A stretch of DNA of 64,000 nucleotides. Source: a bacterium. GTDB taxonomy: Bacteria; Electryoneota; RPQS01. A program made the translations under genes and the position numbers. The notes below the pieces were generated by a model that made no database searches, was not told where the DNA came from, and saw only the letters and a program-made list of their open reading frames with translations. Below, piece after piece: positions 1 through 64,000 of this stretch (positions within the stretch are counted from its first letter, which is position 1; every line of letters starts with the position of its first letter). The stretch is from assembly GCA_036504735.1 (NCBI GenBank), contig DASXUQ010000008.1:248001-312000 (forward strand), written 5' to 3'.

Positions 1-698
1 TCATCGGCGCGGCGCCTGCCAATGACGGCAGCGTCTATGAAGTAGGGTGTGCGCCTTCCCTCATGCGCATCGTGGCGGCGGGCAATGACCAATGGACGCG
101 CGATATCCCGGATCTGGAGGGCTGTGTTGCCACGGCCCTCTGCCCCACACAGGACGGAGGCTGCTCGGTCGCCGGAGTCTTCTACCCGGTCGAATTTATG
201 GGTACAAATATGTTTGCCGCGAAGTTCGACAGCTCCGGTCGATGCCTGTGGACCTGCCCGCGTTTCACACGCGAAGAGAGCATGTACGCGACCCATATCG
301 TGCAGACCTCCGATGGTGGCTATGTGGTCGCGGCGCAGGTGAGTGAGCCCGATACCGTACTGACGGCAACGGGTTCCTTGCTGGTCCGCTTCGCCCCGGA
401 CCCGACCGCTGCCCATCCGTCCGTCATCCTTCATCCGTCCACCTTCATCCTTTCCGCGTATCCCAACCCCTTCAACCCGGCGACCACGCTGGCTTTCACA
501 CTGCCGAATTCCGGCAAACTGTCTCTGGAAATCTATGACGTGATGGGCCGTCAGGTGCAAACCCTCTCCGATGGATTTTTGGAAGCGGGGGAGCATTCGC
601 TGCGGTTTGACGGCACCGCGCTGCCGTCGGGGATTTACTTCGCTCGGATACAGAGCGGGGAATTTACAGCCACACACAAGTTGCTGCTGCTTAAGTAA
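1..698 (+). CDS. Secreted T9SS cargo protein, 5' end outside window
   Basis: The reading frame is open from base 3, so the true start lies upstream and only the last 231 residues are seen. The visible part has repeats of the type T-x-D-G-G-x-x-V-A (TQDGGCSVAG, TSDGGYVVAA), the pattern of weak beta-propeller blades found in the next gene. From about residue 152 a C-terminal sorting domain begins with AYPNPFNPATTLAF and ends KLLLLK, as in T9SS type A cargo of the FCB group; it should direct export across the outer membrane. The linker just before it is coded by a stuttered TCATCC tract. A strong AAGGAGG overlaps its stop and serves the next gene, so the two are probably one operon. The catalytic role, if any, is unknown. 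Confidence 0.85.
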   Translation, partial: IGAAPANDGSVYEVGCAPSLMRIVAAGNDQWTRDIPDLEGCVATALCPTQDGGCSVAGVFYPVEFMGTNMFAAKFDSSGRCLWTCPRFTREESMYATHIVQTSDGGYVVAAQVSEPDTVLTATGSLLVRFAPDPTAAHPSVILHPSTFILSAYPNPFNPATTLAFTLPNSGKLSLEIYDVMGRQVQTLSDGFLEAGEHSLRFDGTALPSGIYFARIQSGEFTATHKLLLLK

Positions 699-708
699 GG
701 AGGCTGCC

Positions 709-2118
709 ATGAGAACCACAATCATTGCCCTGATCACGCTCATCCTCGTTGGTTCGGCGTTTGCCCAGCCGCCGACTGCTGTGTGGACCCGGACCTTGGG
801 CGATGCCGAGGGAGTGCGGGATCCCGGCATCTATAGCATGAGTGCAGGTGCCGACGGCGGTGTGTACGTCACGGGGCGGTGCTGCCTGAATGTTTTCCAT
901 CAGGCCTTTGCGTCCGCCTGGGTAGCGCGTCTTGATGTGAACGGAAATGTAAGCTGGTCGAGAGACTTCTGGGGAACCGGCGGCTCCTCTCCCGGTTGGG
1001 ATGCCGGAGGGTACGCGATCCAAACCGCCGCCGATGGGGGCTGCATCGTCGGTTGCGGGATAGGCGACTTGGGTTCTATCCCCTTACCGGCTGCCTTGGT
1101 TCGCCTGAACGGTTCAGGAGATACCCTGTGGGCGCGGCTGATTCAACCGCTGGATACCATGCCCAACAGTGCTGCCGTCACCGCGGTCTGCGCTGCACCC
1201 GGCAACGGTATTGCGGCAACCGCGCGCAGCGACACCCGGATCGTCCGCGCCGATTCTGCCGGAAATATTCTGTGGGACCATTCGATACCTGACGCGACAT
1301 TAAACTCGATTATCGCCACGCCGGACGGTGGTTTTGTTGCCGCGGGTATGTACAGCCCGGGATTCAGCGTCTCCTTCTTCCTGATGAAAGTCAACGCGGC
1401 GGGTGACACCCTATGGACGCGGCACCACTATTTCCTGCTCGGCGGCAGCGCCACCGCTGTGCTCCAAACTCCGCAGCACGGGTTTATCATGGCGGGAAAG
1501 GCCTTCATACCGGACACTACACAGCCTGCATTCGGTGCGGTCGCAGCCACCGATTCTATGGGCCAGTTGCTCTGGTGGCGGACCTACGATGATCCGGAAT
1601 TCATCAGCATGAAGCCCTGTGCCGAAGGAGGCTATATTCTGCTTTCGGACCGCCTTGTGCGCATCAACGAGGACGGCGACACGCTTTGGACAAAGGCTCT
1701 GTCGAGCGACACCTATAGCTACAAAGATGTGGTGCAGACGGCGGACAGCGGTTATGTTGTCGGCGGTTATTCCGGCACGGAATGGGGCGGCTCCGCCGAA
1801 CTCACCAAATTCTCCCGCGAAGGCCTGGCTACCGATCCGTCTTTCATCCTTCATCCTTACGCCTTCATCCTTTCCGCGTACCCCAATCCTTTCAACCCCG
1901 GCACCACTCTTTCCTTCGCGCTTTCCAAAGCGGGGCGGACAAGCATCGTGGTCTATGACATTACGGGGCGCGAGGTGCAGACGCTCATAAATGAGACGCT
2001 CACCGCCGGCGAACATACGCTGCCGTTCGACGGTTCCGCGCTGCCTTCAGGTATCTATTTTGCCCGAGTAAACAGTGGAGAATCCATCGCGACGCAAAAG
2101 CTATTGCTGTTGAAGTGA
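709..2118 (+). CDS. Secreted propeller-like protein with T9SS sorting domain
   Basis: This 469-residue protein starts at ATG 709, seven bases after AAGGAGG; an in-frame start at 571 lies inside the previous gene and would bury the signal peptide (MRTTIIALITLILVGSAFA). The body repeats two alternating motifs: G-D-T-L-W-like strands (SGDTLWARL, AGDTLWTRH, DGDTLWTKA) and T-x-x-G-G-(F/Y)-x-x-x-G (TPDGGFVAAG, TADSGYVVGG), about 45-50 residues apart. This suggests a beta-propeller. Residues from about 390 form a T9SS sorting domain (AYPNPFNPGTTLSF ... KLLLLK). It is a paralogue of the upstream gene, including the same stuttered linker before the sorting domain. Predicted location: cell surface or secreted. 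No enzymatic motif was recognised. Confidence 0.88.
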   Translation: MRTTIIALITLILVGSAFAQPPTAVWTRTLGDAEGVRDPGIYSMSAGADGGVYVTGRCCLNVFHQAFASAWVARLDVNGNVSWSRDFWGTGGSSPGWDAGGYAIQTAADGGCIVGCGIGDLGSIPLPAALVRLNGSGDTLWARLIQPLDTMPNSAAVTAVCAAPGNGIAATARSDTRIVRADSAGNILWDHSIPDATLNSIIATPDGGFVAAGMYSPGFSVSFFLMKVNAAGDTLWTRHHYFLLGGSATAVLQTPQHGFIMAGKAFIPDTTQPAFGAVAATDSMGQLLWWRTYDDPEFISMKPCAEGGYILLSDRLVRINEDGDTLWTKALSSDTYSYKDVVQTADSGYVVGGYSGTEWGGSAELTKFSREGLATDPSFILHPYAFILSAYPNPFNPGTTLSFALSKAGRTSIVVYDITGREVQTLINETLTAGEHTLPFDGSALPSGIYFARVNSGESIATQKLLLLK

Positions 2119-2158
2119 CGCGTGTGCGTCAGCAATTTCCACTTACTCGGAGTTTTCA

Positions 2159-3433
2159 ATGAGAGCAATTTTTTGCGTCGTCTGCCTGTTGCTTGTGGTG
2201 GTAGCCTCCGTCGCTCAGGCGTCGGTATCCCAGGCAACGATGTTGTTCCTTGCGATGTCTCCCTCGGCGCAGGCCAATGGGCGCACGGTTGCGGTTTTGC
2301 CGGGCAGCTATGATGATCCCCTCGCCCCGTGGTACAATCCCGCGGCCCTCGGCTTTCTGGCGCGGCAAAGCAAGGGATCTATCGGCTTCGGGTATGTCAA
2401 CCGCATTCCGCAGTTCGGTCTCAGGAAAAATCTCACGCTTACCGGTCTTGCCGCCAATGCCTCACTGGGCAAACTGGCGCTGCCGCAATTCTTGGGCAGG
2501 CGGCCTGCACTGTATTACGGTGTCGGCGCGCATCTGGTCTCCTTCAACCTGAACGATTCACCTGTCACGGATGAGCAGGGGCACAACCTCGGCACCTTCC
2601 GCGTTCATGAATGGGTCTCCGCAATCAGCCTCGGTGTGATGCTGGATTATTACGTGCACCTTGCCGTCGGCGGCAGCTTAAAATCGGCGCATTCGACGTT
2701 CGCGGCAACCGGCTCGGCGGCGGTCGCCACCGAAGTCGGCGCCAGCACATCCATGGGTGATGTGGGCGCATTGCTCGAAATTCCGTTGCTGTCCCTTGTG
2801 GAGAACATCCGGCATGCGCGTTTTCAAGCGGGCGAGAATCTCCACCCGGATCTGTACGCCTCCTTCGGCTATGCCATGACCAACATCGGCGGCAAAGTGT
2901 CCTACACCGACCTTGCCCAGGCCGATCCTCTGCCGCGCACGGCGCGTGCCGCCTTCGGGCTCACTGCCGATCTGACGCGCTATGATCCCGTGGTGGGGCC
3001 GTGGAAAATGGTCAGCCTTTCCTATGGTGTGCAGGGTGAAGATGAACTGATCTGGCGCGACGCGAGCGGCGTGTCCGGGTACATTCGCGCCCCCTTCGGC
3101 GATATGCATGTGGTCGATGACCTGTTGCTTGGCAAGTCCAATGCGCGCATCCGCCGCCTGAGCGGCGGCGAGGTGACCGCGCTGGAAGCGCTGACGGTTC
3201 GCGCCGGCTATTATGAAGATCCCGAGGACGCTCTCACGTATCATTCTTACGGTCTTGGCTTGCGCTTAAGCGGAATTCTCAAAGTCATTCACCGCGCCCC
3301 TGCCACGTCGCCCACAGGATTTCAGAAGATCCTGCGGCATGTGGATGTGCAGTACGACGCGTGCCTCTTTGATGGTGCGGACCGCCGTGTCAGCAGCGTC
3401 CCTTCGCATCTGATCTCCGTGCGCGTCAACTGA
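2159..3433 (+). CDS. PorV/PorQ-like outer-membrane protein
   Basis: 424 residues with signal peptide MRAIFCVVCLLLVVVASVAQA, and a GGAG ribosome site seven bases before ATG. The mature N-terminus (VSQATMLFLAMSPSAQANG, then SYDDPLAPWYNPAALGFL) is the layout of the PorV/PorQ family: an early S-P-S-A-x-A-x-G-type segment followed by W/Y-N-P-A-(A/G)-(L/I)-G. Family members are 14-stranded outer-membrane barrels that, in Bacteroidetes, carry T9SS cargo to the attachment machinery. It is followed at once by a paralogue and preceded by two T9SS cargo genes, which fits a role in their surface delivery. The function is inferred from family and context, and it could instead be a general outer-membrane barrel. 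Confidence 0.75.
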   Translation: MRAIFCVVCLLLVVVASVAQASVSQATMLFLAMSPSAQANGRTVAVLPGSYDDPLAPWYNPAALGFLARQSKGSIGFGYVNRIPQFGLRKNLTLTGLAANASLGKLALPQFLGRRPALYYGVGAHLVSFNLNDSPVTDEQGHNLGTFRVHEWVSAISLGVMLDYYVHLAVGGSLKSAHSTFAATGSAAVATEVGASTSMGDVGALLEIPLLSLVENIRHARFQAGENLHPDLYASFGYAMTNIGGKVSYTDLAQADPLPRTARAAFGLTADLTRYDPVVGPWKMVSLSYGVQGEDELIWRDASGVSGYIRAPFGDMHVVDDLLLGKSNARIRRLSGGEVTALEALTVRAGYYEDPEDALTYHSYGLGLRLSGILKVIHRAPATSPTGFQKILRHVDVQYDACLFDGADRRVSSVPSHLISVRVN

Positions 3434-3490
3434 TACATCGCACCCATTTCTGTGATCCTTCCCCATCCCTCTTCCCGTTTGGAGTCTTCC

Positions 3491-4798
3491 GTGAAGCTCA
3501 CCTTGCTGTGCATCCTCAGTCTGTTGACACTCCTGACATGCGCCCTGCCTGCGGTCGCCGCCGATGGCGTATCGCAGGCAACCTTCCTATTCCTGACGCT
3601 CTCGCCTTCGGCACAGGTCAACGCGCGCGGTTTCAATCTGGCCGCCGGCAGCTATGAAGATCCCTTCGGCGCGGTGTACAATCCCGGCGCCATCGGCTTC
3701 ATGGCAAAGCAGAACAGATTTTCCGGAGGCGGATCGGATATGCAGTGGCTGCCGGGGTTCAATCTGTCAGGCCTGCATTACCGGGGCTTTGCCGCCAATC
3801 TGCGGTTTGCTTCGGACACGCTGCCGATGTTCCTCGGCATGCGCGCTCCTATCACCTACGGTCTTGGCGCGCACACGGTGTATCTGGACCTCGGCAAAAC
3901 TCAGCAGACGGACGAGCAGGGCCATTCACTCGGCAGTTTTCATTCCTGGGAGACGGCCTCGGCGGTGACCTTCGGCGCGATGATGGAACACCGTGTCCGC
4001 GTGGGATTCGGCATCAGCGGCCAGTGGGCCTATTCGAACCTCAGCCCTTCGGGAGCGGGCGCAGAGTCGGGCACAAACCACGCCAGTGCGGTGATGCTGG
4101 ATGCGGGTCTGATTGTTGAAGCGCCGCTGCTTTCTCTTGTCGCCAAACCGCTGGCCGACCGCGTGGAAACCTGGTCAAGGCTGCGGCCCGAACTGCTGGC
4201 GGCTTACAGCTACACGCAAAACAATATCGGCGGCAAAGTCAGCTTCAACTCCAACGCACCCGGCGATCCGTTGCCGCGCACGGCCATTACCAGTCTGGGC
4301 ATCGGTGCGGAACTAACCTATCCGCTGCGGGAAATCGGCCCGTGGAAAATCTTCAGTGTGTCTGCCTCGACGCAGGCCTCGGATGTGCTGGTCAAGCGGC
4401 ATCCCAACGGCGCATCAGAATACAAACTGAATCCTCTCGGCGACATCGGCTTTGTCCATGATATAGTGTTGGGCGGGGCCAACGGCAAGATCGTCCGGGA
4501 CTACGGTTACGAAATCGAACTGCTCGATCTTATCTATGTCCGTGCGGGCGATCACAGGGACCGCTTGGGCAACGTGTTCTACCACACCAGTGGCTTCGGC
4601 TTCCGGCTTACCGGCGTCTTCAAGGCCATGACGTGGGGTGATCCGGTGTTTGGATCTCAAAGCGGCGTCGCTGCCGTGCTGCGGCATCTGGATATCGAAT
4701 TCGACACCAGTTCCTGGGACATCAAACTGACCAGCCCTAACTACAACAACCCCGTAAATCACACGCATACGGACATGCTGACTCTGCGCTACAAGTAA
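3491..4798 (+). CDS. PorV/PorQ-like outer-membrane protein, paralogue
   Basis: Paralogue of the preceding gene. The start is taken as GTG 3491, because GGAGTCTTCC-GTG mirrors GGAGTTTTCA-ATG of its neighbour and gives a clean signal peptide (MKLTLLCILSLLTLLTCALPAVA); a longer frame opening at 3452 would add a poor hydrophilic leader. The 435-residue product repeats the family plan: VSQATFLFLTLSPSAQVNA, SYEDPFGAVYNPGAIGFM, a central DEQGHSLGSFHSWE segment matching DEQGHNLGTFRVHE in the first copy, YSYTQNNIGGKVSF matching YAMTNIGGKVSY, and a C-terminal strand ending in LRYK. A tandem pair suggests two barrels specialised for different cargo, or parts of one shuttle. Outer-membrane location is inferred. 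Confidence 0.75.
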   Translation: MKLTLLCILSLLTLLTCALPAVAADGVSQATFLFLTLSPSAQVNARGFNLAAGSYEDPFGAVYNPGAIGFMAKQNRFSGGGSDMQWLPGFNLSGLHYRGFAANLRFASDTLPMFLGMRAPITYGLGAHTVYLDLGKTQQTDEQGHSLGSFHSWETASAVTFGAMMEHRVRVGFGISGQWAYSNLSPSGAGAESGTNHASAVMLDAGLIVEAPLLSLVAKPLADRVETWSRLRPELLAAYSYTQNNIGGKVSFNSNAPGDPLPRTAITSLGIGAELTYPLREIGPWKIFSVSASTQASDVLVKRHPNGASEYKLNPLGDIGFVHDIVLGGANGKIVRDYGYEIELLDLIYVRAGDHRDRLGNVFYHTSGFGFRLTGVFKAMTWGDPVFGSQSGVAAVLRHLDIEFDTSSWDIKLTSPNYNNPVNHTHTDMLTLRYK

Positions 4799-4879
4799 TC
4801 TGTTGTGGGCAGCTCCTTCTTGTCAGATGTCCAAGCATGCTTGTGATGGAAACCGCTACGGAGATCGTCGTAAGTCATG

Positions 4880-4922
4880 AAGTAGATCAAAGCCCCTGCA
4901 AAACAGGGGTTTTGATCTACTT
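4880..4922. terminator. 19-bp stem-loop between operons
   Basis: Arms 4881-4898 and 4904-4921 form a long stem (AGTAGATCAAA-G-CCCCTG against its complement, with one G.T pair) closing a CAAAA loop. It lies 80 bases after the PorV-like gene and directly overlaps the candidate promoter of the next gene. There is no T-run, so it may act as a weak terminator, an mRNA 3' end stabiliser or an operator. Confidence 0.5.
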
Positions 4923-4949
4923 GGAAATCCAGCCGAAAATTCATAGATT
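4921..4949 (+). promoter_or_regulatory. Candidate sigma70-type promoter
   Basis: TTGGAA (4921-4926), a 17-base spacer and TAGATT (4944-4949) precede the lipoprotein ATG at 4977 by a sensible distance. Similar -10 boxes (TAGATT, TATATT, TACATT) occur before three other transcription units in the window. Confidence 0.4.
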
Positions 4950-4976
4950 TACAGCTTATGAAGTTTTGAGGACGTA

Positions 4977-5753
4977 ATGGGCGTTAGATACTGGGTTTGG
5001 CTGAGTTTGGGTCTGCTGTTGTGGGGATGTTCCGCACCCCATGACAACCCCTTGGACCCCATCTCGCCTCGCTACCGCGGCGCAATTCCGGTCCCGGCGG
5101 TGCTGACAGGCACTGTCCGCTCGGTACATATTTCCCGTATCTTCCCGTCCACTGACTCTTACTCGGTCGTAGCCGAGCTGGGCGGGCAGGATGCCGGCCT
5201 TCAGGATTCGGCCTGGGTAGCCTTCAACAGCGGCTCCGGCGTGGGGCTGGTACGCCTCGGGCCAACCCTGTGGGGGACCATCTTTTCCGCGTCCTATTTT
5301 CACGCCCCTGACTTCCCGCACCTCGGAACCGTGGTGGGCCGTCCTTTCCTGTTTACCGCCCGCGACGGCCAGGGCTTGATGCACGAGACCGGCCCGGCCT
5401 ACATGTGGCGGGTCATTGAAGGCGTACCGGGGGTACTGTCCCCTAAGGCGGACTCCGCCAATACTCCCGCTCAAGTGGATGCCCATCCGGACTATGTCTG
5501 GGAGCCCTTCAGCTCGGATTTCCCCTTTGGCTATGAAGTCAACGTCATCAATATGACAGAGGGCTTCGAAACCACCGTCTGGACCTCGCCTCTCTTGGGG
5601 GATACGGTCCTTACGATGCAGCAACCGGATTCGCTGCCGCTTCCCGCCGGCGACTATTATTGGACCGTTACGGTGGAGGACAGTTTCGAAAACTCCTCCC
5701 GCTCCAAGCAGGGAATGTTCACGGTCGCACCGGAACGGCAGGACAAGCCTTAA
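4977..5753 (+). CDS. Lipoprotein of unknown function
   Basis: 258 residues. The N-terminus is a lipoprotein signal with lipobox LLLWGC (Cys18), followed by the acidic stretch HDNPLDP that is very common in FCB-group lipoproteins (N-P-L/F-D-P shortly after the Cys). The rest is predicted beta-rich; a late segment around residues 160-250 (PDYVWEPFSSDFPFGYEVNV, then LPAGDYYWTVTVEDSF) resembles a fibronectin type III-like fold in which a string of paired observations ends in Y-W-x-V. Its own promoter-like sequence lies upstream. The partner or substrate is unknown; it is probably anchored to the outer membrane and faces the periplasm or surface. Confidence 0.75.
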   Translation: MGVRYWVWLSLGLLLWGCSAPHDNPLDPISPRYRGAIPVPAVLTGTVRSVHISRIFPSTDSYSVVAELGGQDAGLQDSAWVAFNSGSGVGLVRLGPTLWGTIFSASYFHAPDFPHLGTVVGRPFLFTARDGQGLMHETGPAYMWRVIEGVPGVLSPKADSANTPAQVDAHPDYVWEPFSSDFPFGYEVNVINMTEGFETTVWTSPLLGDTVLTMQQPDSLPLPAGDYYWTVTVEDSFENSSRSKQGMFTVAPERQDKP

Positions 5754-5990
5754 CTGGCGGCGGGTGGCCTCCGCAGGGCGACAGGAACTTTTGACGGTTC
5801 GTCTATCCCCCTACCAGTTTCTCACGTCGTGTCGAACCATCGGAACCGCCTCCTTGTTTCGGACATACAACAAGAACACGGCCTGCAAAGGCCTGCCCTT
5901 TGCATAGATTTGCCTGTATGACATGAGGCTATGGATGGCGGATCGGCCATCGTAACTGGTTTTAGAATTCGATATGTCACCGAGGATAGA

Positions 5991-7658
5991 ATGAAAGCGC
6001 GTTTCCTGTCACTGCTTGCGGCCCTTCTCTGTTTTGTCAGCCTTGCTCCAGCGGCCAAACCTTCGCCGCAGGACACGCTCTATGAACAGATCCGTCATAA
6101 CGTTGGCCTGTTCGGAGACGTCTACCGTGAGTTGACGCTCCGTTATGTCGATAGCGTCGATCCCAAGAAGTTCATCCGCGCAGGGATCGACGGCATGTTG
6201 TCCACCCTCGACCCCTACACCGTGTTCTTCGATCAGGAAGGCACCGAGGATCTGGACGTCATCACCTCCGGCCGTTATGGCGGTGTGGGGATCGAAATCG
6301 GCATCCGTGGGATCGACAAGACCCTCACCGTGATTTCGGCGATGGACGACTCCCCGGCGCAGCGCGTGGGGATTCGCAGCGGCGACCGGATCCTGATGAT
6401 CGACACCGTATCCACCGAAGGCTTCTCCACCGCACAGGCGGCCAAATATCTGCGGGGCGCCGCGGGGTCGCAGGTCAAACTGACCATCCAGCGCACCGGC
6501 TCGTCCGAGCCCATCGAGTTCGTGGTCACGCGCCGCGAGATTGAAGTCAAGGACGTGCCCTACTACGGATTTGTCCGGCCAGGCACCGGCTATATTAAGC
6601 TTGCCCATTTCTCCCGCAGCGCGCCGGATGAACTCGACAAAGCCATTGTCGAACTGAAGCAGGGCGGCATGTCCGCGCTGATTCTCGATCTGCGCGGCAA
6701 CCCCGGCGGCCTGCTCAGCAGCGCGGTGTCCATTCTCCAGCGCTTCTGCGCCAAGGATGATACTATCCTGTATGTGCGCGGACGGGATGATGCGGGAGAC
6801 CAGATTTTCAAATTGAGCACGGATCCACTGGCCGGACAGATTCCGCTGGCGGTGCTGGTCGACGGCGGTTCGGCTTCGGCCTCGGAAATCGTCGCCGGCG
6901 CGGTTCAGGATCTGGATCGCGGCGTGCTGATCGGTGATCCCACCTTTGGCAAGGGACTGGTGCAGTCGGTGGTCTCTTTCGAAAGCGGCGAAGCCCTCAA
7001 ACTGACGACCGCTAAGTATTACACGCCGTCGGGCCGCCTGATTCAGCGCGTGGACTACCTGCATGACGGCAACGGCGTGTTCCGTGAGAGCCCCGAACCG
7101 CATCAAAAGTTCAACACGCACAATGGCCGTCCGGTGGAAGGCGGCGGCGGAATTACGCCGGATATTGTGGTGCCGTCTCCCGCTCCCGGCATGGTGGGCA
7201 CGGAGTTGTGGCGGCAGGGCGCGTTCTTTGATTTCATCAATGCCTATCGCGCCAGGCATCCGATGATTACCACTGCCAAAATCGACGACTCGGCGATGGC
7301 GGAATTCCGGCACTGGCTGGATTCGACCCATTTCCACTATGAACTCAACGGCCAGCTTGCGCTGGATACTCTGCGCAGAGTACTCAAGGACGCGGGACTT
7401 ACCGACAGCGCCGCCGTCGACCTGACGCACCTTGACCGCCTGCTGGAAATGCGCCGGGTGCGGGAGTTCGACAATGAAATGGACTTTATTCGCCATAGCC
7501 TCGAAGGAGAACTGGCCAATAATCTCTTCGGCTCCCGTGGCCGCATCGAAGCTTCCTTCGCCGATGACATGCAGATTCAAAAGGCCCTCGAAGTCTTCGC
7601 CAACAAACCCGAGTACGACCGCCTGCTCGCCGTGAGCACCGGCGGCAAGAGGGATTAA
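5991..7658 (+). CDS. ctpA: CtpA/Tsp-family S41 carboxy-terminal processing protease
   Basis: 555 residues with signal peptide MKARFLSLLAALLCFVSLAPA; ATG 5991 is chosen over 5931 because it follows GAGGAT and begins the signal peptide. A PDZ domain (about residues 85-165, containing YGGVGIEIGI and SPAQRVGIRSGDRIL) is followed by the S41 protease domain. The catalytic set is visible: Ser296 in GGSASASEI, Asp307 and Lys321 in DPTFGKGLVQ, with the same spacing as E. coli Tsp (11 and 25 residues). The C-terminal 150 residues are helical and charged. Such proteases trim C-termini of periplasmic proteins. In a genome with C-terminally sorted cargo this may matter, but no specific substrate can be read from the sequence. 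Confidence 0.93.
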   Translation: MKARFLSLLAALLCFVSLAPAAKPSPQDTLYEQIRHNVGLFGDVYRELTLRYVDSVDPKKFIRAGIDGMLSTLDPYTVFFDQEGTEDLDVITSGRYGGVGIEIGIRGIDKTLTVISAMDDSPAQRVGIRSGDRILMIDTVSTEGFSTAQAAKYLRGAAGSQVKLTIQRTGSSEPIEFVVTRREIEVKDVPYYGFVRPGTGYIKLAHFSRSAPDELDKAIVELKQGGMSALILDLRGNPGGLLSSAVSILQRFCAKDDTILYVRGRDDAGDQIFKLSTDPLAGQIPLAVLVDGGSASASEIVAGAVQDLDRGVLIGDPTFGKGLVQSVVSFESGEALKLTTAKYYTPSGRLIQRVDYLHDGNGVFRESPEPHQKFNTHNGRPVEGGGGITPDIVVPSPAPGMVGTELWRQGAFFDFINAYRARHPMITTAKIDDSAMAEFRHWLDSTHFHYELNGQLALDTLRRVLKDAGLTDSAAVDLTHLDRLLEMRRVREFDNEMDFIRHSLEGELANNLFGSRGRIEASFADDMQIQKALEVFANKPEYDRLLAVSTGGKRD

Positions 7659-7663
7659 AAGCA

Positions 7664-7748
7664 GAACCCCCTTCTGATTCCCCCTTTTTCAAAGGGGAAG
7701 GGCCATCGGGTCTCCCCCTTAGCATAAGGGGGGATTAAAGGGGGGTAT
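7664..7748. repeat. Class I C-run/G-run hairpin repeat, left copy
   Basis: About 85 bases made of C-runs and G-runs that pair with each other (CCCCCTTCTGATTCCCCCTT ... AAGGGGGGATTAAAGGGGGG). The copy at 9764-9849 is the reverse complement with only a few changes, and related pieces occur at 42188-42270 and 63838-63890. The two copies bracket the three genes between 7823 and 9759. Confidence 0.85.
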
Positions 7749-7777
7749 CGGATGCATCAATCGGGCTTAAGACTATC

Positions 7778-7807
7778 CGCCGCGCGGGGTGTCCTTACCC
7801 CGCGCGC
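7778..7807. repeat. Class II hairpin module
   Basis: GCCGCGCGGGGTGTCCTTAC followed by CCCCGCGCGC: a GC stem with a GTCCTT loop. The same 30-base word, less one C, occurs at 39253-39281. It lies 15 bases before the start codon of the next gene. Confidence 0.7.
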
Positions 7808-7822
7808 AACAGGCACCTTCCC

Positions 7823-8206
7823 ATGCTCCACCGCTTTCTGCGCTACACCGGACGCACCATCGCTCTGCTGTGGGCTTTGCTTTGGATCTTCTTCGGTGCG
7901 GCTTCGGGCTTCGGAGCAGGGGAGAGCCTCGGCGGGATCTTTGTTCACACGCTGATGCCGGGCATGGTTTTTCTGATCAGTGCACTGGTGGCGTGGAAGT
8001 GGGATGTCCTTGGCGGAATTCTGCTGATGGCCGAAGGCCTTGCCGTGCTGGTGCGCTATCCTTTCATGGCGCGCGGTTTCCCGAGCGAGACGATTGTGTT
8101 TGTGCTGCTGACCATGGTGCTGCCGCCGCTGGCCGCCGGTGGACTGTTATTGCTGGGACGGCGCAGATCTGACCCTGAGATGACCACAAGTCAATTTAGA
8201 GGATAA
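7823..8206 (+). CDS. Small integral membrane protein (DUF7670-like)
   Basis: 127 residues, almost entirely hydrophobic, with four predicted membrane helices: about 12-32 (ALLWALLWIFFGAASGFGAG), 42-58, 64-78 (LGGILLMAEGLAVLVRY) and 94-117. A short positively charged tail ends the protein. The pattern resembles small four-helix membrane proteins annotated only as domains of unknown function. It is followed after eight bases by the next gene, so the two are probably co-transcribed. No function is proposed. The start is the first ATG after the class II hairpin; no strong ribosome site is visible (GGCACC). Confidence 0.65.
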   Translation: MLHRFLRYTGRTIALLWALLWIFFGAASGFGAGESLGGIFVHTLMPGMVFLISALVAWKWDVLGGILLMAEGLAVLVRYPFMARGFPSETIVFVLLTMVLPPLAAGGLLLLGRRRSDPEMTTSQFRG

Positions 8207-8213
8207 TTCTGCA

Positions 8214-8849
8214 ATGGATGCTGCCGAATCCCGTTCCTTCTCCGCGCCGATGAGCAGTGCGTCCGGGCGGCTGGTTTTCAAAAGAGGCGCCGCCAACGTG
8301 ACCGTGCTCTCCGAAACCGGAATGGACGATCTCTACAAAGCCGAATTCACCGAGCCGATTCCGGATGTCAAAGCCATTGGCAACAATGTCGAAGTGACGT
8401 ACCGTGTGGCCATGTCCGACTGGCTGAAGGGCTGGTGGCTGAAAGACCGCACCGCGGCTCGGATCGTGCTCAACCGTGCTATCCCCTGGCAAATCGAAAC
8501 CAAGGGCGGAGTGTCCCATCTACGCGGCGATTTCGCGGAGATGAATATTCAGGCGATCTCGATTGTCGGCGGCGCCAGCGACGTGGAAATGCTGCTGCCG
8601 CGCGTCACCGGCGCTCTGCCGGTCAGCATCACCGGCGGCGCAAGTCACGTGAAGCTGATTCATCCGCTGGACGTCGGCGTCAAATTGCACATCGTCGGCG
8701 GCGCGGCCAAGGTGACTCTCGGAGAGCAATATCTCGGCGCGCTGGCCGGAGAGATCATTCTGCAAACCCCCGGCTACAAAGAGTCCGCCGGCCACATCGA
8801 CGTCACGATCAAGGGCGGCGTCAGCGATGTGAACATCGCGACCACATGA
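8214..8849 (+). CDS. Protein with five GG(V/A)S-type beta repeats, unknown function
   Basis: 211 residues, no signal peptide; AGAGGA precedes ATG 8214. The second half carries a regular repeat: KGGVSHL, VGGASDV, TGGASHV, VGGAAKV and KGGVSDV, each followed by alternating hydrophobic residues. This is the rhythm of the right-handed beta structures in the DUF4097/toastrack group (LiaF, PspC-type C-terminal domains), which often work with small membrane proteins in envelope-stress sensing. That comparison is from pattern memory, not from a search. It lies between two membrane proteins in a unit flanked by inverted repeats, which suggests a cytoplasmic or membrane-associated partner of the upstream gene. 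Confidence 0.65.
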   Translation: MDAAESRSFSAPMSSASGRLVFKRGAANVTVLSETGMDDLYKAEFTEPIPDVKAIGNNVEVTYRVAMSDWLKGWWLKDRTAARIVLNRAIPWQIETKGGVSHLRGDFAEMNIQAISIVGGASDVEMLLPRVTGALPVSITGGASHVKLIHPLDVGVKLHIVGGAAKVTLGEQYLGALAGEIILQTPGYKESAGHIDVTIKGGVSDVNIATT

Positions 8850-8852
8850 ATT

Positions 8853-8948
8853 CTTGAGACTAGAGACTGAAGACTGAAGACAAGAGTCGCTCCTACATTT
8901 CTGGTTTCGAGTCTCAAGTTTCAAGTCTCGAGTCTCACGTCTCGAGCT
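8853..8948. repeat. Class III stuttered hairpin (gagact family)
   Basis: A purine arm of repeated GAGACT/GAAGACT words (8855-8881) and a pyrimidine arm of AGTCTC/AAGTTTC words (8904-8944) surround about 20 unrelated bases. The words match those on both sides of the S23-family gene at 53918-54283, including TTTCGAGTCTCA. It sits directly before the TTG start of the next gene. Confidence 0.7.
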
Positions 8949-8964
8949 TTTACATGGAACTACT

Positions 8965-9759
8965 TTGACCTCCGAACCTTTCTGGCTGTTCGCCCTTGGT
9001 CTGGGCACCGGGGTGATCAGCGGCTACCTTGGCATTGGCGGCGCGCTGATTATAATTCCCGTGCTGCTGGAACTGTTCGCGGCGCGCGGCATTCCCGAAG
9101 AGTTGCGCATGCACCTTGTGGTCGGCACCAGCATGCTGGCTATTGTCGGTGCGGTGACCTCTTCGACTATTGCCCACGCGAAGGCAAAACGCGTCTACTG
9201 GCCCGCCGTGCCGTTTACCGCCGCGACCGCCGTCGTCATGTCCCTCATCGGCTCCAGGCTCTCCGCGCTCTCCTCGGCATCGTTCCTTAAAGGCTTCTTT
9301 GTCATCTTTGCGCTGTGCAGTGCGGCCATGCTGCTCATCAAGCCGCCCGCGCCGCCGCAGGAGATTTCCCTGCACCGCAACCGCTTGCTGGCGATTGGCC
9401 TGCTCGCGGGAATCGTCTCGGCCTACATCGGTGTGGCGGGCGGAATCGTGATGGTGCCGCTGTTTATCCTCTGGGCGGGAGTGCCCACCGAAATGGCCGC
9501 CGGAACCAGCACCGCCGTGGGAATCATTACGGCCATTGTCGGCACCACCGGCCACATTCTGAACGGCCTGAACGTGCCGAACCGCCCGGAAGGCGCATGG
9601 GGCTTTGTGCTCCCTGCCGTGGCCCTGCCGATTCTTGCCGGGACCATCTTCGGCGGGCCCCTCGGCAGCAGGCTCAACCGCAAACTGGGCCGCAACGTCT
9701 TCCGCTATGCCTTCGCCGTCTTCCTGCTGCTGATAGCGGGAAAGGTGTGGTTCTGGTAA
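8965..9759 (+). CDS. TauE/SafE-family membrane permease
   Basis: 264 residues, about eight membrane helices in two homologous halves. Each half opens with the family signature: GTGVISGYLGIGGALIIIPV (about residues 14-33) and GIVSAYIGVAGGIVMVPLF (about 151-169), the second followed by TEMAAGTSTAVG. TauE/SafE proteins export or import small anions such as sulfite, sulfoacetate or other organosulfur and C2-C3 compounds; the substrate here cannot be read. The start is TTG 8965, because the ATG at 8954 runs into a stop after four codons. It is the last gene of the unit bracketed by class I inverted repeats. Confidence 0.85.
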   Translation: MTSEPFWLFALGLGTGVISGYLGIGGALIIIPVLLELFAARGIPEELRMHLVVGTSMLAIVGAVTSSTIAHAKAKRVYWPAVPFTAATAVVMSLIGSRLSALSSASFLKGFFVIFALCSAAMLLIKPPAPPQEISLHRNRLLAIGLLAGIVSAYIGVAGGIVMVPLFILWAGVPTEMAAGTSTAVGIITAIVGTTGHILNGLNVPNRPEGAWGFVLPAVALPILAGTIFGGPLGSRLNRKLGRNVFRYAFAVFLLLIAGKVWFW

Positions 9760-9763
9760 ACGC

Positions 9764-9849
9764 TACCCCCCTTAATCCCCCCTTATGCTAAGGGGGGAGA
9801 CCCGATGGCCCTTCCCCCTTTGAAAAAGGGGGAATCAGAAGGGGGTTCT
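9764..9849. repeat. Class I C-run/G-run hairpin repeat, right copy (inverted)
   Basis: Reverse complement of the repeat at 7664-7748, starting five bases after the permease stop. It contains TTATGCTAAGGGGGGAGACC and GAAAAAGGGGGAATCAGAAG. Confidence 0.85.
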
Positions 9850-9901
9850 TCATTCGCATTTCCTATTTTCAAATTTCTAATTTCACATCTTCATCTTGCC
9901 C

Positions 9902-10786
9902 ATGCCTACCATTTCTGAAAGCCATCTCAATTTGAAATTGCTGCGCCGCGGCAAAGTGCGCGACGTGTACGAACTCGATGACAAGCATCTGGTCGTCGTC
10001 ACCTCGGACCGTCTCTCCGCCTTTGATGTGGTGCTGCCTACGCCGATTCCCGGCAAGGGCGCGGTGCTGAACCATCTCACGCGCTTCTGGATGAATCGCT
10101 TTACGGGGATCATCAAGAATCATCTGCCGCAGAACCGCGACGAGTTTTCCTCGCTGATGCAAAGCCTGGCCGCCTCCGAGGAGGACCTGACCACCGACCA
10201 CATCGAAGTGGTGCGCAAGGCCGAAGTGTTCCCCATCGAGTGCGTCGTGCGCGGCTATCTGGCCGGATCCGGCTGGAAGGATTACCAGAAATCGGGTGAA
10301 GTGTGCGGCTACAAGCTCGGCGAAGGGCTGCTGCAGTGCGCCGAACTTCCCGAGCCGCTGTTCACGCCGTCCACCAAGGCGATGGAAGGTCACGACGAAA
10401 ATATCACCGTGGCACAGGCCGCCAACATCATCGGCAAGGATGCCGCGGACAAGCTGGCGGAAGCCTCGCTGGCCCTGTACAAAGCTGGCCGTGATTACGC
10501 ACGCGAGCGCGGCATCATTATCGCCGATACCAAGTTTGAGTTCGGACTCGTGGATGGCGAGATCGCCGTGGTGGATGAAGTGCTGACGCCCGACAGCTCG
10601 CGCTTCTGGCCGGCGGACCGCTATGAAGCCGGACGCGATCAGGCCAGCTACGACAAGCAGATCGTGCGCAACTATCTGATTGACATCGGCTGGGACAAGA
10701 CCCCTCCCGGACCGCGCCTGCCGTTCATGATCATCGAAAAGACCGCTCAAGCCTACCGCGAAATTCTGGAACGATTGACGAAGTGA
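9902..10786 (+). CDS. purC: Phosphoribosylaminoimidazole-succinocarboxamide synthase
   Basis: SAICAR synthetase joins aspartate to CAIR with ATP in de novo purine synthesis (cytoplasm). The 294-residue product is of the longer, Ade1-like type. Visible signatures: RRGKVRDVYEL (P-loop-like ATP segment near the N-terminus), TSDRLSAFDVVLPTPIPGKG (about 32-51), FPIECVVRGYLAGSGWKDY (about 108-126), and IIADTKFEFG followed by DEVLTPDSSRFWPAD (about 200-240). ATG 9902 is chosen; TTG 9896 is possible but adds only two residues. It stands alone, preceded by a pyrimidine-rich class III tract and followed by a terminator. Confidence 0.96.
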   Translation: MPTISESHLNLKLLRRGKVRDVYELDDKHLVVVTSDRLSAFDVVLPTPIPGKGAVLNHLTRFWMNRFTGIIKNHLPQNRDEFSSLMQSLAASEEDLTTDHIEVVRKAEVFPIECVVRGYLAGSGWKDYQKSGEVCGYKLGEGLLQCAELPEPLFTPSTKAMEGHDENITVAQAANIIGKDAADKLAEASLALYKAGRDYARERGIIIADTKFEFGLVDGEIAVVDEVLTPDSSRFWPADRYEAGRDQASYDKQIVRNYLIDIGWDKTPPGPRLPFMIIEKTAQAYREILERLTK

Positions 10787-10806
10787 CTCTAAGAGAAAAG
10801 TGTGTC

Positions 10807-10836
10807 GGGGCGCATCGCGGGATGCGCCCGTTCTTT
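10807..10836 (+). terminator. Rho-independent terminator after purC
   Basis: GGGCGCATC (10808-10816) pairs with GATGCGCCC (10821-10829) around a short GCGG loop and is followed by GTTCTTTTT. Confidence 0.75.
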
Positions 10837-10862
10837 TTCCCGTCCACAGGAGTGTAAGGCGG

Positions 10863-11444
10863 ATGCTGGTGGTGATAGACAACTACGATTCCTTCACCTA
10901 CAATCTGGTGCATTACCTCGAGATGCTCGGCCAGACGCCGCGCGTTTTTCGGAATGACGGAATCTCCGTGGCCCAATTGCTCGCGCTGAACCCGGATCGC
11001 ATCGTAATCTCCCCCGGTCCCGGTGCGCCCGACGGCGCGGGAATTTCCTGCGACGTAATCCGCGCTTTTGCCGGAAAGATCCCGGTGCTCGGGGTGTGCC
11101 TCGGGCACCAGTGCATTGCCGAAGTGTTCGGTGCGGCGGTCACGAGGTCGGTCTCGCCCACACACGGCAAGCCCTCGCTGATCCGCCACGATGGCCACGG
11201 CCTCTTCTCCGGTCTGCCCAATCCCTTTGAAGCCATGCGCTATCATTCGTTGATTGTCCCCTCCGAAAGTCTTCCCGAGTGCCTGATCGCCACCGCCTGG
11301 TCCGCCGACGGAATTGTCATGGGACTGAGCCATGACAGCTTTGCCGTTACCGGAGTGCAATTTCATCCGGAATCCATTCTGACACCCGATGGCCTGAGCC
11401 TCCTCAAAAATTTCCTCGCCATCGAAGGTGGCCGGTGGGAATAG
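10863..11444 (+). CDS. pabA: Aminodeoxychorismate/anthranilate synthase glutaminase subunit
   Basis: 193 residues, a class I glutamine amidotransferase that supplies ammonia for chorismate amination. The triad is visible: Cys79 in GVCLGHQCIAE, and His168 and Glu170 in GVQFHPESIL. The N-terminus MLVVIDNYDSFTYNLV is the classic TrpG/PabA start; ATG 10863 therefore replaces an in-frame start at 10800. The next gene begins ten bases before its stop and encodes a PabB-PabC fusion. This assigns the pair to p-aminobenzoate (folate) synthesis rather than tryptophan, though TrpG/PabA subunits can serve both. Confidence 0.93.
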   Translation: MLVVIDNYDSFTYNLVHYLEMLGQTPRVFRNDGISVAQLLALNPDRIVISPGPGAPDGAGISCDVIRAFAGKIPVLGVCLGHQCIAEVFGAAVTRSVSPTHGKPSLIRHDGHGLFSGLPNPFEAMRYHSLIVPSESLPECLIATAWSADGIVMGLSHDSFAVTGVQFHPESILTPDGLSLLKNFLAIEGGRWE

Positions 11445-13183
11445 TCGCCGACACTCCCGGCACGGTGCTTGTTCAGCGGGATGGCGCAGATTGGCTGCTC
11501 TTCACCAGGCCGCAAAACATCTTGTGTGCGCACACACTCGATGATGTCCGCCCCCTGATCGAAGAGGTCGAGCGATGCACCGCGCGCGGACTGTGGGCTG
11601 CCGGATTCTTAAGCTATGAAGCCGCGCCCGCGTTTGATCCGGCGCTGGTCACGCACGAGCGCGCCGTTACTCCGCTGGCGTGGTTCGGCATCTATGAGGC
11701 ACCGCAAAGCCTTTCCGCTCTTCCGGAGGGAGCGGAGGCTTTCGAAGCGGGAGCATGGATCTCCACCGTTACGGAAGAAAGCTACGCCGAATCCCTTTCG
11801 CGGATCAAAGAATATATCGCGGGCGGCGACACCTATCAGGTCAACTTTACGCTGCGGCTGCGAACGGGGTTTGAGGGCAGTCCGTGGTCCCTGTTCCGGC
11901 ATCTTGTGCGCAATCAATCTCCGCGCTGCGCCGCCTATGTTCACGCCGGAGAGCACGTCCTCTGCTCCGCATCCCCGGAACTGTTTTTTCGCTTGGACGG
12001 CTCGCACATCACCTGCCGCCCCATGAAGGGCACCGCGCCGCGCGGCCTGACCTCCGCTGAAGATGCTCTGAACACGCGGCGTCTGCAGGCCTCCGAAAAG
12101 GAACGCGCCGAAAATGTGATGATCGTGGACATGGTGCGCAATGACCTCTCGCGTATCGCCGCGCGGGGCAGCGTGCATGTGCCCGAACTGTTTGCCGTAG
12201 AACGCTACTACACTCTGCTGCAACTGACCTCCACCGTCGCCGCCGAGACCCACGCGCCGCTTGGCGAACTGTTGGCCGCGCTGTTCCCCTGCGCGTCCAT
12301 CACCGGCGCGCCCAAGGTGCGCACCATGCAGATCATCCGCGAGCTGGAAACCACGCCGCGCGGAGTCTACACCGGCAGCATCGGTTATGTCTCTCCGCAG
12401 CGCCGGATGCAGTTCAATGTCGCCATCCGCACCGTGGACATTGATACCGCACAGCGCACCGCCGAATACGGCACGGGCGGCGGCATTGTCTGGGATTCGC
12501 GCACAGGCCGAGAGTACGAGGAGTGCCTGCTCAAGGCCGCCGTGCTGACGGCGTCGCGCCCCGACTTCTCGCTGCTCGAAACTCTGCTCTGGAAGCCGCC
12601 TTCCGGATTCTTCCTGCTGGAGCGGCATCTCGAACGTCTTCTGTCCTCGGCGGACTACTTCGCTTTCCGCGCCGACAAACAACAGATTCTTGCTGCCCTT
12701 ACTGCGGCGGTGGAGCCTCTGGAACAGGCCCCGCACAAGATCCGTCTGCAACTTTCCGAAGGTGGCGCGATCCGCGTGGAGGCGGAGCTACTCTCCAGAA
12801 ATTTCAAGTCCCGCCGCTGGCGCGTGGCTCTGGCAGGCAACCCCATCGATTCGCACAACCGTTTCCTCTACCACAAGACCACAGCACGATCTGTGTACAA
12901 TGCCGCGCAGGCCGGGCATCCCGGTTGCGACGACGTTTTGCTGTGGAATGAGCGCGGCGACATCACCGAATCTACCGTCGCCAATGTGGTGGCACAGTTT
13001 GGACGCGAGTTGGTTACGCCGCCCGTTTCCTGCGGGCTACTCGCCGGAGCTTACCGCGCGCACCTGCTGGCCAAGGGCCGGATTGCAGAGCGTTGCATTT
13101 CGAAAGATGAACTGAGGCACGCCGAGCGGGTGTACCTGATCAACTCCGTGCGGGGCTGGATTCCCGTCGATCTTGCCCTCTGA
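11435..13183 (+). CDS. pabB: Aminodeoxychorismate synthase I fused to aminodeoxychorismate lyase
   Basis: 582 residues holding two enzymes. About residues 100-365 are the chorismate-binding domain: GGDTYQVNFTLRL, MKGTAPRG, MIVDMVRNDLSRIA, CASITGAPKVRTMQIIRELE and the end motif YGTGGGIVWDS. About residues 375-582 are a fold-type IV PLP enzyme (PabC): GFFLLERHLERLL, Lys481 in YHKTTARSVYN as the likely PLP lysine, and WNERGDITESTVANVV. The fusion makes 4-aminodeoxychorismate and then cleaves it to p-aminobenzoate and pyruvate. GTG 11435 overlaps pabA by ten bases, so the two are translationally coupled. Such fusions are known in several phyla. Confidence 0.93.
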   Translation: MGIVADTPGTVLVQRDGADWLLFTRPQNILCAHTLDDVRPLIEEVERCTARGLWAAGFLSYEAAPAFDPALVTHERAVTPLAWFGIYEAPQSLSALPEGAEAFEAGAWISTVTEESYAESLSRIKEYIAGGDTYQVNFTLRLRTGFEGSPWSLFRHLVRNQSPRCAAYVHAGEHVLCSASPELFFRLDGSHITCRPMKGTAPRGLTSAEDALNTRRLQASEKERAENVMIVDMVRNDLSRIAARGSVHVPELFAVERYYTLLQLTSTVAAETHAPLGELLAALFPCASITGAPKVRTMQIIRELETTPRGVYTGSIGYVSPQRRMQFNVAIRTVDIDTAQRTAEYGTGGGIVWDSRTGREYEECLLKAAVLTASRPDFSLLETLLWKPPSGFFLLERHLERLLSSADYFAFRADKQQILAALTAAVEPLEQAPHKIRLQLSEGGAIRVEAELLSRNFKSRRWRVALAGNPIDSHNRFLYHKTTARSVYNAAQAGHPGCDDVLLWNERGDITESTVANVVAQFGRELVTPPVSCGLLAGAYRAHLLAKGRIAERCISKDELRHAERVYLINSVRGWIPVDLAL

Positions 13184-13199
13184 ATACAGGTCAGAAAGA

Positions 13200-13226
13200 A
13201 AGCGCGAGGCCAAAAGCCTCGCGCTT
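13200..13226. terminator. Bidirectional terminator between converging genes
   Basis: AAGCGCGAGGC (13200-13210) and GCCTCGCGCTT (13216-13226) form an 11-bp perfect stem with a CAAAA loop, between the pabB stop and the stop of the minus-strand gene. Confidence 0.7.
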
Positions 13227-13248
13227 GATATTTCAGGGTGCAGCCAAC

Positions 13249-13653
13249 TCAGCCCCGGGCAATCTGCCGGTAGGGCGGGGGACCGGGAATCACATGCTCT
13301 GCCTCGCCGTAATGGTCGCGAATGAAATTCAGCGCCACGCGGCCAAACACTCGAGTCCCCGCCGCCGCCACGGCGCCGGAAATCAGCCAACCGAGGCCGG
13401 GTAGCAGCTTGATGAATTGCCTCGCCAGTCCTCGCGCCAGAAAGCCTCCCGCTCCCAGACTGGTTACCATGGTGCCGGATTCTGCCGGGGTCATTTCATG
13501 GCCGAACTGCCGGCTGATATCCCGGATCATCTTTCCCTGCAGGCCCCACAGCAGCGGCATGTCCGCTCCGGGAATCGGAGCCATGCCTACCAGGCCAGCC
13601 AGACGGGAATAGTGTTTGATCGTCTTTTCAGATCGTCTGCATTGATCGCACAT
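13249..13653 (-). CDS. Small hydrophobic protein, DUF697-like
   Basis: 134 residues. AGGAG precedes three consecutive ATG codons; the third (13653) has the best spacing and gives MCDQCRRSEKTIKHYSRLAG. A Cys pair (CDQC) at the extreme N-terminus is followed by a glycine-rich hydrophobic region: AGLVGMAPIPGADMPLLWGL, then SLGAGGFLARGLARQF and LPGLGWLISGAVAAAGTRVF. This pattern of short paired hydrophobic helices containing P-x-P-G-A-D is that of DUF697/YcjF-type proteins. No catalytic residues are seen. It is on the minus strand downstream of hsp20 with a terminator between, so it is probably independently expressed. Confidence 0.6.
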   Translation of the reverse strand: MCDQCRRSEKTIKHYSRLAGLVGMAPIPGADMPLLWGLQGKMIRDISRQFGHEMTPAESGTMVTSLGAGGFLARGLARQFIKLLPGLGWLISGAVAAAGTRVFGRVALNFIRDHYGEAEHVIPGPPPYRQIARG

Positions 13654-13728
13654 CATCATCTCCTTTCGCACGTCACAGGACTTGAAACGATGTTCAGGGC
13701 TCAAAGTTCCAGCCATCCCGGAACGCAA

Positions 13729-13759
13729 AAGCGCGAACCTTAGCAGAGAGTTCGCGCTT
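13729..13759 (-). terminator. Terminator after hsp20
   Basis: AAGCGCGAAC (13729-13738) and GTTCGCGCTT (13750-13759) form a 10-bp stem; on the minus strand it is followed by TTTTGCG. Confidence 0.65.
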
Positions 13760-13830
13760 GCGGTGTGTGCGGTCAGGTCAGGGGACCGGCCAGGGCCAGG
13801 GAGAACCCTGTCCGGTCAGGATAAGGAACG

Positions 13831-14286
13831 TTACTTCCGCGTTTCAATCTGGATCTGCCGGGCCTTCGCGGTTTCGGCCTTGGGCAGGGTAATCTTCAGC
13901 ACGCCGTCTTCAAACTGCGCGCGCACATCTTCGGGTTTGACCGTGGTTGGCAGGCTGAAGCTGCGCTCGAACCGGCCATAATTGCGCTCCACGCGGAGCA
14001 GATTGTCCTTGTTCTCCTTGATCTCCTGCCGCTTCTCGCCGGACAGCGTGAGCACATTGTCATGCAGGGTGATCTTGACTTCCTCCTGCTTGACCCCCGG
14101 CAGTTCGGCATGGATTTCGAACCCATCCGCATTTTCAACGATGTCCACATTCGGTCCCCACAAGGACATTTCGGACGGCTGGGCATTATTCAGGAACTCC
14201 TCCATCATCCGCGTCAGCGGACGCCATGTGCCGGTGAAGAAGGGGCGCAGTTCGGAATCAACGGGTTGCCATCTGGTAATAGACAT
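13831..14286 (-). CDS. Small heat shock protein, Hsp20/alpha-crystallin family
   Basis: 151 residues, the usual length. Residues about 45-140 are the alpha-crystallin domain: VDIVENADGFEIHAELPGVK, then LTLSGEKRQE, RVERNYGRFERSFSLP and AQFEDGVLKITLPK with the conserved G-V-L motif (the A-x-x-x-n-G-V-L signature of the family). These ATP-independent chaperones form oligomers that hold unfolding proteins in the cytoplasm. A strong purine-rich ribosome site (GAGAGGAAAGG) precedes the ATG. The 650-base upstream region is shared with divergent pfkA. No CIRCE element or clear sigma32 box was seen. Confidence 0.95.
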   Translation of the reverse strand: MSITRWQPVDSELRPFFTGTWRPLTRMMEEFLNNAQPSEMSLWGPNVDIVENADGFEIHAELPGVKQEEVKITLHDNVLTLSGEKRQEIKENKDNLLRVERNYGRFERSFSLPTTVKPEDVRAQFEDGVLKITLPKAETAKARQIQIETRK

Positions 14287-14556
14287 GGTAAAACCTTTCC
14301 TCTCTTGAAATTTTTGCCTGACAAGATGATCGTGTCGTACATCCAGAGCTTTTGCAACGGCTGTGCCACATGAAGTATATATATGTAATTGATAATTTTA
14401 CGTAACGGGATCGGCGTTCCATTGTCCGGCACCACAAAAGTGACTGCCAAAATGCGGGTGAAGTCTGCCAAATGATTCTTCGCATACCGTCACCTTGGCA
14501 GATGCCGTGGCAGAGGATGATTTCGGTGGCGCGCCACGCCCCACCTATCCTACTAT

Positions 14557-14745
14557 CCGGCATGCTCCGTCGTGCCGGATTTCCCGTGCCTGCAGCCCTC
14601 CGGGCTGACGGTCCGCTGAAGGCGAGATCTCGCTCCGCCGGACCGGAGGCTGCCGCTAGGGATACGTCTTGGGACCGCGCGGTATTCCCGCGCTGTCCCC
14701 CCGCCGAAGGCGGCCCCGGGTGCAGGCGTCACGCCTGCTGGGGTA
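14557..14745. repeat. Class II hairpin mosaic repeat, copy 1
   Basis: Opens with CCGGCATG-CTCCGT-CGTGCCGG, continues with CCGGGCTGACGGTCCGCTGA, AGGCGAGATCTCGCTCCGCC, GACCGCGCGGTATTCCCGCG and CCGCCGAAGGCGGCC, and closes with GGCGTCACGCC. The blocks recur in the same order at 37064-37255 and 58878-59070, with single blocks at 23036-23165. Confidence 0.85.
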
Positions 14746-14875
14746 TTATTTTTGCACTATCGCAGATGATATGCGGGTCGGGGCAAGCGGGGTGAGGGCA
14801 AGGAACGGCGGTCTTCCATCGAATTTCCGAATTAATCCTTCATCATTCACCCTTCATCCTTTCTTCCTTTGTGCC

Positions 14876-14904
14876 TTGACAATCCCCCAGAGAAGTAGTA
14901 CATT
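14876..14904 (+). promoter_or_regulatory. pfkA promoter, sigma70-type
   Basis: TTGACA (14876-14881), a 17-base spacer and TACATT (14899-14904) lie 32 bases before the pfkA ATG. This is the best match to the housekeeping consensus in the window. Confidence 0.6.
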
Positions 14905-14936
14905 TTTCTTTTCACTGCGAAATTTCTGAAGAATCC

Positions 14937-15959
14937 ATGCGACTTGCCATCCTCACCAGCGGCGGCGACTGCCCCGGCTTAAATGCCGTCATTCGCGCCG
15001 TGGTACGCACTGCGACGGACCACTACCGGTATGAATGCGTCGGCATCAAGAACGGCTGGAAAGGTGCCGCCACCGGTGAAATCATTCCGCTGCCCACCTC
15101 CTCCGTATCCGGCATTCTCTACCGTGGCGGAACGATCCTTGGAACCTCTCGGTTCAATCCCTTGAAGGACGGGGAAACCACCGCGCGCATTCTGGAAAAC
15201 CTGACACTGCACCACATCGGCGCAGTGATCTGCGTCGGCGGCGACGGCACTCTGCGCGCCTCCCATGAGATGGTGCGTATGGGCGTTAACGTGGTGGGCG
15301 TTCCCAAGACCATCGATAATGATATTGCCGCCACGGACGTGACGTTCGGCTTTCACACTGCCGTGCAAATCGTCACGGATGCCATCGACCGCCTGCACAC
15401 CACCGCCGAGTCCCACAACCGCATTATGATCCTCGAGACGATGGGACGCAACACCGGCTGGATCGCGCTCACTGCGGGACTGGCTGGCGGCGCAGACCTG
15501 ATCCTGATTCCCGAGCGGCCCTTCTCCTATGATAAGATCTGCACCATGCTCGCCCAGCGGCACAAACGCAAATCGTTCTCGATTGTCGTCGTCGCCGAAG
15601 GCGCCTTTCCCGAGGGCGGGCAGGCGGTGAACATCGGCGCGCTGGATGCCTTCGGCAGACCGCGTCTCGGCGGCATCGGCCATGAACTCGGACAGGAGAT
15701 CGAAAAACGGCTCGGCATCGAATGCCGCGTCACCGATCTGGGCTATGTGCAGCGTGGCGGCACTCCCGCCGCCTTCGACCGTGTGCTCGCCACGCGCTTC
15801 GGCGTCGCCGCGGTGGAAGCCGTCGCCAACGGCCAGTTCGACCATTTCGTCGCCCTGCGCGGCGAACAGCTCATCACCATCCCCATTGCCGAGGGCATCG
15901 GCGCCTGCAAGCAGGTGGATGACAAGCTCTTTGAAACCGCGGAGCTGTTCTTCGGATGA
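14937..15959 (+). CDS. pfkA: 6-phosphofructokinase
   Basis: 340 residues; phosphorylates fructose 6-phosphate in glycolysis. Family signatures: LTSGGDCPGLNAVIRA (N-terminus), GGDGT (residues 101-105), PKTIDNDI (123-130), ETMGRNTGWIA and YVQRGG. The residue pair that predicts the phosphoryl donor is Gly104 with Lys124. PPi-dependent enzymes have Asp104/Lys124 and E. coli has Gly104/Gly124; the Gly/Lys mix is known from ATP-dependent actinobacterial enzymes, so ATP is favoured here. The allosteric details cannot be read. The next gene overlaps the stop by four bases (ATGA). A good promoter lies upstream, and the remaining lower-glycolysis genes follow within 10 kb. Confidence 0.95.
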   Translation: MRLAILTSGGDCPGLNAVIRAVVRTATDHYRYECVGIKNGWKGAATGEIIPLPTSSVSGILYRGGTILGTSRFNPLKDGETTARILENLTLHHIGAVICVGGDGTLRASHEMVRMGVNVVGVPKTIDNDIAATDVTFGFHTAVQIVTDAIDRLHTTAESHNRIMILETMGRNTGWIALTAGLAGGADLILIPERPFSYDKICTMLAQRHKRKSFSIVVVAEGAFPEGGQAVNIGALDAFGRPRLGGIGHELGQEIEKRLGIECRVTDLGYVQRGGTPAAFDRVLATRFGVAAVEAVANGQFDHFVALRGEQLITIPIAEGIGACKQVDDKLFETAELFFG

Positions 15960-16822
15960 AACGCACCTTCTTCTGTGTCGCGGTGGTCTTCGCCGCCTTC
16001 GTGGTACTCGTCCCGAGGGCAGAAGCCCAATGGACACTCGATTGCAGCACCAGCGTTACCGACAGCGGCGGTACACAGGGTGTCTTGCAGATGCGCAGCG
16101 GCAGCGCTCCGCAATATTGCTACTACGCCATGGACTCGCTGCAGCTCAAGATTTTCACCAACGCCTGCCAGTCCGCGGCCTACACCTACTCCATGACCGC
16201 TGCCGAGCGTTCGGCCTACATGCGCTATGTGTGGGCTACGCCGATGGATTTCACGGGCGACGGCATCAACGAAATCATCCTGATGACCTATACGCTGTCC
16301 GGCTCGGTGCTGCGGTCGGCGATCAAGGTGCTGGATATTACCAGCGGCGCCACGCTGCTGGAACGGCGCAACACGCAGATCTCCTTCACCTGTTACCCTT
16401 ACAACATCGGCGATCTCAACGGTGACGGCATCATCGAGTGTCTGGTTAATGCGCAGTATGTCGCGGGAAGGGATCTCTACAGCGAGGTCTACGATACCGG
16501 CGTTGCCGCATCGGGAGTCCCCACGGCTTCCGTCGCGCCGCAGACGTTTCAGCTCGCGCAGAACTACCCGAATCCTTTCAATCCCACCACGCGGATTGAG
16601 TACAGCATTGCCGCGCCGGGACATGTGAGTCTGGAGATTTTCAATATCTCCGGCCAAAAAGTCACCTCGCTGGTGAACAGCTATCAGACCCCCGGCATGC
16701 ACACGGTCGAATGGACCGGTGCCGATGAGCGCGGCATCCCGCAGGCTTCGGGCTCGTACCTGTATCAGGTTTCCATCGACGGCAAATCCTCGGACGCTCG
16801 TAAAATGATTCTGCTTCGCTAA
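15956..16822 (+). CDS. Secreted protein with T9SS sorting domain and calcium-loop motifs
   Basis: 288 residues with signal peptide ending PRAEA. The middle has two D-x-x-G-D-G-I motifs (MDFTGDGINEIIL and GDLNGDGIIECLV) like the calcium loops of FG-GAP/VCBS repeats, about 60 residues apart. From residue 203 it ends with a T9SS sorting domain (NYPNPFNPTTRIEYSI ... GSYLYQVSIDG ... KMILLR). The ATG overlaps the pfkA stop (ATGA), so a surface protein is translationally coupled to a glycolytic enzyme, which is unusual. The function is unknown; adhesion or surface binding is the common role of such repeats. Confidence 0.85.
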   Translation: MKRTFFCVAVVFAAFVVLVPRAEAQWTLDCSTSVTDSGGTQGVLQMRSGSAPQYCYYAMDSLQLKIFTNACQSAAYTYSMTAAERSAYMRYVWATPMDFTGDGINEIILMTYTLSGSVLRSAIKVLDITSGATLLERRNTQISFTCYPYNIGDLNGDGIIECLVNAQYVAGRDLYSEVYDTGVAASGVPTASVAPQTFQLAQNYPNPFNPTTRIEYSIAAPGHVSLEIFNISGQKVTSLVNSYQTPGMHTVEWTGADERGIPQASGSYLYQVSIDGKSSDARKMILLR

Positions 16823-16852
16823 GAATTTCACCTGAACCTAATCGATACTCCC

Positions 16853-17299
16853 ATGTCTGCAAAAGAAAAATTGTTGGATTTCATCCGCTACGCCGGGGCC
16901 ACCCTCGGCTTTGACGACCTCGAAGAGCCCGAACTGGAACTGGATGTGGAACGGTTGGAAGATGTGGCCTACCCCGCCTACTGCACCGACATCCTGCGCG
17001 AAGAGACCAATGAGGTCTACCGCTTCTGCTTTGTCGAGTCGCTACCGTCCCTCGCCGAGCAGATTCCCTTCTTCTTCGAACAATACCGCGAACTGGAATC
17101 CGTCAGCCTCGAAGAATATGATGGCGCCGTGCTCTTTGTCAAAACCGATACGGAAGATCAGGATTTCTGGTACGTCTATCGCACAGAGACCGGCGAGATC
17201 GGCCTGTTCCACTCCGACTACAGCCTCGACGAAGACGGCGAGGATGGCGAGGATGACGATGAAGATCTGGACGATCACCTGAAAAACGGCAAGGAATAG
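16853..17299 (+). CDS. Acidic protein of unknown function
   Basis: 148 residues, strongly acidic; no signal peptide or membrane segment. It starts with an amphipathic segment (MSAKEKLLDFIRYAGATLGF), continues with a compact alpha/beta-looking body containing many aromatic residues (PFFFEQYRELESVSLEEYDG), and ends in a disordered acidic tail of Asp/Glu/Gly (DEDGEDGEDDDEDLDDH). I do not recognise a family. It lies 30 bases after the T9SS cargo gene and 87 bases before gap; the purine-rich leader GGGAGAAAGAG belongs to gap. Confidence 0.7.
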   Translation: MSAKEKLLDFIRYAGATLGFDDLEEPELELDVERLEDVAYPAYCTDILREETNEVYRFCFVESLPSLAEQIPFFFEQYRELESVSLEEYDGAVLFVKTDTEDQDFWYVYRTETGEIGLFHSDYSLDEDGEDGEDDDEDLDDHLKNGKE

Positions 17300-17386
17300 C
17301 GCGCCCTCCCGCGGCGCGGCGCATAGCATACGGGAGCGGAAAAAGGCAGACCGCTTCCACGAACCATAAGGGAGAAAGAGTTTCCA

Positions 17387-18391
17387 ATGGCTATCCGGAT
17401 TGCAATTAACGGGTTTGGCCGCATCGGGCGGCTGGTGTATCGCGGCCTGTTCAAGGACCCGCGCTTCGAAGTCGTCGTGCTGAATGATATCACTGACGCG
17501 AAGACACTCGCTCACCTGCTGAAGTACGACACCACTCATGGCCGCTTCCCCGGCAAAGTCGAGTCGGTGGAAGACGGGTTCCTCGTGGACGGCAAGAAAC
17601 TCAAAGTGCTGGCGGAAAAAGACCCCGCCAAACTGCCGTGGAAAGAGTTCAAGATCGACATCGTCGTCGAATCCACCGGGGCCAAGGCCTTCCGCGACCG
17701 CAAAGGCATCCAGCAGCACATCGACGCCGGCGCCAAAAAGGTGCTGCTCACCGTGCCGTCCAAGGATGACATCGACGCCACCATCGTCTGCGGCGTCAAT
17801 GATCAGGCGCTGAAACCGGAGCACATACTGGTCTCCAACGCGTCCTGCACCACCAACTGCATCGCGCCTATGGCCAAGATTCTCGATGAGAGTTTCGGAC
17901 TCGAGTTCGGTTTCATGACCACGGTGCACTCCTACACCAATGACCAGCGCGTACTCGATGCGCCGCACAGCGATCTCCGCCGCGCCCGCACCGCCGCCGA
18001 CAACATCATCCCCACCACCACCGGCGCCGCCCGCACCGTCGGCAAGATCCTGTCCAACCTCAAGGGCAAGCTCGACGGCGTGTCGCTGCGCGTCCCCACG
18101 GTGGACGGTTCGATCACCGACCTTGTGGCCACCCTGAAAAAGGACGCCACCGTAGAATCGGTGAACGCTGCCTTCAAGGCCGCCGCCCAGGGACCGATGA
18201 AGGGCATTCTCGAGTATACTGAAGACGAGATCGTCTCCAGTGACATCATCGGCAACTCGCATTCCTGCATCTTTGATTCCAAATGTACCATGATGCTTGG
18301 GCCGCGGCTGGTCAAGGTGTTCGGCTGGTATGACAATGAGTGGGGCTATTCGATGCGCTGTGTCGATCTATTGGCCCGCATGGGAGCCTGA
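17387..18391 (+). CDS. gap: Glyceraldehyde-3-phosphate dehydrogenase
   Basis: 334 residues, the standard length. The N-terminal Rossmann motif is INGFGRIGRLVYR, the catalytic cysteine is Cys154 in SNASCTTNCIAP, and the inorganic phosphate/substrate region TVHSYTNDQRVLDAPH and C-terminal WYDNEWGYSMR are intact. It oxidises glyceraldehyde 3-phosphate to 1,3-bisphosphoglycerate. Asp33 in VVVLNDITD points to NAD rather than NADP use, as in glycolytic GapA enzymes. The pgk and tpiA genes, which usually follow gap directly, are displaced by about 4.8 kb here. A strong stem-loop ends the transcript. Confidence 0.97.
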   Translation: MAIRIAINGFGRIGRLVYRGLFKDPRFEVVVLNDITDAKTLAHLLKYDTTHGRFPGKVESVEDGFLVDGKKLKVLAEKDPAKLPWKEFKIDIVVESTGAKAFRDRKGIQQHIDAGAKKVLLTVPSKDDIDATIVCGVNDQALKPEHILVSNASCTTNCIAPMAKILDESFGLEFGFMTTVHSYTNDQRVLDAPHSDLRRARTAADNIIPTTTGAARTVGKILSNLKGKLDGVSLRVPTVDGSITDLVATLKKDATVESVNAAFKAAAQGPMKGILEYTEDEIVSSDIIGNSHSCIFDSKCTMMLGPRLVKVFGWYDNEWGYSMRCVDLLARMGA

Positions 18392-18401
18392 CCGGAGATT
18401 C

Positions 18402-18456
18402 TGAAATGGGAAACAGGAACAAAGACGTACTCTTTCCCTTCCTGTTTCCCATTTCA
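18402..18456 (+). terminator. 18-bp stem-loop after gap
   Basis: TGAAATGGGAAACAGGAA (18402-18419) pairs perfectly with TTCCTGTTTCCCATTTCA (18439-18456) across a 19-base loop. The purine-left, pyrimidine-right make-up is that of class III elements, so it may be one of them serving as a terminator. Confidence 0.65.
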
Positions 18457-18533
18457 TGAAGGATATGCGTTGACGTATTGACCTGCTTTATCCGACCGGA
18501 TCGTAAATTAAACTATAGTGAGGAGAAGTGATT

Positions 18534-19355
18534 ATGCCCAGGAAGAGAGCATCGACCGCTGCGGAACAGCCCGAAGGAACCGCGCGCAAGTCAGCCGCTA
18601 AGACGCCGCGTGCGCGCAAAACCGCGGCCCGCAGCGCCGAATCTGCGGACACTCCGGCTCGCACCCCCCGGCGCACCGCCGCCGCGCGCAAAACCGCGCC
18701 CGCTGCCGCCACAAAGCGGCCCGCGCGCCCGGCAACTGCGCCGCGTGCCGAAGCCGCCCGGGAACCCGGTTCCAACAATGCCGGGCCAAACCGCGCCCGC
18801 CGCCCCGAGCCCGGTCGCCGCATGGAAAATGGCCACGGTAACGGCAATGGCGGACTGCCCTCCGGCAAAACCGCGCGGGATTATGCCGACGCCAAGCGCG
18901 CGCTGGGTGAACTGTGGGATGATATTACCAAGCAGACCTATTCCACGTTCGATTCCATTACGCGCCGCGTAGAGAAGAGCTACGAGGACGCCCGCAAGAA
19001 TGTCACACAGGGCGACGTGCGCTATGCGCTGGATAAGACCCAGAGCAAGCTGAAGTCTTTAAAAAATTCCGGATCACAGGCGGTAGTGCGACTGGGCAAA
19101 CAGGCCAAACTGCTTTACGAAATGCTGCGCGATGCCATGGCCGGCAAATTCAAAATGCCGTGGGTGACCGTCTCCGCCATCACGGCGGCGTTGCTCTATT
19201 TTGTCAGCCCGCTGGATGTTATTCCCGATTTTATTCCCGGCATCGGCTGGATGGATGATGCGCTGGTGATTTCGCTCGCCATCTCCGTGGCGCGGATGGA
19301 CCTGCGCCGTTACATCAAGGAAAATCAACTCGACCCCGCTGACTACGGCCTGTAA
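18534..19355 (+). CDS. DUF1232 (YkvA-like) membrane protein with histone H1-like N-terminus
   Basis: 273 residues. AGGAG lies eight bases before ATG 18534; GTG 18528 is too close to it. Residues 1 to about 105 are a disordered, strongly basic Lys/Arg/Ala/Pro region (PRKRASTAAEQP, TPRARKTAARSAE) like bacterial histone H1-type tails. Residues about 115-190 are charged and helical. The C-terminal 80 residues are a DUF1232 domain: a membrane hairpin with the signature YFVSPLDVIPDFIPGIGWMD followed by DDALVISLAISVARMDLRRY. DUF1232 function is not known. The combination of a nucleic-acid-binding-like tail with a membrane domain is unusual and could tether DNA or RNA at the membrane; that is inference. 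Confidence 0.8.
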   Translation: MPRKRASTAAEQPEGTARKSAAKTPRARKTAARSAESADTPARTPRRTAAARKTAPAAATKRPARPATAPRAEAAREPGSNNAGPNRARRPEPGRRMENGHGNGNGGLPSGKTARDYADAKRALGELWDDITKQTYSTFDSITRRVEKSYEDARKNVTQGDVRYALDKTQSKLKSLKNSGSQAVVRLGKQAKLLYEMLRDAMAGKFKMPWVTVSAITAALLYFVSPLDVIPDFIPGIGWMDDALVISLAISVARMDLRRYIKENQLDPADYGL

Positions 19356-19406
19356 GCCGCCGGTGTGCAAGATGCGTTTGCACGGTACCTCAGAGAGGAG
19401 AACATC

Positions 19407-20279
19407 ATGCGCTTTGCTCTTCTGCTCATACTCAGCATAGCCTTGACCGGCGGAGGGATGTCTGCGCTGGCGCAGACCTCGACCAGCCGTGTTCTGGCGC
19501 GCCCGCCGGAAAACTGCGCCGTCCGGAAAATCGGCGGCCATACCTTTGCCGAGGGCGAGGTCTATCTGTCCTCCCATGCCGATACCGCGCTGCTCAAGGA
19601 GTACGGCTTCCGCACGTTCGAGTTTCAGGGCTGGTCGCTGGGCCGCGCCCGCTATGAAGCCGTCTGGCCCACCTCCGTGCCCCTCGATGCGCTGCCGTCG
19701 CAACTCGATGAATTGACTTACCACACCACCGAGCAGGAGGAGACTCCGGACCTCGATCTGCCGGTCGGGGGGAATTACTCCTACGCGCAGGCCATGAGCG
19801 CGCCGCAGGACTGGAAGGATGTCGATCTCTCTCCGGCCACACGTCAACGGACCCAAAAGTCGCCCAAGCCCGCCAAAGAAGCCACGCACTTCTACGATCC
19901 CCGCGACCCCGCCGGCAGCCGGCCGACCATGCGGCTGCGGGAAAGATACGATGACCGGGAGTTCACGGGCTACTACCGTCTGCAGCCGGCGAACAACTAC
20001 CGCTTCCATGCGGTCGATGATGTCGTGTCCTGCAATCCACAGACGACGGGTACGTTTTTCAGCACCTCGCAGAGCCACACGACGCTGACGCCCACGCCCA
20101 TTCAACAGATGTACGGCGGCCGCTCGCCGATCAATCTGTACGGTGGCTACGGGGGGTGCGGCTCCCGCCAGTATCGGTCAGAGCCGCGGGATAACCGGCG
20201 CGAGAGCTATCCGTACTTTCACCCGCAGGGCGTCAGCCTCAGCGAGTATTCGCGTCAGCACGGCAGCCGGCGGCGATAA
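19407..20279 (+). CDS. Tandem secreted family A, member 1
   Basis: 290 residues; AGAGGAG precedes ATG 19407 and signal peptide MRFALLLILSIALTGGGMSA follows. It carries one copy of a module shared by the next four genes: FAEGEVYLSSHADTALLKEY, then GFRTFEFQGWSLGRARYEAV, WPTSVPLDALP and LTYHT. The family consensus is G-x-V-Y-L...D-T-x-x-L...G-F-R-x-F-x-F...Y-x-A-x-W-P...L-P...Y-D. This member is the most divergent and has a long low-complexity, proline- and tyrosine-rich C-terminus ending in repeated glycine/serine/arginine. No known domain was recognised. Export to the periplasm or surface is predicted; the function is unknown. Confidence 0.75.
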   Translation: MRFALLLILSIALTGGGMSALAQTSTSRVLARPPENCAVRKIGGHTFAEGEVYLSSHADTALLKEYGFRTFEFQGWSLGRARYEAVWPTSVPLDALPSQLDELTYHTTEQEETPDLDLPVGGNYSYAQAMSAPQDWKDVDLSPATRQRTQKSPKPAKEATHFYDPRDPAGSRPTMRLRERYDDREFTGYYRLQPANNYRFHAVDDVVSCNPQTTGTFFSTSQSHTTLTPTPIQQMYGGRSPINLYGGYGGCGSRQYRSEPRDNRRESYPYFHPQGVSLSEYSRQHGSRRR

Positions 20280-20397
20280 GGCACGTTCGCGCCCCGGGGC
20301 GCGCTTACGAAGGGATTGATCAAGGGAACAGGATTATCGCGGCGGGACTCCGTTCAGTCAGTGCACAAACGGTTCGCCGGGAGAAAAGAGTTTAGAC

Positions 20398-20820
20398 GTG
20401 AAATACAGCACGTGGATCTGGGCGGGATTGCTGATCGCGGGCAGTGTGCTGGCGGATGACAGCCGGTATGCCATGCCGCAGCCCCCGCACGGCGCCAAAC
20501 AGGTCGCCATCGGCAGCCACAGCTATTTTACAGGGGTGGTGTACATCGAAACCGGCAGTGACACCTCGGCGCTGGTGCCGCTCGGATTCCGCCGCTTCGA
20601 ATTCGAAAGCCGCTCCGTTCATTCCGTGCGCTACCATGCGCTCTGGCCGAAGTCGGCGTTGCAGGATTCCCTGCCGTCCATCGTCAGCGGATTGGAGTAT
20701 GACGTGAACCCGGTGATGACGCCGGATACCACGTTCGATCTGGACCTCTCCAGCCCGTCCGATGTTGTCCCCGAAGCCGATCCCGAAACCCCGAATCCCA
20801 ACGGAAGCGGCAACCAGTAG
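20398..20820 (+). CDS. Tandem secreted family A, member 2
   Basis: 140 residues, the smallest member, with GTG start and signal peptide MKYSTWIWAGLLIAGSVLA. The mature N-terminus YAMPQPPHGA introduces a motif (A-M/L-P-Q/T-P-P) shared by members 3, 4 and 5. One module copy: YFTGVVYIETGSDTSALVPL, GFRRFEFESRSVHSVRYHAL, WPKSALQDSLP, GLEYDV. After the module there is only a 30-residue acidic, proline-rich tail (DLDLSSPSDVVPEADPETPN), so this member shows the module is a self-contained unit of about 80 residues. The function is unknown. Confidence 0.72.
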   Translation: MKYSTWIWAGLLIAGSVLADDSRYAMPQPPHGAKQVAIGSHSYFTGVVYIETGSDTSALVPLGFRRFEFESRSVHSVRYHALWPKSALQDSLPSIVSGLEYDVNPVMTPDTTFDLDLSSPSDVVPEADPETPNPNGSGNQ

Positions 20821-20855
20821 CGCCGCACGGTTTACGCCTAGCCATTTCACCTTTG

Positions 20856-21665
20856 ATGGACACCATGCAGCGGCTGCTGATTTCAGTCTTGGTACGGATC
20901 CTTCTCGACACGATCTTCAGTTCGCCGTGCTGCGCCATGCCTCAGCCGCCGGTCAGAGCGGTCACATTTCACGAAGGCAAAGGCGTCTACTACTCGGGCA
21001 CTCTCTCCCTGAGTGCGCATGAGGATACGGTCAAACTGAAGGCCTTGGGCTTTCGGCATTTTGATTTTGACAGCCGCACCTTCGGCTCGCTCAAGTACCA
21101 CGCGCAGTGGCCGCAAGCAGCGGTAGCGTTGCCCTTGCCGGACTATCTGAACGGCATGGACTACGATGTGGGCGATCCGCCTTCAGAAGATAATGAGGCA
21201 GCGGAGCGCTATTTCGATCCGGACGGCGAGATGATCAGTCGCGGACCGACGCCTTACGATAATCGCCCGCGCATGGGCCGGGAAATGGACGCTGCCAGTC
21301 GCACACTCCTCGAACGCATGTCGATGCAGATTCACAATCTGCCGCGCCCAGCCAACGGCAAGCCGGATACGGTCATCGACGGCAGGGATTACGTGTACGG
21401 ACGAGTGTATATGCGCTACCTGTCCGACAGTCTGGATCTGATCCCCTTCGGATTCAAGGGCTTCGATCCCCATCCGGACGATGAGATGCAATTCGATAAT
21501 ACCCACGTCAACGGCTTGATCGTTTCTATCTTTGGCTATCATGCCTACTGGCCGATAAACGTTGATGTCAAATCTCTTCCCGAGAGTATGTACAGGATGG
21601 AAGCGGCGCGTAGCCGACGGGGAACGGGCGAGGTCATTACGAAACGGAAGTACTTCGACAAATGA
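20856..21665 (+). CDS. Tandem secreted family A, member 3 (two modules)
   Basis: 269 residues from ATG 20856. The N-terminal hydrophobic stretch (MDTMQRLLISVLVRILLDTI) leads to CAMPQPPVRA. Module 1 is [61 protein letters not shown] second, diverged module follows at about residues 175-255: DYVYGRVYMRYLSDSLDLIP, FGFKGFDP, FGYHAYWPINVDVKSLPES. Two modules in one chain indicate internal duplication within the family. No catalytic residues are apparent. It is close kin to member 5: [14 protein letters not shown] and the PDYLNGxDYDV segment are nearly identical. Confidence 0.75.
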   Translation: MDTMQRLLISVLVRILLDTIFSSPCCAMPQPPVRAVTFHEGKGVYYSGTLSLSAHEDTVKLKALGFRHFDFDSRTFGSLKYHAQWPQAAVALPLPDYLNGMDYDVGDPPSEDNEAAERYFDPDGEMISRGPTPYDNRPRMGREMDAASRTLLERMSMQIHNLPRPANGKPDTVIDGRDYVYGRVYMRYLSDSLDLIPFGFKGFDPHPDDEMQFDNTHVNGLIVSIFGYHAYWPINVDVKSLPESMYRMEAARSRRGTGEVITKRKYFDK

Positions 21666-21681
21666 ACGCGGAACGCTAATC

Positions 21682-22206
21682 GTGCAGCAAAGATTAATCA
21701 CCATCAGCCTTTTCGTCCTCGCACTGTTCTGCGCTGCGCCGCTCTTTGCCATGCCCACTCCTCCGCAGGATGCGGTGCGGAGAGTGTACGATGCCGAGGT
21801 TTATTACTCGGGAACGGTCTACGTCAGTTCTCCCGAGGACACCCTCAAGTTGCTCGATTTAGGTTTCGGAAATTTACAATTCGATAGCCGCTGCTTCGGC
21901 TCGTACAAATACAAAGCCTGGTGGCCCAAATCCATCGTGGAACTCCCCGTGCCGGATTACGTCACCGGCATGAACTACGATCTGACGCGGCCCGACCGAG
22001 GCACTTCCGATGAAGAATGGTACACCGGCGGATATGCGGCAGACTATTACGATCCGGCGGGTGCCTATCCGTATCTGGGACAATCCCGCTACGACGTCGA
22101 CTTCATGCCAGCCCCGCCTTCCGGCAGCGGCACCTATGGCTTCACCATCGGTCGCGGCACCAGCCTCGACCGGAGCAGAAATGGCTGCGGCAGCCACTAT
22201 GGTTGA
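21682..22206 (+). CDS. Tandem secreted family A, member 4
   Basis: 174 residues from GTG 21682, which begins a proper signal peptide (QQRLITISLFVLALFCAAPL); a longer in-frame start at 21562 would overlap member 3 and bury it. The mature start is FAMPTPPQDA. Module: VYYSGTVYVSSPEDTLKLLD, LGFGNLQFDSRCFGSYKYKA, WWPKSIVELPVPDYVTGMNY. The C-terminal 60 residues are tyrosine-, glycine- and proline-rich and end in CGSHYG, similar in style to member 1 (GGYGGCGSRQY). Such tails suggest surface exposure or self-association. The function is unknown. Confidence 0.74.
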   Translation: MQQRLITISLFVLALFCAAPLFAMPTPPQDAVRRVYDAEVYYSGTVYVSSPEDTLKLLDLGFGNLQFDSRCFGSYKYKAWWPKSIVELPVPDYVTGMNYDLTRPDRGTSDEEWYTGGYAADYYDPAGAYPYLGQSRYDVDFMPAPPSGSGTYGFTIGRGTSLDRSRNGCGSHYG

Positions 22207-22258
22207 AGGTGAGCATCCGGTCACAGGGTGTGACCGCAATCACAGAATCATACGTCCC

Positions 22259-23023
22259 ATGATCCCGCGCCCGATCTTCGTCGTAATAACAGTTGTCTGG
22301 GCCACCGCCTGCCTGGCCCTGCCTCAGCCGCCACCAAGAGCGCTGACGCATGTCTCCGGCAGCATCACCTATTACTCCGGCACCGTCTACCTGAGCGCGC
22401 ACGAGGACACGCTCAAACTGAAGGCTCTCGGCTTTCGCCATTTCCGGTTTGACAGCCGCGCCGTCAACTCGCTCAAGTACACAGCCGAGTGGCCGCAAAC
22501 CGCGGTGTCTGCGCCGTCGCCGGATTATCTGAATGGCCTCGACTACGATGTGGCAGCAGATGTGCAGCCCGATGACAATACGGCCACGGCGGACACCATG
22601 GACATTGACTCCATTTCGCTGGCCCGGCCTCCGCGCCACCACGCCAACATGGGGATGGACAGTGCCACCGCGCATCGCTTCCTTGCGCAGCTCGATGTCC
22701 GCGTCCGCGCCCTGAACCGCCTCGATCACCCCAGGCCGGATACGCTGATCGGCGACAGAAAGTTTACGCACGGCGTCGTGCTGATGTCGTCTCTGACGGA
22801 CACAGTGGGTTTGATTCCGCTTCGCTTCTTCGGCTTCGAACCGGGCGGCATGGTGGTCGATAGCAGCGACGGTGAGCCTGTCCAATATCCAAGTTGCCAT
22901 TGCTATTGGCCCTCGGACATCTCGGTGGTCGATCTGCCGGACGGCATCCACAGCATCCAGTCCGACCGCGTCCGCCTCGGCTCCGGCGTCGTTTCCATCA
23001 AACCGAAGACACCGGCAAAATAG
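22259..23023 (+). CDS. Tandem secreted family A, member 5 (two modules)
   Basis: 254 residues from ATG 22259 with signal peptide [20 protein letters not shown]; the frame is open 250 bases upstream but that part overlaps member 4. Mature start ALPQPPPRA. Module 1: [60 protein letters not shown]. Module 2 (about residues 160-245): [45 protein letters not shown]. It shares this two-module plan with member 3, so the pair 3/5 probably arose by duplication after the array formed. The function is unknown. Confidence 0.75.
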
Positions 23024-23035
23024 CGCGCTTAAGGA

Positions 23036-23165
23036 GGGGCGGATCTAAGATCCGCCCGCTTGTGTCAACCGCGCCGGGTGTAGGGGCCGGTCTAAGACCG
23101 GCCCGCCTGACAATTACCGCCAACACAACCCGATCCGCCTGTGGCGAGATCTCGCTCCGCGGACC
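23036..23165. repeat. Class II hairpin mosaic, variant copy
   Basis: Contains two hairpins on one plan, GGCGGATCTAAGATCCGCC and GGCCGGTCTAAGACCGGCC (loop within TCTAAGA), then GGCGAGATCTCGCTCCGC as in the copies at 14.6 and 58.9 kb. It lies between the last tandem-family gene and pgk. Confidence 0.7.
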
Positions 23166-23184
23166 GACAACCCGCGCGCGTGAA

Positions 23185-23198
23185 TACGAACATTCGTA
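23185..23198. promoter_or_regulatory. Small palindrome before pgk
   Basis: TACGAA-CA-TTCGTA is a perfect 6-bp inverted repeat, 25 bases before the pgk ATG. It could be an operator; the factor is not known, and it could be chance. Confidence 0.25.
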
Positions 23199-23223
23199 CT
23201 TAACATTTCTTTTCGGGAGGAGC

Positions 23224-24453
23224 ATGAACAAACTCACCATCGACGATGTAGACCTGCACGACAAGCGCGTGCTTGTGCGCGTCGATTTCAATGTGCCGCT
23301 GGATGGCGACAAGGTCACCGATGACATCCGCATCCGCGAGAGCCTGCCCACAATCCGCCGGATCGTCGAAGACGGCGGCAAGGTCATCCTGATGAGCCAT
23401 CTCGGGCGGCCCAAAGGCAAGCGCGCTATGGAGTACAGCCTGCGTCCCGCAGCCCAGCGGCTCTCTGAATTGCTCGACCGTCCGGTGATGATGGCCCCCG
23501 ACTGCGTCGGCCCCGAAGTCGAACGCGTCGTCGATCAGATGCAATCCGGTCAGGTGATGGTGCTCGAGAACCTGCGCTTCCATCCCGAAGAAGAGAAAAA
23601 TGATCCCGCCTTCGCCGCGTCACTGGCGAAGCTCGGTGACGTGTATGTCAATGATGCCTTCGGCAGCGCCCACCGCGCCCATGCCTCCACCGAAGGAGTC
23701 ACCAGGCATTTGCACCCCGCCGTTGCCGGTTACCTGATGAAAAAGGAACTGGACTATCTCGGTAAGGCGCTCGCCGATCCCGCGCGGCCCTTCGTCGCCG
23801 TCCTCGGCGGCTCCAAGATCTCCGGCAAGATCGACGTCATCGAAAACCTGCTGGACAAAGTCGACGCCATTCTCATCGGCGGCGGCATGGCCTACACCTT
23901 TTTCAAGACGATGGGCCGGGAAATCGGCAATTCCATCGTCGAAATGGACCGCGTCGACATGGCCCATGACCTGCTGAAGCACGCCGCCACCAGCCGCACC
24001 AAACTGGTGTTGCCGTCCGATTCCCGCGTCGCCAATGAACTGGCTGCCGGTGTCACCATCGTCGTGCGCAGCAATGATGCCTTGCGCGAAGACGATATCG
24101 CCGGCGACATCGGGCCGGAAACGGAAAAGCAGTACAGCGACATTATCCGTAAGGCCAAAACCGTCGTCTGGAACGGACCGATGGGTGTTTTCGAAATCCC
24201 TGAGTTTGCCCACGGGACCAAAGCGGTCGCCGAGGCCCTCGCAGAGGCTACCAAGGCGGGAGCCGTCACGGTTGTGGGCGGAGGCGACTCTGCGGCGGCC
24301 ATCAAGAAGTTCGGTCTGGAAAGCAAGGTGTCCCATGTCTCCACTGGCGGCGGTGCCAGCCTCGAATTCTTGGAAGGCAAGGAACTGCCCGGAGTCGTGG
24401 CTCTGGATGATGCGGATGAGCAAGTTAAATTAAAAGAAACATTTAACCAATGA
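23224..24453 (+). CDS. pgk: Phosphoglycerate kinase
   Basis: 409 residues; transfers phosphate from 1,3-bisphosphoglycerate to ADP. GGGAGGAG precedes ATG 23224, which starts at the expected [20 protein letters not shown]; the frame extends upstream into the repeat but has no such start. Signatures: [49 protein letters not shown], the nucleotide-side GPMGVFE and GGGDSAAA, and the C-terminal [13 protein letters not shown]. The next gene, tpiA, overlaps its stop by four bases (ATGA), indicating translational coupling. Confidence 0.97.
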
Positions 24454-25238
24454 TCCTCGCAGCAAATTGGAAGATGAACAAGACGGCAAAGGAGGCCTCC
24501 GAGTTCGTGGCCGCCTACGCTGCCGGGCAGGCCGAGTGGGTGGTCCCCACCATTATCCTGCCTCCTTTTACCGCCCTCCCTGCGGTCGCTTCCGCCTGTT
24601 TGCAGACCGGATTTCCCCGCCAAAGGCTTGCATATGGCGCTCAAAATTTCTATTTTGAGGTTTCTGGAGCCTTTACGGGGGAAGTCTCGGCGGACATGCT
24701 CCTCGAACACGGCTGCCGCTATGTTCTGTGCGGACATAGTGAACGGCGGCACGTTTTCGGTGAGAGTGATGCCTTAATCGGCAAGAAGGTCGCCCGTGCC
24801 ATCGAAAAGGACCTGCTGCCGATTTTCTGTATCGGCGAAACCCTCGCCGAGAGGCAGGGAGGCATCCTCAAGACGGTCCTGACCCGCCAGATCACAGAAG
24901 GTCTGGCCAACGTCTCCGCCGATAAGTTCTCCAAGGTGATTGTGGCTTACGAACCCGTTTGGGCCATTGGCACCGGGGTGGTGGCCACGGTCGAGCAGGC
25001 GGAAGAAGCGCACGGCTATGTCCGCGAATGCCTCGTCAGCGCCTTCGGTCAGGCTGCCGGGCGTGTGCCGGTCCTCTACGGCGGCAGCGTCACTCCCGAT
25101 AATGTGTTTTCTCTGGTGTCCCGTCCGGGAATCGATGGCGCTCTGGTGGGCGGCGCAAGCCTGAAAGTCGAAAATCTGCTGGCCCTGCACACGGCCTGTG
25201 TCAAGGCCGCCAAGCAGAAGGACGTCTCGCCCGCGTAA
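24450..25238 (+). CDS. tpiA: Triosephosphate isomerase
   Basis: 262 residues; interconverts dihydroxyacetone phosphate and glyceraldehyde 3-phosphate. Catalytic residues are visible: Asn8/Lys10 in AANWKMN, His96 in CGHSERR, Glu168 in [11 protein letters not shown], and the phosphate-binding loop YGGSVTPDN followed by [11 protein letters not shown]. The start ATG lies within the end of pgk. Length and motifs are standard for the bacterial enzyme. secG follows after 90 bases, as in many bacteria where gap-pgk-tpi-secG form one transcript. Confidence 0.97.
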
Positions 25239-25330
25239 TCATGAATTAGGAAATGAGAAATAGAGACAGGAATGAAGACGGCTTCCTTTCTGCTTTCTGT
25301 TTTCTGCTTTTTGCTTTTCCAAGGAGTAAG
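25239..25330. repeat. Class III stuttered element before secG
   Basis: A purine tract of GGAAATGAGAAATAG-type words is followed by a pyrimidine tract of repeated TTTCTGC/TTTTCTGC words (about 25290-25318), ending at the AAGGAG of secG. Confidence 0.6.
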
Positions 25331-25711
25331 ATGTTTTACGGAATTCTGATCGTCCTGCAGATGATCATCTCGATCCTGCTGGTAGTTTCGATTCTGCTGC
25401 AAAGCTCGAAGGGCGGCGGCTTGGCGGGTATCGCGGGTGGCGCGATGTCCTCGTCCCTGTTCGGTGGACGCACCGCGGCCAGCTTCCTGTCGAAAGCAAC
25501 GGCAATTATGGCAGCGGTGTTCATGCTGAACTGCCTCGGTATGGCGGTCCTCTCCACCACCACCACGGCTCCCACGTCCGTTACTCAGCAGGCTGCCCAG
25601 CAGGCGAATCCCGCGAACAGCCCCGTGCCGACCGTTCCGCCTGCCGGCGGTGAGCCCGCTGGTGGCGACAACGCCGCCCCGGTCATCCCGACCCCGGAAC
25701 CCGCACGCTAA
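25331..25711 (+). CDS. secG: Preprotein translocase subunit SecG
   Basis: 126 residues. AAGGAG is placed well before ATG 25331; an in-frame start at 25253 would lie in the stuttered tract. Two membrane helices flank the SecG loop: helix 1 YGILIVLQMIISILLVVSIL, then LLQSSKGGGLAGIAGGAMSS with FGGRTAASFLSKAT, and helix 2 IMAAVFMLNCLGMAVLS. The Q-x-x-K-G-G-G-L motif is diagnostic. The C-terminal 45 residues are an unstructured Pro/Ala/Thr tail, common in FCB-group SecG. It assists SecYE/SecA export, which the many secreted proteins here need. Confidence 0.93.
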   Translation: MFYGILIVLQMIISILLVVSILLQSSKGGGLAGIAGGAMSSSLFGGRTAASFLSKATAIMAAVFMLNCLGMAVLSTTTTAPTSVTQQAAQQANPANSPVPTVPPAGGEPAGGDNAAPVIPTPEPAR

Positions 25712-25796
25712 GGACAAATAGGAAATCGGAAATTCGAAATAGGAAAGAAGAGATTTGCATTTTCCTATTTCCTATTTCACATTTCCTGTTTTGACT
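25712..25796. repeat. Class III stuttered hairpin before tRNA-Leu
   Basis: Purine arm of GGAAAT/GAAATA words (25716-25748) and pyrimidine arm TTTCCTATTTCCTATTTC plus ACATTTCCTG (25760-25790). The arms are complementary over much of their length. Confidence 0.7.
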
Positions 25797-25809
25797 TCGA
25801 TCTTTCCCC

Positions 25810-25891
25810 GCCCGAGTGGTGAAATTGGTAGACACACTATCTTGAGGGGGTAGCGCCGCAAGGCATCCCGGTTCGAATCCGGGCTCGGGCA
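25810..25891 (+). tRNA. tRNA-Leu (anticodon GAG)
   Basis: Acceptor arm GCCCGAG (25810-25816) pairs with CTCGGGC (25884-25890), discriminator A at 25891; CCA is not encoded. The anticodon stem CTATC/GGTAG encloses loop TTGAGGG with anticodon GAG at 25844-25846. A variable arm (CGCCGCAAGGC-type) and the T arm CCCGG-TTCGAAT-CCGGG identify a class II leucine tRNA. Confidence 0.95.
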
Positions 25892-25907
25892 CACGTTCAT
25901 TTTTTCC

Positions 25908-25941
25908 AGACGACCTTGCCAAACGCAAGGTCGTCTTTTTT
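25908..25941 (+). terminator. Rho-independent terminator after tRNA-Leu
   Basis: AGACGACCTTGC (25908-25919) and GCAAGGTCGTCT (25925-25936) form a 12-bp perfect stem with loop CAAAC, followed by a T-run to 25941. Confidence 0.9.
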
Positions 25942-26383
25942 ATGCTTGCCCATCCAAGCCCTCTCCCGAACATGCATAAGAAGTTATGATTTATTGAATT
26001 TTTATATGCATTCGCATGTTTTTCCCATTGGCTTAGTGGTGATAATTATACTGGTGGTGTAATATTTATAATTTGCGAGAGGCACGGTGAATCGCGACTC
26101 AAGCGTCCGATATAGTCAAAAGATTCAACCTTGACGATCCATAAAATGTAAGTCGATGAAGCACGATCCGAATGTCATAGCGAGAGGCATATAGAGACTG
26201 ACTTATCTAAAAGATGTCCCCTTGTCCAAAAGCTCCGGTTTATCTTGCAGGTGCGATTTTTTCCAGTTGCTCTCGCTGTCTTGATTCTTAATACGTCAAG
26301 GTATAGATTGGATACAACAATACCATCGCCACTGCGGGGCGGGAGGAGCGCGCTACACACCAGGGGAATTAGAAAGGAATTGG
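25942..26383. other. AT-rich intergenic region before tandem family B
   Basis: About 440 bases with no convincing gene and clearly lower GC than its surroundings (for example AATTATACTGGTGGTGTAAT near 26043). It probably holds the promoter of the next gene cluster, but no -35/-10 pair stands out. Confidence 0.5.
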
Positions 26384-27166
26384 ATGAAATTGTGGACTGT
26401 ACTGGTCCTGGCGATGCTGTGTACTGCACAAGCCTTTAGCGAGCCTGCACCGCGCACGCCCGACACACGCCCACAGGGGAATTTACCCTCCCTCAACGCA
26501 ACTTCAAATATCGCACCTTCTCATAGTCTGACGCCGGATCTGCCCATTACCTGGTCACAGGGTTTTCTGGCTCTCGTGCGCTCCAGCGCACCTAATGACA
26601 CTATTCTGAATTGGGATGCCGGCACCGTGGAATGTCCCGGTGTGGCGTACAGCGTTTACCTGCATCCCAAAAACTTCGGACCCGAAGATATCACCCTCTG
26701 TGCTCCGGTCGAACCGGAAAGCCCCGTCTTTTCCCGCTTGACAGACTGCGAATGCTACAATTCTCTCGCTCCCTATCAGATGAGCCCGTGTAGCCTGCGC
26801 ATCGAGTTCCATCCGTCATCGGATGGCACCTTTCGTGATACCATGCGGATTCAAACCGATTCCTGGAACAGCTACGGTGGCTTCGTGCGCATCCCTGTGG
26901 TCGGCAGAAGAGTATCGACCCCCGCCTCGCCGAACGTGGTGATCTCGATTCAGGGAGATGATGCCCGCTTGATCTGGAATCCGGTGCGTCTTTCCTCCGG
27001 CGGCTGCCCCACATCGGTCCCCGGTTATCTGGTTTACTACTCGCCGGACAACAACGGCGCGTACCGTCTGTTGAGCTTCACTCCCGATACCAGCTATGTG
27101 CATACGGGCGTGCTGATCAGCGAAGGCGGACTGTTTTATCAAGTCGTCGCCGGCCCCCAGCCGTAA
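26384..27166 (+). CDS. Tandem secreted family B, member 1
   Basis: 260 residues with AAAGGA before ATG 26384 and signal peptide MKLWTVLVLAMLCTAQAFS. The body shared with the next two genes begins ITWSQGFLALVRSSAPND and contains a cysteine trio (DCECYNSLAPYQMSPCSL) and the near-invariant block IQTDSWNSYGGFVRIPVVG. The L-x-P-x-Q-x-x-x-C-S-L-x-I-x-F-x-P pattern resembles ASH/HYDIN-type immunoglobulin-like domains, where C-S-L-T-V-x-F-x-P is typical. The last 75 residues look like a fibronectin III-like domain (DDARLIWNPV ... YLVYYSPDNNG ... YVHTG). A secreted or surface binding protein is likely; the ligand is unknown. Confidence 0.75.
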   Translation: MKLWTVLVLAMLCTAQAFSEPAPRTPDTRPQGNLPSLNATSNIAPSHSLTPDLPITWSQGFLALVRSSAPNDTILNWDAGTVECPGVAYSVYLHPKNFGPEDITLCAPVEPESPVFSRLTDCECYNSLAPYQMSPCSLRIEFHPSSDGTFRDTMRIQTDSWNSYGGFVRIPVVGRRVSTPASPNVVISIQGDDARLIWNPVRLSSGGCPTSVPGYLVYYSPDNNGAYRLLSFTPDTSYVHTGVLISEGGLFYQVVAGPQP

Positions 27167-27293
27167 GGATCTGCGCGCTGTCTCCCGCGCGAGGTGACAA
27201 TGGAGACGACGCCGAACGAACGTAAGTAACGATGCCGGTTAAGGGACGAAAAGATCCCCGCTGCCACTGACACCGCCCGCTATGATGATCTTG

Positions 27294-27320
27294 AAGCCCT
27301 TGCCCTGGAGGTAAGGGCTT
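27294..27320 (+). terminator. Stem-loop between family B members 1 and 2
   Basis: AAGCCCTTGCC (27294-27304) pairs with GGTAAGGGCTT (27310-27320) around CTGGA, followed by CTTACTCTATTT. It could terminate transcription 30 bases before the next start. Confidence 0.55.
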
Positions 27321-27350
27321 CTTACTCTATTTGAATTTTTGAGGATTGTA

Positions 27351-28127
27351 ATGATAAGAAGATTTTGTATTTTGATAGCCTTGATCGTGAGTTTTGAATC
27401 TTTACCGCCCCGCGCCACGGCGGCAGAAGGAGATCATGGCGCAAACTCCGGCGGGTCCGCAGTTGTGGTAACTCCCGCGGATGACGGCCGGCCCGGCGAA
27501 CGCCACTCGTTGGATTGGTCGCAAGGCATTCTGGCTGTGGTCCGCATGTCCGCGCCCAATGATCCCCTCTACAATTGGAATGCCGGCGTCGTCGAGTGCC
27601 CGCAAACCGTCACCAGCGACGCCTTTCACCTGAAAAATTTCGGCACCGAATCCATCACGGTGAGCTGTCCGATTCTGATGCACCATAACGGTTTTTCCCG
27701 CAACACCAATTGTCCGTGTTCCGGTACGCTGGCTCCCGGCCAGGTTGGATCGTGTAGTTTTACCGTCACCTTTAATTCGACGACGGACGGCACCCTCCGC
27801 GATACCCTGCGCATTCAAACCAATGCATGGAACAGCTACGGCGGGTTTGTGCGCATTCCCCTCGCCGGAACCTGTGTAGCCACGCCGCCCGAAACCCGTG
27901 TGGTCATCGAGCCGCAGGATGCCGATGTGCGTCTCGCGTGGAATCCCGTCATTCAGTCCGTGCTCGGATGCTCGCTGCCGGACATTCGCTACCGCATCTA
28001 TTCCGCTCCAGCCGTGAATGGAGCCTTTACGTATCTTGCGTCCACCGCCGATACTCATTACGTGCATCTCGATGCCGCGTCACACAGCGAACAGATCTAC
28101 TACCGTGTGACCGTCCAAACGCCCTGA
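27351..28127 (+). CDS. Tandem secreted family B, member 2
   Basis: 258 residues from ATG 27351 (GAGG seven bases upstream); the TTG at 27339 only adds four residues. The signal peptide is followed by an unstructured Gly/Ser/Asp stretch and then the family body: LDWSQGILAVVRMSAPNDPL, FHLKNFGTESITVSCPI, NCPCSGTLAPGQVGSCSFTV and IQTNAWNSYGGFVRIPLAG. The C-terminal fibronectin-like half has DVRLAWNPVIQSVLGCSLPD then YRIYSAP. Against member 1 the cysteine positions are kept, suggesting disulfides. It is about as close to member 3 as to member 1. Function unknown; export predicted. Confidence 0.76.
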   Translation: MIRRFCILIALIVSFESLPPRATAAEGDHGANSGGSAVVVTPADDGRPGERHSLDWSQGILAVVRMSAPNDPLYNWNAGVVECPQTVTSDAFHLKNFGTESITVSCPILMHHNGFSRNTNCPCSGTLAPGQVGSCSFTVTFNSTTDGTLRDTLRIQTNAWNSYGGFVRIPLAGTCVATPPETRVVIEPQDADVRLAWNPVIQSVLGCSLPDIRYRIYSAPAVNGAFTYLASTADTHYVHLDAASHSEQIYYRVTVQTP

Positions 28128-28291
28128 GGATTCGGCAGCCTACGAATATTATTCGGGAGATCGCCGGCACCCGCTCCAACGTACATCGCTCGCGCGCAGT
28201 CAATTCCGGAGTTGACCAGTACATGCAAACCGCCTCTGCGGGGCGCGAGGTCGTAAGACAGGATGGCAAATACCCCTATGGAAGGAGCATG

Positions 28292-29020
28292 ATGAAAACG
28301 CTTGTTCGCTGGATTGTTGTTTGGATGTGTGCAGTGTTCTGGATCGCTTATCCTGCGGAGTTGCCGGTCACGCCCGACCGGACAGAGTCGCAGTCGCCTA
28401 TTCAATGGTCTCGGGGCGTTCTGGCGCTGGTGCGGATGAGCGCGCCGGATGTCCCCGTCTATGCGTGGAATGCCGGTTCGGTGGAATGCTCGCAGGCGAC
28501 GCCGGGCGAGACCCTCTACCTGAAAAACTTCGGCACCGAGCAGATCGATATTACCAGCCCGCCCCTGCTGGCAGAGGCCAGTGTCTTCTCCCGTATCACC
28601 ACCTGCCCCTGCACCGGTGTGCTCAATCCCGGTCAGATTAACTCGTGCAGCCTGACCCTCTCCTTCAGCCCCTCCGGCAACGGTATCTTCAACGACACCC
28701 TGCGCGTTCAAACCAATGCTTGGAACAGCTATGGCGGGTTTGTGCGCTTTCCCTTGTCCGGTATCAGTGTCACCACCCCCGCCGCGCCCCAGGTGGTCGT
28801 GCAGGTGTTGAATAATGATGTGCACCTGCAATGGGCTCCGGTCACGCGCTCCGTCCTGGGATGTCTGCTGACGCCGTCCGATTATCAGGTCTTCTCTTCA
28901 GACAACGCCAGCGGACCTTTCCAATTGCAGGGCGCTACTTCAGGCCCTGAGTTTGATCTGCATGATGTCTTTCAGAACAACAGCATGCTCTATTTTATGG
29001 TCGAGGCACGCGCCAACTGA
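28292..29020 (+). CDS. Tandem secreted family B, member 3
   Basis: 242 residues. AAGGAG at 28282-28287 favours the second of two adjacent ATGs (28292). The frame is open back to 27827, but that part lies over member 2 in another frame and is rejected. Family blocks: IQWSRGVLALVRMSAPDVPV, LYLKNFGTEQIDITSPPL, TCPCTGVLNPGQINSCSLTL, VQTNAWNSYGGFVRFPLSG, then DVHLQWAPVTRSVLGC. As in the others, an ASH-like immunoglobulin fold followed by a fibronectin-like domain is inferred. A strong terminator follows, closing the array. Confidence 0.76.
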   Translation: MKTLVRWIVVWMCAVFWIAYPAELPVTPDRTESQSPIQWSRGVLALVRMSAPDVPVYAWNAGSVECSQATPGETLYLKNFGTEQIDITSPPLLAEASVFSRITTCPCTGVLNPGQINSCSLTLSFSPSGNGIFNDTLRVQTNAWNSYGGFVRFPLSGISVTTPAAPQVVVQVLNNDVHLQWAPVTRSVLGCLLTPSDYQVFSSDNASGPFQLQGATSGPEFDLHDVFQNNSMLYFMVEARAN

Positions 29021-29056
29021 CCCCCGGCACCATAGAAATCAGTAAAGTCAGAATCG

Positions 29057-29090
29057 AGCAGCGGACCTTCATGGTCCGCTGCTTTTTTTT
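29057..29090 (+). terminator. Strong terminator after family B array
   Basis: AGCAGCGGACC (29057-29067) and GGTCCGCTGCT (29073-29083) form an 11-bp perfect stem with loop TTCAT and a run of eight T. Confidence 0.92.
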
Positions 29091-29232
29091 GGGTTCTGCC
29101 CGCATCCTCCGTCAGGCGGCAAATCTTTCCTTTTGCGCAGACATCTCGATCCCACATGTAGCTTAAGTTGCTGTTAATGTGTTATGGCATATGGCTTGCT
29201 TCGTGAAAGATGGACAAAAGGTTCAACTTGTT

Positions 29233-30603
29233 ATGCGATTTTCCTTTAAGCTGTTAATCATCTTGCTCTTCGCCGCTGCGGCTCGGGCACAAGTCTGGCC
29301 GGACGGCGCGGTGTGCAACCCGGAAGCGGGCTTGCCGTGCTCCCGGGCCGGGCAACTTCGCGTCAAGTTGGCAGGCGCGCTCATGCGTAGTGAACACTGG
29401 CGCGACAGCCGCTCACGCTTCGGCATGGAAATCGGCCTTGGCTATGGCATTGGCCTGTCCCTCGAGAGTTCCACCCGGGATCTGCGCGGCTTCGGCGCTT
29501 TCGAAAAGGGCCTCCAGGACACGCGTCTTGGTTTGTCTCTCTGGCCCTCTTTCTCGCCGCGCCTGGCCGCGGGAATCAATGGCTTTTTGAGCCTTCCCAC
29601 AGGTTTCCGCAAATCTCAGCTCTATCACGATACCGAACTGGATACCACCTTCCGGATGCCCGCGCTGAGTCTGAAACAGTCCGCCGGAGAACTTTACACC
29701 GGCGCGGTCTGGACGCTCGGTCCCGTCGCTGACCTGCATCTGTTCGGCGGATATTTCTGCACCTCCGACCGCACCGGGCAAGCCTTCCGCTGGGGCCTCG
29801 GCACCACGCTCTCGCCGTTCGGAGAAACCTGCCGTGCCGAGCTAAACTACAGCCGCTCCATTACCCGCACAGGTATTTTTCCCAACACGGAAACGCTCGA
29901 AGCCGCACTCCCATTTGAAACAGGCTGGGGAGTAACTCTCAGTCCCGGCATGTGGGCCGATCTTGATGACGAGCCGATGTACGGCGTCTCGCTCGGCCTG
30001 CACTTCGAAACAACGATTCCCGGAATAGAAACCGTCAAACCTCCCCGCGTGATCATCTCGCCCCCCCGGCTTGCCGGAGTGGTGTTGGTGGCCTCACCGG
30101 TGACCGATATTGTCCTGGCCGATGGCCGTGAACTCTGGCAGAGCATTCAGGATGGCGTGCGTCCCACCTTTGATGATGTCAAACCGCTGAGCACGCTGGA
30201 TATTCCCGGCCTGCCCTTCACGGATCGCACCGAAGAGACCGTGCGCCAGACCGTGCGTGCCTTGGCCCAATCCCATCCCGAGGCGGACTGGCTGCTGATT
30301 ACCCGCGTGATTCGTGAGGATGTCTCGCGCCAGAATAACTCCTCGCTTCCGCTGGTGGTATCCCGCCCGCTGTGGGCGGCGCAGTGCAAACTGAAAGTGC
30401 TGCTCATCGACCTGCGCGGCGAGAAAACCCGCAATTCCGAGATCATTGAAGGCCGTGCATCCAAAAAGGACTTTCCCCAGCTTGCGGTGCTGTCTCCGTC
30501 CGATGATGCCGTGCTGAGCATGAAAGCCAGCCGCCAGCTCACCTTCGAAGCCTACCGCAACGCCGGTCACCAGATCGCCCTCCAACTGCTGGGGGAGAAG
30601 TAG
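29233..30603 (+). CDS. Outer-membrane beta-barrel fused to a periplasmic domain
   Basis: 456 residues from ATG 29233 with signal peptide MRFSFKLLIILLFAAAARA. Residues about 20-290 show alternating hydrophobic strands with aromatic ends (FGMEIGLGYGIGLSLES, TRLGLSLWPSFSPRLAAGIN, GWGVTLSPGMWADL, YGVSLGLHFETTI), typical of an outer-membrane barrel of about 12-14 strands. Residues about 300-456 (VVLVASPVTDIVLADGRELW ... QIALQLLGEK) look like a soluble alpha/beta domain with the shape of lipoprotein-associated periplasmic domains of the CsgG/DUF4136 type. That comparison is weak. It is followed one base later by a lipoprotein gene, so it is probably the first gene of the operon that ends with the giant T9SS cargo. 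Confidence 0.7.
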   Translation: MRFSFKLLIILLFAAAARAQVWPDGAVCNPEAGLPCSRAGQLRVKLAGALMRSEHWRDSRSRFGMEIGLGYGIGLSLESSTRDLRGFGAFEKGLQDTRLGLSLWPSFSPRLAAGINGFLSLPTGFRKSQLYHDTELDTTFRMPALSLKQSAGELYTGAVWTLGPVADLHLFGGYFCTSDRTGQAFRWGLGTTLSPFGETCRAELNYSRSITRTGIFPNTETLEAALPFETGWGVTLSPGMWADLDDEPMYGVSLGLHFETTIPGIETVKPPRVIISPPRLAGVVLVASPVTDIVLADGRELWQSIQDGVRPTFDDVKPLSTLDIPGLPFTDRTEETVRQTVRALAQSHPEADWLLITRVIREDVSRQNNSSLPLVVSRPLWAAQCKLKVLLIDLRGEKTRNSEIIEGRASKKDFPQLAVLSPSDDAVLSMKASRQLTFEAYRNAGHQIALQLLGEK

Positions 30604-30604
30604 C

Positions 30605-31024
30605 ATGAAATCAAAAACCAAAACAGCATATCAGAATAACCGCCGCGCCGCATTTCTGCTCTTTGCTTTCTGCTTTCTGCTTTTCTTCTCGGCCTGCACC
30701 TCTCCCAAAACCGAGCACAACCCGGTTTTACAGCCGGAAATTACGCTATTGGTTGAGGCCCAGCCGCAAACCGTTCCCGCCGACGGCTCCAGCCGCATGG
30801 TGGTCTTTGTGGAACTGCGGCACGGCAGCGATGCCGTCGCCGATTCCACCGAGATTATTCTGCTGAACACCAAGGGCACACTCGGCAAAGGAATCTTGTA
30901 CACCCATTCCGGCGCGGCGCTCGACACCCTGACCAGTGATACTACCTCCGGCGCGGGCTGGCTGATTGCCTGTGCCGAGGGCCTGCGCGACTCCGCCGCC
31001 ATCATCTTCACGGCAAGGCCATGA
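30605..31024 (+). CDS. Small lipoprotein with Ig-like domain; stutter-coded signal peptide
   Basis: 139 residues. The signal MKSKTKTAYQNNRRAAFLLF then AFCFLLFFSAC has its lipid-attachment Cys at residue 31, and is encoded by a class III element: the lysine part by an AAACCAAAAC purine tract and the hydrophobic part by repeated TTTCTGC words. The mature part (EITLLVEAQPQTVPADGSSR, then VFVELRHGSDAVADSTEIIL) is a single invasin-like immunoglobulin domain of the Big-1 type, with P-A-D-G-x-S-x-x-x-V and a late G-x-A-x-A-like strand. It overlaps the next gene by four bases (ATGA). Confidence 0.75.
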   Translation: MKSKTKTAYQNNRRAAFLLFAFCFLLFFSACTSPKTEHNPVLQPEITLLVEAQPQTVPADGSSRMVVFVELRHGSDAVADSTEIILLNTKGTLGKGILYTHSGAALDTLTSDTTSGAGWLIACAEGLRDSAAIIFTARP

Positions 31025-32190
31025 CTGCCGCAAAAGCCAAAAACCCAAAAAGCCAGAAGGCCAAAAGCAGAAGTCCCCGTCGCTTCCTTCACTCCGTAGG
31101 GAGATGGTGTGGATGGGGTTTCAGCTTTTCAGCATTTCAGCTTTTCAGCTTTTTTCTTATCGGCTGCGGCAGCACCGGATCCGACAATCCCGCCGCGCCG
31201 CACAATGGTCCCGAGACCTTTCGCATCACCTATTGCCGCGTGGTAGACAACGGCAGCGATATGCACGTGCAATGGAGCGCGTCACGCCCCACCTCCGGCG
31301 ATTTCCGCTATGGCGGCACCAATTTCAATCATCTGGTGCGTGATACCGTCCGTGCCGACTCCCACGATGTGGCTCTGACCGGCCTGCGCGATTCCACTCA
31401 GTATATTTTCGAACTGACCGTCCGCGACAGCGTCAATGATTCTCTGACCTCCATCGGCACCTTCACCACGCCGGTCTTCGTCATCGCGCCGCTGCAGATC
31501 AGCGGCCTCACCATCACCGAGATCACGGAATCTTCCGCCCGGATCCGCTGGCAGACCAACATCGCGGCCAACACCGTGCTCTATTATGGACGGACCCTGC
31601 TGGCCGACTCACTGGTCAATGATTCTCTCGTCCTGCATCACGACGTTCTGCTGTCCGGTCTGAATCCATCGTCCACCTATCACGTCCGCCCCGAGTCCGC
31701 CGACAGCACCCATCAGCGCGGGATCGGCGCGGACACGCTCTTCGCCACGGTCATTCAAATGCTGGTCGGTTTCCCCGACACTACCGTGGCCTTGGGTGAC
31801 AGTCTGCGGCTGCCCATCTTTGTGGAAGACGCCGAGGATCTTGCCGCCATGCACATCGGTCTGTCCTTTACTCCCGGCAGCATCGAAGTGCTCTCCATCG
31901 AGGAAGGCCCGTTCTATTCGCAGCATGACGGTTTCATCTTCTTCAGCGACATCCATAACAGCGGCGGTCAGGCCTTTGGAGACCTGACGTGGAATATCCT
32001 GTATGCCGACAGTCAGCGCGCCGGAACCGATGCCGATGGCGCGGGCGTTGTGGCCTTTGTCAAGCTGCGCGCTCTAAGCGCAGGTGACGCGCACTTCTCC
32101 TTTGTCCGCGACAGCTCCTTTGCCCTTGATGCCTTTGCCGTGCAGCGCCGCTTCGGCCTGCAAACCGGATCGGTCCAGGTCACTCCATGA
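31021..32190 (+). CDS. Lipoprotein with fibronectin III-like and cohesin-like domains
   Basis: 389 residues. The unusual signal peptide (MTAAKAKNPKSQKAKSRSPR, then SFSAFQLFSFFLIGC, Cys49) is coded by a class III stutter (AAAAGCC words and TTTCAGC words). Two fibronectin III-like domains follow (about 60-145 and 155-240; GLRDSTQYIFELTVRDS and TSARIRWQTNIAANTVLYYG). Residues about 247-389 resemble a cohesin domain: VALGDSLRLPIFVEDAEDLA, IGLSFTPGSIEVLSIEEGPF, FGDLTWNILYADS and VVAFVKLRAL. Cohesins bind dockerins, and the next gene, which overlaps it by four bases, has dockerin-like segments. Outer-membrane anchoring is predicted. Confidence 0.75.
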   Translation: MTAAKAKNPKSQKAKSRSPRRFLHSVGRWCGWGFSFSAFQLFSFFLIGCGSTGSDNPAAPHNGPETFRITYCRVVDNGSDMHVQWSASRPTSGDFRYGGTNFNHLVRDTVRADSHDVALTGLRDSTQYIFELTVRDSVNDSLTSIGTFTTPVFVIAPLQISGLTITEITESSARIRWQTNIAANTVLYYGRTLLADSLVNDSLVLHHDVLLSGLNPSSTYHVRPESADSTHQRGIGADTLFATVIQMLVGFPDTTVALGDSLRLPIFVEDAEDLAAMHIGLSFTPGSIEVLSIEEGPFYSQHDGFIFFSDIHNSGGQAFGDLTWNILYADSQRAGTDADGAGVVAFVKLRALSAGDAHFSFVRDSSFALDAFAVQRRFGLQTGSVQVTP

Positions 32191-35100
32191 GCAGGATTCA
32201 CCGCACCTATCTGATGGCAGGACTGATCCTGCTCTGCGCCGCCGCACTGGCCGCCGCGCCCACCTACCGCTCTTTCATCGAATGGAACGGGCCGTATTAT
32301 CATGTGCGGCACTCCACCGGCGCGGACAGCAGCGACGACATCAGCTATGCGGTGAACAATCCGCTGCCACTCTACAGCCTGCCCTTTTCCTCGCCGGCAG
32401 CGGTGGCGCTCTATGGCACGCTGCTCTCCCAGACCGCGTTCATCGTCGATCATGATCACAGCCGCGTGCAGGTCTTTTCCACCGGCGCCGACTGGCGCGT
32501 AGAATCCCTGACCTACAATGCTTCGGCAGCGGCGGGATATTTTGGCGGGCGCACCCTGTCCTTCGGTCGCGGCGAACTGCTTGCGGCCAGCGAACGGATT
32601 CTTATCAACAACGGCCTCTTCACCCGTGTGAATTCGCTGGCCGGGTATGCCGCAACCGATTCCGTGTACACCATGGTCTATACCGGGTTGCCCGGCGACG
32701 GCGGCGTGGCCACCTTGCCTTCCGGCTGGAATCTCGGCGCGTCCGACTCCGTCCGCGTCGAATATGCCTTCGCCAATCCTCCGGGCAACAGCGGCAATGG
32801 GGATATCGACTATGTGCTCAGCCAGACCTCGCCCACGGCCATTCCACTTCAACTGAATGAGACCACCTCCAACAGCGATCCCGCACTGAATGACGTCACG
32901 TCACTGGTGGTCAATCCTTCCGTGCGTACGGGCAAAGTTCTCGATCTGTATGCCGTTAACGCCCTGCCGGGCGGCGCGGGAACCCTCGCGTCCTACGACC
33001 TTTCCATCATCGGCCCCGGTGGCGCGTTCCATCATGTCGATACCTATCCCGGCGCCCTGGGCAGACCCTATGCCGTGAAAATGGTCGACACCGGCGTGAA
33101 CATCCCCGGCACCATGCTTGCCGGTACGCCGTCGGGTGTGCAAAGCGCGCGGCTCTCCCTTTCTATTCGCAATGCAAGCACGTTTCTTGGACATAACTAT
33201 CGCGTCGCCTTCAGCTTCGATACCACCAGCAGCATGAATCAATCCGCCGCGCCGGATAACCTCGAATCGGACATCGCGTTCGATCCGGTGCGCGGTCGCC
33301 TGCACATGGTGTTTTGCCGCGATAACGCGGTGCAGGGCACGGCCTACAGTTACAGCGACGATTATGGCCAGACATGGTCCGCCGCCGTAAGAATTTCCCC
33401 TACCACGCTGGGTGCGATTCATGACCGCCCGCGCATTGCTGTGCGCAGTACCGGCGAGGTTCACGTGGTCTATGAAGCGATAAACCTCAGCGGCCAGCGT
33501 CACCTGTACCACATCGTCTACATCGATGGAGCCGGCTGGTCCATCACGACCGAACTGACTGATGGCTTGACGCCCGGCATTGTGACGGAAAACCGCTATG
33601 CCAATCTGCTGGTGGATCCGCTCACCGATGATGTGCATCTGATCTGGGCAGGAGACGATGACGTCTATCATCAGGTCTACACCACGTCCTGGAGTGGCCC
33701 CACGCTGGTCGCCAGTGGTGCCGGCAGCGGGTTTTCGGCGCCTCACGCCGTAATGGATGGCAGTGGTGATATTCATCTTGCCTTCGTCAGCGATGCCGTG
33801 CCGCCCTGTCATATCGGCTACATGACGTACAACGGCGCCGAGTGGGGAAGCAATGAAGGCGGCAGCTTTACACCGGGAAGCGTCGACGAAGTAACATCCG
33901 CCAGCGGTGTGGCCGACGACGGCGGCGGACGCGGTGAACTCTTTCCCTTCCCGCAAATCGCCATCACCGGCGACAGTGTGTGGGTCTTCTGGACCGGGCA
34001 GGGAACAGAGGTCTACGGCGTCAATTCCAGCCGCATGTTCTACAACCGCATCAGTTCACTGACCGGAAATTTCGTGCCCGGCGCGCGCACGGCGCTCGCG
34101 CCTGCCGATGACTGCGCGCCCATGCGCTTTTCCGTTGCCGTGGATGCCGATCACAACATTCGCATCGTCTATCCTTTCGGCACCGCGGTCAACCGCGAAG
34201 GCCTGCGCTGCAAAACGTGGACGTGTGCCACCAATCGCTGGACGCCCGACGTCACCGCTCCGGGCCGCTCCATCTACAATGAAGGCGCGGCGGTAACCAC
34301 GTTCGCCTATGAGCCGCGCCTGATCTGCCCGCAAATCATGGGGCAGACCATGCCGATGCTCTCCTGTGCCAAGGCCTACACCACCCTCGGCGGAGGTTCG
34401 CCGCGGATTCTTTTCAAGATTCTCGATGGCATCATCACCGTAACGGACCGCAGCACGCTTTCGGAAATTAACCGCTGCCGCGTCTGGACCGGCGGCACGG
34501 CGGACACCGGGGTCATTCCCGGCCTCTCTCTGGCCGTGCGCAACAGTTCGGACGAGGTGTCCAACACCGATGACGTGAACTCTGCGGAGTTCAACGTCGG
34601 CGACTATTTCGACCTGACCGGCACAGTGCCGCAGCGGCACGATCTGCTCTTCCTGACCGACGCCGACAGCAACCGCGTGAAGATCCTCCGCGCCAACGAT
34701 AATCTCGATCACTGCTTCGGCGGCGATCTGCGCTGGGATGTGCCCGGAAAATCCGACGGCACTCCGTCGCAAAGCTACCGCATAGCCACAATGGGCGGGG
34801 AAGGCACTTACCGCGTCTGGGCAGGACCCGATACATCCGCCTGGACCATCGTCAACGATCTCCTGACGACTGGACCGGATGATCGCGTCTGTGAAGTGAA
34901 TCGCTACACCCGCGAAGTGCGCTTCGGCGACAACAGCCACGGAGCGATTCCTCCTGCCGGAAGCTTCATTCGCGTACGCTATGCAGAATCCGTGGACGAA
35001 GCGGAATTCGGCGGCGCGGGAAGCGGCAACAACCAGATGGTGAGCCCGCACGGCGTGGCCGCGCGCTACAACGCGGGACTGGGACATTTCGATGTCTACG

Positions 35101-36980
35101 TTTGCGATTCCGGCAACAGCCGCGTGGACAAGTGGTCCTACAATCCCAATCCGGCAGTGGACCCCGCGTCGTGGTCCAGTCCGGTCGTTTCATGGGGCAC
35201 GGCATCGGGCGAAACGGATCTGCTCAGCGCACCGGAAGACATTTCCGTAGTGACGCTGCACAATCAAATCTATCTGGTCGTATCGGACAACGCCAACCAG
35301 CGTCTCGTGGTCTACCGCGATGATGCCGCATCCGGCAGCGGCGGCACGGCCGCGCCGGTCTATGTCACCACCATCGGCGGCGCGGGTACCAGCCTGAACG
35401 GCTTCATGGATCCGCGCGGATTAGCTTGCATGGCCGAAGACAGCGGGCTGGTAATCTATGCCGCCGATGCGCAACGCAACGAAGTCGCCAAGATCGTCCA
35501 GCGCGATTGGCTCTCAACGGGTGCGCCGGATACCAGCGGGGGCACGCAAAGTTCCGTGCTGAATCTGTCGCTGCGTGATGTCGTGGACGGCGACAGCTAT
35601 CTGCTGCTGCAGCCGGGCGCGGTGCGCACCATCGAACTGCGCGTCGCCCGCTGCGATTCGCTGACTGGACTGCACATCTACGGCATGCTTCCCGATACCG
35701 CGCTGCATCTGATCGGCATCGGTGAAGGCAACCTGTGGAGCGGCGAGCGCTACACCAACCGGATTTTTCTGTACAGCAGCAACGACACGACCGGCACGTT
35801 CGAAATCAACGCCGCTATGGTGGGGGATAACGACGGCCTCAGCACCTCCGCCTCGCGAGTCGTCGCGACGCTGATCGTCCGCGCGGATTCTGCGCTGAGT
35901 GTGCCGTATTCAGGCGCCATCACCGTAAGTGACAGCTCGGATCTGAGGCGCGCAGGCAACCGGCGGATCACCGCCTATACGCGCACGGACCTGAATGTGG
36001 TCGCCGGATACCTGGCCGACATCGCCTCAGATGACGGCGACTGCGGAATGCCGCCGCGTATGATTCCGCAGCCCGATGGCCGAATCGATTTTGCCGACAT
36101 CAACGCCTTTACTCAGGGCTGGAACGGCGATGGCCGGGTCTCCGATCCCTTAGCCGACATCGGGCCTTTCCTCGGCGACACGCCGCCCAATCTGGTGGCC
36201 AATCCCGATGGCCGGATGGACGCCTATGATCTGCTCGCGCTGAGCACCATGTACAACTATGACCACTCCATCTCGCCCTTCATCCTGCCGCCGCACACCA
36301 ATGCGCGTGCGCTGGATGAAACACAGGCGGTCACACTGACGGCCCGGCAGGAAAGCGGTCGCTGCATCGTCGACGCGTGCGCCCATGATCTGCCCGCCTT
36401 CACCACGGCGCATATCCGCATCGAGGGCGAGGACGACATCACAACCGTGCGCTGCGGAGATCTGTTCACGGGCCAAAGCACTCTTTTCCTGCACAAACAG
36501 AACGGCAGAGCGGCGGACATCTGCCTCGGACGTCTGGACAAAGCAAACCCCTGCGTCAATGGCAGTGGCGTGCTGGCCGTCGTTGAACTGAGCGTGCCGC
36601 AAGGCGTGGCGCCCAAGGTGCGCGTGCTCTACGAACTTCGCGACAACCACAATACCATCGTCGCCTCCGGCGAAAGCGCGCTCGAAAACGCCCCGCTTCC
36701 ACTGAGCTTCGGTCTCGATGCGCCGTACCCGAACCCCTTCAATGCCACCACAACCTTCACGCTGAGTCTGAATGCCGCCGGCCACTCCACGCTGAAAGTG
36801 TATAACATGCTCGGACAGGAAGCGGCCACCATTCTTAATGCCGATCTTCCGGCAGGTCTGCATCGTATAACATGGGATGCCCGCAACCAGCACGGTGTGC
36901 CCCTTTCCAGCGGCCTCTATCTGGTTCGCCTCGAATCCCCCGGCCACAGTGCCGTCAGAAAAATCGTTCTCCTGAAATAA
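32187..36980 (+). CDS. Giant T9SS cargo protein with propeller, cohesin-like and dockerin-like regions
   Basis: 1597 residues with signal peptide MSRIHRTYLMAGLILLCAAA LAAA. Residues about 350-750 contain sialidase/BNR-like repeats (YSYSDDYGQTWSAAVRI; RPRIAVRSTGEVHVVYEA). Residues about 950-1130 resemble NHL repeats (SPHGVAARYNAGLGHFDVYV; MDPRGLACMAEDSGLVIYAA). A cohesin-like region (about 1135-1270) precedes two dockerin-like half-loops, PDGRIDFADINAF (about 1295) and PDGRMDAYDLLAL (about 1341). A second cohesin-like stretch follows, and a T9SS sorting domain (about 1510-1597; YPNPFNATTTF ... KIVLLK) ends the protein. Secreted or surface-attached; the role is unknown, possibly binding or degrading polymers. 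It is translationally coupled to the cohesin-like lipoprotein. Confidence 0.85.
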   Translation: MSRIHRTYLMAGLILLCAAALAAAPTYRSFIEWNGPYYHVRHSTGADSSDDISYAVNNPLPLYSLPFSSPAAVALYGTLLSQTAFIVDHDHSRVQVFSTGADWRVESLTYNASAAAGYFGGRTLSFGRGELLAASERILINNGLFTRVNSLAGYAATDSVYTMVYTGLPGDGGVATLPSGWNLGASDSVRVEYAFANPPGNSGNGDIDYVLSQTSPTAIPLQLNETTSNSDPALNDVTSLVVNPSVRTGKVLDLYAVNALPGGAGTLASYDLSIIGPGGAFHHVDTYPGALGRPYAVKMVDTGVNIPGTMLAGTPSGVQSARLSLSIRNASTFLGHNYRVAFSFDTTSSMNQSAAPDNLESDIAFDPVRGRLHMVFCRDNAVQGTAYSYSDDYGQTWSAAVRISPTTLGAIHDRPRIAVRSTGEVHVVYEAINLSGQRHLYHIVYIDGAGWSITTELTDGLTPGIVTENRYANLLVDPLTDDVHLIWAGDDDVYHQVYTTSWSGPTLVASGAGSGFSAPHAVMDGSGDIHLAFVSDAVPPCHIGYMTYNGAEWGSNEGGSFTPGSVDEVTSASGVADDGGGRGELFPFPQIAITGDSVWVFWTGQGTEVYGVNSSRMFYNRISSLTGNFVPGARTALAPADDCAPMRFSVAVDADHNIRIVYPFGTAVNREGLRCKTWTCATNRWTPDVTAPGRSIYNEGAAVTTFAYEPRLICPQIMGQTMPMLSCAKAYTTLGGGSPRILFKILDGIITVTDRSTLSEINRCRVWTGGTADTGVIPGLSLAVRNSSDEVSNTDDVNSAEFNVGDYFDLTGTVPQRHDLLFLTDADSNRVKILRANDNLDHCFGGDLRWDVPGKSDGTPSQSYRIATMGGEGTYRVWAGPDTSAWTIVNDLLTTGPDDRVCEVNRYTREVRFGDNSHGAIPPAGSFIRVRYAESVDEAEFGGAGSGNNQMVSPHGVAARYNAGLGHFDVYVCDSGNSRVDKWSYNPNPAVDPASWSSPVVSWGTASGETDLLSAPEDISVVTLHNQIYLVVSDNANQRLVVYRDDAASGSGGTAAPVYVTTIGGAGTSLNGFMDPRGLACMAEDSGLVIYAADAQRNEVAKIVQRDWLSTGAPDTSGGTQSSVLNLSLRDVVDGDSYLLLQPGAVRTIELRVARCDSLTGLHIYGMLPDTALHLIGIGEGNLWSGERYTNRIFLYSSNDTTGTFEINAAMVGDNDGLSTSASRVVATLIVRADSALSVPYSGAITVSDSSDLRRAGNRRITAYTRTDLNVVAGYLADIASDDGDCGMPPRMIPQPDGRIDFADINAFTQGWNGDGRVSDPLADIGPFLGDTPPNLVANPDGRMDAYDLLALSTMYNYDHSISPFILPPHTNARALDETQAVTLTARQESGRCIVDACAHDLPAFTTAHIRIEGEDDITTVRCGDLFTGQSTLFLHKQNGRAADICLGRLDKANPCVNGSGVLAVVELSVPQGVAPKVRVLYELRDNHNTIVASGESALENAPLPLSFGLDAPYPNPFNATTTFTLSLNAAGHSTLKVYNMLGQEAATILNADLPAGLHRITWDARNQHGVPLSSGLYLVRLESPGHSAVRKIVLLK

Positions 36981-37010
36981 GTTGACCTTCTCTCATCCTC
37001 CGTAGACAAA

Positions 37011-37044
37011 AAGCGAGGCGGCTCCTGCAGGAACCGCCTCGCTT
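37011..37044. terminator. Bidirectional terminator hairpin
   Basis: AAGCGAGGCGG (37011-37021) and CCGCCTCGCTT (37034-37044) form an 11-bp stem, extended inside by CTCCTGCAGGA. It lies between converging genes. Confidence 0.7.
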
Positions 37045-37063
37045 ACATCCGCCCCACGAAAAC

Positions 37064-37255
37064 TAACCAGCACGCTCCCGCGTGCTGGATCTCCAATGCG
37101 CACCACGCGGAGCGTACTGCCCTTCGGGCTGACGGCCGGAGGCCGCCGCTAGGGTTCACTCCGGAAGGGACCGCGCGGTATTCCCGCGCTGTCCCCCCGC
37201 CGCAGGCGGCCTTGGGATCCAACGCCCCGCGTTGGGGTCAAGGGGTTACCCCTTG
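37064..37255. repeat. Class II hairpin mosaic repeat, copy 2
   Basis: Begins CCAGCACGC-TCCC-GCGTGCTGG, then TTCGGGCTGACGGCCGGAGG, GACCGCGCGGTATTCCCGCG, CCGCCGCAGGCGGCC, CCAACGCCCCGCGTTGG and ends GGGGTCAAGGGGTTACCCCT. It overlaps the last codons of the next gene. Confidence 0.85.
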
Positions 37256-38281
37256 CCACTCGGCAATAAATACGTTCGTCTCATGCGGGGCCTTGGTCAC
37301 GCCGCGATTGGAGGCAAACAACAGCCACTTGCCGTCGTAAGACCACATCGGAAAACCATCGAACACCGGCGAAGTGGTGATGCGTTCCAGTCCCGACCCG
37401 TCGGGATGGATCCGGTACAAATCGAAATTCGGCATGCCGCCTTTGCTCAGGGAGTCGCCGTAAGTCGAGGTGAAAATAATCCAATTCCCGTCCGGGCTCA
37501 TATAGGGACAGAAGCTCGTCGCATGCAGATTCGTCACCTGCCGCTGATTACCGCCGTCCCGGTCCATGATCCACAATTCCAGATCCATCGGCGCCACCAC
37601 CTGCTTCTGCCAGAGTTCATTCCAGCGGGAAAGCTGCGCGGTTGTGGCAGGGTGGAAGGCACGATACACAATGTGCTTTCCGTCCGGCGTAAAAAACGGC
37701 CCGCCGTCATAGCCCACGGTGTACGTCAGCCGCTTCTGCTGCGAGCCGTCGGAAGCCATCTTGTACAATTCCAGATCGCCATCCCGCGCCGACGTGAACA
37801 CGATCTCTTTCCCATCGGGGCTCACCGCCGCTTCGGCGTCATATCCCGCTGTGTTCGTCAACCGCCGCAGATTCGAGCCGTCATTCTTCGCGCGGTACAC
37901 ATCGTAATCGAACAGTCCCCACACATAGCCCAGAGAGCGGTCGGGCTTGGGCGGGCAGGCCGGATCATGGTCCTGCGTCGAGCAGTAAATGAACTCGTCC
38001 GTCCCCGGCACAAAAAACGAACACGTGCAGGCGCCCTTGCCGGTGCTGACCATCCGCACGTTCTTACCGTCCGGATCCATCATAAAAATCTGGTCGCACT
38101 GCAAGGAGTCGCGCTTGGACTGGAACACTACACTCTTGCCATCCGGCGAAAAATAGGCTTCCGCATTCTGTCCGCCAAAGGTGAGCTGCCGCACATTCTT
38201 CAGATGGGATTCCCCCGGATATATCAGCGGCTCCCCGGCAAACGCGGGAACAACCGCCAGCAATAAGAGCAGAAATATCAT
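37238..38281 (-). CDS. TolB-like/PD40 beta-propeller protein
   Basis: 347 residues, signal peptide MIFLLLLLAVVPAFA. It consists of six or so WD40-like PD40 blades with the motif F-S-P-D-G-K-x-(I/V)-x-F-x-S: YFSPDGKSVVFQSKRD, AVSPDGKEIVFTSARD, FFTPDGKHIVYRAF, YMSPDGNWIIFTSTYG and WSYDGKWLLFASNRG. The intervening strands read LYKMASDGSQQKRLT and LYRIHPDGSGLERIT. This is a TolB-type propeller without the TolB N-terminal domain. Its last four residues (GVTP) lie in a class II repeat. It follows the next-listed membrane protein gene by twelve bases on the minus strand, so both are in one operon. Periplasmic. Confidence 0.85.
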   Translation of the reverse strand: MIFLLLLLAVVPAFAGEPLIYPGESHLKNVRQLTFGGQNAEAYFSPDGKSVVFQSKRDSLQCDQIFMMDPDGKNVRMVSTGKGACTCSFFVPGTDEFIYCSTQDHDPACPPKPDRSLGYVWGLFDYDVYRAKNDGSNLRRLTNTAGYDAEAAVSPDGKEIVFTSARDGDLELYKMASDGSQQKRLTYTVGYDGGPFFTPDGKHIVYRAFHPATTAQLSRWNELWQKQVVAPMDLELWIMDRDGGNQRQVTNLHATSFCPYMSPDGNWIIFTSTYGDSLSKGGMPNFDLYRIHPDGSGLERITTSPVFDGFPMWSYDGKWLLFASNRGVTKAPHETNVFIAEWQGVTP

Positions 38282-38293
38282 GCGAATTGTCTT

Positions 38294-39106
38294 CTATACT
38301 TTTTTCGTGTAATCGATTTCCGAACCGAGCACGCTGTGAGGAATGGAGTAAACCACAAGCTGCATCACAGCGGCCAGCATATACCACGGGCGGCCCTTGC
38401 CCGTCCTGTCCCGCCACAACGCAATCACCCAGAACAGCATCGCAAAGGCGGTCTTGTTGTCGGTCAAATCATGTCCGAATGGCCAGCCTGTCCAGAACGC
38501 GCCAAAGGCGTACTTCTGCACAATCGGCCCGAGAATCATGCCGCCCACAAACAGCATCGCCGCCGTTTCAATCGCCATGCGCCGCGCGCGGTCGCCGTGG
38601 AACATCGCTTCCAGCCCGCAGCGCGTGCCCACCAGCATGGAAAAGAACATAAAGAAAATATGCGGATGCAGAATATAGAACGGCACCGCGCCCTTGAATC
38701 GCAGCACCACCGGAGCGGCGGTCAGCGCGGTCTTTCTCCCTTCCCCATCCATTAAATTGACCGAGTACATCATCTTGCCCGCTGGCGGCTGTTCCGGCAG
38801 TGCGCCCACCAAATCATCGCCCACGCGCTGCATTGGGGACGTGGTCCATTCGTCGTTGCTCTTATAGCGCTTATAGGTCAATTCGCCCGTCACCGTGCGG
38901 TCCAGCACCGGAATGGTAATCATCGCATCCGCCGTGGCGTCGGCGCTGCGCAGCAATTTGTACTTAATGCTGCTGGAGCCCACCGTCACCCGCCCCCGCA
39001 CCGGATAGGTAGGTCCGGTCCCCCGCTGATAAATCGCCGCCGCTAAGGTAATGATCGTCGCCACGATCCACAACCAAACCGAAGTCTTCAGAGAAAGTCG
39101 CTTCAT
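38294..39106 (-). CDS. Integral membrane protein of unknown function
   Basis: 270 residues from ATG 39106; the open frame continues upstream but would start in a stuttered tract. One N-terminal membrane helix (TSVWLWIVATIITLAAAIYQ) precedes an extracytoplasmic beta-rich part of about 120 residues (RVTVGSSSIKYKLLRS, TVTGELTYKRYKSNDEWTTS). Four helices follow (FFMFFSMLVGTRCGLEAMF; IETAAMLFVGGMILGPIVQK; and two more), ending with DYTKKV. The G-x-F-W-T-G-W-P-F-G-H-D-L segment in the loop is striking and reminiscent of heme- or quinone-handling membrane proteins, but I do not recognise the family. The gene precedes the PD40 protein in an operon. Confidence 0.7.
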   Translation of the reverse strand: MKRLSLKTSVWLWIVATIITLAAAIYQRGTGPTYPVRGRVTVGSSSIKYKLLRSADATADAMITIPVLDRTVTGELTYKRYKSNDEWTTSPMQRVGDDLVGALPEQPPAGKMMYSVNLMDGEGRKTALTAAPVVLRFKGAVPFYILHPHIFFMFFSMLVGTRCGLEAMFHGDRARRMAIETAAMLFVGGMILGPIVQKYAFGAFWTGWPFGHDLTDNKTAFAMLFWVIALWRDRTGKGRPWYMLAAVMQLVVYSIPHSVLGSEIDYTKKV

Positions 39107-39252
39107 AAATCCCAAATGCTGAACTGTTGAAAATCCGAAAAGGCTGAAAAATGCGCGACGATCATCCTCCGCTGCGTAGGGGAGGGGTAAGCGGCACGCT
39201 TCCACACGCTGAACACCGTCACCCGCGCAACCCTCCCGCTCACCCCGTACCC

Positions 39253-39281
39253 GCCGCGCGGGGTGTCCTTACCCCGCGCGC
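39253..39281. repeat. Class II hairpin module, second copy
   Basis: CGCGCGGGGT-GTCCTT-ACCCCGCGCG, a 10-bp perfect stem. It matches the module at 7778-7807. Confidence 0.75.
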
Positions 39282-39311
39282 TGCACATTCATGAGGCCGA
39301 CGTGAAAATCG

Positions 39312-41093
39312 CTAATATCTTGCCGACCCTTGCAGCACCGCCTTGGTCTGCTTCTCGTCCTTGCCGCGAAGGTACGTGATGTCCACCGTGTCGCCCGGCG
39401 CGTAAATCCGCAACGCGTTCATCAAATCGTAAATGTTGCCGATGTTGACCTTCCCCATGCGGATCACCAGGTCCCCCTTCGTCAATCCCGCCTTCGCCGC
39501 GGAACCTTCCGGCTTGGCATCGCCAATCAGATACCCCTTCAAGGAATCCGGCTGCGAAAAATCGGGCACGCTGCCCAGCGACGACCGCAAACGCCCGCCG
39601 CCACTCTCCTTGGGAGCGTCGGAAGTCTTGACAAACGTCAGCGCCGGAGTATACCCGTCAATCGCCCGCACGATATTGTCCGTCAGGTGCACGATTGTGG
39701 CCATGCCCGGAAAATTGATCTTGTCCACGTCATCGCTGGACTTATGATAATCCTCATGCGCGCCGGTAAAGAAAAACAGCACCGGCTTGTCCGCCATGAA
39801 GAAGCTCATGTGATCCGATGGCCCGTAGCCGTCGCCCTTGCACGTCACCTGAATATCAAGTCCCTTGCTTGCCGCCGTCACCAGGCTGTCGAACTCCTTG
39901 GCCGTTCCCCCGCCCAGAATGGTGAACTTCTTGTCGCGCATTCTGCCCACCATGTCGAGGTTCAGCATCGCGCGCACATGCGAAATCCCGCCGGGAAAAT
40001 CCTTCACCAGATGCCCCGACCCTACCAGTCCAACCTCTTCTCCGGTAAATGAACAAATCATCACGGTTTCGCGCACCGGATGGGCCTTCAGTAGCCGCGC
40101 AGTTTCAATGATCGAAGACACGCCGCTGGCATTGTCGTCCGCCCCATTGTGGATCTTGCCCGGCTTCGGATCCAGGCTGCCGCTCTGGCCGTAACCCAGG
40201 TGGTCATAATGCGCGCCGATCACGATCACCGACGTATCGCCCTTCAAAATCCCCGCCACGTTCTTGACGTGCACGGTCTTGCGCGTCAAATCGGTGGTCA
40301 TCGTAACCTGCATGGTGTCCAGGTCAATGCTGCGCGGCTCCGACTTAGCGTCGATCAGCTTCTGAATCGTCTCCAGATCGAACTTGGGAAAGATCTTTGC
40401 CAGCCCTTCGCGCGTGAGGCGCACGGCCGGAATGCCGCAGTCCACGTACGGTTCGTCTGTGCGCGGCATGTCCAGAACTTCTTTCTCCTTGTCGGCGTAG
40501 ATCGGCCCTTCCACGATCAACAGGGCGGTCGCGCCCTTCAGTTTGGCATTGCCGACCTTGGCCCGTAAACCGGAATGTGCCGTGTAGTTGAGCCCTTCGA
40601 ACTTGGAGGTCGAATCGAATTCGCCGGGCTCACCTGTGAAGCAAAGCACAATCTTGCCGGTTGCATCAATGTGCGCGAAATCATCATAGTTGTATTCCGG
40701 TGCAATAATGCCGTACCCGGCAAAGACCACCGTTCCCGTTACACTGGCGGCGGCGGAAAAACCGAGAGGCATAAAGCCCGAGGCCGTGTCCAGTTTGACC
40801 GTACCTGCCGTGAGTGTGTTGTTGGGGCCGAGTTTGACGCCCCAACCCATGTCGAATACTTGGAAATAACTGCCGTCAAACGCCGGTGCCAGGCCGATAG
40901 TCTTGAACTGCTCGGCAATATAATCGGCGGACTGGTCCAGTCCCTTGGTGCCAATACCGCGGCCCTCCCGGGCATCCGCCGCAAGGAAGTTCTCATGCTG
41001 CCGCAGATTGGCTTCAATGTCATCGCTCTTCGCGGCACAAACAGAGGCCAGCAGGACAACGCTCAGCGCGGCCCGCAAAAAATGTGAGATCAT
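39312..41093 (-). CDS. M28-family metallopeptidase with PA and PDZ domains
   Basis: 593 residues, signal peptide ending SVCAA. A PA-type insert (about residues 110-250; GTVVFAGYGIIAPEYNYDDF) precedes the catalytic M28 domain. The two-zinc site is visible: His295 in GAHYDHLG, the Asp pair 319/320 in NGADDNASG, catalytic/ligand Glu352-Glu353 in TGEEVGL, Asp380 in LNLDMVG and His428 in SDHMSFF. A C-terminal PDZ domain (about 510-590; GSAAKAGLTKGDLVIRMGK) probably selects substrate. These enzymes are aminopeptidases acting outside the cytoplasm. This domain order is common in FCB and Acidobacteria. It is divergent from the following plus-strand gene. Confidence 0.93.
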   Translation of the reverse strand: MISHFLRAALSVVLLASVCAAKSDDIEANLRQHENFLAADAREGRGIGTKGLDQSADYIAEQFKTIGLAPAFDGSYFQVFDMGWGVKLGPNNTLTAGTVKLDTASGFMPLGFSAAASVTGTVVFAGYGIIAPEYNYDDFAHIDATGKIVLCFTGEPGEFDSTSKFEGLNYTAHSGLRAKVGNAKLKGATALLIVEGPIYADKEKEVLDMPRTDEPYVDCGIPAVRLTREGLAKIFPKFDLETIQKLIDAKSEPRSIDLDTMQVTMTTDLTRKTVHVKNVAGILKGDTSVIVIGAHYDHLGYGQSGSLDPKPGKIHNGADDNASGVSSIIETARLLKAHPVRETVMICSFTGEEVGLVGSGHLVKDFPGGISHVRAMLNLDMVGRMRDKKFTILGGGTAKEFDSLVTAASKGLDIQVTCKGDGYGPSDHMSFFMADKPVLFFFTGAHEDYHKSSDDVDKINFPGMATIVHLTDNIVRAIDGYTPALTFVKTSDAPKESGGGRLRSSLGSVPDFSQPDSLKGYLIGDAKPEGSAAKAGLTKGDLVIRMGKVNIGNIYDLMNALRIYAPGDTVDITYLRGKDEKQTKAVLQGSARY

Positions 41094-41165
41094 GCTTTAA
41101 TCGCTACGGTTGTTTGGGAAGTGAATTGACCAATTTGGCAAGGTTTTCCGAGACTTGCAAGTCAT

Positions 41166-41193
41166 TTGCCAAAGTGAAGGAAATTTGTATATT
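41166..41193 (+). promoter_or_regulatory. Candidate sigma70-type promoter
   Basis: TTGCCA (41166-41171), 16-base spacer, TATATT (41188-41193), 39 bases before the ATG of the plus-strand gene. Confidence 0.5.
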
Positions 41194-41231
41194 GCGGGCG
41201 TGAGTTTGCGGATAAACCAGACAAGCCGCCT

Positions 41232-41978
41232 ATGACCGTACCTATCCGGCGAAGAGCCGATTTTCGCGATAATCCGATTCTTTTTGTGGAACTTGCCCAT
41301 GAATGGGCAGCGGGCGGGCCGAGGCCGGAGCCCCAGTATGAGGCGTGGTTGCGCGAGCTGCCGCGCCCTATTATTTCCAAACCTGCCCTTGCCCGCGAGG
41401 CCCTCTGGGGAACCCTGTCCTATCCCCAGCGTGCCCAGTCGCTCGAGTGGCTGGACAGCGTCGGCCTCCTGCAGGAAATTCTTCCGGTGTGGGACGGCGA
41501 TCCCCTGAGACGGGCATTGCGTTTGCAGGCTGCAGATGAAGTGCGGCGTGAACGCTGGTCCGGCGGACTTTCCGACACAGCCTTTGACTGGCTGAGCGTC
41601 TATCAGGATCAAAGAGTGGATGGCCGTCTCGGCGGCTGGGCCATGAGCGGCCTTACAACCCTGCTGCTCATCGGCGATAATCCGCCGGACATCCATGCGG
41701 CGCGCGTTGCCGCGGATCTGAAAACCCTCGGCGCCAATGATGGCGAACGTGAGCGCGTGCTTACGGCGATTCGTGAGGCCCCGGAACTCTTCCGGACCAT
41801 CACCACCTGTTCGACCCCCGCCCGCACCTTCAGCCCCACCGTCATCGTGGCCGTGCTCTCCAGTTTGATGATCGAACCCGACATCAGCGAGGAAACCATG
41901 CACCGCTGGATTACCTGCGCCGACCGCCTGCTGACCCGCTATGCCGCCCCCGACCACGCCCCCGGACGGCTGCGCTAA
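41232..41978 (+). CDS. Helical protein with weak likeness to CCA-adding enzyme C-terminal region
   Basis: 248 residues, no signal peptide or membrane segment, rich in Arg, Leu, Ala and Trp and predicted all-helical. The segment SYPQRAQSLEWLDSVGLLQE followed by ILPVWDG recalls the helical domain after the catalytic head of tRNA nucleotidyltransferases/poly(A) polymerases (R-x-L-x-x-L-x-x-x-G-L-L-x-x-I-L-P). The catalytic head itself is absent, so an enzyme role is not supported. It may be a stand-alone RNA-binding-like relic, or unrelated. A promoter-like sequence lies upstream and it is transcribed alone. Confidence 0.5.
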   Translation: MTVPIRRRADFRDNPILFVELAHEWAAGGPRPEPQYEAWLRELPRPIISKPALAREALWGTLSYPQRAQSLEWLDSVGLLQEILPVWDGDPLRRALRLQAADEVRRERWSGGLSDTAFDWLSVYQDQRVDGRLGGWAMSGLTTLLLIGDNPPDIHAARVAADLKTLGANDGERERVLTAIREAPELFRTITTCSTPARTFSPTVIVAVLSSLMIEPDISEETMHRWITCADRLLTRYAAPDHAPGRLR

Positions 41979-42288
41979 GCGCGCAAGAGTCACTTTCCCG
42001 CACCCTCCGGCCACAACGCGTTACTACCCCGCCCCCTCTGGGTGCGGATGAAAAACTGAATTTCTTATCCTTGCGTGCCTCGTCTCTATCCTTCGCGGCG
42101 GCAGGGCTCTTCAGTTTTGCCCTGCCCTGCTTGGCATTCCCGTCACCAAGCCATTCGACCTCCGCCGACGGGGATCAAAGGGGTTCGCATCTCCCCCCGT
42201 TCACGGGGGGATTCAGGGGGGCGCTCGGGTCTCCCCCCTTAGAATAAGGGGGGACTAAGGGGGGTATTTCACACACACAAGGCTCTCG
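41979..42288. other. Intergenic region with hairpins
   Basis: 310 bases with no gene. It has one terminator-like stem, GGCAGGGC (42100-42107) with GCCCTGCC (42119-42126), and a class I repeat at 42188-42270. Confidence 0.6.
42188..42270. repeat. Class I C-run/G-run repeat, variant
   Basis: Holds TCCCCCCGT-TC-ACGGGGGGA and then CGGGTCTCCCCCCTTAGAAT followed by AAGGGGGGACTAAGGGGGG, closely matching the second half of the copy at 7664-7748. Confidence 0.75.
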
Positions 42289-43722
42289 TTGCAATTCAAT
42301 TCCATCATCTTCGCGGTCTTCTTCACCGTCATCTTCACCGGCTGCTGGACCATCGGCGGCCAGCGCCGCAGGCTGCAAAACCTGTGGCTGCTAACGGCCA
42401 ACTGCCTCTTCTATGGCTGGTGGGATGCACGCTTCCTCGCGCTGATCTTCGGTGCGGCCCTGATCGATTTTGCTCTCGGTCTGAAGCTGGACAAAACCGA
42501 AGGACTTTCCTCCCGTCGGTTGCTGTTGGGCATCAGCCTGCTGGTGAACCTTGGGCTGTTGGGCTTCTTCAAATACTTCAACTTCTTTGCCCAGAGTGCT
42601 ACCGACGTTCTGCACACTCTGGGGATGCAGGCCGACCTGCCCACGCTGCGGTTGGTTCTGCCTTTGGGCATCAGCTTCTACACCTTCAGCCGCCTAAGCT
42701 ACAGCCTCGACCTCTACCGCAAACAGATCCCTGCCAGCAAAGACCTCCTAAGCTTCTTAGCCTTCTCCAGTTTCTTCCCACTGATCGTGGCCGGACCCAT
42801 CGAACGCGCCAAGCGCCTGCTGCCGCAGTTCGAAAAGCCCCGGACTTTCACTGTCGATCAGGCCAAAGACGGCCTGCGCCAGATCCTCTGGGGACTCTTC
42901 CGCAAAATCGTCATCGCCGATAATCTGGTCGCCCCGGTCAATGCCGTCTTCCGCGACTATTCCACTATGACCGGCATAGACCTTTTCCTCGGCATCTTTC
43001 TCTATTCGATTCAGATCTACGTGGACTTTTCGGCTTATTCGGATATGGCGATGGGCGTGGGTAAGCTCTTGGGCTTCCGCCTGATGCGCAACTTTGCCTA
43101 TCCCTACTTTTCCCGTGACATCGCCGAATTCTGGCGCCGCTGGCACATCAGCATGTCGAGCTGGTTTCGGGATTATGTCTACACTCCGCTGTCGATGAAA
43201 GTAAGTTTAGCGGCTCGCTGGCGGCGGATGCTGAACATCGTCATCACCTTCACCGTCAGCGGCCTCTGGCACGGGGCCAACTGGACCTTTGTCAGTTGGG
43301 GCTTGCTGAATGGTCTCTTTTTCGCCCCACTGATTCTGGGCAAAGCTCCCGAGCGTGACAGCGCCATGGTCGCCGAAGGCAAACTCCTGCCGTCCCTTGC
43401 CGATGCACTGCGCATTACCGCGACCTTTCTCGTGGTGATGCTCGCCTGGGTCTTCTTCCGCGCCGACTCGCTCTCGCAGGCCTTCGGCTATCTGCTGGCC
43501 ATGACCACTCACACGTGGCTGGCCGTGCCGCACTATGGAACACAAATCCTCTGCTGCCTCGCTCTGCTCGCCCTCGAGTGGTTGCGGCGCGACAAAGTCT
43601 ATGCTCTCGAAAAGATCGGCTTGCCCGTGCCCGCGCGCTGGGCACTCTATGTGACCATGTTGCTCGCCATTCTGGTCCTCGGAAACTTCGGCAGTCAGGA
43701 ATTCGTCTATGCGCTTTTCTGA
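42289..43722 (+). CDS. MBOAT-family O-acyltransferase (AlgI/DltB-like), copy 1
   Basis: 477 residues, about 11 membrane helices, TTG start. It belongs to the membrane-bound O-acyltransferases that move acetyl or other acyl groups to extracytoplasmic sugars. Signatures: FYGWWDARF, SYSLDLYRK, FFPLIVAGPIERAKRLLPQF, YVDFSAYSDMAMG, FWRRWHISMSSWFRDYVYTP (His286) and VSGLWHGANWTFVSWG (catalytic His328). The next gene overlaps by 14 bases and encodes an SGNH protein, the same partnership as AlgI with AlgJ/AlgX or PatA with PatB. Copy 2 lies 2.5 kb on and shares most of its sequence nearly base for base. Confidence 0.93.
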   Translation: MQFNSIIFAVFFTVIFTGCWTIGGQRRRLQNLWLLTANCLFYGWWDARFLALIFGAALIDFALGLKLDKTEGLSSRRLLLGISLLVNLGLLGFFKYFNFFAQSATDVLHTLGMQADLPTLRLVLPLGISFYTFSRLSYSLDLYRKQIPASKDLLSFLAFSSFFPLIVAGPIERAKRLLPQFEKPRTFTVDQAKDGLRQILWGLFRKIVIADNLVAPVNAVFRDYSTMTGIDLFLGIFLYSIQIYVDFSAYSDMAMGVGKLLGFRLMRNFAYPYFSRDIAEFWRRWHISMSSWFRDYVYTPLSMKVSLAARWRRMLNIVITFTVSGLWHGANWTFVSWGLLNGLFFAPLILGKAPERDSAMVAEGKLLPSLADALRITATFLVVMLAWVFFRADSLSQAFGYLLAMTTHTWLAVPHYGTQILCCLALLALEWLRRDKVYALEKIGLPVPARWALYVTMLLAILVLGNFGSQEFVYALF

Positions 43723-44800
43723 GTTCCGGCTGTTACGGTTTCTGCTGCGAGTTGCGGTCTTTGCCCTGCTGGCGCTGGTTGTGGGAGAACTCTTCTTCCG
43801 CACCGTCGTCCCCGCCGGCAACACGGCCTTTCGCGTGCATGATCCCGAATTCGGCATCCTGATCTATGACACCACTTCGATGCGCGAGGGCTTCTTCACC
43901 GCCGGACGTTTCGCGCAGCAGAAAGCCGTGTGGCATGTCAACAATTACGGCTGGCGCAGCGCGTGGAACTACCTGCCGCCGTCCCCGTCACGCAAGCCGG
44001 TGATCGCCCTCATCGGCGATTCCTACATCGCCGGCTTTCACGTCAGCGAGCAGGATCATATCGCCTCCGTGCTGCAGAACGGTCTAAAGGATTCCTATGA
44101 CGTGTACACCTTCGGGGAAGGCGGCGCGCCGCTCTCCGAATTCGTCTGGATAGCCCGCTATGCCGCCAAACATTTTGATCCCGACGTCTACGTCATCGAA
44201 GTCGGTGACGGCGACTGGCGCTCCAGCATCACCAACTATCGTCATGATCCCCGTGTGCATCAGGTCACCTTCCGTGACGGACAGTTTGTGGATGCGCCGT
44301 TCTCCTATGATGACCGCCCCCGTGGCCGCCTGCCCAAGTACAGTGCGCTCATCCGCTACCTGACCTTCAATGCCGATCTGCAAATTTTCGATGCTCTGAA
44401 ACGCACGCGCCCCAAACCGCCGCAAGCCGAGCAGCAGAAGAAAGCGTCGCAGGAAGAACTGATGCAGGTCATCGAACAGGAAGCCGTCTTCTTCGTGCAG
44501 CGGATCGCGTCTGAACATCCCGGCAAGCAAATCGTCTTTATGGTGGACGGCCAGCGCGATTCCATCTATGCCGGAAGCTCCGCCATTTCCCAGGCTTCGG
44601 TAGCCCGGTTGCAGCGGGTCTGCGCCGATTATTCCACCGTTCACGTGCTCGATCTGGCTCCCGCGCAGGCGGCGCGCTTCGCGGCGGATCACCGCCGTTT
44701 CGAATTTCCGTTTGATGATCACTGGAATGAGCATGGCCATCAGGTGATCGGTCAGGCGCTGGCGGATTTCCTGCAGCGCGAACACATTCTCAAACCGTAG
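43709..44800 (+). CDS. Membrane-anchored SGNH-hydrolase-like acyltransferase partner, copy 1
   Basis: 363 residues. An N-terminal membrane anchor (LLRFLLRVAVFALLALVVGE) leads to a periplasmic SGNH domain: block I IALIGDSYIAGF with nucleophile Ser105, and the C-terminal D-x-H as FDDHWNEHGHQ (Asp336, His338). In O-acetylation systems such as AlgJ/AlgX the SGNH protein takes the acyl group delivered across the membrane by the MBOAT protein and places it on a polysaccharide. The gene overlaps the MBOAT stop by 14 bases. The acceptor is unknown; a surface polysaccharide from the nearby glycosyltransferase genes is plausible. Confidence 0.88.
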   Translation: MRFSEFRLLRFLLRVAVFALLALVVGELFFRTVVPAGNTAFRVHDPEFGILIYDTTSMREGFFTAGRFAQQKAVWHVNNYGWRSAWNYLPPSPSRKPVIALIGDSYIAGFHVSEQDHIASVLQNGLKDSYDVYTFGEGGAPLSEFVWIARYAAKHFDPDVYVIEVGDGDWRSSITNYRHDPRVHQVTFRDGQFVDAPFSYDDRPRGRLPKYSALIRYLTFNADLQIFDALKRTRPKPPQAEQQKKASQEELMQVIEQEAVFFVQRIASEHPGKQIVFMVDGQRDSIYAGSSAISQASVARLQRVCADYSTVHVLDLAPAQAARFAADHRRFEFPFDDHWNEHGHQVIGQALADFLQREHILKP

Positions 44801-44810
44801 AACCCGACTC

Positions 44811-46244
44811 TTGCAGTTCAACTCCGTCATCTTCGCCCTCTTCTTTACCGCAGTTTTCTTCGGCTATTGGTTGCTGGGCGGCCAGCGCCGCAGGCTGCAA
44901 AACCTGTGGCTGCTAACGGCCAACTGTGCCTTCTACGGCTGGTGGGACGGACGCTTCCTCGCGCTGATCTTCGGCGCGGCCCTGATCGATTTTGCGGTCG
45001 GTCTGAAGCTTGAGAAAGCCGAAAGACTTTCCTCTCGTCGGTTGCTTTTGGGCATCAGCCTGCTGGTGAACCTCGGGCTGTTGGGCTTCTTCAAATACTT
45101 CAACTTCTTTGCCCAGAGTGCCGGTGACGTACTGCATACGCTGGGGATGCAGGCCGACCTGCCCACGTTGCGGTTGGTTCTGCCTTTGGGCATCAGCTTC
45201 TACACCTTCAGCCGCCTAAGCTACAGCTTAGACCTCTACCGCAAACAGATCCCTGCCAGCAAAGACCTCCTAAGCTTCTTAGCCTTCTCCAGTTTCTTTC
45301 CGCTGATTGTCGCCGGACCCATCGAACGGGCCAAGCGTCTGCTGCCGCAGTTCGAAAAGCCCCGGACTTTCACTGTCGATCAGGCCAAGGACGGCCTGCG
45401 CCAGATCCTCTGGGGACTCTTCCGCAAAATCGTCATCGCCGACACCCTCGCCGTGCGCGTCGACAATGTCTTTGCCAACTATGCCACCACCAGCGGCATC
45501 GATCTCGCGGTCACCCTGTTTCTCTACTCGATTCAGATCTACGTGGACTTTGCCGCCTATTCGGATATGGCGATGGGCGTGGGCAAGCTCTTGGGCTTCC
45601 GCCTGATGCGTAACTTTGCCTACCCCTACTTTTCCCGTGACATCGCCGAATTCTGGCGCCGCTGGCACATCTCCATGTCGAGCTGGTTTCGGGACTATGT
45701 TTACACCCCCCTGTCGATGAAGGTCAGCTTAGCGGCTCGTTGGCGGCGGATGCTGAACATCGTCATCACCTTCACCGTCAGCGGCCTCTGGCATGGAGCC
45801 AACTGGACCTTTGTCAGTTGGGGCTTGCTGAATGGTCTCTTTTTCGCCCCACTGATTCTGGGCAAAGCTCCCGAGCGTGACAGCGCCATGGTCGCCGAAG
45901 GCAAACTCCTGCCGTCGCTTACCGAACTCTGGCAGATGCTCTCCACCTTCGTCGTTGTCACTCTGGCCTGGGCTTTCTTCCGTTCCGATTCCCTCGCCGC
46001 CGCCCTGGACTATTTTCGCGCCATGCTCACCGGCAACTGGGCCGTTGCCCCGCAGGGCGGCCTGCTCATTCTGATGTCGCTGGTTCTGCTCGCCATCGAA
46101 TGGCTGCGCCGCGACAAAATTCACGCGCTGGAAATGGCCGCGCTACCCAAGGCCGGACGCTGGGCCATCTACTTCTGCATCATCCTCGGCATTCTTGTGT
46201 TTGGTGAATTCAACTCTCACGGCTTCTACTATGCGCAGTTCTGA
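44811..46244 (+). CDS. MBOAT-family O-acyltransferase, copy 2
   Basis: 477 residues with TTG start, the same length as copy 1 and identical at most positions. It has the same key blocks: FYGWWDGRF, SYSLDLYRK, FWRRWHISMSSWFRDYVYTP (His286) and VSGLWHGANWTF (His328). Divergence is concentrated in three patches: the first 20 codons, residues about 211-236 (IADTLAVRVDNVFANYATT against IADNLVAPVNAVFRDYSTM), and the C-terminal 90 residues. The long identical stretches include unusual codons (CTAAGCTTCTTA), which points to recent duplication or gene conversion rather than selection on protein alone. Confidence 0.93.
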   Translation: MQFNSVIFALFFTAVFFGYWLLGGQRRRLQNLWLLTANCAFYGWWDGRFLALIFGAALIDFAVGLKLEKAERLSSRRLLLGISLLVNLGLLGFFKYFNFFAQSAGDVLHTLGMQADLPTLRLVLPLGISFYTFSRLSYSLDLYRKQIPASKDLLSFLAFSSFFPLIVAGPIERAKRLLPQFEKPRTFTVDQAKDGLRQILWGLFRKIVIADTLAVRVDNVFANYATTSGIDLAVTLFLYSIQIYVDFAAYSDMAMGVGKLLGFRLMRNFAYPYFSRDIAEFWRRWHISMSSWFRDYVYTPLSMKVSLAARWRRMLNIVITFTVSGLWHGANWTFVSWGLLNGLFFAPLILGKAPERDSAMVAEGKLLPSLTELWQMLSTFVVVTLAWAFFRSDSLAAALDYFRAMLTGNWAVAPQGGLLILMSLVLLAIEWLRRDKIHALEMAALPKAGRWAIYFCIILGILVFGEFNSHGFYYAQF

Positions 46245-46253
46245 GGTCTTGCC

Positions 46254-47390
46254 ATGAGAGGATTTGTCCTCAACCTGCTGCTGTTCCTGCTGCTGCTGAT
46301 CGCCGGGCTTGAACTGGTTTTCCGCACGGTCATTCCCGCGTCCAACATTGCCTACAAGACGCTGGACAAGCAGTACAGCATCCTCCTGCACGACACCACC
46401 GGCGAGCGCCAGGGCCTGTCCACGACGGGCCGCCTGCTCATGCAGCGCGTCCAATGGCGCATCAACAATTGCGGCTGGAGATGCGATAAGGATTACTTCC
46501 CGCCCTCCCCGCAGCGCAAGCCGGTGATCGCCCTTATCGGCGATTCCTACGTCGCGGGCTTTCAGGTCAACTACCCCGATCACTTCGGCGCGCGGCTTGA
46601 AGCGCGGCTCGATCATCAATACGATGTCTACAACTTCGGCTCCGGCGGCGTGCCCGCTTCGCAATATGTCTACGTCGCCAAGTATGCCCACGAGCGTTTC
46701 GATCCTGATGTCTATGTTTTCCTCGTCCGTGATCCCACGTGGAAAAACAGCATCGCCAACTATGACCGCGACGCCAAAGTCCGCCAGCTCCGCTGGAAAG
46801 ATGACCACTTCGAGGAAGTCCTTCCCAAGTTCACCTCGAGCCGTCTGTCACGGCTGCGCAAACGCAGCGCGCTCATTCGCTACCTCGTGTACAACGCCAA
46901 CGTCGACATTACCGACGGCGTTCTGGCCGCCAAACACCGCGTCTCTTTGCCGAGCGCCGAGGCCAAACCCAAAACCTATCTCGATGCCTATCCCTTGGTG
47001 AAACCCGCCATGGAGAAGCTGCTCGGCCAACTGCGCGCCGATCTTCCCGGCAAAACCATCATCTTCCTGACCAACGTCAACATCGAAAATATCTATGACG
47101 GCCTTCCGGGACAGAGCCAGAGCACGCTCCCGTGGCTGCGCGAACTCGGCGGGCAGAAAGGCATCTACGTGCTCGATCTCGCGCCCGCCTTTGCCGCCGA
47201 CTATCAGGCGCACCGCGAGCCGCTCACCTTCGATATCGACTATCACTGGAATGAACGCGGCCACCAGGTGGTGGCCGATACACTGTTCAAGTTTCTGATG
47301 CAGGAGCATCTGCTGAATTCGCCGCGCCCCGATTCAACAGCCGCGGCTTCTCTGGCCAATGCTCAAAATCGAAACCGGGTGATTCCCTGA
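46254..47390 (+). CDS. Membrane-anchored SGNH-hydrolase-like acyltransferase partner, copy 2
   Basis: 378 residues. N-terminal anchor FVLNLLLFLLLLIAGLELVF, block I IALIGDSYVAGF with Ser98, C-terminal D-x-H as IDYHWNERGHQ. It is homologous to the SGNH protein of the first pair (shared: RKPVIALIGDSY; RSALIRYL; VLDLAPA) but far more diverged than the two MBOAT copies are. This suggests the two SGNH partners have different acceptors or acyl groups while sharing a nearly identical membrane channel. It starts nine bases after the MBOAT stop. The S4 gene begins at its last base (TGATG). Confidence 0.88.
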   Translation: MRGFVLNLLLFLLLLIAGLELVFRTVIPASNIAYKTLDKQYSILLHDTTGERQGLSTTGRLLMQRVQWRINNCGWRCDKDYFPPSPQRKPVIALIGDSYVAGFQVNYPDHFGARLEARLDHQYDVYNFGSGGVPASQYVYVAKYAHERFDPDVYVFLVRDPTWKNSIANYDRDAKVRQLRWKDDHFEEVLPKFTSSRLSRLRKRSALIRYLVYNANVDITDGVLAAKHRVSLPSAEAKPKTYLDAYPLVKPAMEKLLGQLRADLPGKTIIFLTNVNIENIYDGLPGQSQSTLPWLRELGGQKGIYVLDLAPAFAADYQAHREPLTFDIDYHWNERGHQVVADTLFKFLMQEHLLNSPRPDSTAAASLANAQNRNRVIP

Positions 47391-47773
47391 TGAAAATTCG
47401 CATTGATATCTGGCTGCACCGCGCGCGCCTCTTCAAATCGCGCACGCAAGCTACCTCCGCCTGCCGCGAAGGCAAAGTGATGATCGGTGAGAAATTCGCC
47501 GATGCCGGCGACATGGTAGACGTCGGCGATACGGTCAAGGTTCGTATGCACGGCCTCTATCGCGCCTACCACGTCAACGAATCCGCGGACATTAATCTCT
47601 CCAAGATCGAAGCCAAACGCATGTACGACGAAGTTACCGCCCCGGAAACTCTCGAAAAATTCCGCCAGGTGGAAGTCGCCAACAAAGACTGGCGCGGCGG
47701 TCCCAAGCGTGAAGGCGGCCCGCGTCCCACCAAAAAATCCCGTCGCGATTTCGACAAACTCCGCGGCAAATAG
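47390..47773 (+). CDS. S4-domain RNA-binding protein, Hsp15-like
   Basis: 127 residues. The N-terminal S4 fold is clear: IRIDIWLHRARLFKSRTQAT, SACREGKVMIGEKF and VDVGDTVKVRM, followed by a basic, helical C-terminal half (PKREGGPRPTKKSRRDFDKL). Hsp15 binds 50S subunits that carry stalled nascent chains and helps recycle them; this family member has the same size and architecture (E. coli Hsp15 is 133 residues). Its start codon shares one base with the stop of the SGNH gene (TGATG), so it is translationally coupled to a surface-acylation operon, an unusual partner. A terminator follows. Confidence 0.85.
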   Translation: MKIRIDIWLHRARLFKSRTQATSACREGKVMIGEKFADAGDMVDVGDTVKVRMHGLYRAYHVNESADINLSKIEAKRMYDEVTAPETLEKFRQVEVANKDWRGGPKREGGPRPTKKSRRDFDKLRGK

Positions 47774-47812
47774 GGCCGGCTCAAAGCGGGCGCAACACCA
47801 TTCCGAATGACG

Positions 47813-47843
47813 AAGCGGCGGGCTCTGCCCCGCCGCTTTTCTT
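47813..47843. terminator. Bidirectional terminator between converging genes
   Basis: AAGCGGCGGG (47813-47822) and CCCGCCGCTT (47829-47838) make a 10-bp stem followed by TTCTT. Confidence 0.8.
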
Positions 47844-48882
47844 ATTTGCCCAAAACATCCTTCGCCGCCTGCACCACCACCTGCGGCGAAATCGTGCGCA
47901 GATAACCCCGCCGCACAAACTCCGCCTCGTCGATCCCCTCGGGAATTCCTCCCGGCGCCGTCACCACCACGTTTCGCGGATTGTCCGAATCATTCCAGTT
48001 GGCCACCCGCGCCAAACCGAAAATCGTCACCGTCGGCAGCCCGCACGCCACCGCCACATGTTTCGGCGACGAATCCGGCCCCACATACAAATCCACATGC
48101 CGGTACAACGCCGCCAGTGTCGGCACCCGCGCCCCCCGCAGCAGCGGCGGCGGATCCTTTACCAGTTTCAACGCGTCTTCCGCCAGCGGTGTCTCGCCCG
48201 GCCCCGCCGTCACGATTACCGAAAATCCCGCACGGCGCAGTCCCGCTATCACCTCGGCGGTCAAATCCGGCGGATACAACTTGCCGGGATTGGGCGTCCC
48301 CGTCGACAGCGCCACCACCGGCGCGCCCTTGGGCAGCAGCGCCACCGCCGCGTCAACGCGGTCCCGTTCCACCGTGTCAATCGTGTCCGCGTAAATCTCC
48401 AGTTCGCGTCCGGCGGGCGGCACTCCCATAATCTCGAGTGCCTTCAGCCGCAAGTCCACCGCGTACAAATCGCGGTCCGCCGCCTCTTCGATGATCCGGT
48501 GTGTGTACGCCCAGCGACGCCCCCGGCGGTCCAGCCCCACGCGAACCGTCGCGCCGGAACAAAATGCAAACTGCGCGCTGCGCGGATTGGAGAGAAAATC
48601 AATCGTCCAGTCGTAGCGGTGCTCGCGGATCTTCGACACGAATTTCAAAAAATCGCGCACACCGCTCCCGCGCGGTGCCAGCAGCAAGCGGTCAATGCGA
48701 GGATTGCCCCACATCCCTTCATCCGAAGGCGACTCGGCGATAAAATCTATTTTCGCCTCGGGGAAACGCGTCGCAATCGCGCGCAGGGCCGGCGTGTCGA
48801 GCAGCACGTCGCCGATGCGCCGCACCTGAACAATCAGCACGCGCGAAGGAGTAGGAAAAGAGGCGGGACCACGGAGTTTCAT
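47842..48882 (-). CDS. Glycosyltransferase family 9 (heptosyltransferase-like)
   Basis: 346 residues. The GT9 fold signatures are visible: SRVLIVQVRRIGDVLLDTPAL at the N-terminus (R-x-x-x-I-G-D-x-x-L-x-T-P), then IDFIAE, TIDFLSNPRSAQ, ALSTGTPNPGKLYPPD and the donor-binding end DLYVGPDSSPKHVAVACGLP. Family members add heptose or other sugars from ADP/other donors to lipid A core. A second polymer is possible. The gene overlaps the preceding metallophosphoesterase gene by four bases, in an operon order of ABC exporter, GT4, phosphoesterase, GT9. Confidence 0.9.
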   Translation of the reverse strand: MKLRGPASFPTPSRVLIVQVRRIGDVLLDTPALRAIATRFPEAKIDFIAESPSDEGMWGNPRIDRLLLAPRGSGVRDFLKFVSKIREHRYDWTIDFLSNPRSAQFAFCSGATVRVGLDRRGRRWAYTHRIIEEAADRDLYAVDLRLKALEIMGVPPAGRELEIYADTIDTVERDRVDAAVALLPKGAPVVALSTGTPNPGKLYPPDLTAEVIAGLRRAGFSVIVTAGPGETPLAEDALKLVKDPPPLLRGARVPTLAALYRHVDLYVGPDSSPKHVAVACGLPTVTIFGLARVANWNDSDNPRNVVVTAPGGIPEGIDEAEFVRRGYLRTISPQVVVQAAKDVLGK

Positions 48883-50960
48883 GTGCGGGGAGCAAATCGC
48901 AGTTCGAGCAGGGGAGAGGAGCCCGCGCCGCGCGAAGAAAGCGGCAGGGCGCGCACCACAAGTTCCGTGTCGCTGACCGTCACGGATAAATAATGATACT
49001 GGTCGCCGGCGGACAGCAGCTTCGAGCCGCCGCCGCCGGAAATCACATAGGTCACACCGTCGCGCATTTCGGACAGCAGCGAGTGAATGTGCCCGGAGAA
49101 TACCGCCGTCGCCCCGCGCTTGCGCAAAATGCTGTGCAGCCGCGCGGCATGCTCGCGGTTTTCCATCGCGTAGAAAACATCCTGCCGCAGTTCAAACGGC
49201 GGCTTGTGGCAGAAGACCAGCGTGTACGGCGCGGGTTTTTCCGGCAGAACCTTCTCCAGCCACACAAACTGCTGCGGCTGAATCGAACCCCAGCCGTTAT
49301 TCAAGATAATAAACTGCACGGGTCCGATGCGGAACGCGGCGTTGTCCGCGCCGAAAAGCTGGTGGAAATACCGGTGCTCCCGCTCGCCCTGCGTCAGCAG
49401 ATCATGATTGCCCGGCGTCACCGCCAGCGGCACCGGAATCTGCCGCAGCAGCGAGTGAATGCGCTGATACGAATACCTTGTAGCCTGCGACGCCAGATCG
49501 CCGAGGGAAACGGCAAACGCCGGGCGGTCTTCAGCCAGCTTTCTCATCAGCGCGCGGAATGCCAGAAATCCGCTGCGCCGCGTGCTGAAGGGGGATTCCG
49601 CTCCGGTTACGTCGCCAAAAATCGCAAATGAATACGTGCTGTCCAGAGTTGCCTGCAGGGCAACGGTCTCGCCCCCTTGGCCGTCACGCTTTAATGCGGT
49701 AAAGCGGCGGAAATTCTCTCCACTGAACAGATAGTCGCCGTCCTGCGTCGGCTTTTCTCCCCGCCGCAGCAGCAAAAAGAAGATCAGCCACACGGCTCCG
49801 CCGGCCATCAGCACCATCAGCAGAGGCAGGAGAGCAATGCCTGCCGGTGCCGCCGCGCCCGGATCGAAAACCAGAGACTCGCTCTGATTGGCTAACCGCG
49901 CCAGTAGAATTCCCGCGGCAAACATCAGCACAAAACTCCAGCGCGGCAAATTCTGGCTGATCGTCCACGCCAGCGCCGTCGCCAGCACAACAGCCATGAT
50001 CCCTTGCCACACGGCCACCGTCGGATTTCCCTGTATATGCAGCGCCGACAGTAGCGGCAGCAATACAAGTATCACAACGGTCAGCACACCCGGCAGCGTG
50101 GTCAGCCGCTTTCGCGCGGCGGCAAATTCGTCGCGGAAATCCGTCCACACCATATCCGCGCCCAGCAGCGCAATCAACGGAGCCACCGCCGCTGCGGCCT
50201 TCACCATGCTCTCGCCGGAAAGCAGCGTGGCCACCACTGCCATCACCGTTACCGCGCAGGCATCCGCCCACCACGGCTTGGCGCTCGTGCTCCGCTTCAG
50301 CAGCGCCCACAGTGCGGGAAAAATGAAAAGTCCCCACGGCAGCAGCGGCAGCAGCGCCTGCCACACCATAACCGACTGCGGCGGGATCACCGAATCCGGC
50401 ACGGGCAGCGTCAGCGGCATCAGTCCGTGAATCGCCGCACCCAAACCATAACAAATCATCAGCACCACAGACCACACCACTGCGTGTTTGCCCTGCCGCG
50501 CCGCAAGCAGCGCCGCAAACGCCAGCGCAATGGCGCCCGATCTCCAGCCAAACGCGTAGCCCGCCCCCACCAGCAAAACACCGATAAAGCCGAGGAAGAA
50601 CGGACGCTCTTCACCGCGTGCCCGCGAGGCCATCCAGATCCCCACCGCCCCCACCATCATCAGCGCGGAATCCTGCAACATTCCCGGATCGGCCCCCACC
50701 ATCCCTGTCGCGGGCAGTGAACAGAGCAGCGCCGCCGCATACAGCCCGCGCCCGTTGCCCAGCAGCCGCTCCGCCGCATCGTAAATCAGCCCCAGCGCAA
50801 TCACCGCAAACGCCAGCGACACCGGCATCAAAAACCGTTCGATGAAGGGCAGCTTCAGAGACTCCAGCACGAACGGCCCCCAGCCTGCCAGGGCCATCGC
50901 CAAAACCAGAAGGGCGGCGATCACTTTCTCGTAAGTGCTCTGCGAGTGCGTCTCGCTCAT
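48879..50960 (-). CDS. Polytopic membrane protein fused to a metallophosphoesterase domain
   Basis: 693 residues. Residues 1 to about 410 carry 10-12 membrane helices with the style of ArnT/GT39-type glycosyltransferase membrane regions, but no D-x-E motif was recognised in the first loop. Residues about 440-693 are a calcineurin-like metallophosphoesterase: VSLGDLAS, VTPGNHDLL, FCHKPPF and FSGHIHSLLSEM. The first motif is FGDVTG (Asp450, Val451, Thr452) where the family normally has D-x-H, so one metal ligand is missing. It may still bind one metal, or act on a membrane lipid-linked phosphate. Four-base overlaps with both neighbours show translational coupling. Confidence 0.8.
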   Translation of the reverse strand: MSETHSQSTYEKVIAALLVLAMALAGWGPFVLESLKLPFIERFLMPVSLAFAVIALGLIYDAAERLLGNGRGLYAAALLCSLPATGMVGADPGMLQDSALMMVGAVGIWMASRARGEERPFFLGFIGVLLVGAGYAFGWRSGAIALAFAALLAARQGKHAVVWSVVLMICYGLGAAIHGLMPLTLPVPDSVIPPQSVMVWQALLPLLPWGLFIFPALWALLKRSTSAKPWWADACAVTVMAVVATLLSGESMVKAAAAVAPLIALLGADMVWTDFRDEFAAARKRLTTLPGVLTVVILVLLPLLSALHIQGNPTVAVWQGIMAVVLATALAWTISQNLPRWSFVLMFAAGILLARLANQSESLVFDPGAAAPAGIALLPLLMVLMAGGAVWLIFFLLLRRGEKPTQDGDYLFSGENFRRFTALKRDGQGGETVALQATLDSTYSFAIFGDVTGAESPFSTRRSGFLAFRALMRKLAEDRPAFAVSLGDLASQATRYSYQRIHSLLRQIPVPLAVTPGNHDLLTQGEREHRYFHQLFGADNAAFRIGPVQFIILNNGWGSIQPQQFVWLEKVLPEKPAPYTLVFCHKPPFELRQDVFYAMENREHAARLHSILRKRGATAVFSGHIHSLLSEMRDGVTYVISGGGGSKLLSAGDQYHYLSVTVSDTELVVRALPLSSRGAGSSPLLELRFAPRT

Positions 50961-52042
50961 GGCCTTGCCTGCAAGATGCGTTGAAAAAGGGATTCGAACC
51001 GTGACATGGAATAATCTACGCTGAACTCGGCGGCAATCCGCGCCCGCATCATCTCCGCCACCTGCGCCCGCCGCGCGTCATCACTCAGCAACTCACTTGC
51101 CCTTGCCGTCATGGCGGCAAGATCGCCCGCCGGAATCAGGCTCTCCGCCAGCGGACCCGCAAAAATTTCCGGTACCGCGCCGACGTCAAAACTTAAACAC
51201 GCCGCACCCGCCGCCATCGCTTCCAACAGCACATTCGGCGTGCCTTCATCATCCGAGGTCAACAGAAACAGATCGGCGTCGCCCGCAATCTCCGCAAGAT
51301 CCGGCACAAACCCCGCAAGCTGCACGTGATTTTCCAGCGTCAGCGTGTGAATCCTCTGCTGCAATTCCTCGCGGCGCGGTCCATCTCCGGCGATCAGAAC
51401 TCGAAGCTGCGGAAACCGCGGTGCCAGCGCCGCCGCAATGTCCAGCAGCCGGTCAAACCGCTTTTGCGGCTCCAACCGTCCCGCACCCAGCACCAGCAGC
51501 GCATCGTCCGCAATGCCGAATCGCCGCCGCAACTCTCCGCGCTTCTGCGGCAGAAGAGCCGTGCCGTTGTGGATCACATCCACCTTATCTACGGGAAATC
51601 CGAGCCGCCTATACTGCTCGCGAATCGATGCCGCATTCACCACCAGTTTGCTCAACACACCCGTCGCCAGCCAGCGGTGATGGATCCCCCGCCGCAGCAG
51701 CGGAAACCCGTGCCGCGCCACCACCGGAATTCCGGCCAGTCGCGCCGCAATCCCGAACTGCCACGCTTCCTTGTTGAAGTTGACCATCGCCAGGTCCGCG
51801 CGAAAATTCTTCAGGAGCGCCCGCGCGCGCCAAATCGCCGGAGGAGAAAAATCTCCGCCAAAGATCGTTTCCGCAATCGTCAGTCCCCGCGCCTCGGCAA
51901 CCTGCAGCAGGCGGGAATCTGGCCGCCCCACTACCAGCGTCTCGTGGCCGTGCGCTGCAAACCAGTGCGCGGCCTCTACCGTCCACTTTTCGCCGCCGCC
52001 CCAGCTCTGTGCCCAGGCGGAATTGACCAGCAGCAGCCGCAC
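50957..52042 (-). CDS. Glycosyltransferase family 4
   Basis: 361 residues, GT-B fold. The N-terminal glycine-rich loop is WAQSWGGGEKWTVEAAHWFA, and the C-terminal donor site has VLGAGRLEPQKRFDRLLDIA and the E-x7-E motif region TSDDEGTPNVLLEAMAAGAA. The nucleotide sugar and acceptor are not readable. It starts one base from the end of the ABC transporter gene and overlaps the next gene by four bases, so it works with an exporter, a phosphoesterase and a GT9 on lipid-linked glycans. Confidence 0.92.
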   Translation of the reverse strand: MRLLLVNSAWAQSWGGGEKWTVEAAHWFAAHGHETLVVGRPDSRLLQVAEARGLTIAETIFGGDFSPPAIWRARALLKNFRADLAMVNFNKEAWQFGIAARLAGIPVVARHGFPLLRRGIHHRWLATGVLSKLVVNAASIREQYRRLGFPVDKVDVIHNGTALLPQKRGELRRRFGIADDALLVLGAGRLEPQKRFDRLLDIAAALAPRFPQLRVLIAGDGPRREELQQRIHTLTLENHVQLAGFVPDLAEIAGDADLFLLTSDDEGTPNVLLEAMAAGAACLSFDVGAVPEIFAGPLAESLIPAGDLAAMTARASELLSDDARRAQVAEMMRARIAAEFSVDYSMSRFESLFQRILQARP

Positions 52043-53874
52043 TACGCGTCGGCGCCGTGTTCGAACAGCCGCGTCAGCATCGCGTACAACGCGCTCGACC
52101 GCAGCAACTCGGTATGACTTCCCATGTCGGAAATTTTGCCCTTGTCCATCACCACAATCCGGTCCGCGTGGCGTACGCTCGTCAAGCGGTGCGCAATGAT
52201 AATCACCGTCCGCTTCAAAAACAGCTCGTCGAGCGCCTTCTGCACAAACCGCTCCGATTCCGCATCCAGCGCCGACGTCGCCTCGTCGAATATCAGAATC
52301 GGTGAATCCCTCAGCAGCGCGCGCGCAATCGCTATCCGCTGCTTCTGTCCGCCCGAGAGCTGCGTCCCGCGCTCTCCCACCATCGTCTCCAACCCGTGCG
52401 GAAGCTGGCGGATGAACTCTCCCGAATGGGACCGCTCAATCGCTTCCTGCAAGCGCGCGTCTTCCACGCCGCTCAGCCCGTAGCAAATATTGTTGCGCAC
52501 CGTGTCATTGAACAGGAACACGTCCTGGCTGACCGTACTCACCTGTGACCGCAGCGCGGTCAGCGGCAACTCCTTCAGCGGCTGGCCGTCCACCGTAATC
52601 AGTCCCTGCTGCGGCTCGTAAAAACGCGGAATCAGATTCGCCAGTGTGCTCTTGCCGCTGCCGCTTCGTCCCACCAGCGCGATTTTCTCGTTCTTGTGGA
52701 TGATCAGATTGATATCCCTGAGCACCCATTCATTGGAGGTCTCATAGCGGAAATGCACCCGGTCGAACACAATCGCCTTCTCGAACCGGATCGGCGCCGT
52801 GCTGCCGGTTTGCACCGGCTCGGGCTTTTCATTCAGCACCTCCTCGATCCGCACTCCCGCCGCCGCGCCGATCTGCAGACTGTTCATCACGCTGCCGAGG
52901 TTGCGCGCCGGAGCCAAAATCGAAAACAGCACCACGATGAACCGGATAAAATCTTCCGCGTCCACGCCGCTGCCCGTCAACACCTGCTGCCCGCCGAAGA
53001 ACAGCACCAGCGCGATAATAAACACGCCGATACTCTCCGAGAGCGGCGGCGCCAGCCGTTCCAGCCGCGCCAGCCGCAGATTCTGCCGGAACAGTTCCTG
53101 CGTGCCCGCTTCGAACTTCTCCGCTTCCCGCCGCTCCGTTCCGAAAGCCTTGATCACCCGCGCGCCGGAAATGGCCTCCTGCAAGTGCGACGTGATATTC
53201 CCCAGCCGCTCCTGAATCCGCCAGCTCTTGCGCTTGAGACTCTGCCCCGTCCACTTGTAGATCACCCCGAAGAGCGGCACGATGAGCAGCGCCATCAGCG
53301 TCATCTTCCACGAGATCGAAATCAGCACAATCAAGAGCGTGATCACCGTCAGCGGATCGCGCAGGAGCTGGGTAAACACTCGCTGAAAGGTGATGCTGAT
53401 CGCCGCCACGTCGTTCATCACGTTGGACATCACTTCGCCCGTGGGCCGGCGGTCGAAATAAGAGTAGGGGAGACGAGCCACATGCGCGAATACCGTATCC
53501 CGCAGATCCTTGATCATCTTCTGCTCGACGTACGAGACAAAATGCAACTGCCCGTACCCGAACAGATTCTTGATCAGAAACACGATAATCAGCGCCACGC
53601 ACAGCCGCGGCAGCATATGCACCGGATCGCTTCCGCCCAGCACATCCCATGACCATGTCTTCAGCGACTCGTACCAGCCCGACAGCCCGCCCATCGGCAC
53701 CGGCGACGCGTTCGCATTCGGATTGTTCGGCAGAAAAATCACCTTCAGCACCGGAGCCACCAGCCACAGCGAGAGCGCGTTGAACACCACGTAAAACAGC
53801 GTACACGCCGCCGTCCCGATCAAATGCCCGGGATACCGCTTAAAAGGATTTATGAATTTGAGGTAAGTTGTCAT
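52042..53874 (-). CDS. MsbA-like ABC exporter, fused TM and ATPase domains
   Basis: 610 residues, the size of MsbA/lipid flippases. Six membrane helices occupy residues 1 to about 340. The ATPase domain has Walker A GRSGSGKST, Q-loop VSQDVFLFN, signature LSGGQKQRIAIARALL, Walker B ILIFDEATSALD and switch His in IIAHRLTSVRHAD. The substrate is probably a lipid-linked sugar or lipid A-core, judged from the downstream GT4, phosphoesterase and GT9 genes with which it is coupled. There are about 40 bases between its start and a class III arm. Confidence 0.93.
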   Translation of the reverse strand: MTTYLKFINPFKRYPGHLIGTAACTLFYVVFNALSLWLVAPVLKVIFLPNNPNANASPVPMGGLSGWYESLKTWSWDVLGGSDPVHMLPRLCVALIIVFLIKNLFGYGQLHFVSYVEQKMIKDLRDTVFAHVARLPYSYFDRRPTGEVMSNVMNDVAAISITFQRVFTQLLRDPLTVITLLIVLISISWKMTLMALLIVPLFGVIYKWTGQSLKRKSWRIQERLGNITSHLQEAISGARVIKAFGTERREAEKFEAGTQELFRQNLRLARLERLAPPLSESIGVFIIALVLFFGGQQVLTGSGVDAEDFIRFIVVLFSILAPARNLGSVMNSLQIGAAAGVRIEEVLNEKPEPVQTGSTAPIRFEKAIVFDRVHFRYETSNEWVLRDINLIIHKNEKIALVGRSGSGKSTLANLIPRFYEPQQGLITVDGQPLKELPLTALRSQVSTVSQDVFLFNDTVRNNICYGLSGVEDARLQEAIERSHSGEFIRQLPHGLETMVGERGTQLSGGQKQRIAIARALLRDSPILIFDEATSALDAESERFVQKALDELFLKRTVIIIAHRLTSVRHADRIVVMDKGKISDMGSHTELLRSSALYAMLTRLFEHGADA

Positions 53875-53875
53875 G

Positions 53876-53905
53876 AAAGAGACTGGAGGCTAAAGACTGG
53901 AGACC
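53876..53905. repeat. Class III arm, left flank of S23 gene
   Basis: Purine-rich words GAGACTGGAGGCTAAAGACT followed by GGAGACC. It is roughly complementary to 54298-54333, on the other side of the S23-family gene. Confidence 0.65.
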
Positions 53906-53917
53906 TGAACACGTTGC

Positions 53918-54283
53918 CTAAGGGGTGCTATCAGACCGGGTGTGCTTGACCATCGTCACAAAAATCGCCATGAGTTCCGACATTTCGCCCTTCAACTGGG
54001 AAAGTCTCTCCGCCTTAACGATGCCGCTGTTTTCGATAACATATATCCAATAAATGGTTTCTTCGAGCTCCTGCATGGCACCGGTAATCTTGTTGGCAAA
54101 ATCCGCTTTAGATTTTGAACGGCATGACTCGGCGTAATGGGCCCCGACCGATGTGCCTGAGCGGAGAAGCTGTTCGGCGAGGTTGCGCGTCGGTCCGGCC
54201 TTGGGTAGCGCGCCCGTCAACCGCACAATACGCACCGCAAATTCCCGCGTCCTTTGCCGCAGGCGGTCCTTGCGAACATCCAT
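53918..54283 (-). CDS. Four-helix-bundle protein, 23S rRNA intervening-sequence (S23/Avd) family
   Basis: 121 residues, the family's usual length. Four amphipathic helices with signatures RQRTREFAVRIVRLTGALPK, NLAEQLLRSGTSVGAHYAES, DFANKITGAMQELEETIYWI and SQLKGEMSELMAIFVTMVKH; S-G-T-S-V-(G/A)-A-N/H-Y-A-E is the family hallmark. Members occur inside intervening sequences of 23S rRNA and, as Avd, in diversity-generating retroelements, where they bind RNA. Here it lies between two coding operons, not in rRNA, and is bracketed by stuttered arms with the same words as the free element at 8853-8948. AGGAG precedes the ATG at a good distance. A role in mobility or RNA handling is inferred. Confidence 0.85.
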   Translation of the reverse strand: MDVRKDRLRQRTREFAVRIVRLTGALPKAGPTRNLAEQLLRSGTSVGAHYAESCRSKSKADFANKITGAMQELEETIYWIYVIENSGIVKAERLSQLKGEMSELMAIFVTMVKHTRSDSTP

Positions 54284-54297
54284 GACGAGGTCTCCTG

Positions 54298-54333
54298 ATT
54301 TTCGAGTCTCAGGTCTCTGGTCTCAAGTCTTTC
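54298..54333. repeat. Class III arm, right flank of S23 gene
   Basis: Pyrimidine-rich words TTTCGAGTCTCAGGTCTCTG then GTCTCAAGTCTTTCC. TTTCGAGTCTCA is also in the element at 8904-8915. Confidence 0.65.
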
Positions 54334-54489
54334 CGCGCCAGCCCTAAATATCCGAAATCTCCCCGACATATCAAATACCCGCAGCCATTTCCTCCCTGAA
54401 ACAAACGCCAACTATCGCGAAATATGTCACGATCCGGCTTGACTCCGCACCAAGGTTTTCGCATATTCGGATATGAAAGAAGGGTATGC

Positions 54490-54517
54490 GCTAATGTTAG
54501 AAGCATCTAACATTAGC
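54490..54517. promoter_or_regulatory. Perfect 12-bp palindrome upstream of feoA
   Basis: GCTAATGTTAGA (54490-54501), AGCA, TCTAACATTAGC (54506-54517). It lies 51 bases before the feoA ATG. The half-sites TTAG/CTAA recall operators of iron-responsive DtxR/IdeR-type repressors, so it is a candidate iron operator. Confidence 0.45.
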
Positions 54518-54568
54518 CGCCTGTAACATTTTAGTTTTTTGGAGTTTTGGATTTTTGGCTTTGAAAAT

Positions 54569-54871
54569 ATGACCACCGTCGACACCGCTCACACCGCCAA
54601 TTTCACGCTGAAAGGCCCCGCCGTGCCTCTCACCCAACTCCCGCTTGGATCCCGCTGTCGGGTCGAGGCGGTCGATGAAAACTCCGAAAGCCTGCTCCGG
54701 CTGATGGAAATGGGCCTGACACCGGGAGCGGTCGTGGTGATGGAACGCGAAGCCCCCCTTAAGAGCCCCTACAGCCTGCGCCTGCCGGGCTGCACCTTGG
54801 CCGTCCGGCGTGAAGATGCCGAACGTGTGCTGGTTACCCTGTTGCCCGAGTCCTCTGCCGAAGGTAAGTAG
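54569..54871 (+). CDS. feoA: Ferrous iron transport protein A
   Basis: 100 residues from ATG 54569; a TTG at 54539 is in frame but in a stuttered GGAGTTTTGGATTTTTGGC tract. A single FeoA (SH3-like) domain: PLTQLPLGSRCRVEAVDENS, LLRLMEMGLTPGAVVVMERE and PLKSPYSLRLPGCTLAVRRE. FeoA is a small cytoplasmic partner of the FeoB iron permease. feoB begins three bases after its stop. A perfect palindrome upstream may be the iron-responsive operator. Confidence 0.93.
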   Translation: MTTVDTAHTANFTLKGPAVPLTQLPLGSRCRVEAVDENSESLLRLMEMGLTPGAVVVMEREAPLKSPYSLRLPGCTLAVRREDAERVLVTLLPESSAEGK

Positions 54872-54874
54872 ACC

Positions 54875-57124
54875 TTGGCCCAATGCCATACAGATACCGT
54901 TGTTCGTGAGAAGGTCGCCGCCGGTCGGCGGGTAATTGCCATTGCCGGCAATCCCAACGCCGGAAAGACGACCGTTTTTAATGCCCTCACCGGAACCCGC
55001 CAGCGCGTCGGCAACTACCCCGGCGTCACCGTCGAACGCAAAGTCGGCACCCTCCACCTGCCTTCGGGTGAAGTGGCCGACATCGTCGACCTTCCCGGCT
55101 GCTACAGCCTCGTCGCGCGTTCCCCGGAAGAACAGATTTCCCATGACGTCCTTCTCGGTGAACTGGAAGGTGAGCCCCGCCCGGACCTCGTGGTCATCGT
55201 GGTTGATGCCTCCAATCTGCAGCGCAATCTCTTCTTAGCCACTCAGATCCGCGATCTGGGACTTCCCATGATCGTCGCCCTCAATATGATGGACATCGCC
55301 CGCGAGCGCGGCTCCGAAGTCATGCCCCACAAGCTCTCCGAGGCTTTGGGCTGCCCGGTTGTGCCTCTCGTCGCGCGCAAGGGTGAAGGGCTGGATGATC
55401 TGCTCGCGCTGCTCGAGCGTACCGCCTGCGGATGCAGTGAATGCACCTGTGGCCTCGCGCCGCGTTTCATTGATGCACTCCCCGCCGCGCTGGAAAAACC
55501 CGTTGAAGCCCTCTCGCAGGGCCTGATCCAAAGCGGTCTGGCCTCTGAAGAATCCTCCCGCGCCGAAGCCCTCTGGCTGCTCGTGTCTTCGTTCGAAGGC
55601 GAGGATGCCGTCAAGGTCTCGCCGACCCATGCCGCCCTCACACGCCGCGTGCGCACCGAGTTCAAGCTTTCGCCACGGCAGATGCGCGCTATTGAAACCA
55701 GTGCGCGCTATCACTATCTGAAGGACCTGATGTTCCTCGCGGCCTGCGTCGAAATGGACCGGCCGCACCGCCTCACCGACCGCCTCGACCGCGTGCTCCT
55801 GCACCGCGTCTTCGGTCCGCTGATCTTTCTCGCCGTCATGGCCCTGGTCTTCCAATCCATCTTCTCCTGGGTGACTCCCGCCATGGACCTCATCCAGTCC
55901 GGAGTCGGCCTCGTGGAAAGCGGCGTCAGTCATCTCCTTCCCGATGGCCTCTTCAAGGAACTGGTGCTGCAAGGGGCCATCGCCGGCGTCGGCAATGTGC
56001 TGGTCTTCCTACCGCAGATTCTTGTCTTATTCCTCTTTGTCGGTCTGCTCGAAGACATCGGTTACATGGCGCGCGCCGCCTTCCTCATGGACCGCATCAT
56101 GGCCCGTGTGGGTCTGGATGGCCGCGCGTTTCTGCCGCTGCTCTCCAGCTTTGCCTGTGCCATTCCCGGCATTATGGCCACTCGCACCATCGCCGGACGC
56201 AAGGACCGCCTCGTCACCATTCTCGTCGCGCCGCTTATGTCGTGCAGCGCGCGTCTCCCGGTCTACACGCTGATCATCGGTACTGTCTTCGCCGCCAGCC
56301 GTCCCGTGTGGGGTTTCTTCACCGTCGGTGGTCTCGTGCTGATGAGCATGTATCTCTTTTCCATCACCGTCGGCATCACCATGGCGGCCATCTTCAAGCG
56401 CACACTCTTAAAGAGTCCGCCGCCGCCGTTGCTGCTCGAACTTCCGACCTACAAACTCCCGTCGCTGAAATCCGTCGCGCTCAATGTCTTTGATCGCGGC
56501 AAACTGTTCGTCATCCGCGCCGGTACCGTCATTCTGGCCGCCACCGTCATCGTCTGGGCCGTCATCCATGTGCCGCTGCGTCATGTCGACCTTGCGCCGC
56601 TGACTGCCGAACGCGCCGCCGTCATATCTGACGCCTCGCTCGATTCCCCCGCCCAAACCGCCGCGCTGAATCTCATTCAGGCAAAAGAAGACGCGCTGAG
56701 AATCGAACACAGCATCGGCGGATCTTTGGGCAAACTGATTGAGCCGGTCATTGCCCCCCTCGGTTTCGATTGGAAGATGGGTGTCGGCATCATCGCCAGC
56801 TTCGCCGCGCGCGAGGTCTTTGTCAGCGGTCTGGCCGTCGTCAACGGCGTCGGCAGTGCCGATGAGAACTCCTCCGATCTGCGCCAGACTCTGCGTGCCG
56901 AAAAACGCCCCGGCAGCGGTGCGCCCGTCTATACTCCGTTGCTCGGCCTCGCGCTGATGGTCTTCTTCGTACTGGCCTGTCAGTGCATGTCCACCGTGGC
57001 GATTGTCCGCCGGGAAACCAACAGTTGGCGCTGGCCCGCTTTCATGATCGCCTACATGAGCATCCTCGCCTGGCTCGGAGCCTTCGCCGTCTACCAGGGC
57101 GGCCACCTCCTCGGCCTCTCCTGA
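54875..57124 (+). CDS. feoB: Ferrous iron transporter FeoB
   Basis: 749 residues, TTG start three bases after feoA. The N-terminal G-domain has G1 AGNPNAGKTTVFNALTG, G3 DLPGCYS, and G4 NMMD. A cysteine cluster CGCSECTCG sits at about residues 188-196, unusual between the G domain and the membrane part and a possible metal or redox site. The C-terminal half has two gate motifs typical of FeoB (SSFACAIPGIMATRTIAGR and AAREVFVSG) and about eight membrane helices. It imports Fe(II) across the inner membrane. Regulated with feoA, probably by iron. Confidence 0.96.
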   Translation: MAQCHTDTVVREKVAAGRRVIAIAGNPNAGKTTVFNALTGTRQRVGNYPGVTVERKVGTLHLPSGEVADIVDLPGCYSLVARSPEEQISHDVLLGELEGEPRPDLVVIVVDASNLQRNLFLATQIRDLGLPMIVALNMMDIARERGSEVMPHKLSEALGCPVVPLVARKGEGLDDLLALLERTACGCSECTCGLAPRFIDALPAALEKPVEALSQGLIQSGLASEESSRAEALWLLVSSFEGEDAVKVSPTHAALTRRVRTEFKLSPRQMRAIETSARYHYLKDLMFLAACVEMDRPHRLTDRLDRVLLHRVFGPLIFLAVMALVFQSIFSWVTPAMDLIQSGVGLVESGVSHLLPDGLFKELVLQGAIAGVGNVLVFLPQILVLFLFVGLLEDIGYMARAAFLMDRIMARVGLDGRAFLPLLSSFACAIPGIMATRTIAGRKDRLVTILVAPLMSCSARLPVYTLIIGTVFAASRPVWGFFTVGGLVLMSMYLFSITVGITMAAIFKRTLLKSPPPPLLLELPTYKLPSLKSVALNVFDRGKLFVIRAGTVILAATVIVWAVIHVPLRHVDLAPLTAERAAVISDASLDSPAQTAALNLIQAKEDALRIEHSIGGSLGKLIEPVIAPLGFDWKMGVGIIASFAAREVFVSGLAVVNGVGSADENSSDLRQTLRAEKRPGSGAPVYTPLLGLALMVFFVLACQCMSTVAIVRRETNSWRWPAFMIAYMSILAWLGAFAVYQGGHLLGLS

Positions 57125-57125
57125 C

Positions 57126-57215
57126 GCAAAACGAAAAACTAAAATGAAGAACCAAAAGATGAATCCGAGCCTTCTTCATTTTTGGTTTCTAATTTCTAAT
57201 TTCTAATTTCGTCTC
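57126..57215. repeat. Class III stuttered hairpin between feoB and next gene
   Basis: Purine arm AAAACGAAAAACTAAAATGA then AGAACCAAAAGATGAA; pyrimidine arm CTTCTTCATTTTTGGTTTCT, ending in three TAATTTC words. Confidence 0.7.
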
Positions 57216-57216
57216 C

Positions 57217-57414
57217 ATGTCCCCTCTCCTCGACACCTTCTTAGTCCTCACCGCCGTCGCCCTCGCCCTCGGCTATTTGGTGTGGCGCAAACTGCGCTCG
57301 AAGCGCCATGCCCAGCGGGACTGGACCAGCGGCCACGCCGACGTCTGCACCTCCTGCCCCGTCATCCAGATCCACAAGGCCCGCTTACAAAAAGCCTCCC
57401 GGAATCATGAATAA
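57217..57414 (+). CDS. Small FeoB-associated Cys-containing membrane protein
   Basis: 65 residues: one N-terminal membrane helix (LLDTFLVLTAVALALGYLVW), a basic stretch (RKLRSKRHAQRDW) and a C-terminal CTSCPVIQIHK. The place after feoB, the size and the C-x-x-C are those of the FeoB-associated cysteine-rich membrane proteins, although only two cysteines remain. It may help assemble or gate FeoB. The ATG lies directly after the class III stutter. A good terminator follows. Confidence 0.75.
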   Translation: MSPLLDTFLVLTAVALALGYLVWRKLRSKRHAQRDWTSGHADVCTSCPVIQIHKARLQKASRNHE

Positions 57415-57416
57415 AA

Positions 57417-57449
57417 AAACGCGGGACGAGTCAACCTCGTCCCGCGTTT
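57417..57449. terminator. Terminator after feo operon
   Basis: AAACGCGGGACGAG (57417-57430) and CTCGTCCCGCGTTT (57436-57449), a 14-bp perfect stem with loop TCAAC, between converging genes. Confidence 0.85.
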
Positions 57450-57597
57450 CATTATCCGTTTTCCCCTGCGCCGCATCCCCCATCCTGTCATCCTGCACGC
57501 GGTCTTCCTTCGTTCTGCCATCCTGCACCCCCTAACCTTGTCATCCTGCATTTGTCTTCAAATGCAGGATCTCTCTTTCCCGCTCAACAGAGGATTC

Positions 57598-58755
57598 CTA
57601 TTTCCTATTTCCTATTTCCCCTCGCCCCACTCCTCGTTGCGCCAGCAGCCCCTCAAGCTGATCCACCACAAAACCCAGATCAAATTCCCGCACGGCATAC
57701 TCCCGGGCTCGTGCACCGATCTCCCGCCGCTTGTCGCTATTCGCCAGCAACTCCCGCACCGCCTTTTCGAGGTCATTGAGGTTGGTCGCAAATCGTCCCA
57801 GCCCCTTGTCCGTCAGCAGCCGGTCGGGATTGACATCTAAGGAAACAATCGGCACTCCGCGCATCATCGCATGGATGAAGGTATTGGGATAGCCTTCTGC
57901 CTGACTGGTACTCACCAGCAGATGGGCCTTCTGAAAATACTCCCCCACCCGGTTGCGCGGCACCGCGCCATCATACCGCAAATGCGGCAGCTTCCGTGTG
58001 GCCGCATCCAAAATTGCCCGGTACTTCGGCTCCTGAATATTGCCGATCATCACAAAATCCGCATCCAAGTCCCGGCAACGGCGTGCCAACTCAATAAACA
58101 GGCGCGGCCTTTTCCAGTCTTTGATTCCCCCCGCCCACAACACCAGCGGCTTGCCCAGATGAGATTGAACTTCATTCTCCGGGACGCTTGTCTGTGGATT
58201 GTGCAGCACCACACTGTCAATTCCTCCGGCGGCCAGTGCCTCTTGCTGGCCGGTATGCTGGGCCAGCACCAGATCCGCTGCCCGTACTCCCCGCCGCGCC
58301 ATCCAGGTGGGATAAACAAATCGCAACAGATGGGCATAGAACCGTGCTGCGCCGAAATTCTGCTTCACCAGCTTGAGTCTGGGCAAGAAGGACCCATCCG
58401 CCTCAGAGGCCGATGCCCAGACCTTTAGTGTTCCCGCAGGAGCCTCCAGCATGGTGTGATGGGTGTAGAGATCATACACAATACTCACCACCACCGCAGG
58501 CCTCAGCTTCGTGAGCAACCTGCGCAAGGCCAGCCGGTTCGCCACAAAGGGTGATCGCTGCGGTGGCAGTGCATGCAACGTCACGCCATCCACTACCGCC
58601 GGATCCGGCGTTTTCTTCATCTCACTTATGCAGTGGACATCCCAGCCCCGCCGCGCAAGTTCAGTTGAAAGCAACCACACCCGCTCCTCTGAGCCGCCCT
58701 GAATACTGGTCAGCAAATGGTACTTGGAGACAAACAGAATGCGGGGCTTTTCCAT
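57598..58755 (-). CDS. Glycosyltransferase family 4
   Basis: 385 residues from ATG 58755 (MEKPRILFVSKYHLLTSIQG); the frame stays open to 58872 but the extra 39 residues lie next to a repeat and have no ribosome site. GT-B signatures: GGSEERVWLLSTELARRGWD, LVLWAGGIKDWKRPRLFIELA and STSQAEGYPNTFIHAMMRGVP (E-x7-E type). Donor and acceptor unknown. The last codons (GEIGNRK) are coded by a class III stutter (GGAAATAGGAAATAG on the minus strand), as if the element had run into the gene's 3' end. It faces the flippase gene across a 400-base gap. Confidence 0.9.
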   Translation of the reverse strand: MEKPRILFVSKYHLLTSIQGGSEERVWLLSTELARRGWDVHCISEMKKTPDPAVVDGVTLHALPPQRSPFVANRLALRRLLTKLRPAVVVSIVYDLYTHHTMLEAPAGTLKVWASASEADGSFLPRLKLVKQNFGAARFYAHLLRFVYPTWMARRGVRAADLVLAQHTGQQEALAAGGIDSVVLHNPQTSVPENEVQSHLGKPLVLWAGGIKDWKRPRLFIELARRCRDLDADFVMIGNIQEPKYRAILDAATRKLPHLRYDGAVPRNRVGEYFQKAHLLVSTSQAEGYPNTFIHAMMRGVPIVSLDVNPDRLLTDKGLGRFATNLNDLEKAVRELLANSDKRREIGARAREYAVREFDLGFVVDQLEGLLAQRGVGRGEIGNRK

Positions 58756-58877
58756 GCCGGGTAAATAACTTCCGTTGAAAAGGTGAGAAATACCAAGATA
58801 AAGACCAACATCAACAAAAGCAAGCAATTTCCAAGCCAGCAAGCGCCACCCTGTTCCGCCCCCCCACCTCAAAAAAA

Positions 58878-59070
58878 CTAACCGGCACGCGCTCCATCGT
58901 GCCGGATCCCTTGTTCATGCTGCCCTCCGGGCTGACGGTCCGCTGAAGGCGAGATCTCGCTCCGCCGGACCGGAGGCCGCCGCTATGGATGGGGTTTGTC
59001 ACCGCGCGGTCTCCATGCACAACCCCCACGCCGCCGAGCAGGCGACCCGGGTCAAGGGGTCACCCCTTGT
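58878..59070. repeat. Class II hairpin mosaic repeat, copy 3
   Basis: CCGGCACG-CGCTCCAT-CGTGCCGG, then CCGGGCTGACGGTCCGCTGA and AGGCGAGATCTCGCTCCGCC almost identical to copy 1, GACCGGAGGCCGCCGCTA, and an end block GGGTCAAGGGGTCACCCCTT matching copy 2. Confidence 0.85.
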
Positions 59071-59097
59071 TGCGGAAGGGAGAGAGATTTTGTAGAT
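59069..59097 (+). promoter_or_regulatory. Candidate promoter of flippase gene
   Basis: TTGCGG (59069-59074), 17-base spacer, TAGATT (59092-59097), 65 bases before ATG 59163. The -35 box falls at the end of the class II repeat. Confidence 0.4.
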
Positions 59098-59162
59098 TCT
59101 TGGCATGCGGCTTGCCGTGAGTTCTCTTTTTGAGCGGCATGTGACCACAAACTTGGCAGGAT

Positions 59163-60698
59163 ATGGCAGAACCTCTGGAAACTGTAGCTACTCCCGTTCG
59201 TCCCCGCCGCCGTGTTGTGCAAAACACGGTTTTCTCGGCTCTGACCAAGGCACAGGGTGCAATTCTCAGCTATATCACCACGCTGATTCTGCTCCATGCG
59301 CTGTCGGTGGAAGGCTACGGTCTGTACTCGGTGCTGTTTGTGGGGGTGGTCGCCAACCTCAGTTTGCTGTTGCGGTTTGGCATCGCCAATGTGCTCACCC
59401 GGTTCATCCCGGAGTACTATTCGCAGGGCAACTTCCGGGTCATTGCCCGCCTGTTCTCTATGGCCAATCTGATCCAGACGGCATCGGCGGCACTGCTGGC
59501 CGTCATCGCCTGGATCTTTGCCCCGCAGCTTGCCACACTGATCCGTTTCCCCGGTTCGGAAAATGTGCTCCGCATTTTCGCCGTGGGTGCTGCCGCTTAT
59601 CTGCTGACCGAGAACTTCCGCATTCTGTTCGGCGGGGTCTTCCAGCAGCGGGTGATTCTGATTGTCAATTTCATCTATGCGGTCATCCGGCTGGCCGCGC
59701 TGTATATCGCAACGCGCACTGCCGATCCGCTGTTCAGTGTCATGATTGCCGAGAGTGCGCTCTATGTCTTCCTGCTCGCGGCATACTATATCGCTTACCG
59801 TCTTCTCGTCCGGCCCCGCATCGAGGAACATCCCGATCATGAAATCCCGCCCCCGTGGCGGCGTTTCACCCGCTACGCCGGATTGTATTATCTGAATGAA
59901 CTCGGCCTGACGCTCATCAATCAAGCCACAGACCTGTTCATCGTCTCCGGACTGCTCGGAGACCTTGCCGTGGGCCTCTATGGTCTGGCTAACCGCATCC
60001 TGCAACTGGCCACACAGGTGCTGCCCAACAAGGTTTTCGGGGATGTCATCGAGCCGCTGTTCTTCAGTGAGTACGGGGAAGCGCGCAAGCAGGAAGCTCA
60101 GTTCGGCTTCAATATGTTTTTGAAGGTTACCCTGCTCACGGCGCTGCCCATCGGCATCTGGATTTCCCTGATGGGCCGTCCGCTGATCGTGGAACTGTTC
60201 GATGCCCGCTATGCCGATGCCGCCATGATCCTCACCGTCAGTGGCTTGATTCTGCCGATGATCGCCATGCGCATGCCGCTCGGTCTCATCCTGCAGAATG
60301 CCGAACGTCCCGATCTGCTGCTCATCGCCAAGCTCACCGGAGTGCTGAAAATTGTCCTCGGCCTGATGCTCGTGCGGCAGTGGGGAGTCATGGCGATGGT
60401 CTGGGTCACCTTCTCCACGACGCTGGCCGAACTCATCGTCAATTTCTCCTTCGTCGCCACCAAACTGCATGTGCGTACCGACTTTGTAGGCCTGTTGCGC
60501 CTCGGGATCAACAGCCTGATTGCCGCCGCCCTCTTCTATCCGCTGCGGCCCTTCTTTGCCGGACGGATCGGAGTCATCATCAGCATCCCGCTGTTTGCCG
60601 CGCTCTACCTCGGCATCAATCTGCTGCACAAGACGTTCCGCGCCGAGGAACGCGAGTTCATCAATTCGAAAATGCCGTATCCTCTCTGGAAATTCTGA
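59163..60698 (+). CDS. Wzx-type polysaccharide flippase
   Basis: 511 residues, 12-14 membrane helices in the MATE/MOP fold. Typical blocks: VVQNTVFSALTKAQGAILSY, LSVEGYGLYSVLFVGVVANL, IANVLTRFIPEYYSQGNF, then YYLNELGLTLINQATDLFIV at the start of the second half. Such proteins flip undecaprenyl-linked oligosaccharides. It begins the locus with the asparagine synthase-like gene 29 bases later. Its substrate is probably the product of the adjacent GT4. Confidence 0.9.
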   Translation: MAEPLETVATPVRPRRRVVQNTVFSALTKAQGAILSYITTLILLHALSVEGYGLYSVLFVGVVANLSLLLRFGIANVLTRFIPEYYSQGNFRVIARLFSMANLIQTASAALLAVIAWIFAPQLATLIRFPGSENVLRIFAVGAAAYLLTENFRILFGGVFQQRVILIVNFIYAVIRLAALYIATRTADPLFSVMIAESALYVFLLAAYYIAYRLLVRPRIEEHPDHEIPPPWRRFTRYAGLYYLNELGLTLINQATDLFIVSGLLGDLAVGLYGLANRILQLATQVLPNKVFGDVIEPLFFSEYGEARKQEAQFGFNMFLKVTLLTALPIGIWISLMGRPLIVELFDARYADAAMILTVSGLILPMIAMRMPLGLILQNAERPDLLLIAKLTGVLKIVLGLMLVRQWGVMAMVWVTFSTTLAELIVNFSFVATKLHVRTDFVGLLRLGINSLIAAALFYPLRPFFAGRIGVIISIPLFAALYLGINLLHKTFRAEEREFINSKMPYPLWKF

Positions 60699-60726
60699 CG
60701 CAGGCTTAAGGAAGCGAATCCTCTCT

Positions 60727-62556
60727 ATGTGCGGAATCTGTGGTATCATCGACCCGGCGGGCATCGACCCGCTGCTGCTCGAACGCATGACCGACGGCCT
60801 GGCCCATCGCGGCCCCGATGCTCGCGGAACATGGATCAGTCCGGATCGCCGCGTCGGCTTCGGCCATCGCCGCCTTACCATTATCGATCTCGATCCCCGC
60901 AGCAACCAGCCGTTCATCAGTGATGATGGGGAAATGGCGCTCACCTTCAACGGTGAGATCTACAACTTCCATGATATCCGCCGCGAACTCGCCGCCAAAG
61001 GACACCGCTTCCGCACCGAGTCCGACACCGAGGTCATTCTCCATGCCTATGATGAGTGGGGCTTCGATTCCGTGCATCGCCTGCGCGGCATGTTCGCCTT
61101 CGCCATCTATGATCGCCGCCGCAACCGCGTCTGGATTGCCCGTGACCGCATCGGCATCAAACCCGTCATCTACTATCAGAAAGACGGCCTGCTCGCCTTC
61201 TCCTCGGATATTCAGACCCTGTCTTCCGCGCCGTTCGATGCCGCGCTCGATATCACCGCGCTCTATGACTGTCTGATCTATCAGTATATCCCCGCTCCCA
61301 AAACCGCCTTCCGCTATGTCCACAAGCTCGAAGCCGGACACTGGATGCTCTGGGAGAATGGCCATCTCACCGATCAGAAATACTGGGATGTACCCGCCTT
61401 CGGAGAGAATATCGTCGATGAAGCCACCGCGATCAAACGTGTGCGGGAACTGATCGATGAGTCCGTGCGGCTGCGCCTGCTGGCCGATGTGCCCGTCGGC
61501 ACACTGCTCTCCGGCGGCATTGACTCCAGTGCCGTCACCTACTATGCGCAGAAAAATGCCAGCGGCCCTCTCCACGCCTTTTCCGTCGGCTTCGATGTCG
61601 CATCCAAAAATGAACTCGAATATGCCGAACTGCTGGCGCGGGAATTGGGCAGTGACCATGTCACTCGCATGTACACCTCCGATGCCGCTCGCGAACGCGC
61701 CGCGGAAAGCATGTTCCTCTACGGCGAGCCGCACGGCGACATGTCCATCTTCCCTACAGCCGTGGTCAGCCAAATGGCGCGCGATCAGGTCACCGTGGCC
61801 CTCTCGGGTGATGGCGGCGATGAGGTTTTCTGGGGCTACAAGCGCTATCTCGAATATCCCGCCTACAACCGCCGCAATTTCCCCTTCCGGAAGATGCTGC
61901 GCGCGGCCGCACACAAGTCTCTGCATCCGACCGCTCATGGCCGCATCCGCCTGCTGCGCCGCTGCCTCGATGATTTCGATCTTTATACTCTGCTGATCGG
62001 CGGTATTACCCGTACCGAAATCGGACAACTGATGGCGCCTGATCTCTTCGAACACTTCCGGGATTACGACGACTACTGGGCCTATCGCAAATTCTGGCGC
62101 GAGGATGTGCCCCTCGCCACGCGGCTGCAATACCTTGATCTGAAGGTCTATCTGGCCGACGATATTCTGGTCAAGGTCGACCGTGCCAGTATGTCGGTCG
62201 CCCTCGAAGCCCGTGTGCCGCTCCTCGATCACAAACTCATCGAAGAAGTTTTCTCCTGGCCCGATGCGATTCGCTCGGATGGCCATACGCTGAAATATAT
62301 TTTTAAGAAAGCGATGCGTGGTGTCCTGCCCGAAGCCATTCTGACGAAGCCTAAGCATGGCTTCAGCCCACCGTGGAATGAGTGGATCAAAGAGTGGGAT
62401 GAGGTCCGCGAAGCCCACGGAGACGGCAGCTTCTTTGCCAAAAACCGTGCGCTGCCCCCCGACTACACCGTGCTCATGATGCAGCACTGGCTGACCTCCC
62501 GCCGCTCCCAGCAGCCGGCCCTCCGGCCTCCCGCCGTTCCTACGGCCGCCGCCTGA
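60727..62556 (+). CDS. asnB: Asparagine synthase (glutamine-hydrolysing) family
   Basis: 609 residues. ATG 60727 gives Cys2 (MCGICGIIDP), the glutaminase nucleophile after Met removal; in-frame codons upstream overlap the flippase. The glutaminase domain has LAHRGPDARGTW and FNGEIYNFHDIRREL. The synthetase domain has VPVGTLLSGGIDSSAV (P-loop), SGDGGDEVFWGY and KVDRASMSVALEARVPLLDH. It makes asparagine, or amidates a sugar or other acid; in polysaccharide loci such paralogues often act on cell-surface sugars. The C-terminus ends in a short Pro/Ala tail. Confidence 0.93.
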   Translation: MCGICGIIDPAGIDPLLLERMTDGLAHRGPDARGTWISPDRRVGFGHRRLTIIDLDPRSNQPFISDDGEMALTFNGEIYNFHDIRRELAAKGHRFRTESDTEVILHAYDEWGFDSVHRLRGMFAFAIYDRRRNRVWIARDRIGIKPVIYYQKDGLLAFSSDIQTLSSAPFDAALDITALYDCLIYQYIPAPKTAFRYVHKLEAGHWMLWENGHLTDQKYWDVPAFGENIVDEATAIKRVRELIDESVRLRLLADVPVGTLLSGGIDSSAVTYYAQKNASGPLHAFSVGFDVASKNELEYAELLARELGSDHVTRMYTSDAARERAAESMFLYGEPHGDMSIFPTAVVSQMARDQVTVALSGDGGDEVFWGYKRYLEYPAYNRRNFPFRKMLRAAAHKSLHPTAHGRIRLLRRCLDDFDLYTLLIGGITRTEIGQLMAPDLFEHFRDYDDYWAYRKFWREDVPLATRLQYLDLKVYLADDILVKVDRASMSVALEARVPLLDHKLIEEVFSWPDAIRSDGHTLKYIFKKAMRGVLPEAILTKPKHGFSPPWNEWIKEWDEVREAHGDGSFFAKNRALPPDYTVLMMQHWLTSRRSQQPALRPPAVPTAAA

Positions 62557-62581
62557 TCAACGCTACACCTCACACAATGTA

Positions 62582-62612
62582 ACAGCGCCTTCGAGATTTT
62601 CGAAGGCGCTGT
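62582..62612. terminator. Terminator after asnB-like gene
   Basis: ACAGCGCCTTCGA (62582-62594), loop GATTT, TCGAAGGCGCTGT (62600-62612): a 13-bp perfect stem followed by ATTATTTT. Confidence 0.88.
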
Positions 62613-62647
62613 ATTATTTTCGCTTTTCGCTTTTTCGCTTTTTCGAT

Positions 62648-63418
62648 TTACTTCCTGCACGTCGCCATCAACCGGTGCTTCAGCCCGCAGAACAGCGGCG
62701 TTTCGCCCATCAATTCCATAAGCAACTGCAAACCCAAAAACCACCGCGGGTGGTACATGTTCGGCACTCCCCAGCGGTAAATCTTGATATCCTTGAACCC
62801 TGCGCCCTTCAAATACTTGATCAGTGCGTGGCGCGTGTTGATCCGGTACGGCGCGGGATAAGTCCCCTCGCTCTGAATCTTCATCTTCTTCTTCAGCCAC
62901 TCGCGCTGATCGATGGAGAGAAACTTGTTCGGAAACATGAACGGATTGAACACGCTGTTGGTGTTGATGATTACCCGCCCGCCCGGCTTCAGCACCCGGT
63001 AGAATTCCCCGCACACCTGCTTCGGATCCGTGATATGTTCGAACACCGAATCGCAGTACACCCCTTCTACACTGCCATCGGCCAGCGGCAGCCGTTCCAA
63101 AATCCCCTGCATCTTATAGCGCACTGTGGGATTCATTAAAATATCTTCATGAATCGGCTCCAGCCCGATCAGCTTCCGTAGCGGCACCTTCCGCTCCGCA
63201 AGGGTGGTCGTCTGCCCGCACCCCGCCTCCAGCACCAGAGCATCTTCCAGCCCATTGGCCCAGTCGGCCATGAACACATGGTTATAATAATGGTTCTTCT
63301 TGGCCAGTGATTCCCAGTATTTGCGGAACATGGGAGGCACCGCTGCCAACTGCTGGGCATGGGTCAAACTGAAAGCGCCCTTGGGCAGAAGTTGCGGCTC
63401 GGAGGTCGTATTGGACAT
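62648..63418 (-). CDS. Class I SAM-dependent methyltransferase
   Basis: 256 residues. SAM motif I is VLEAGCGQTTTLAE (about residues 62-75), motif II region LERLPLADGSVEGVYCDSVF, and motif III VLKPGGRVIINTNSVF. These are the methyltransf_11/UbiE-like hallmarks. The C-terminal quarter (RINTRHALIKYLKGAGFKDI) is typical of sugar or lipid O-methyltransferases. The acceptor is unknown; its place at the end of a polysaccharide locus favours a glycan. It converges with the asnB-like gene across a shared terminator. Confidence 0.9.
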   Translation of the reverse strand: MSNTTSEPQLLPKGAFSLTHAQQLAAVPPMFRKYWESLAKKNHYYNHVFMADWANGLEDALVLEAGCGQTTTLAERKVPLRKLIGLEPIHEDILMNPTVRYKMQGILERLPLADGSVEGVYCDSVFEHITDPKQVCGEFYRVLKPGGRVIINTNSVFNPFMFPNKFLSIDQREWLKKKMKIQSEGTYPAPYRINTRHALIKYLKGAGFKDIKIYRWGVPNMYHPRWFLGLQLLMELMGETPLFCGLKHRLMATCRK

Positions 63419-63490
63419 GGTAGTTCCCTGATGGATCGCGATTCCGGCCCCGTCTTCCGGCCCGGACCTATAGCGTCTGTCCGTGTAAGC

Positions 63491-63517
63491 CTATTATTCA
63501 CAAATGCTTATCCACAA
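63491..63517 (-). promoter_or_regulatory. Weak promoter candidate of methyltransferase gene
   Basis: On the minus strand TTGTGG (63512-63517), 15-base spacer and TAATAG (63491-63496), about 75 bases before the ATG. The spacer is short, so this is uncertain. Confidence 0.25.
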
Positions 63518-63589
63518 ACACCGCTATCGCTAATATAATGCATCTCATCGATACCCTGCAAGCCCCATTCCAAGCCCCGTCAGAAAAAA

Positions 63590-64000
63590 ACTGAAATTCT
63601 GAAATGCCAAACCAGCGCCCGCACCCCATGTTTTGCCGCGGCATGCGTCTTGAGTATTCTCCTTCCCCTACTATAGTGGGGGAAGGCCGGGATGGGGGGC
63701 GCTCCCCCGGCCAAGGCAGGATTGTGCTGGACCTTCTGCTCCCCTTTCCCAATTCTATGGGGAAAGGGGCGGGGGATAGAGGTCTGCCCTCGCATGACTA
63801 GGCACCACGCTCCCGCGTGGTGCGGGTGCGGCGAATCCTTTGGATTTCGGCCCTTTCCCCCTTTGAAAAAGGGGGAATCAGAAGGGGGTTCCGCTCTAGT
63901 CCCCTTCCCCTACTTTAGTGGGGGAAGGGTTAGGGTTAGGGGGAAGTTAGATGGGGGTAATGCACAAGCCGGGGGATAGAGGTCTGCTCTCACATCCACT
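63590..64000. repeat. Repeat-rich intergenic region, classes I and II
   Basis: No gene. Contains C-run/G-run hairpins (CCCCTACTATAGTGGGGGAA near 63666; CCTTCCCCTACTTTAGTGGG near 63903), a class I fragment with CCCCCTTTGAAAAAGGGGGA (63858-63877), class II hairpin CACCACGC-TCCC-GCGTGGTG (about 63803-63822) and a direct repeat of CGGGGGATAGAGGTCTGC at about 63772 and 63971. Confidence 0.75.

Follow-up and report, generated by a model that had tools for sequence, protein, structure and literature searches.

Complementary heptanucleotide-repeat arms around S23 genes point to a compact insertion element

Our results favor, with moderate confidence, the view that a compact insertion element carries S23/IVP genes as its cargo, the S23 gene being preceded by a purine-rich arm and followed by a complementary pyrimidine-rich arm, together with the mechanism that we propose for this element below. 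Neither a recombinase, nor a nuclease, nor a reverse transcriptase is part of this unit. S23/IVP genes ("four helix bundle protein") are widespread and have no known function, and we know of no catalytic domain in S23. The DNA analyzed here, referred to as the window, is a 64,000-nt stretch on contig C8 of a 4.16-Mb bacterial genome (G000). S23 intervening sequences (IVS) of 23S rRNA, heptanucleotide repeats (PMC4692102, PMC4679880) and REPINs (PMC3116915) are already known; of a link between S23 and heptad arms as a general association, we found no description in the open-licence papers searched.

The S23 copy in the window is situated between an ABC transporter gene and feoA, i.e., outside the 23S rRNA gene, and it contains both the S23 open reading frame, with its two profile matches (PF05635 cut-off, 33.8 bits), and a terminal complementary stem (Table 1). 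The product is a 121-aa protein with an ATG start and a net charge of +6. The initial annotation had described this gene as bracketed by stuttered, roughly complementary arms, and we found that the coordinates are right, that the arms pair in the minimum-energy RNA fold (AAGACUU.GAGACC with GGUCUC.AGUCUUU) and that the repeated words are real 7-nt units (heptads), which read RAGACYN in the window. The annotation had also looked to RNA folding for support, which came from the pairing of these arms and from a free hairpin near 8853 (none of 200 shuffles was as stable), but not from the fold of the entire 471-nt window element, whose stability was no better than that of shuffled sequences (z -0.38). 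The Smith-Waterman score of the window arms, 16, lies above the 95th percentile of the mismatched-locus controls described below (14.75) and below the 99th (19.55), and because of the latter the window copy is degenerate when taken alone. The syntenic counterpart in G006 (L231), which uses the same word, AGACTTG, scores 30; the window arms are secured by this counterpart and by the family-wide pattern. An Rfam search of the window gave no match, and the window element is without a transposase gene (RAYT), since the enclosed protein matches PF05635 only and the neighbors are the ABC transporter and FeoA/FeoB genes.

Table 1. Positions of the S23 element, its neighbors and the free heptad repeats within the window
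Feature	Position	Strand	Remarks
S23-less heptad hairpin, word family AGACTTG/AGTCTCA	~8853..8938	+	Between two co-directional genes; RNA fold -38.8 kcal/mol, z -3.2
Heptad array, AAAGCAG word	25284..25319	-
S23-less heptad hairpin, word family AAATAGG/CCTATTT	25716..25791	+	RNA fold -27.2 kcal/mol, z -4.7, 0/200 shuffles as stable
Heptad array, AAAGCAG word	30655..30684	-
Host ABC transporter gene	52042..53874	-	Adjoining; anchor for occupied/empty-site comparison
3' heptad arm, pyrimidine in S23 sense: AGGTCTCCAGTCTTTAGCCTCCAGTCTC	53876..53905	-	Arm pairing in fold
S23 / 23S_rRNA_IVP four-helix-bundle gene	53918..54283	-	PF05635 73.1 bits, TIGR02436 90.6 bits
5' heptad arm, purine in S23 sense: AAGACTT GAGACCA GAGACCT GAGACTC	54298..54333	-	Same word in syntenic G006 element (L231)
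Host feoA	54539..54871	+	Adjoining; followed by feoB at 54875-57124
Heptad array, TTTCTAA word	57179..57214	-	Just 3' of feoB; word also in 3' arm of S23 locus L003
Heptad array, AAATAGG word	57592..57623	-

S23 genes were present in 40 of the 61 genomes examined. For 91 of these genes, sampled from relatives and from other phyla, the 150-nt flanks were compared by Smith-Waterman alignment, with a control in which the upstream flank was paired with the downstream flank of a different locus (mismatched-locus control). Results of this comparison showed a median arm complementarity of 22, compared with 9 in the control, and 75 of the 91 genes exceeded the 95th percentile of the control. The same score was reached by only 2 of 219 other small genes and 10 of 657 long genes. 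Autocorrelation of the flanks peaked at lags 7 and 14, and these peaks were absent inside the S23 gene. In an independent sample, drawn nearly entirely from one other phylum, 18 of 26 S23 genes were armed vs 9 of 156 controls. Armed S23 genes occur across many bacterial phyla. All four S23 loci of G000 have inverted stuttered arms (GGATGAA at L001 and the frameshifted L004/L005, AGACTTG at the window locus L002, A-rich/TTTCTAA at L003). Arms near other S23 genes, which the initial annotation had expected, were thus found at every further locus of the genome and in most of both samples.

The unit was 7 nt in 130 arms, 8 in 23, 9 in 4 and 10 in 2, and 135 distinct words were counted among 159 arms, with near-variants counted as different. 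What unites the arm family is a 7-nt period and mutual complementarity and not a fixed arm sequence, which corrects the annotation on this point; other words can occur at the same site in other genomes. Where the array was clear, the 5' arm was purine-rich in 55 of 75 cases and the 3' arm pyrimidine-rich in 56 of 78. Elements measure ~420-500 bp and usually lie directly 3' of a stop codon within an operon, with both neighbors on the same strand at 63 of the 91 loci; they also occur within 23S rRNA.

Several other S23 arrangements were observed. Arms were direct rather than inverted in two plasmid cases, Oscillatoria L224 and L218 of Pseudanabaena galeata plasmid pPg_01, the latter with long AAAGCTA/AAAGCCA arrays; cas6 and cas4 flank the S23 gene of L218 (1492-1851). 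Clusters of S23 genes in adjacent gaps within 10 kb are frequent (G027:C267, G029:C171, G034:C346, G017:C4, G025:C6, G141:C110), and the clustered copies that were compared are 37-64% identical and are not recent duplicates. By sequence reading, seven S23 genes (L057, L106, L256, L257, L267, L270, L275) apparently lie directly behind or between tRNA genes. Frames of ~190-310 aa in other phyla (L240, L241, L243, L245, L246, L261, L262, L271, L272) contain a partial S23 domain (profile positions 4-73) and are possibly fusions. G045 has 19 short partial S23 matches (e.g., C7:104028-104554, C2:122174-122711, C3:436717-437275) in a different S23-like ORF arrangement, several of them as divergent pairs on opposite strands ~170 nt apart.

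Comparison of occupied and empty sites in near-identical DNAs showed that the whole unit inserts, arms included. Among Nostocales plasmids that are 91-98% identical, exactly the arms and the S23 gene are missing. The element of the Trichormus and Scytonema plasmids directly follows a TAA stop codon, and the matching gap is only 13 nt in plasmids of Microchaete, Tolypothrix, Aulosira and other Nostoc that are ~98% identical (97.9% for Trichormus/Scytonema vs Microchaete/Nostoc; the junctions were read in Microchaete and N. linckia), while Nostoc C052 has a decayed remnant of the element at this site. Nostoc ATCC 53789, C052 and N6 have an element in a gap that measures only 3 nt elsewhere, in other plasmids. 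In a sister plasmid, the next gap is occupied by another S23, whose arms are of the AAAGGGG word. Two more empty/occupied cases were found in Calothrix brevissima and N. edaphicum. The cyanobacterial plasmids thus provided the comparison to which the initial annotation had looked, i.e., near-identical sites without both arms and S23. Between elements at unrelated sites, homology runs from arm to arm. Candidate target duplications were short and ambiguous, with GTAA(T) seen at one site and possibly TTCTA at a second, and with none evident in L289.

At the window site, S23 and arms occur together in G000, G006 and G010, and both are absent in G003 (with the same feoA/feoB and ABC neighbors), G001, G005, G007 and G009; G002 lacks S23 and has one single unpaired array. 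Paired arms are therefore found at this spot solely where S23 is present, and not independently of it. At a second site, between a thiolase gene and a MEIYERNINA gene, S23 and arms are present in G029, G026 and G032, a broken S23 with arms in G038, and an S23-less heptad hairpin in G037 and G018; G033 and G027 have none of these. Most elements are old and have been inherited in place. Movement is rare, since only 11 of 94 S23 copies have their best-matching S23 relative within their own genome.

The alternative that survives best, which we nevertheless consider unlikely, is that S23 is a domesticated, host-useful gene kept by vertical descent, with little or no mobility, and that the arms are hairpins for RNA processing or insulation, in which slippage and template-switch correction renew the repeats. 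It draws support from the long synteny across genera and from purifying selection on S23 (dN/dS ~0.11 and ~0.08 in the two pairs with unsaturated dS), as well as from the mostly co-directional location in operons and the cleavage of the Coxiella element by RNase III (PMC4990558). Clean empty sites between plasmids of such high identity argue against it, as do the patchy presence of the element and its insertion into 23S rRNA and into an S23 gene. Furthermore, selection on the RNA stem would be expected to leave an excess of wobble pairs, and transition mismatches between the arms were 88 of the G.U type and 97 of the A.C type (p 0.56); as G.U was not preferred, we see no indication that RNA pairing is selected, and the idea that the stem is selected as RNA was rejected.

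The two arms of a locus change in concert. For 55 pairs of S23 loci that have a common neighboring gene in different genomes, the median score of an arm with its own partner was 22.5, vs 12.0 with the partner from the orthologue; both arms of a locus share a word although syntenic orthologues differ. Thus, the word at the window site is AGACTTG in G000 and G006 but AAATAGG in G010, and at an HgdB-like site G031/G034 have GTTTACT/TTCACCG-type words and G017/G025 have AACTCGC/AACTTGC. Copying from arm to arm at the DNA level would be the simpler idea. Arm length can vary in 7-nt steps, as seen in a difference of two units between the Trichormus and Scytonema elements (L217 vs L283), which are 97% identical.

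The element that we favor also covers an arrangement previously described within 23S rRNA. In Azospirillum lipoferum 4B, the 23S gene on AZO_p2 (L220) contains a 469-nt insertion with S23 and the arms TCAGAGGACGGATGACAGAGG...CCTCTGTCTTCTGTCATCCGTCTTCTGA, and the 23S gene on AZO_p5 has a short bare helix, GCGATCTTATGATCAC, at that place. In our reading, this helix would correspond to helix 45, its loop having been replaced by the element. L220 is the only one of our elements located inside 23S rRNA, and it makes the classical IVS one case of the same arrangement. Warrier et al. (PMC4990558) noted that the S23 start of the Coxiella IVS is preceded by tandem heptamers (GACAGAT), whose number depends on the strain, and that RNase III cleaves its terminal stem of 28 bp. 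The IVS of Coxiella and Leptospira resemble the present elements in that a terminal stem holds the S23 ORF in its loop, with heptamers in Coxiella, but the present elements lie mostly in protein operons, are found genome-wide and have locus-specific words, so that the IVS represents one niche.

Heptad repeats without S23 were also found. The initial annotation had linked a free element to the window S23 arms, and this element (~8853-8938) proved to be a real hairpin that has TTTCGAGTCTCA and RAGACYN heptads in common with them. S23-less heptad hairpins occur at the same sites as S23 elements (L145, L147), and S23-less hairpins also insert elsewhere: in Nostoc 'Peltigera' N6 an S23 gene (L289) is split by a 182-nt heptad-armed element without S23, and this element was found at 98 places in 43 plasmid records. 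The annotation's proposal of a single element type, in which arms enclose an S23 ORF and of which ORF-less forms occur at other places, is therefore supported and came through the two observations that could have undone it, unarmed S23 genes elsewhere in the genome and arms that persist regardless of S23. Its further suggestion that the ORF-less hairpins are derivatives stands insofar as S23-less forms exist, but some are separate MITE-like families, and not all need be deletion derivatives. Free heptad arrays in G000 numbered 38 in 364 kb (~104 per Mb, somewhat overstated because the 8853 hairpin was counted twice, L167 overlapping the window, and S23-locus arms were included); no array had a period of 5, and a single one had a period of 6. 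Two loci of G000 (L024, L013; C8:85779-85930, 328900-328990) are composite arrays, in which AAATAGG, AGACTCG and GGATGAA blocks are joined head to tail.

The abundance of free arrays relative to S23 in G000, the presence of arrays in some genomes without S23, and the over-representation of heptads among bacterial repeats (PMC4692102, PMC4679880) would be accounted for if heptad hairpins came first, arising near gene ends as simple repeats by slippage and template switching, and S23 were a passenger that inserts into them. A further point in favor is that some of the 55 loci with upstream genes have the stop codon of that gene in phase with the units of the 5' arm (mean identity at one period, 0.49; off-register, ~0.27). 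However, the upstream gene ends VEGAAA* in G002 and, by our reading of the alignment, continues into the array in G006, VEGTEGKDLRPET*, where the array supplies a C-terminal extension and stop past the gene end seen in G002; therefore, overwriting by the array explains the register equally well as seeding from the 3' end of the host gene. Free arrays and S23 are not strictly linked, and a strict link at the genome level was rejected, as 200 kb of G022, a genome with S23, contained no free array, and a few heptad arrays occur in G011, G015 and G060, which have no S23. A genome with S23 may thus lack free arrays, the empty relatives at well-resolved sites lack the arms as well as S23, and the arm-to-arm homology at unrelated sites likewise counts against hairpins as the first step, which we regard as quite improbable.

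We consider it very unlikely, and already weakened by the data, that the repeats are written by a reverse transcriptase (RT) encoded elsewhere, with S23 as its Avd-like subunit. Fixed short units do recall telomerase-like copying, and S23 and Avd are related, judged from a DivGenRetAVD profile match below its cut-off (29.5 bits for the S23 of L042, cut-off 80; the window S23 is not among the hits listed). This relatedness is the likeness to diversity-generating retroelements; the difference is that 20 of 28 S23-bearing genomes have no RVT_1 match, and an RT partner was rejected on this ground. The sole RVT_1 protein of G000 (L172:6267-8102 on C9; 611 aa) has a methyltransferase-like gene just upstream and resembles RTs of the defence type; ~4.4 kb from its gene there is a large AGACTTG hairpin without S23. 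Finally, chance complementarity of low-complexity intergenic DNA, to which the degenerate window arms (score and whole-element fold) might point, is refuted by the mismatched-locus, neighbor-gene and lag controls, the conservation of the unit in synteny and the precise empty sites.

The insertion element that we favor was compared with known systems. Like MITEs, the 182-nt Nostocales family is short, has inverted ends and spreads non-autonomously, and it alone has conserved inverted ends of the MITE type; MITE ends match those of a transposase, whereas the present arms, with their many words, share only period and complementarity and are not known to belong to a transposase. REPIN/RAYT systems are similar in that ORF-less hairpins are scattered beside copies that flank a small gene, are extragenic and persist for long (PMC3116915), but RAYT is a REP-associated tyrosine transposase and REPs are conserved in sequence, unlike S23 arm words. 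Heptanucleotide repeats (cyanobacterial STRR, Xanthomonas GGGAATC, Beggiatoaceae TAACTGA) share the 7-nt period, the intergenic location and the proximity to stop codons, and the present arrays have the STRR-like tandem period in intergenic DNA. Xanthomonas has 70-75 inverted heptad pairs, with the G-rich strand after stop codons (PMC4692102). The present repeats differ in being tied to S23 and to insertion events, and the heptanucleotide-repeat papers that were checked make no mention of S23 in their text.

The window S23 is a sequence relative of structure 2RLD (5 chains; E 3.5e-17), and S23 is a pentamer according to a Xanthomonas structure cited in PMC4990558. The purifying selection on S23 also speaks for the element; its weak points are the rarity of recent movement, the ambiguous target duplications, the two plasmid cases with direct arms, the missing enzyme and the loose correlation of free arrays with S23 between genomes. 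In the mechanism that we propose, the Avd-related S23 pentamer would bind the arm hairpin, or its single-stranded form at the replication fork, and thereby let host replication or repair enzymes copy or insert the element. Slippage in 7-nt steps would alter arm length, and DNA template switching between the arms would maintain their complementarity. By analogy with Coxiella, RNase III probably cleaves the transcripts at the hairpin, which would lessen the harm to the host operon, and S23-less hairpins may be moved in trans. More tentatively, and with rather less confidence than we place in the element itself, we suggest a new class of bacterial mobile elements that lack a recombinase and in which a 7-nt rhythm and mutual complementarity, not sequence, would mark the ends for recognition: the pentamer of S23 would recognize the heptads, perhaps with each subunit reading one unit, and would bring in replication or repair enzymes, the word would be rewritten in both arms together, and the 23S IVS and several "simple" heptanucleotide repeats would be members or leftovers of this class.

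Ends that are set by period and not by sequence would be unusual for a mobile element. With the empty/occupied plasmid pairs named above, mobility can be tested directly in cyanobacteria that grow in culture. Altogether, the link between S23 and heptad insertion would offer one explanation for the role of S23, the origin of the 23S IVS and the over-representation of heptanucleotide repeats.
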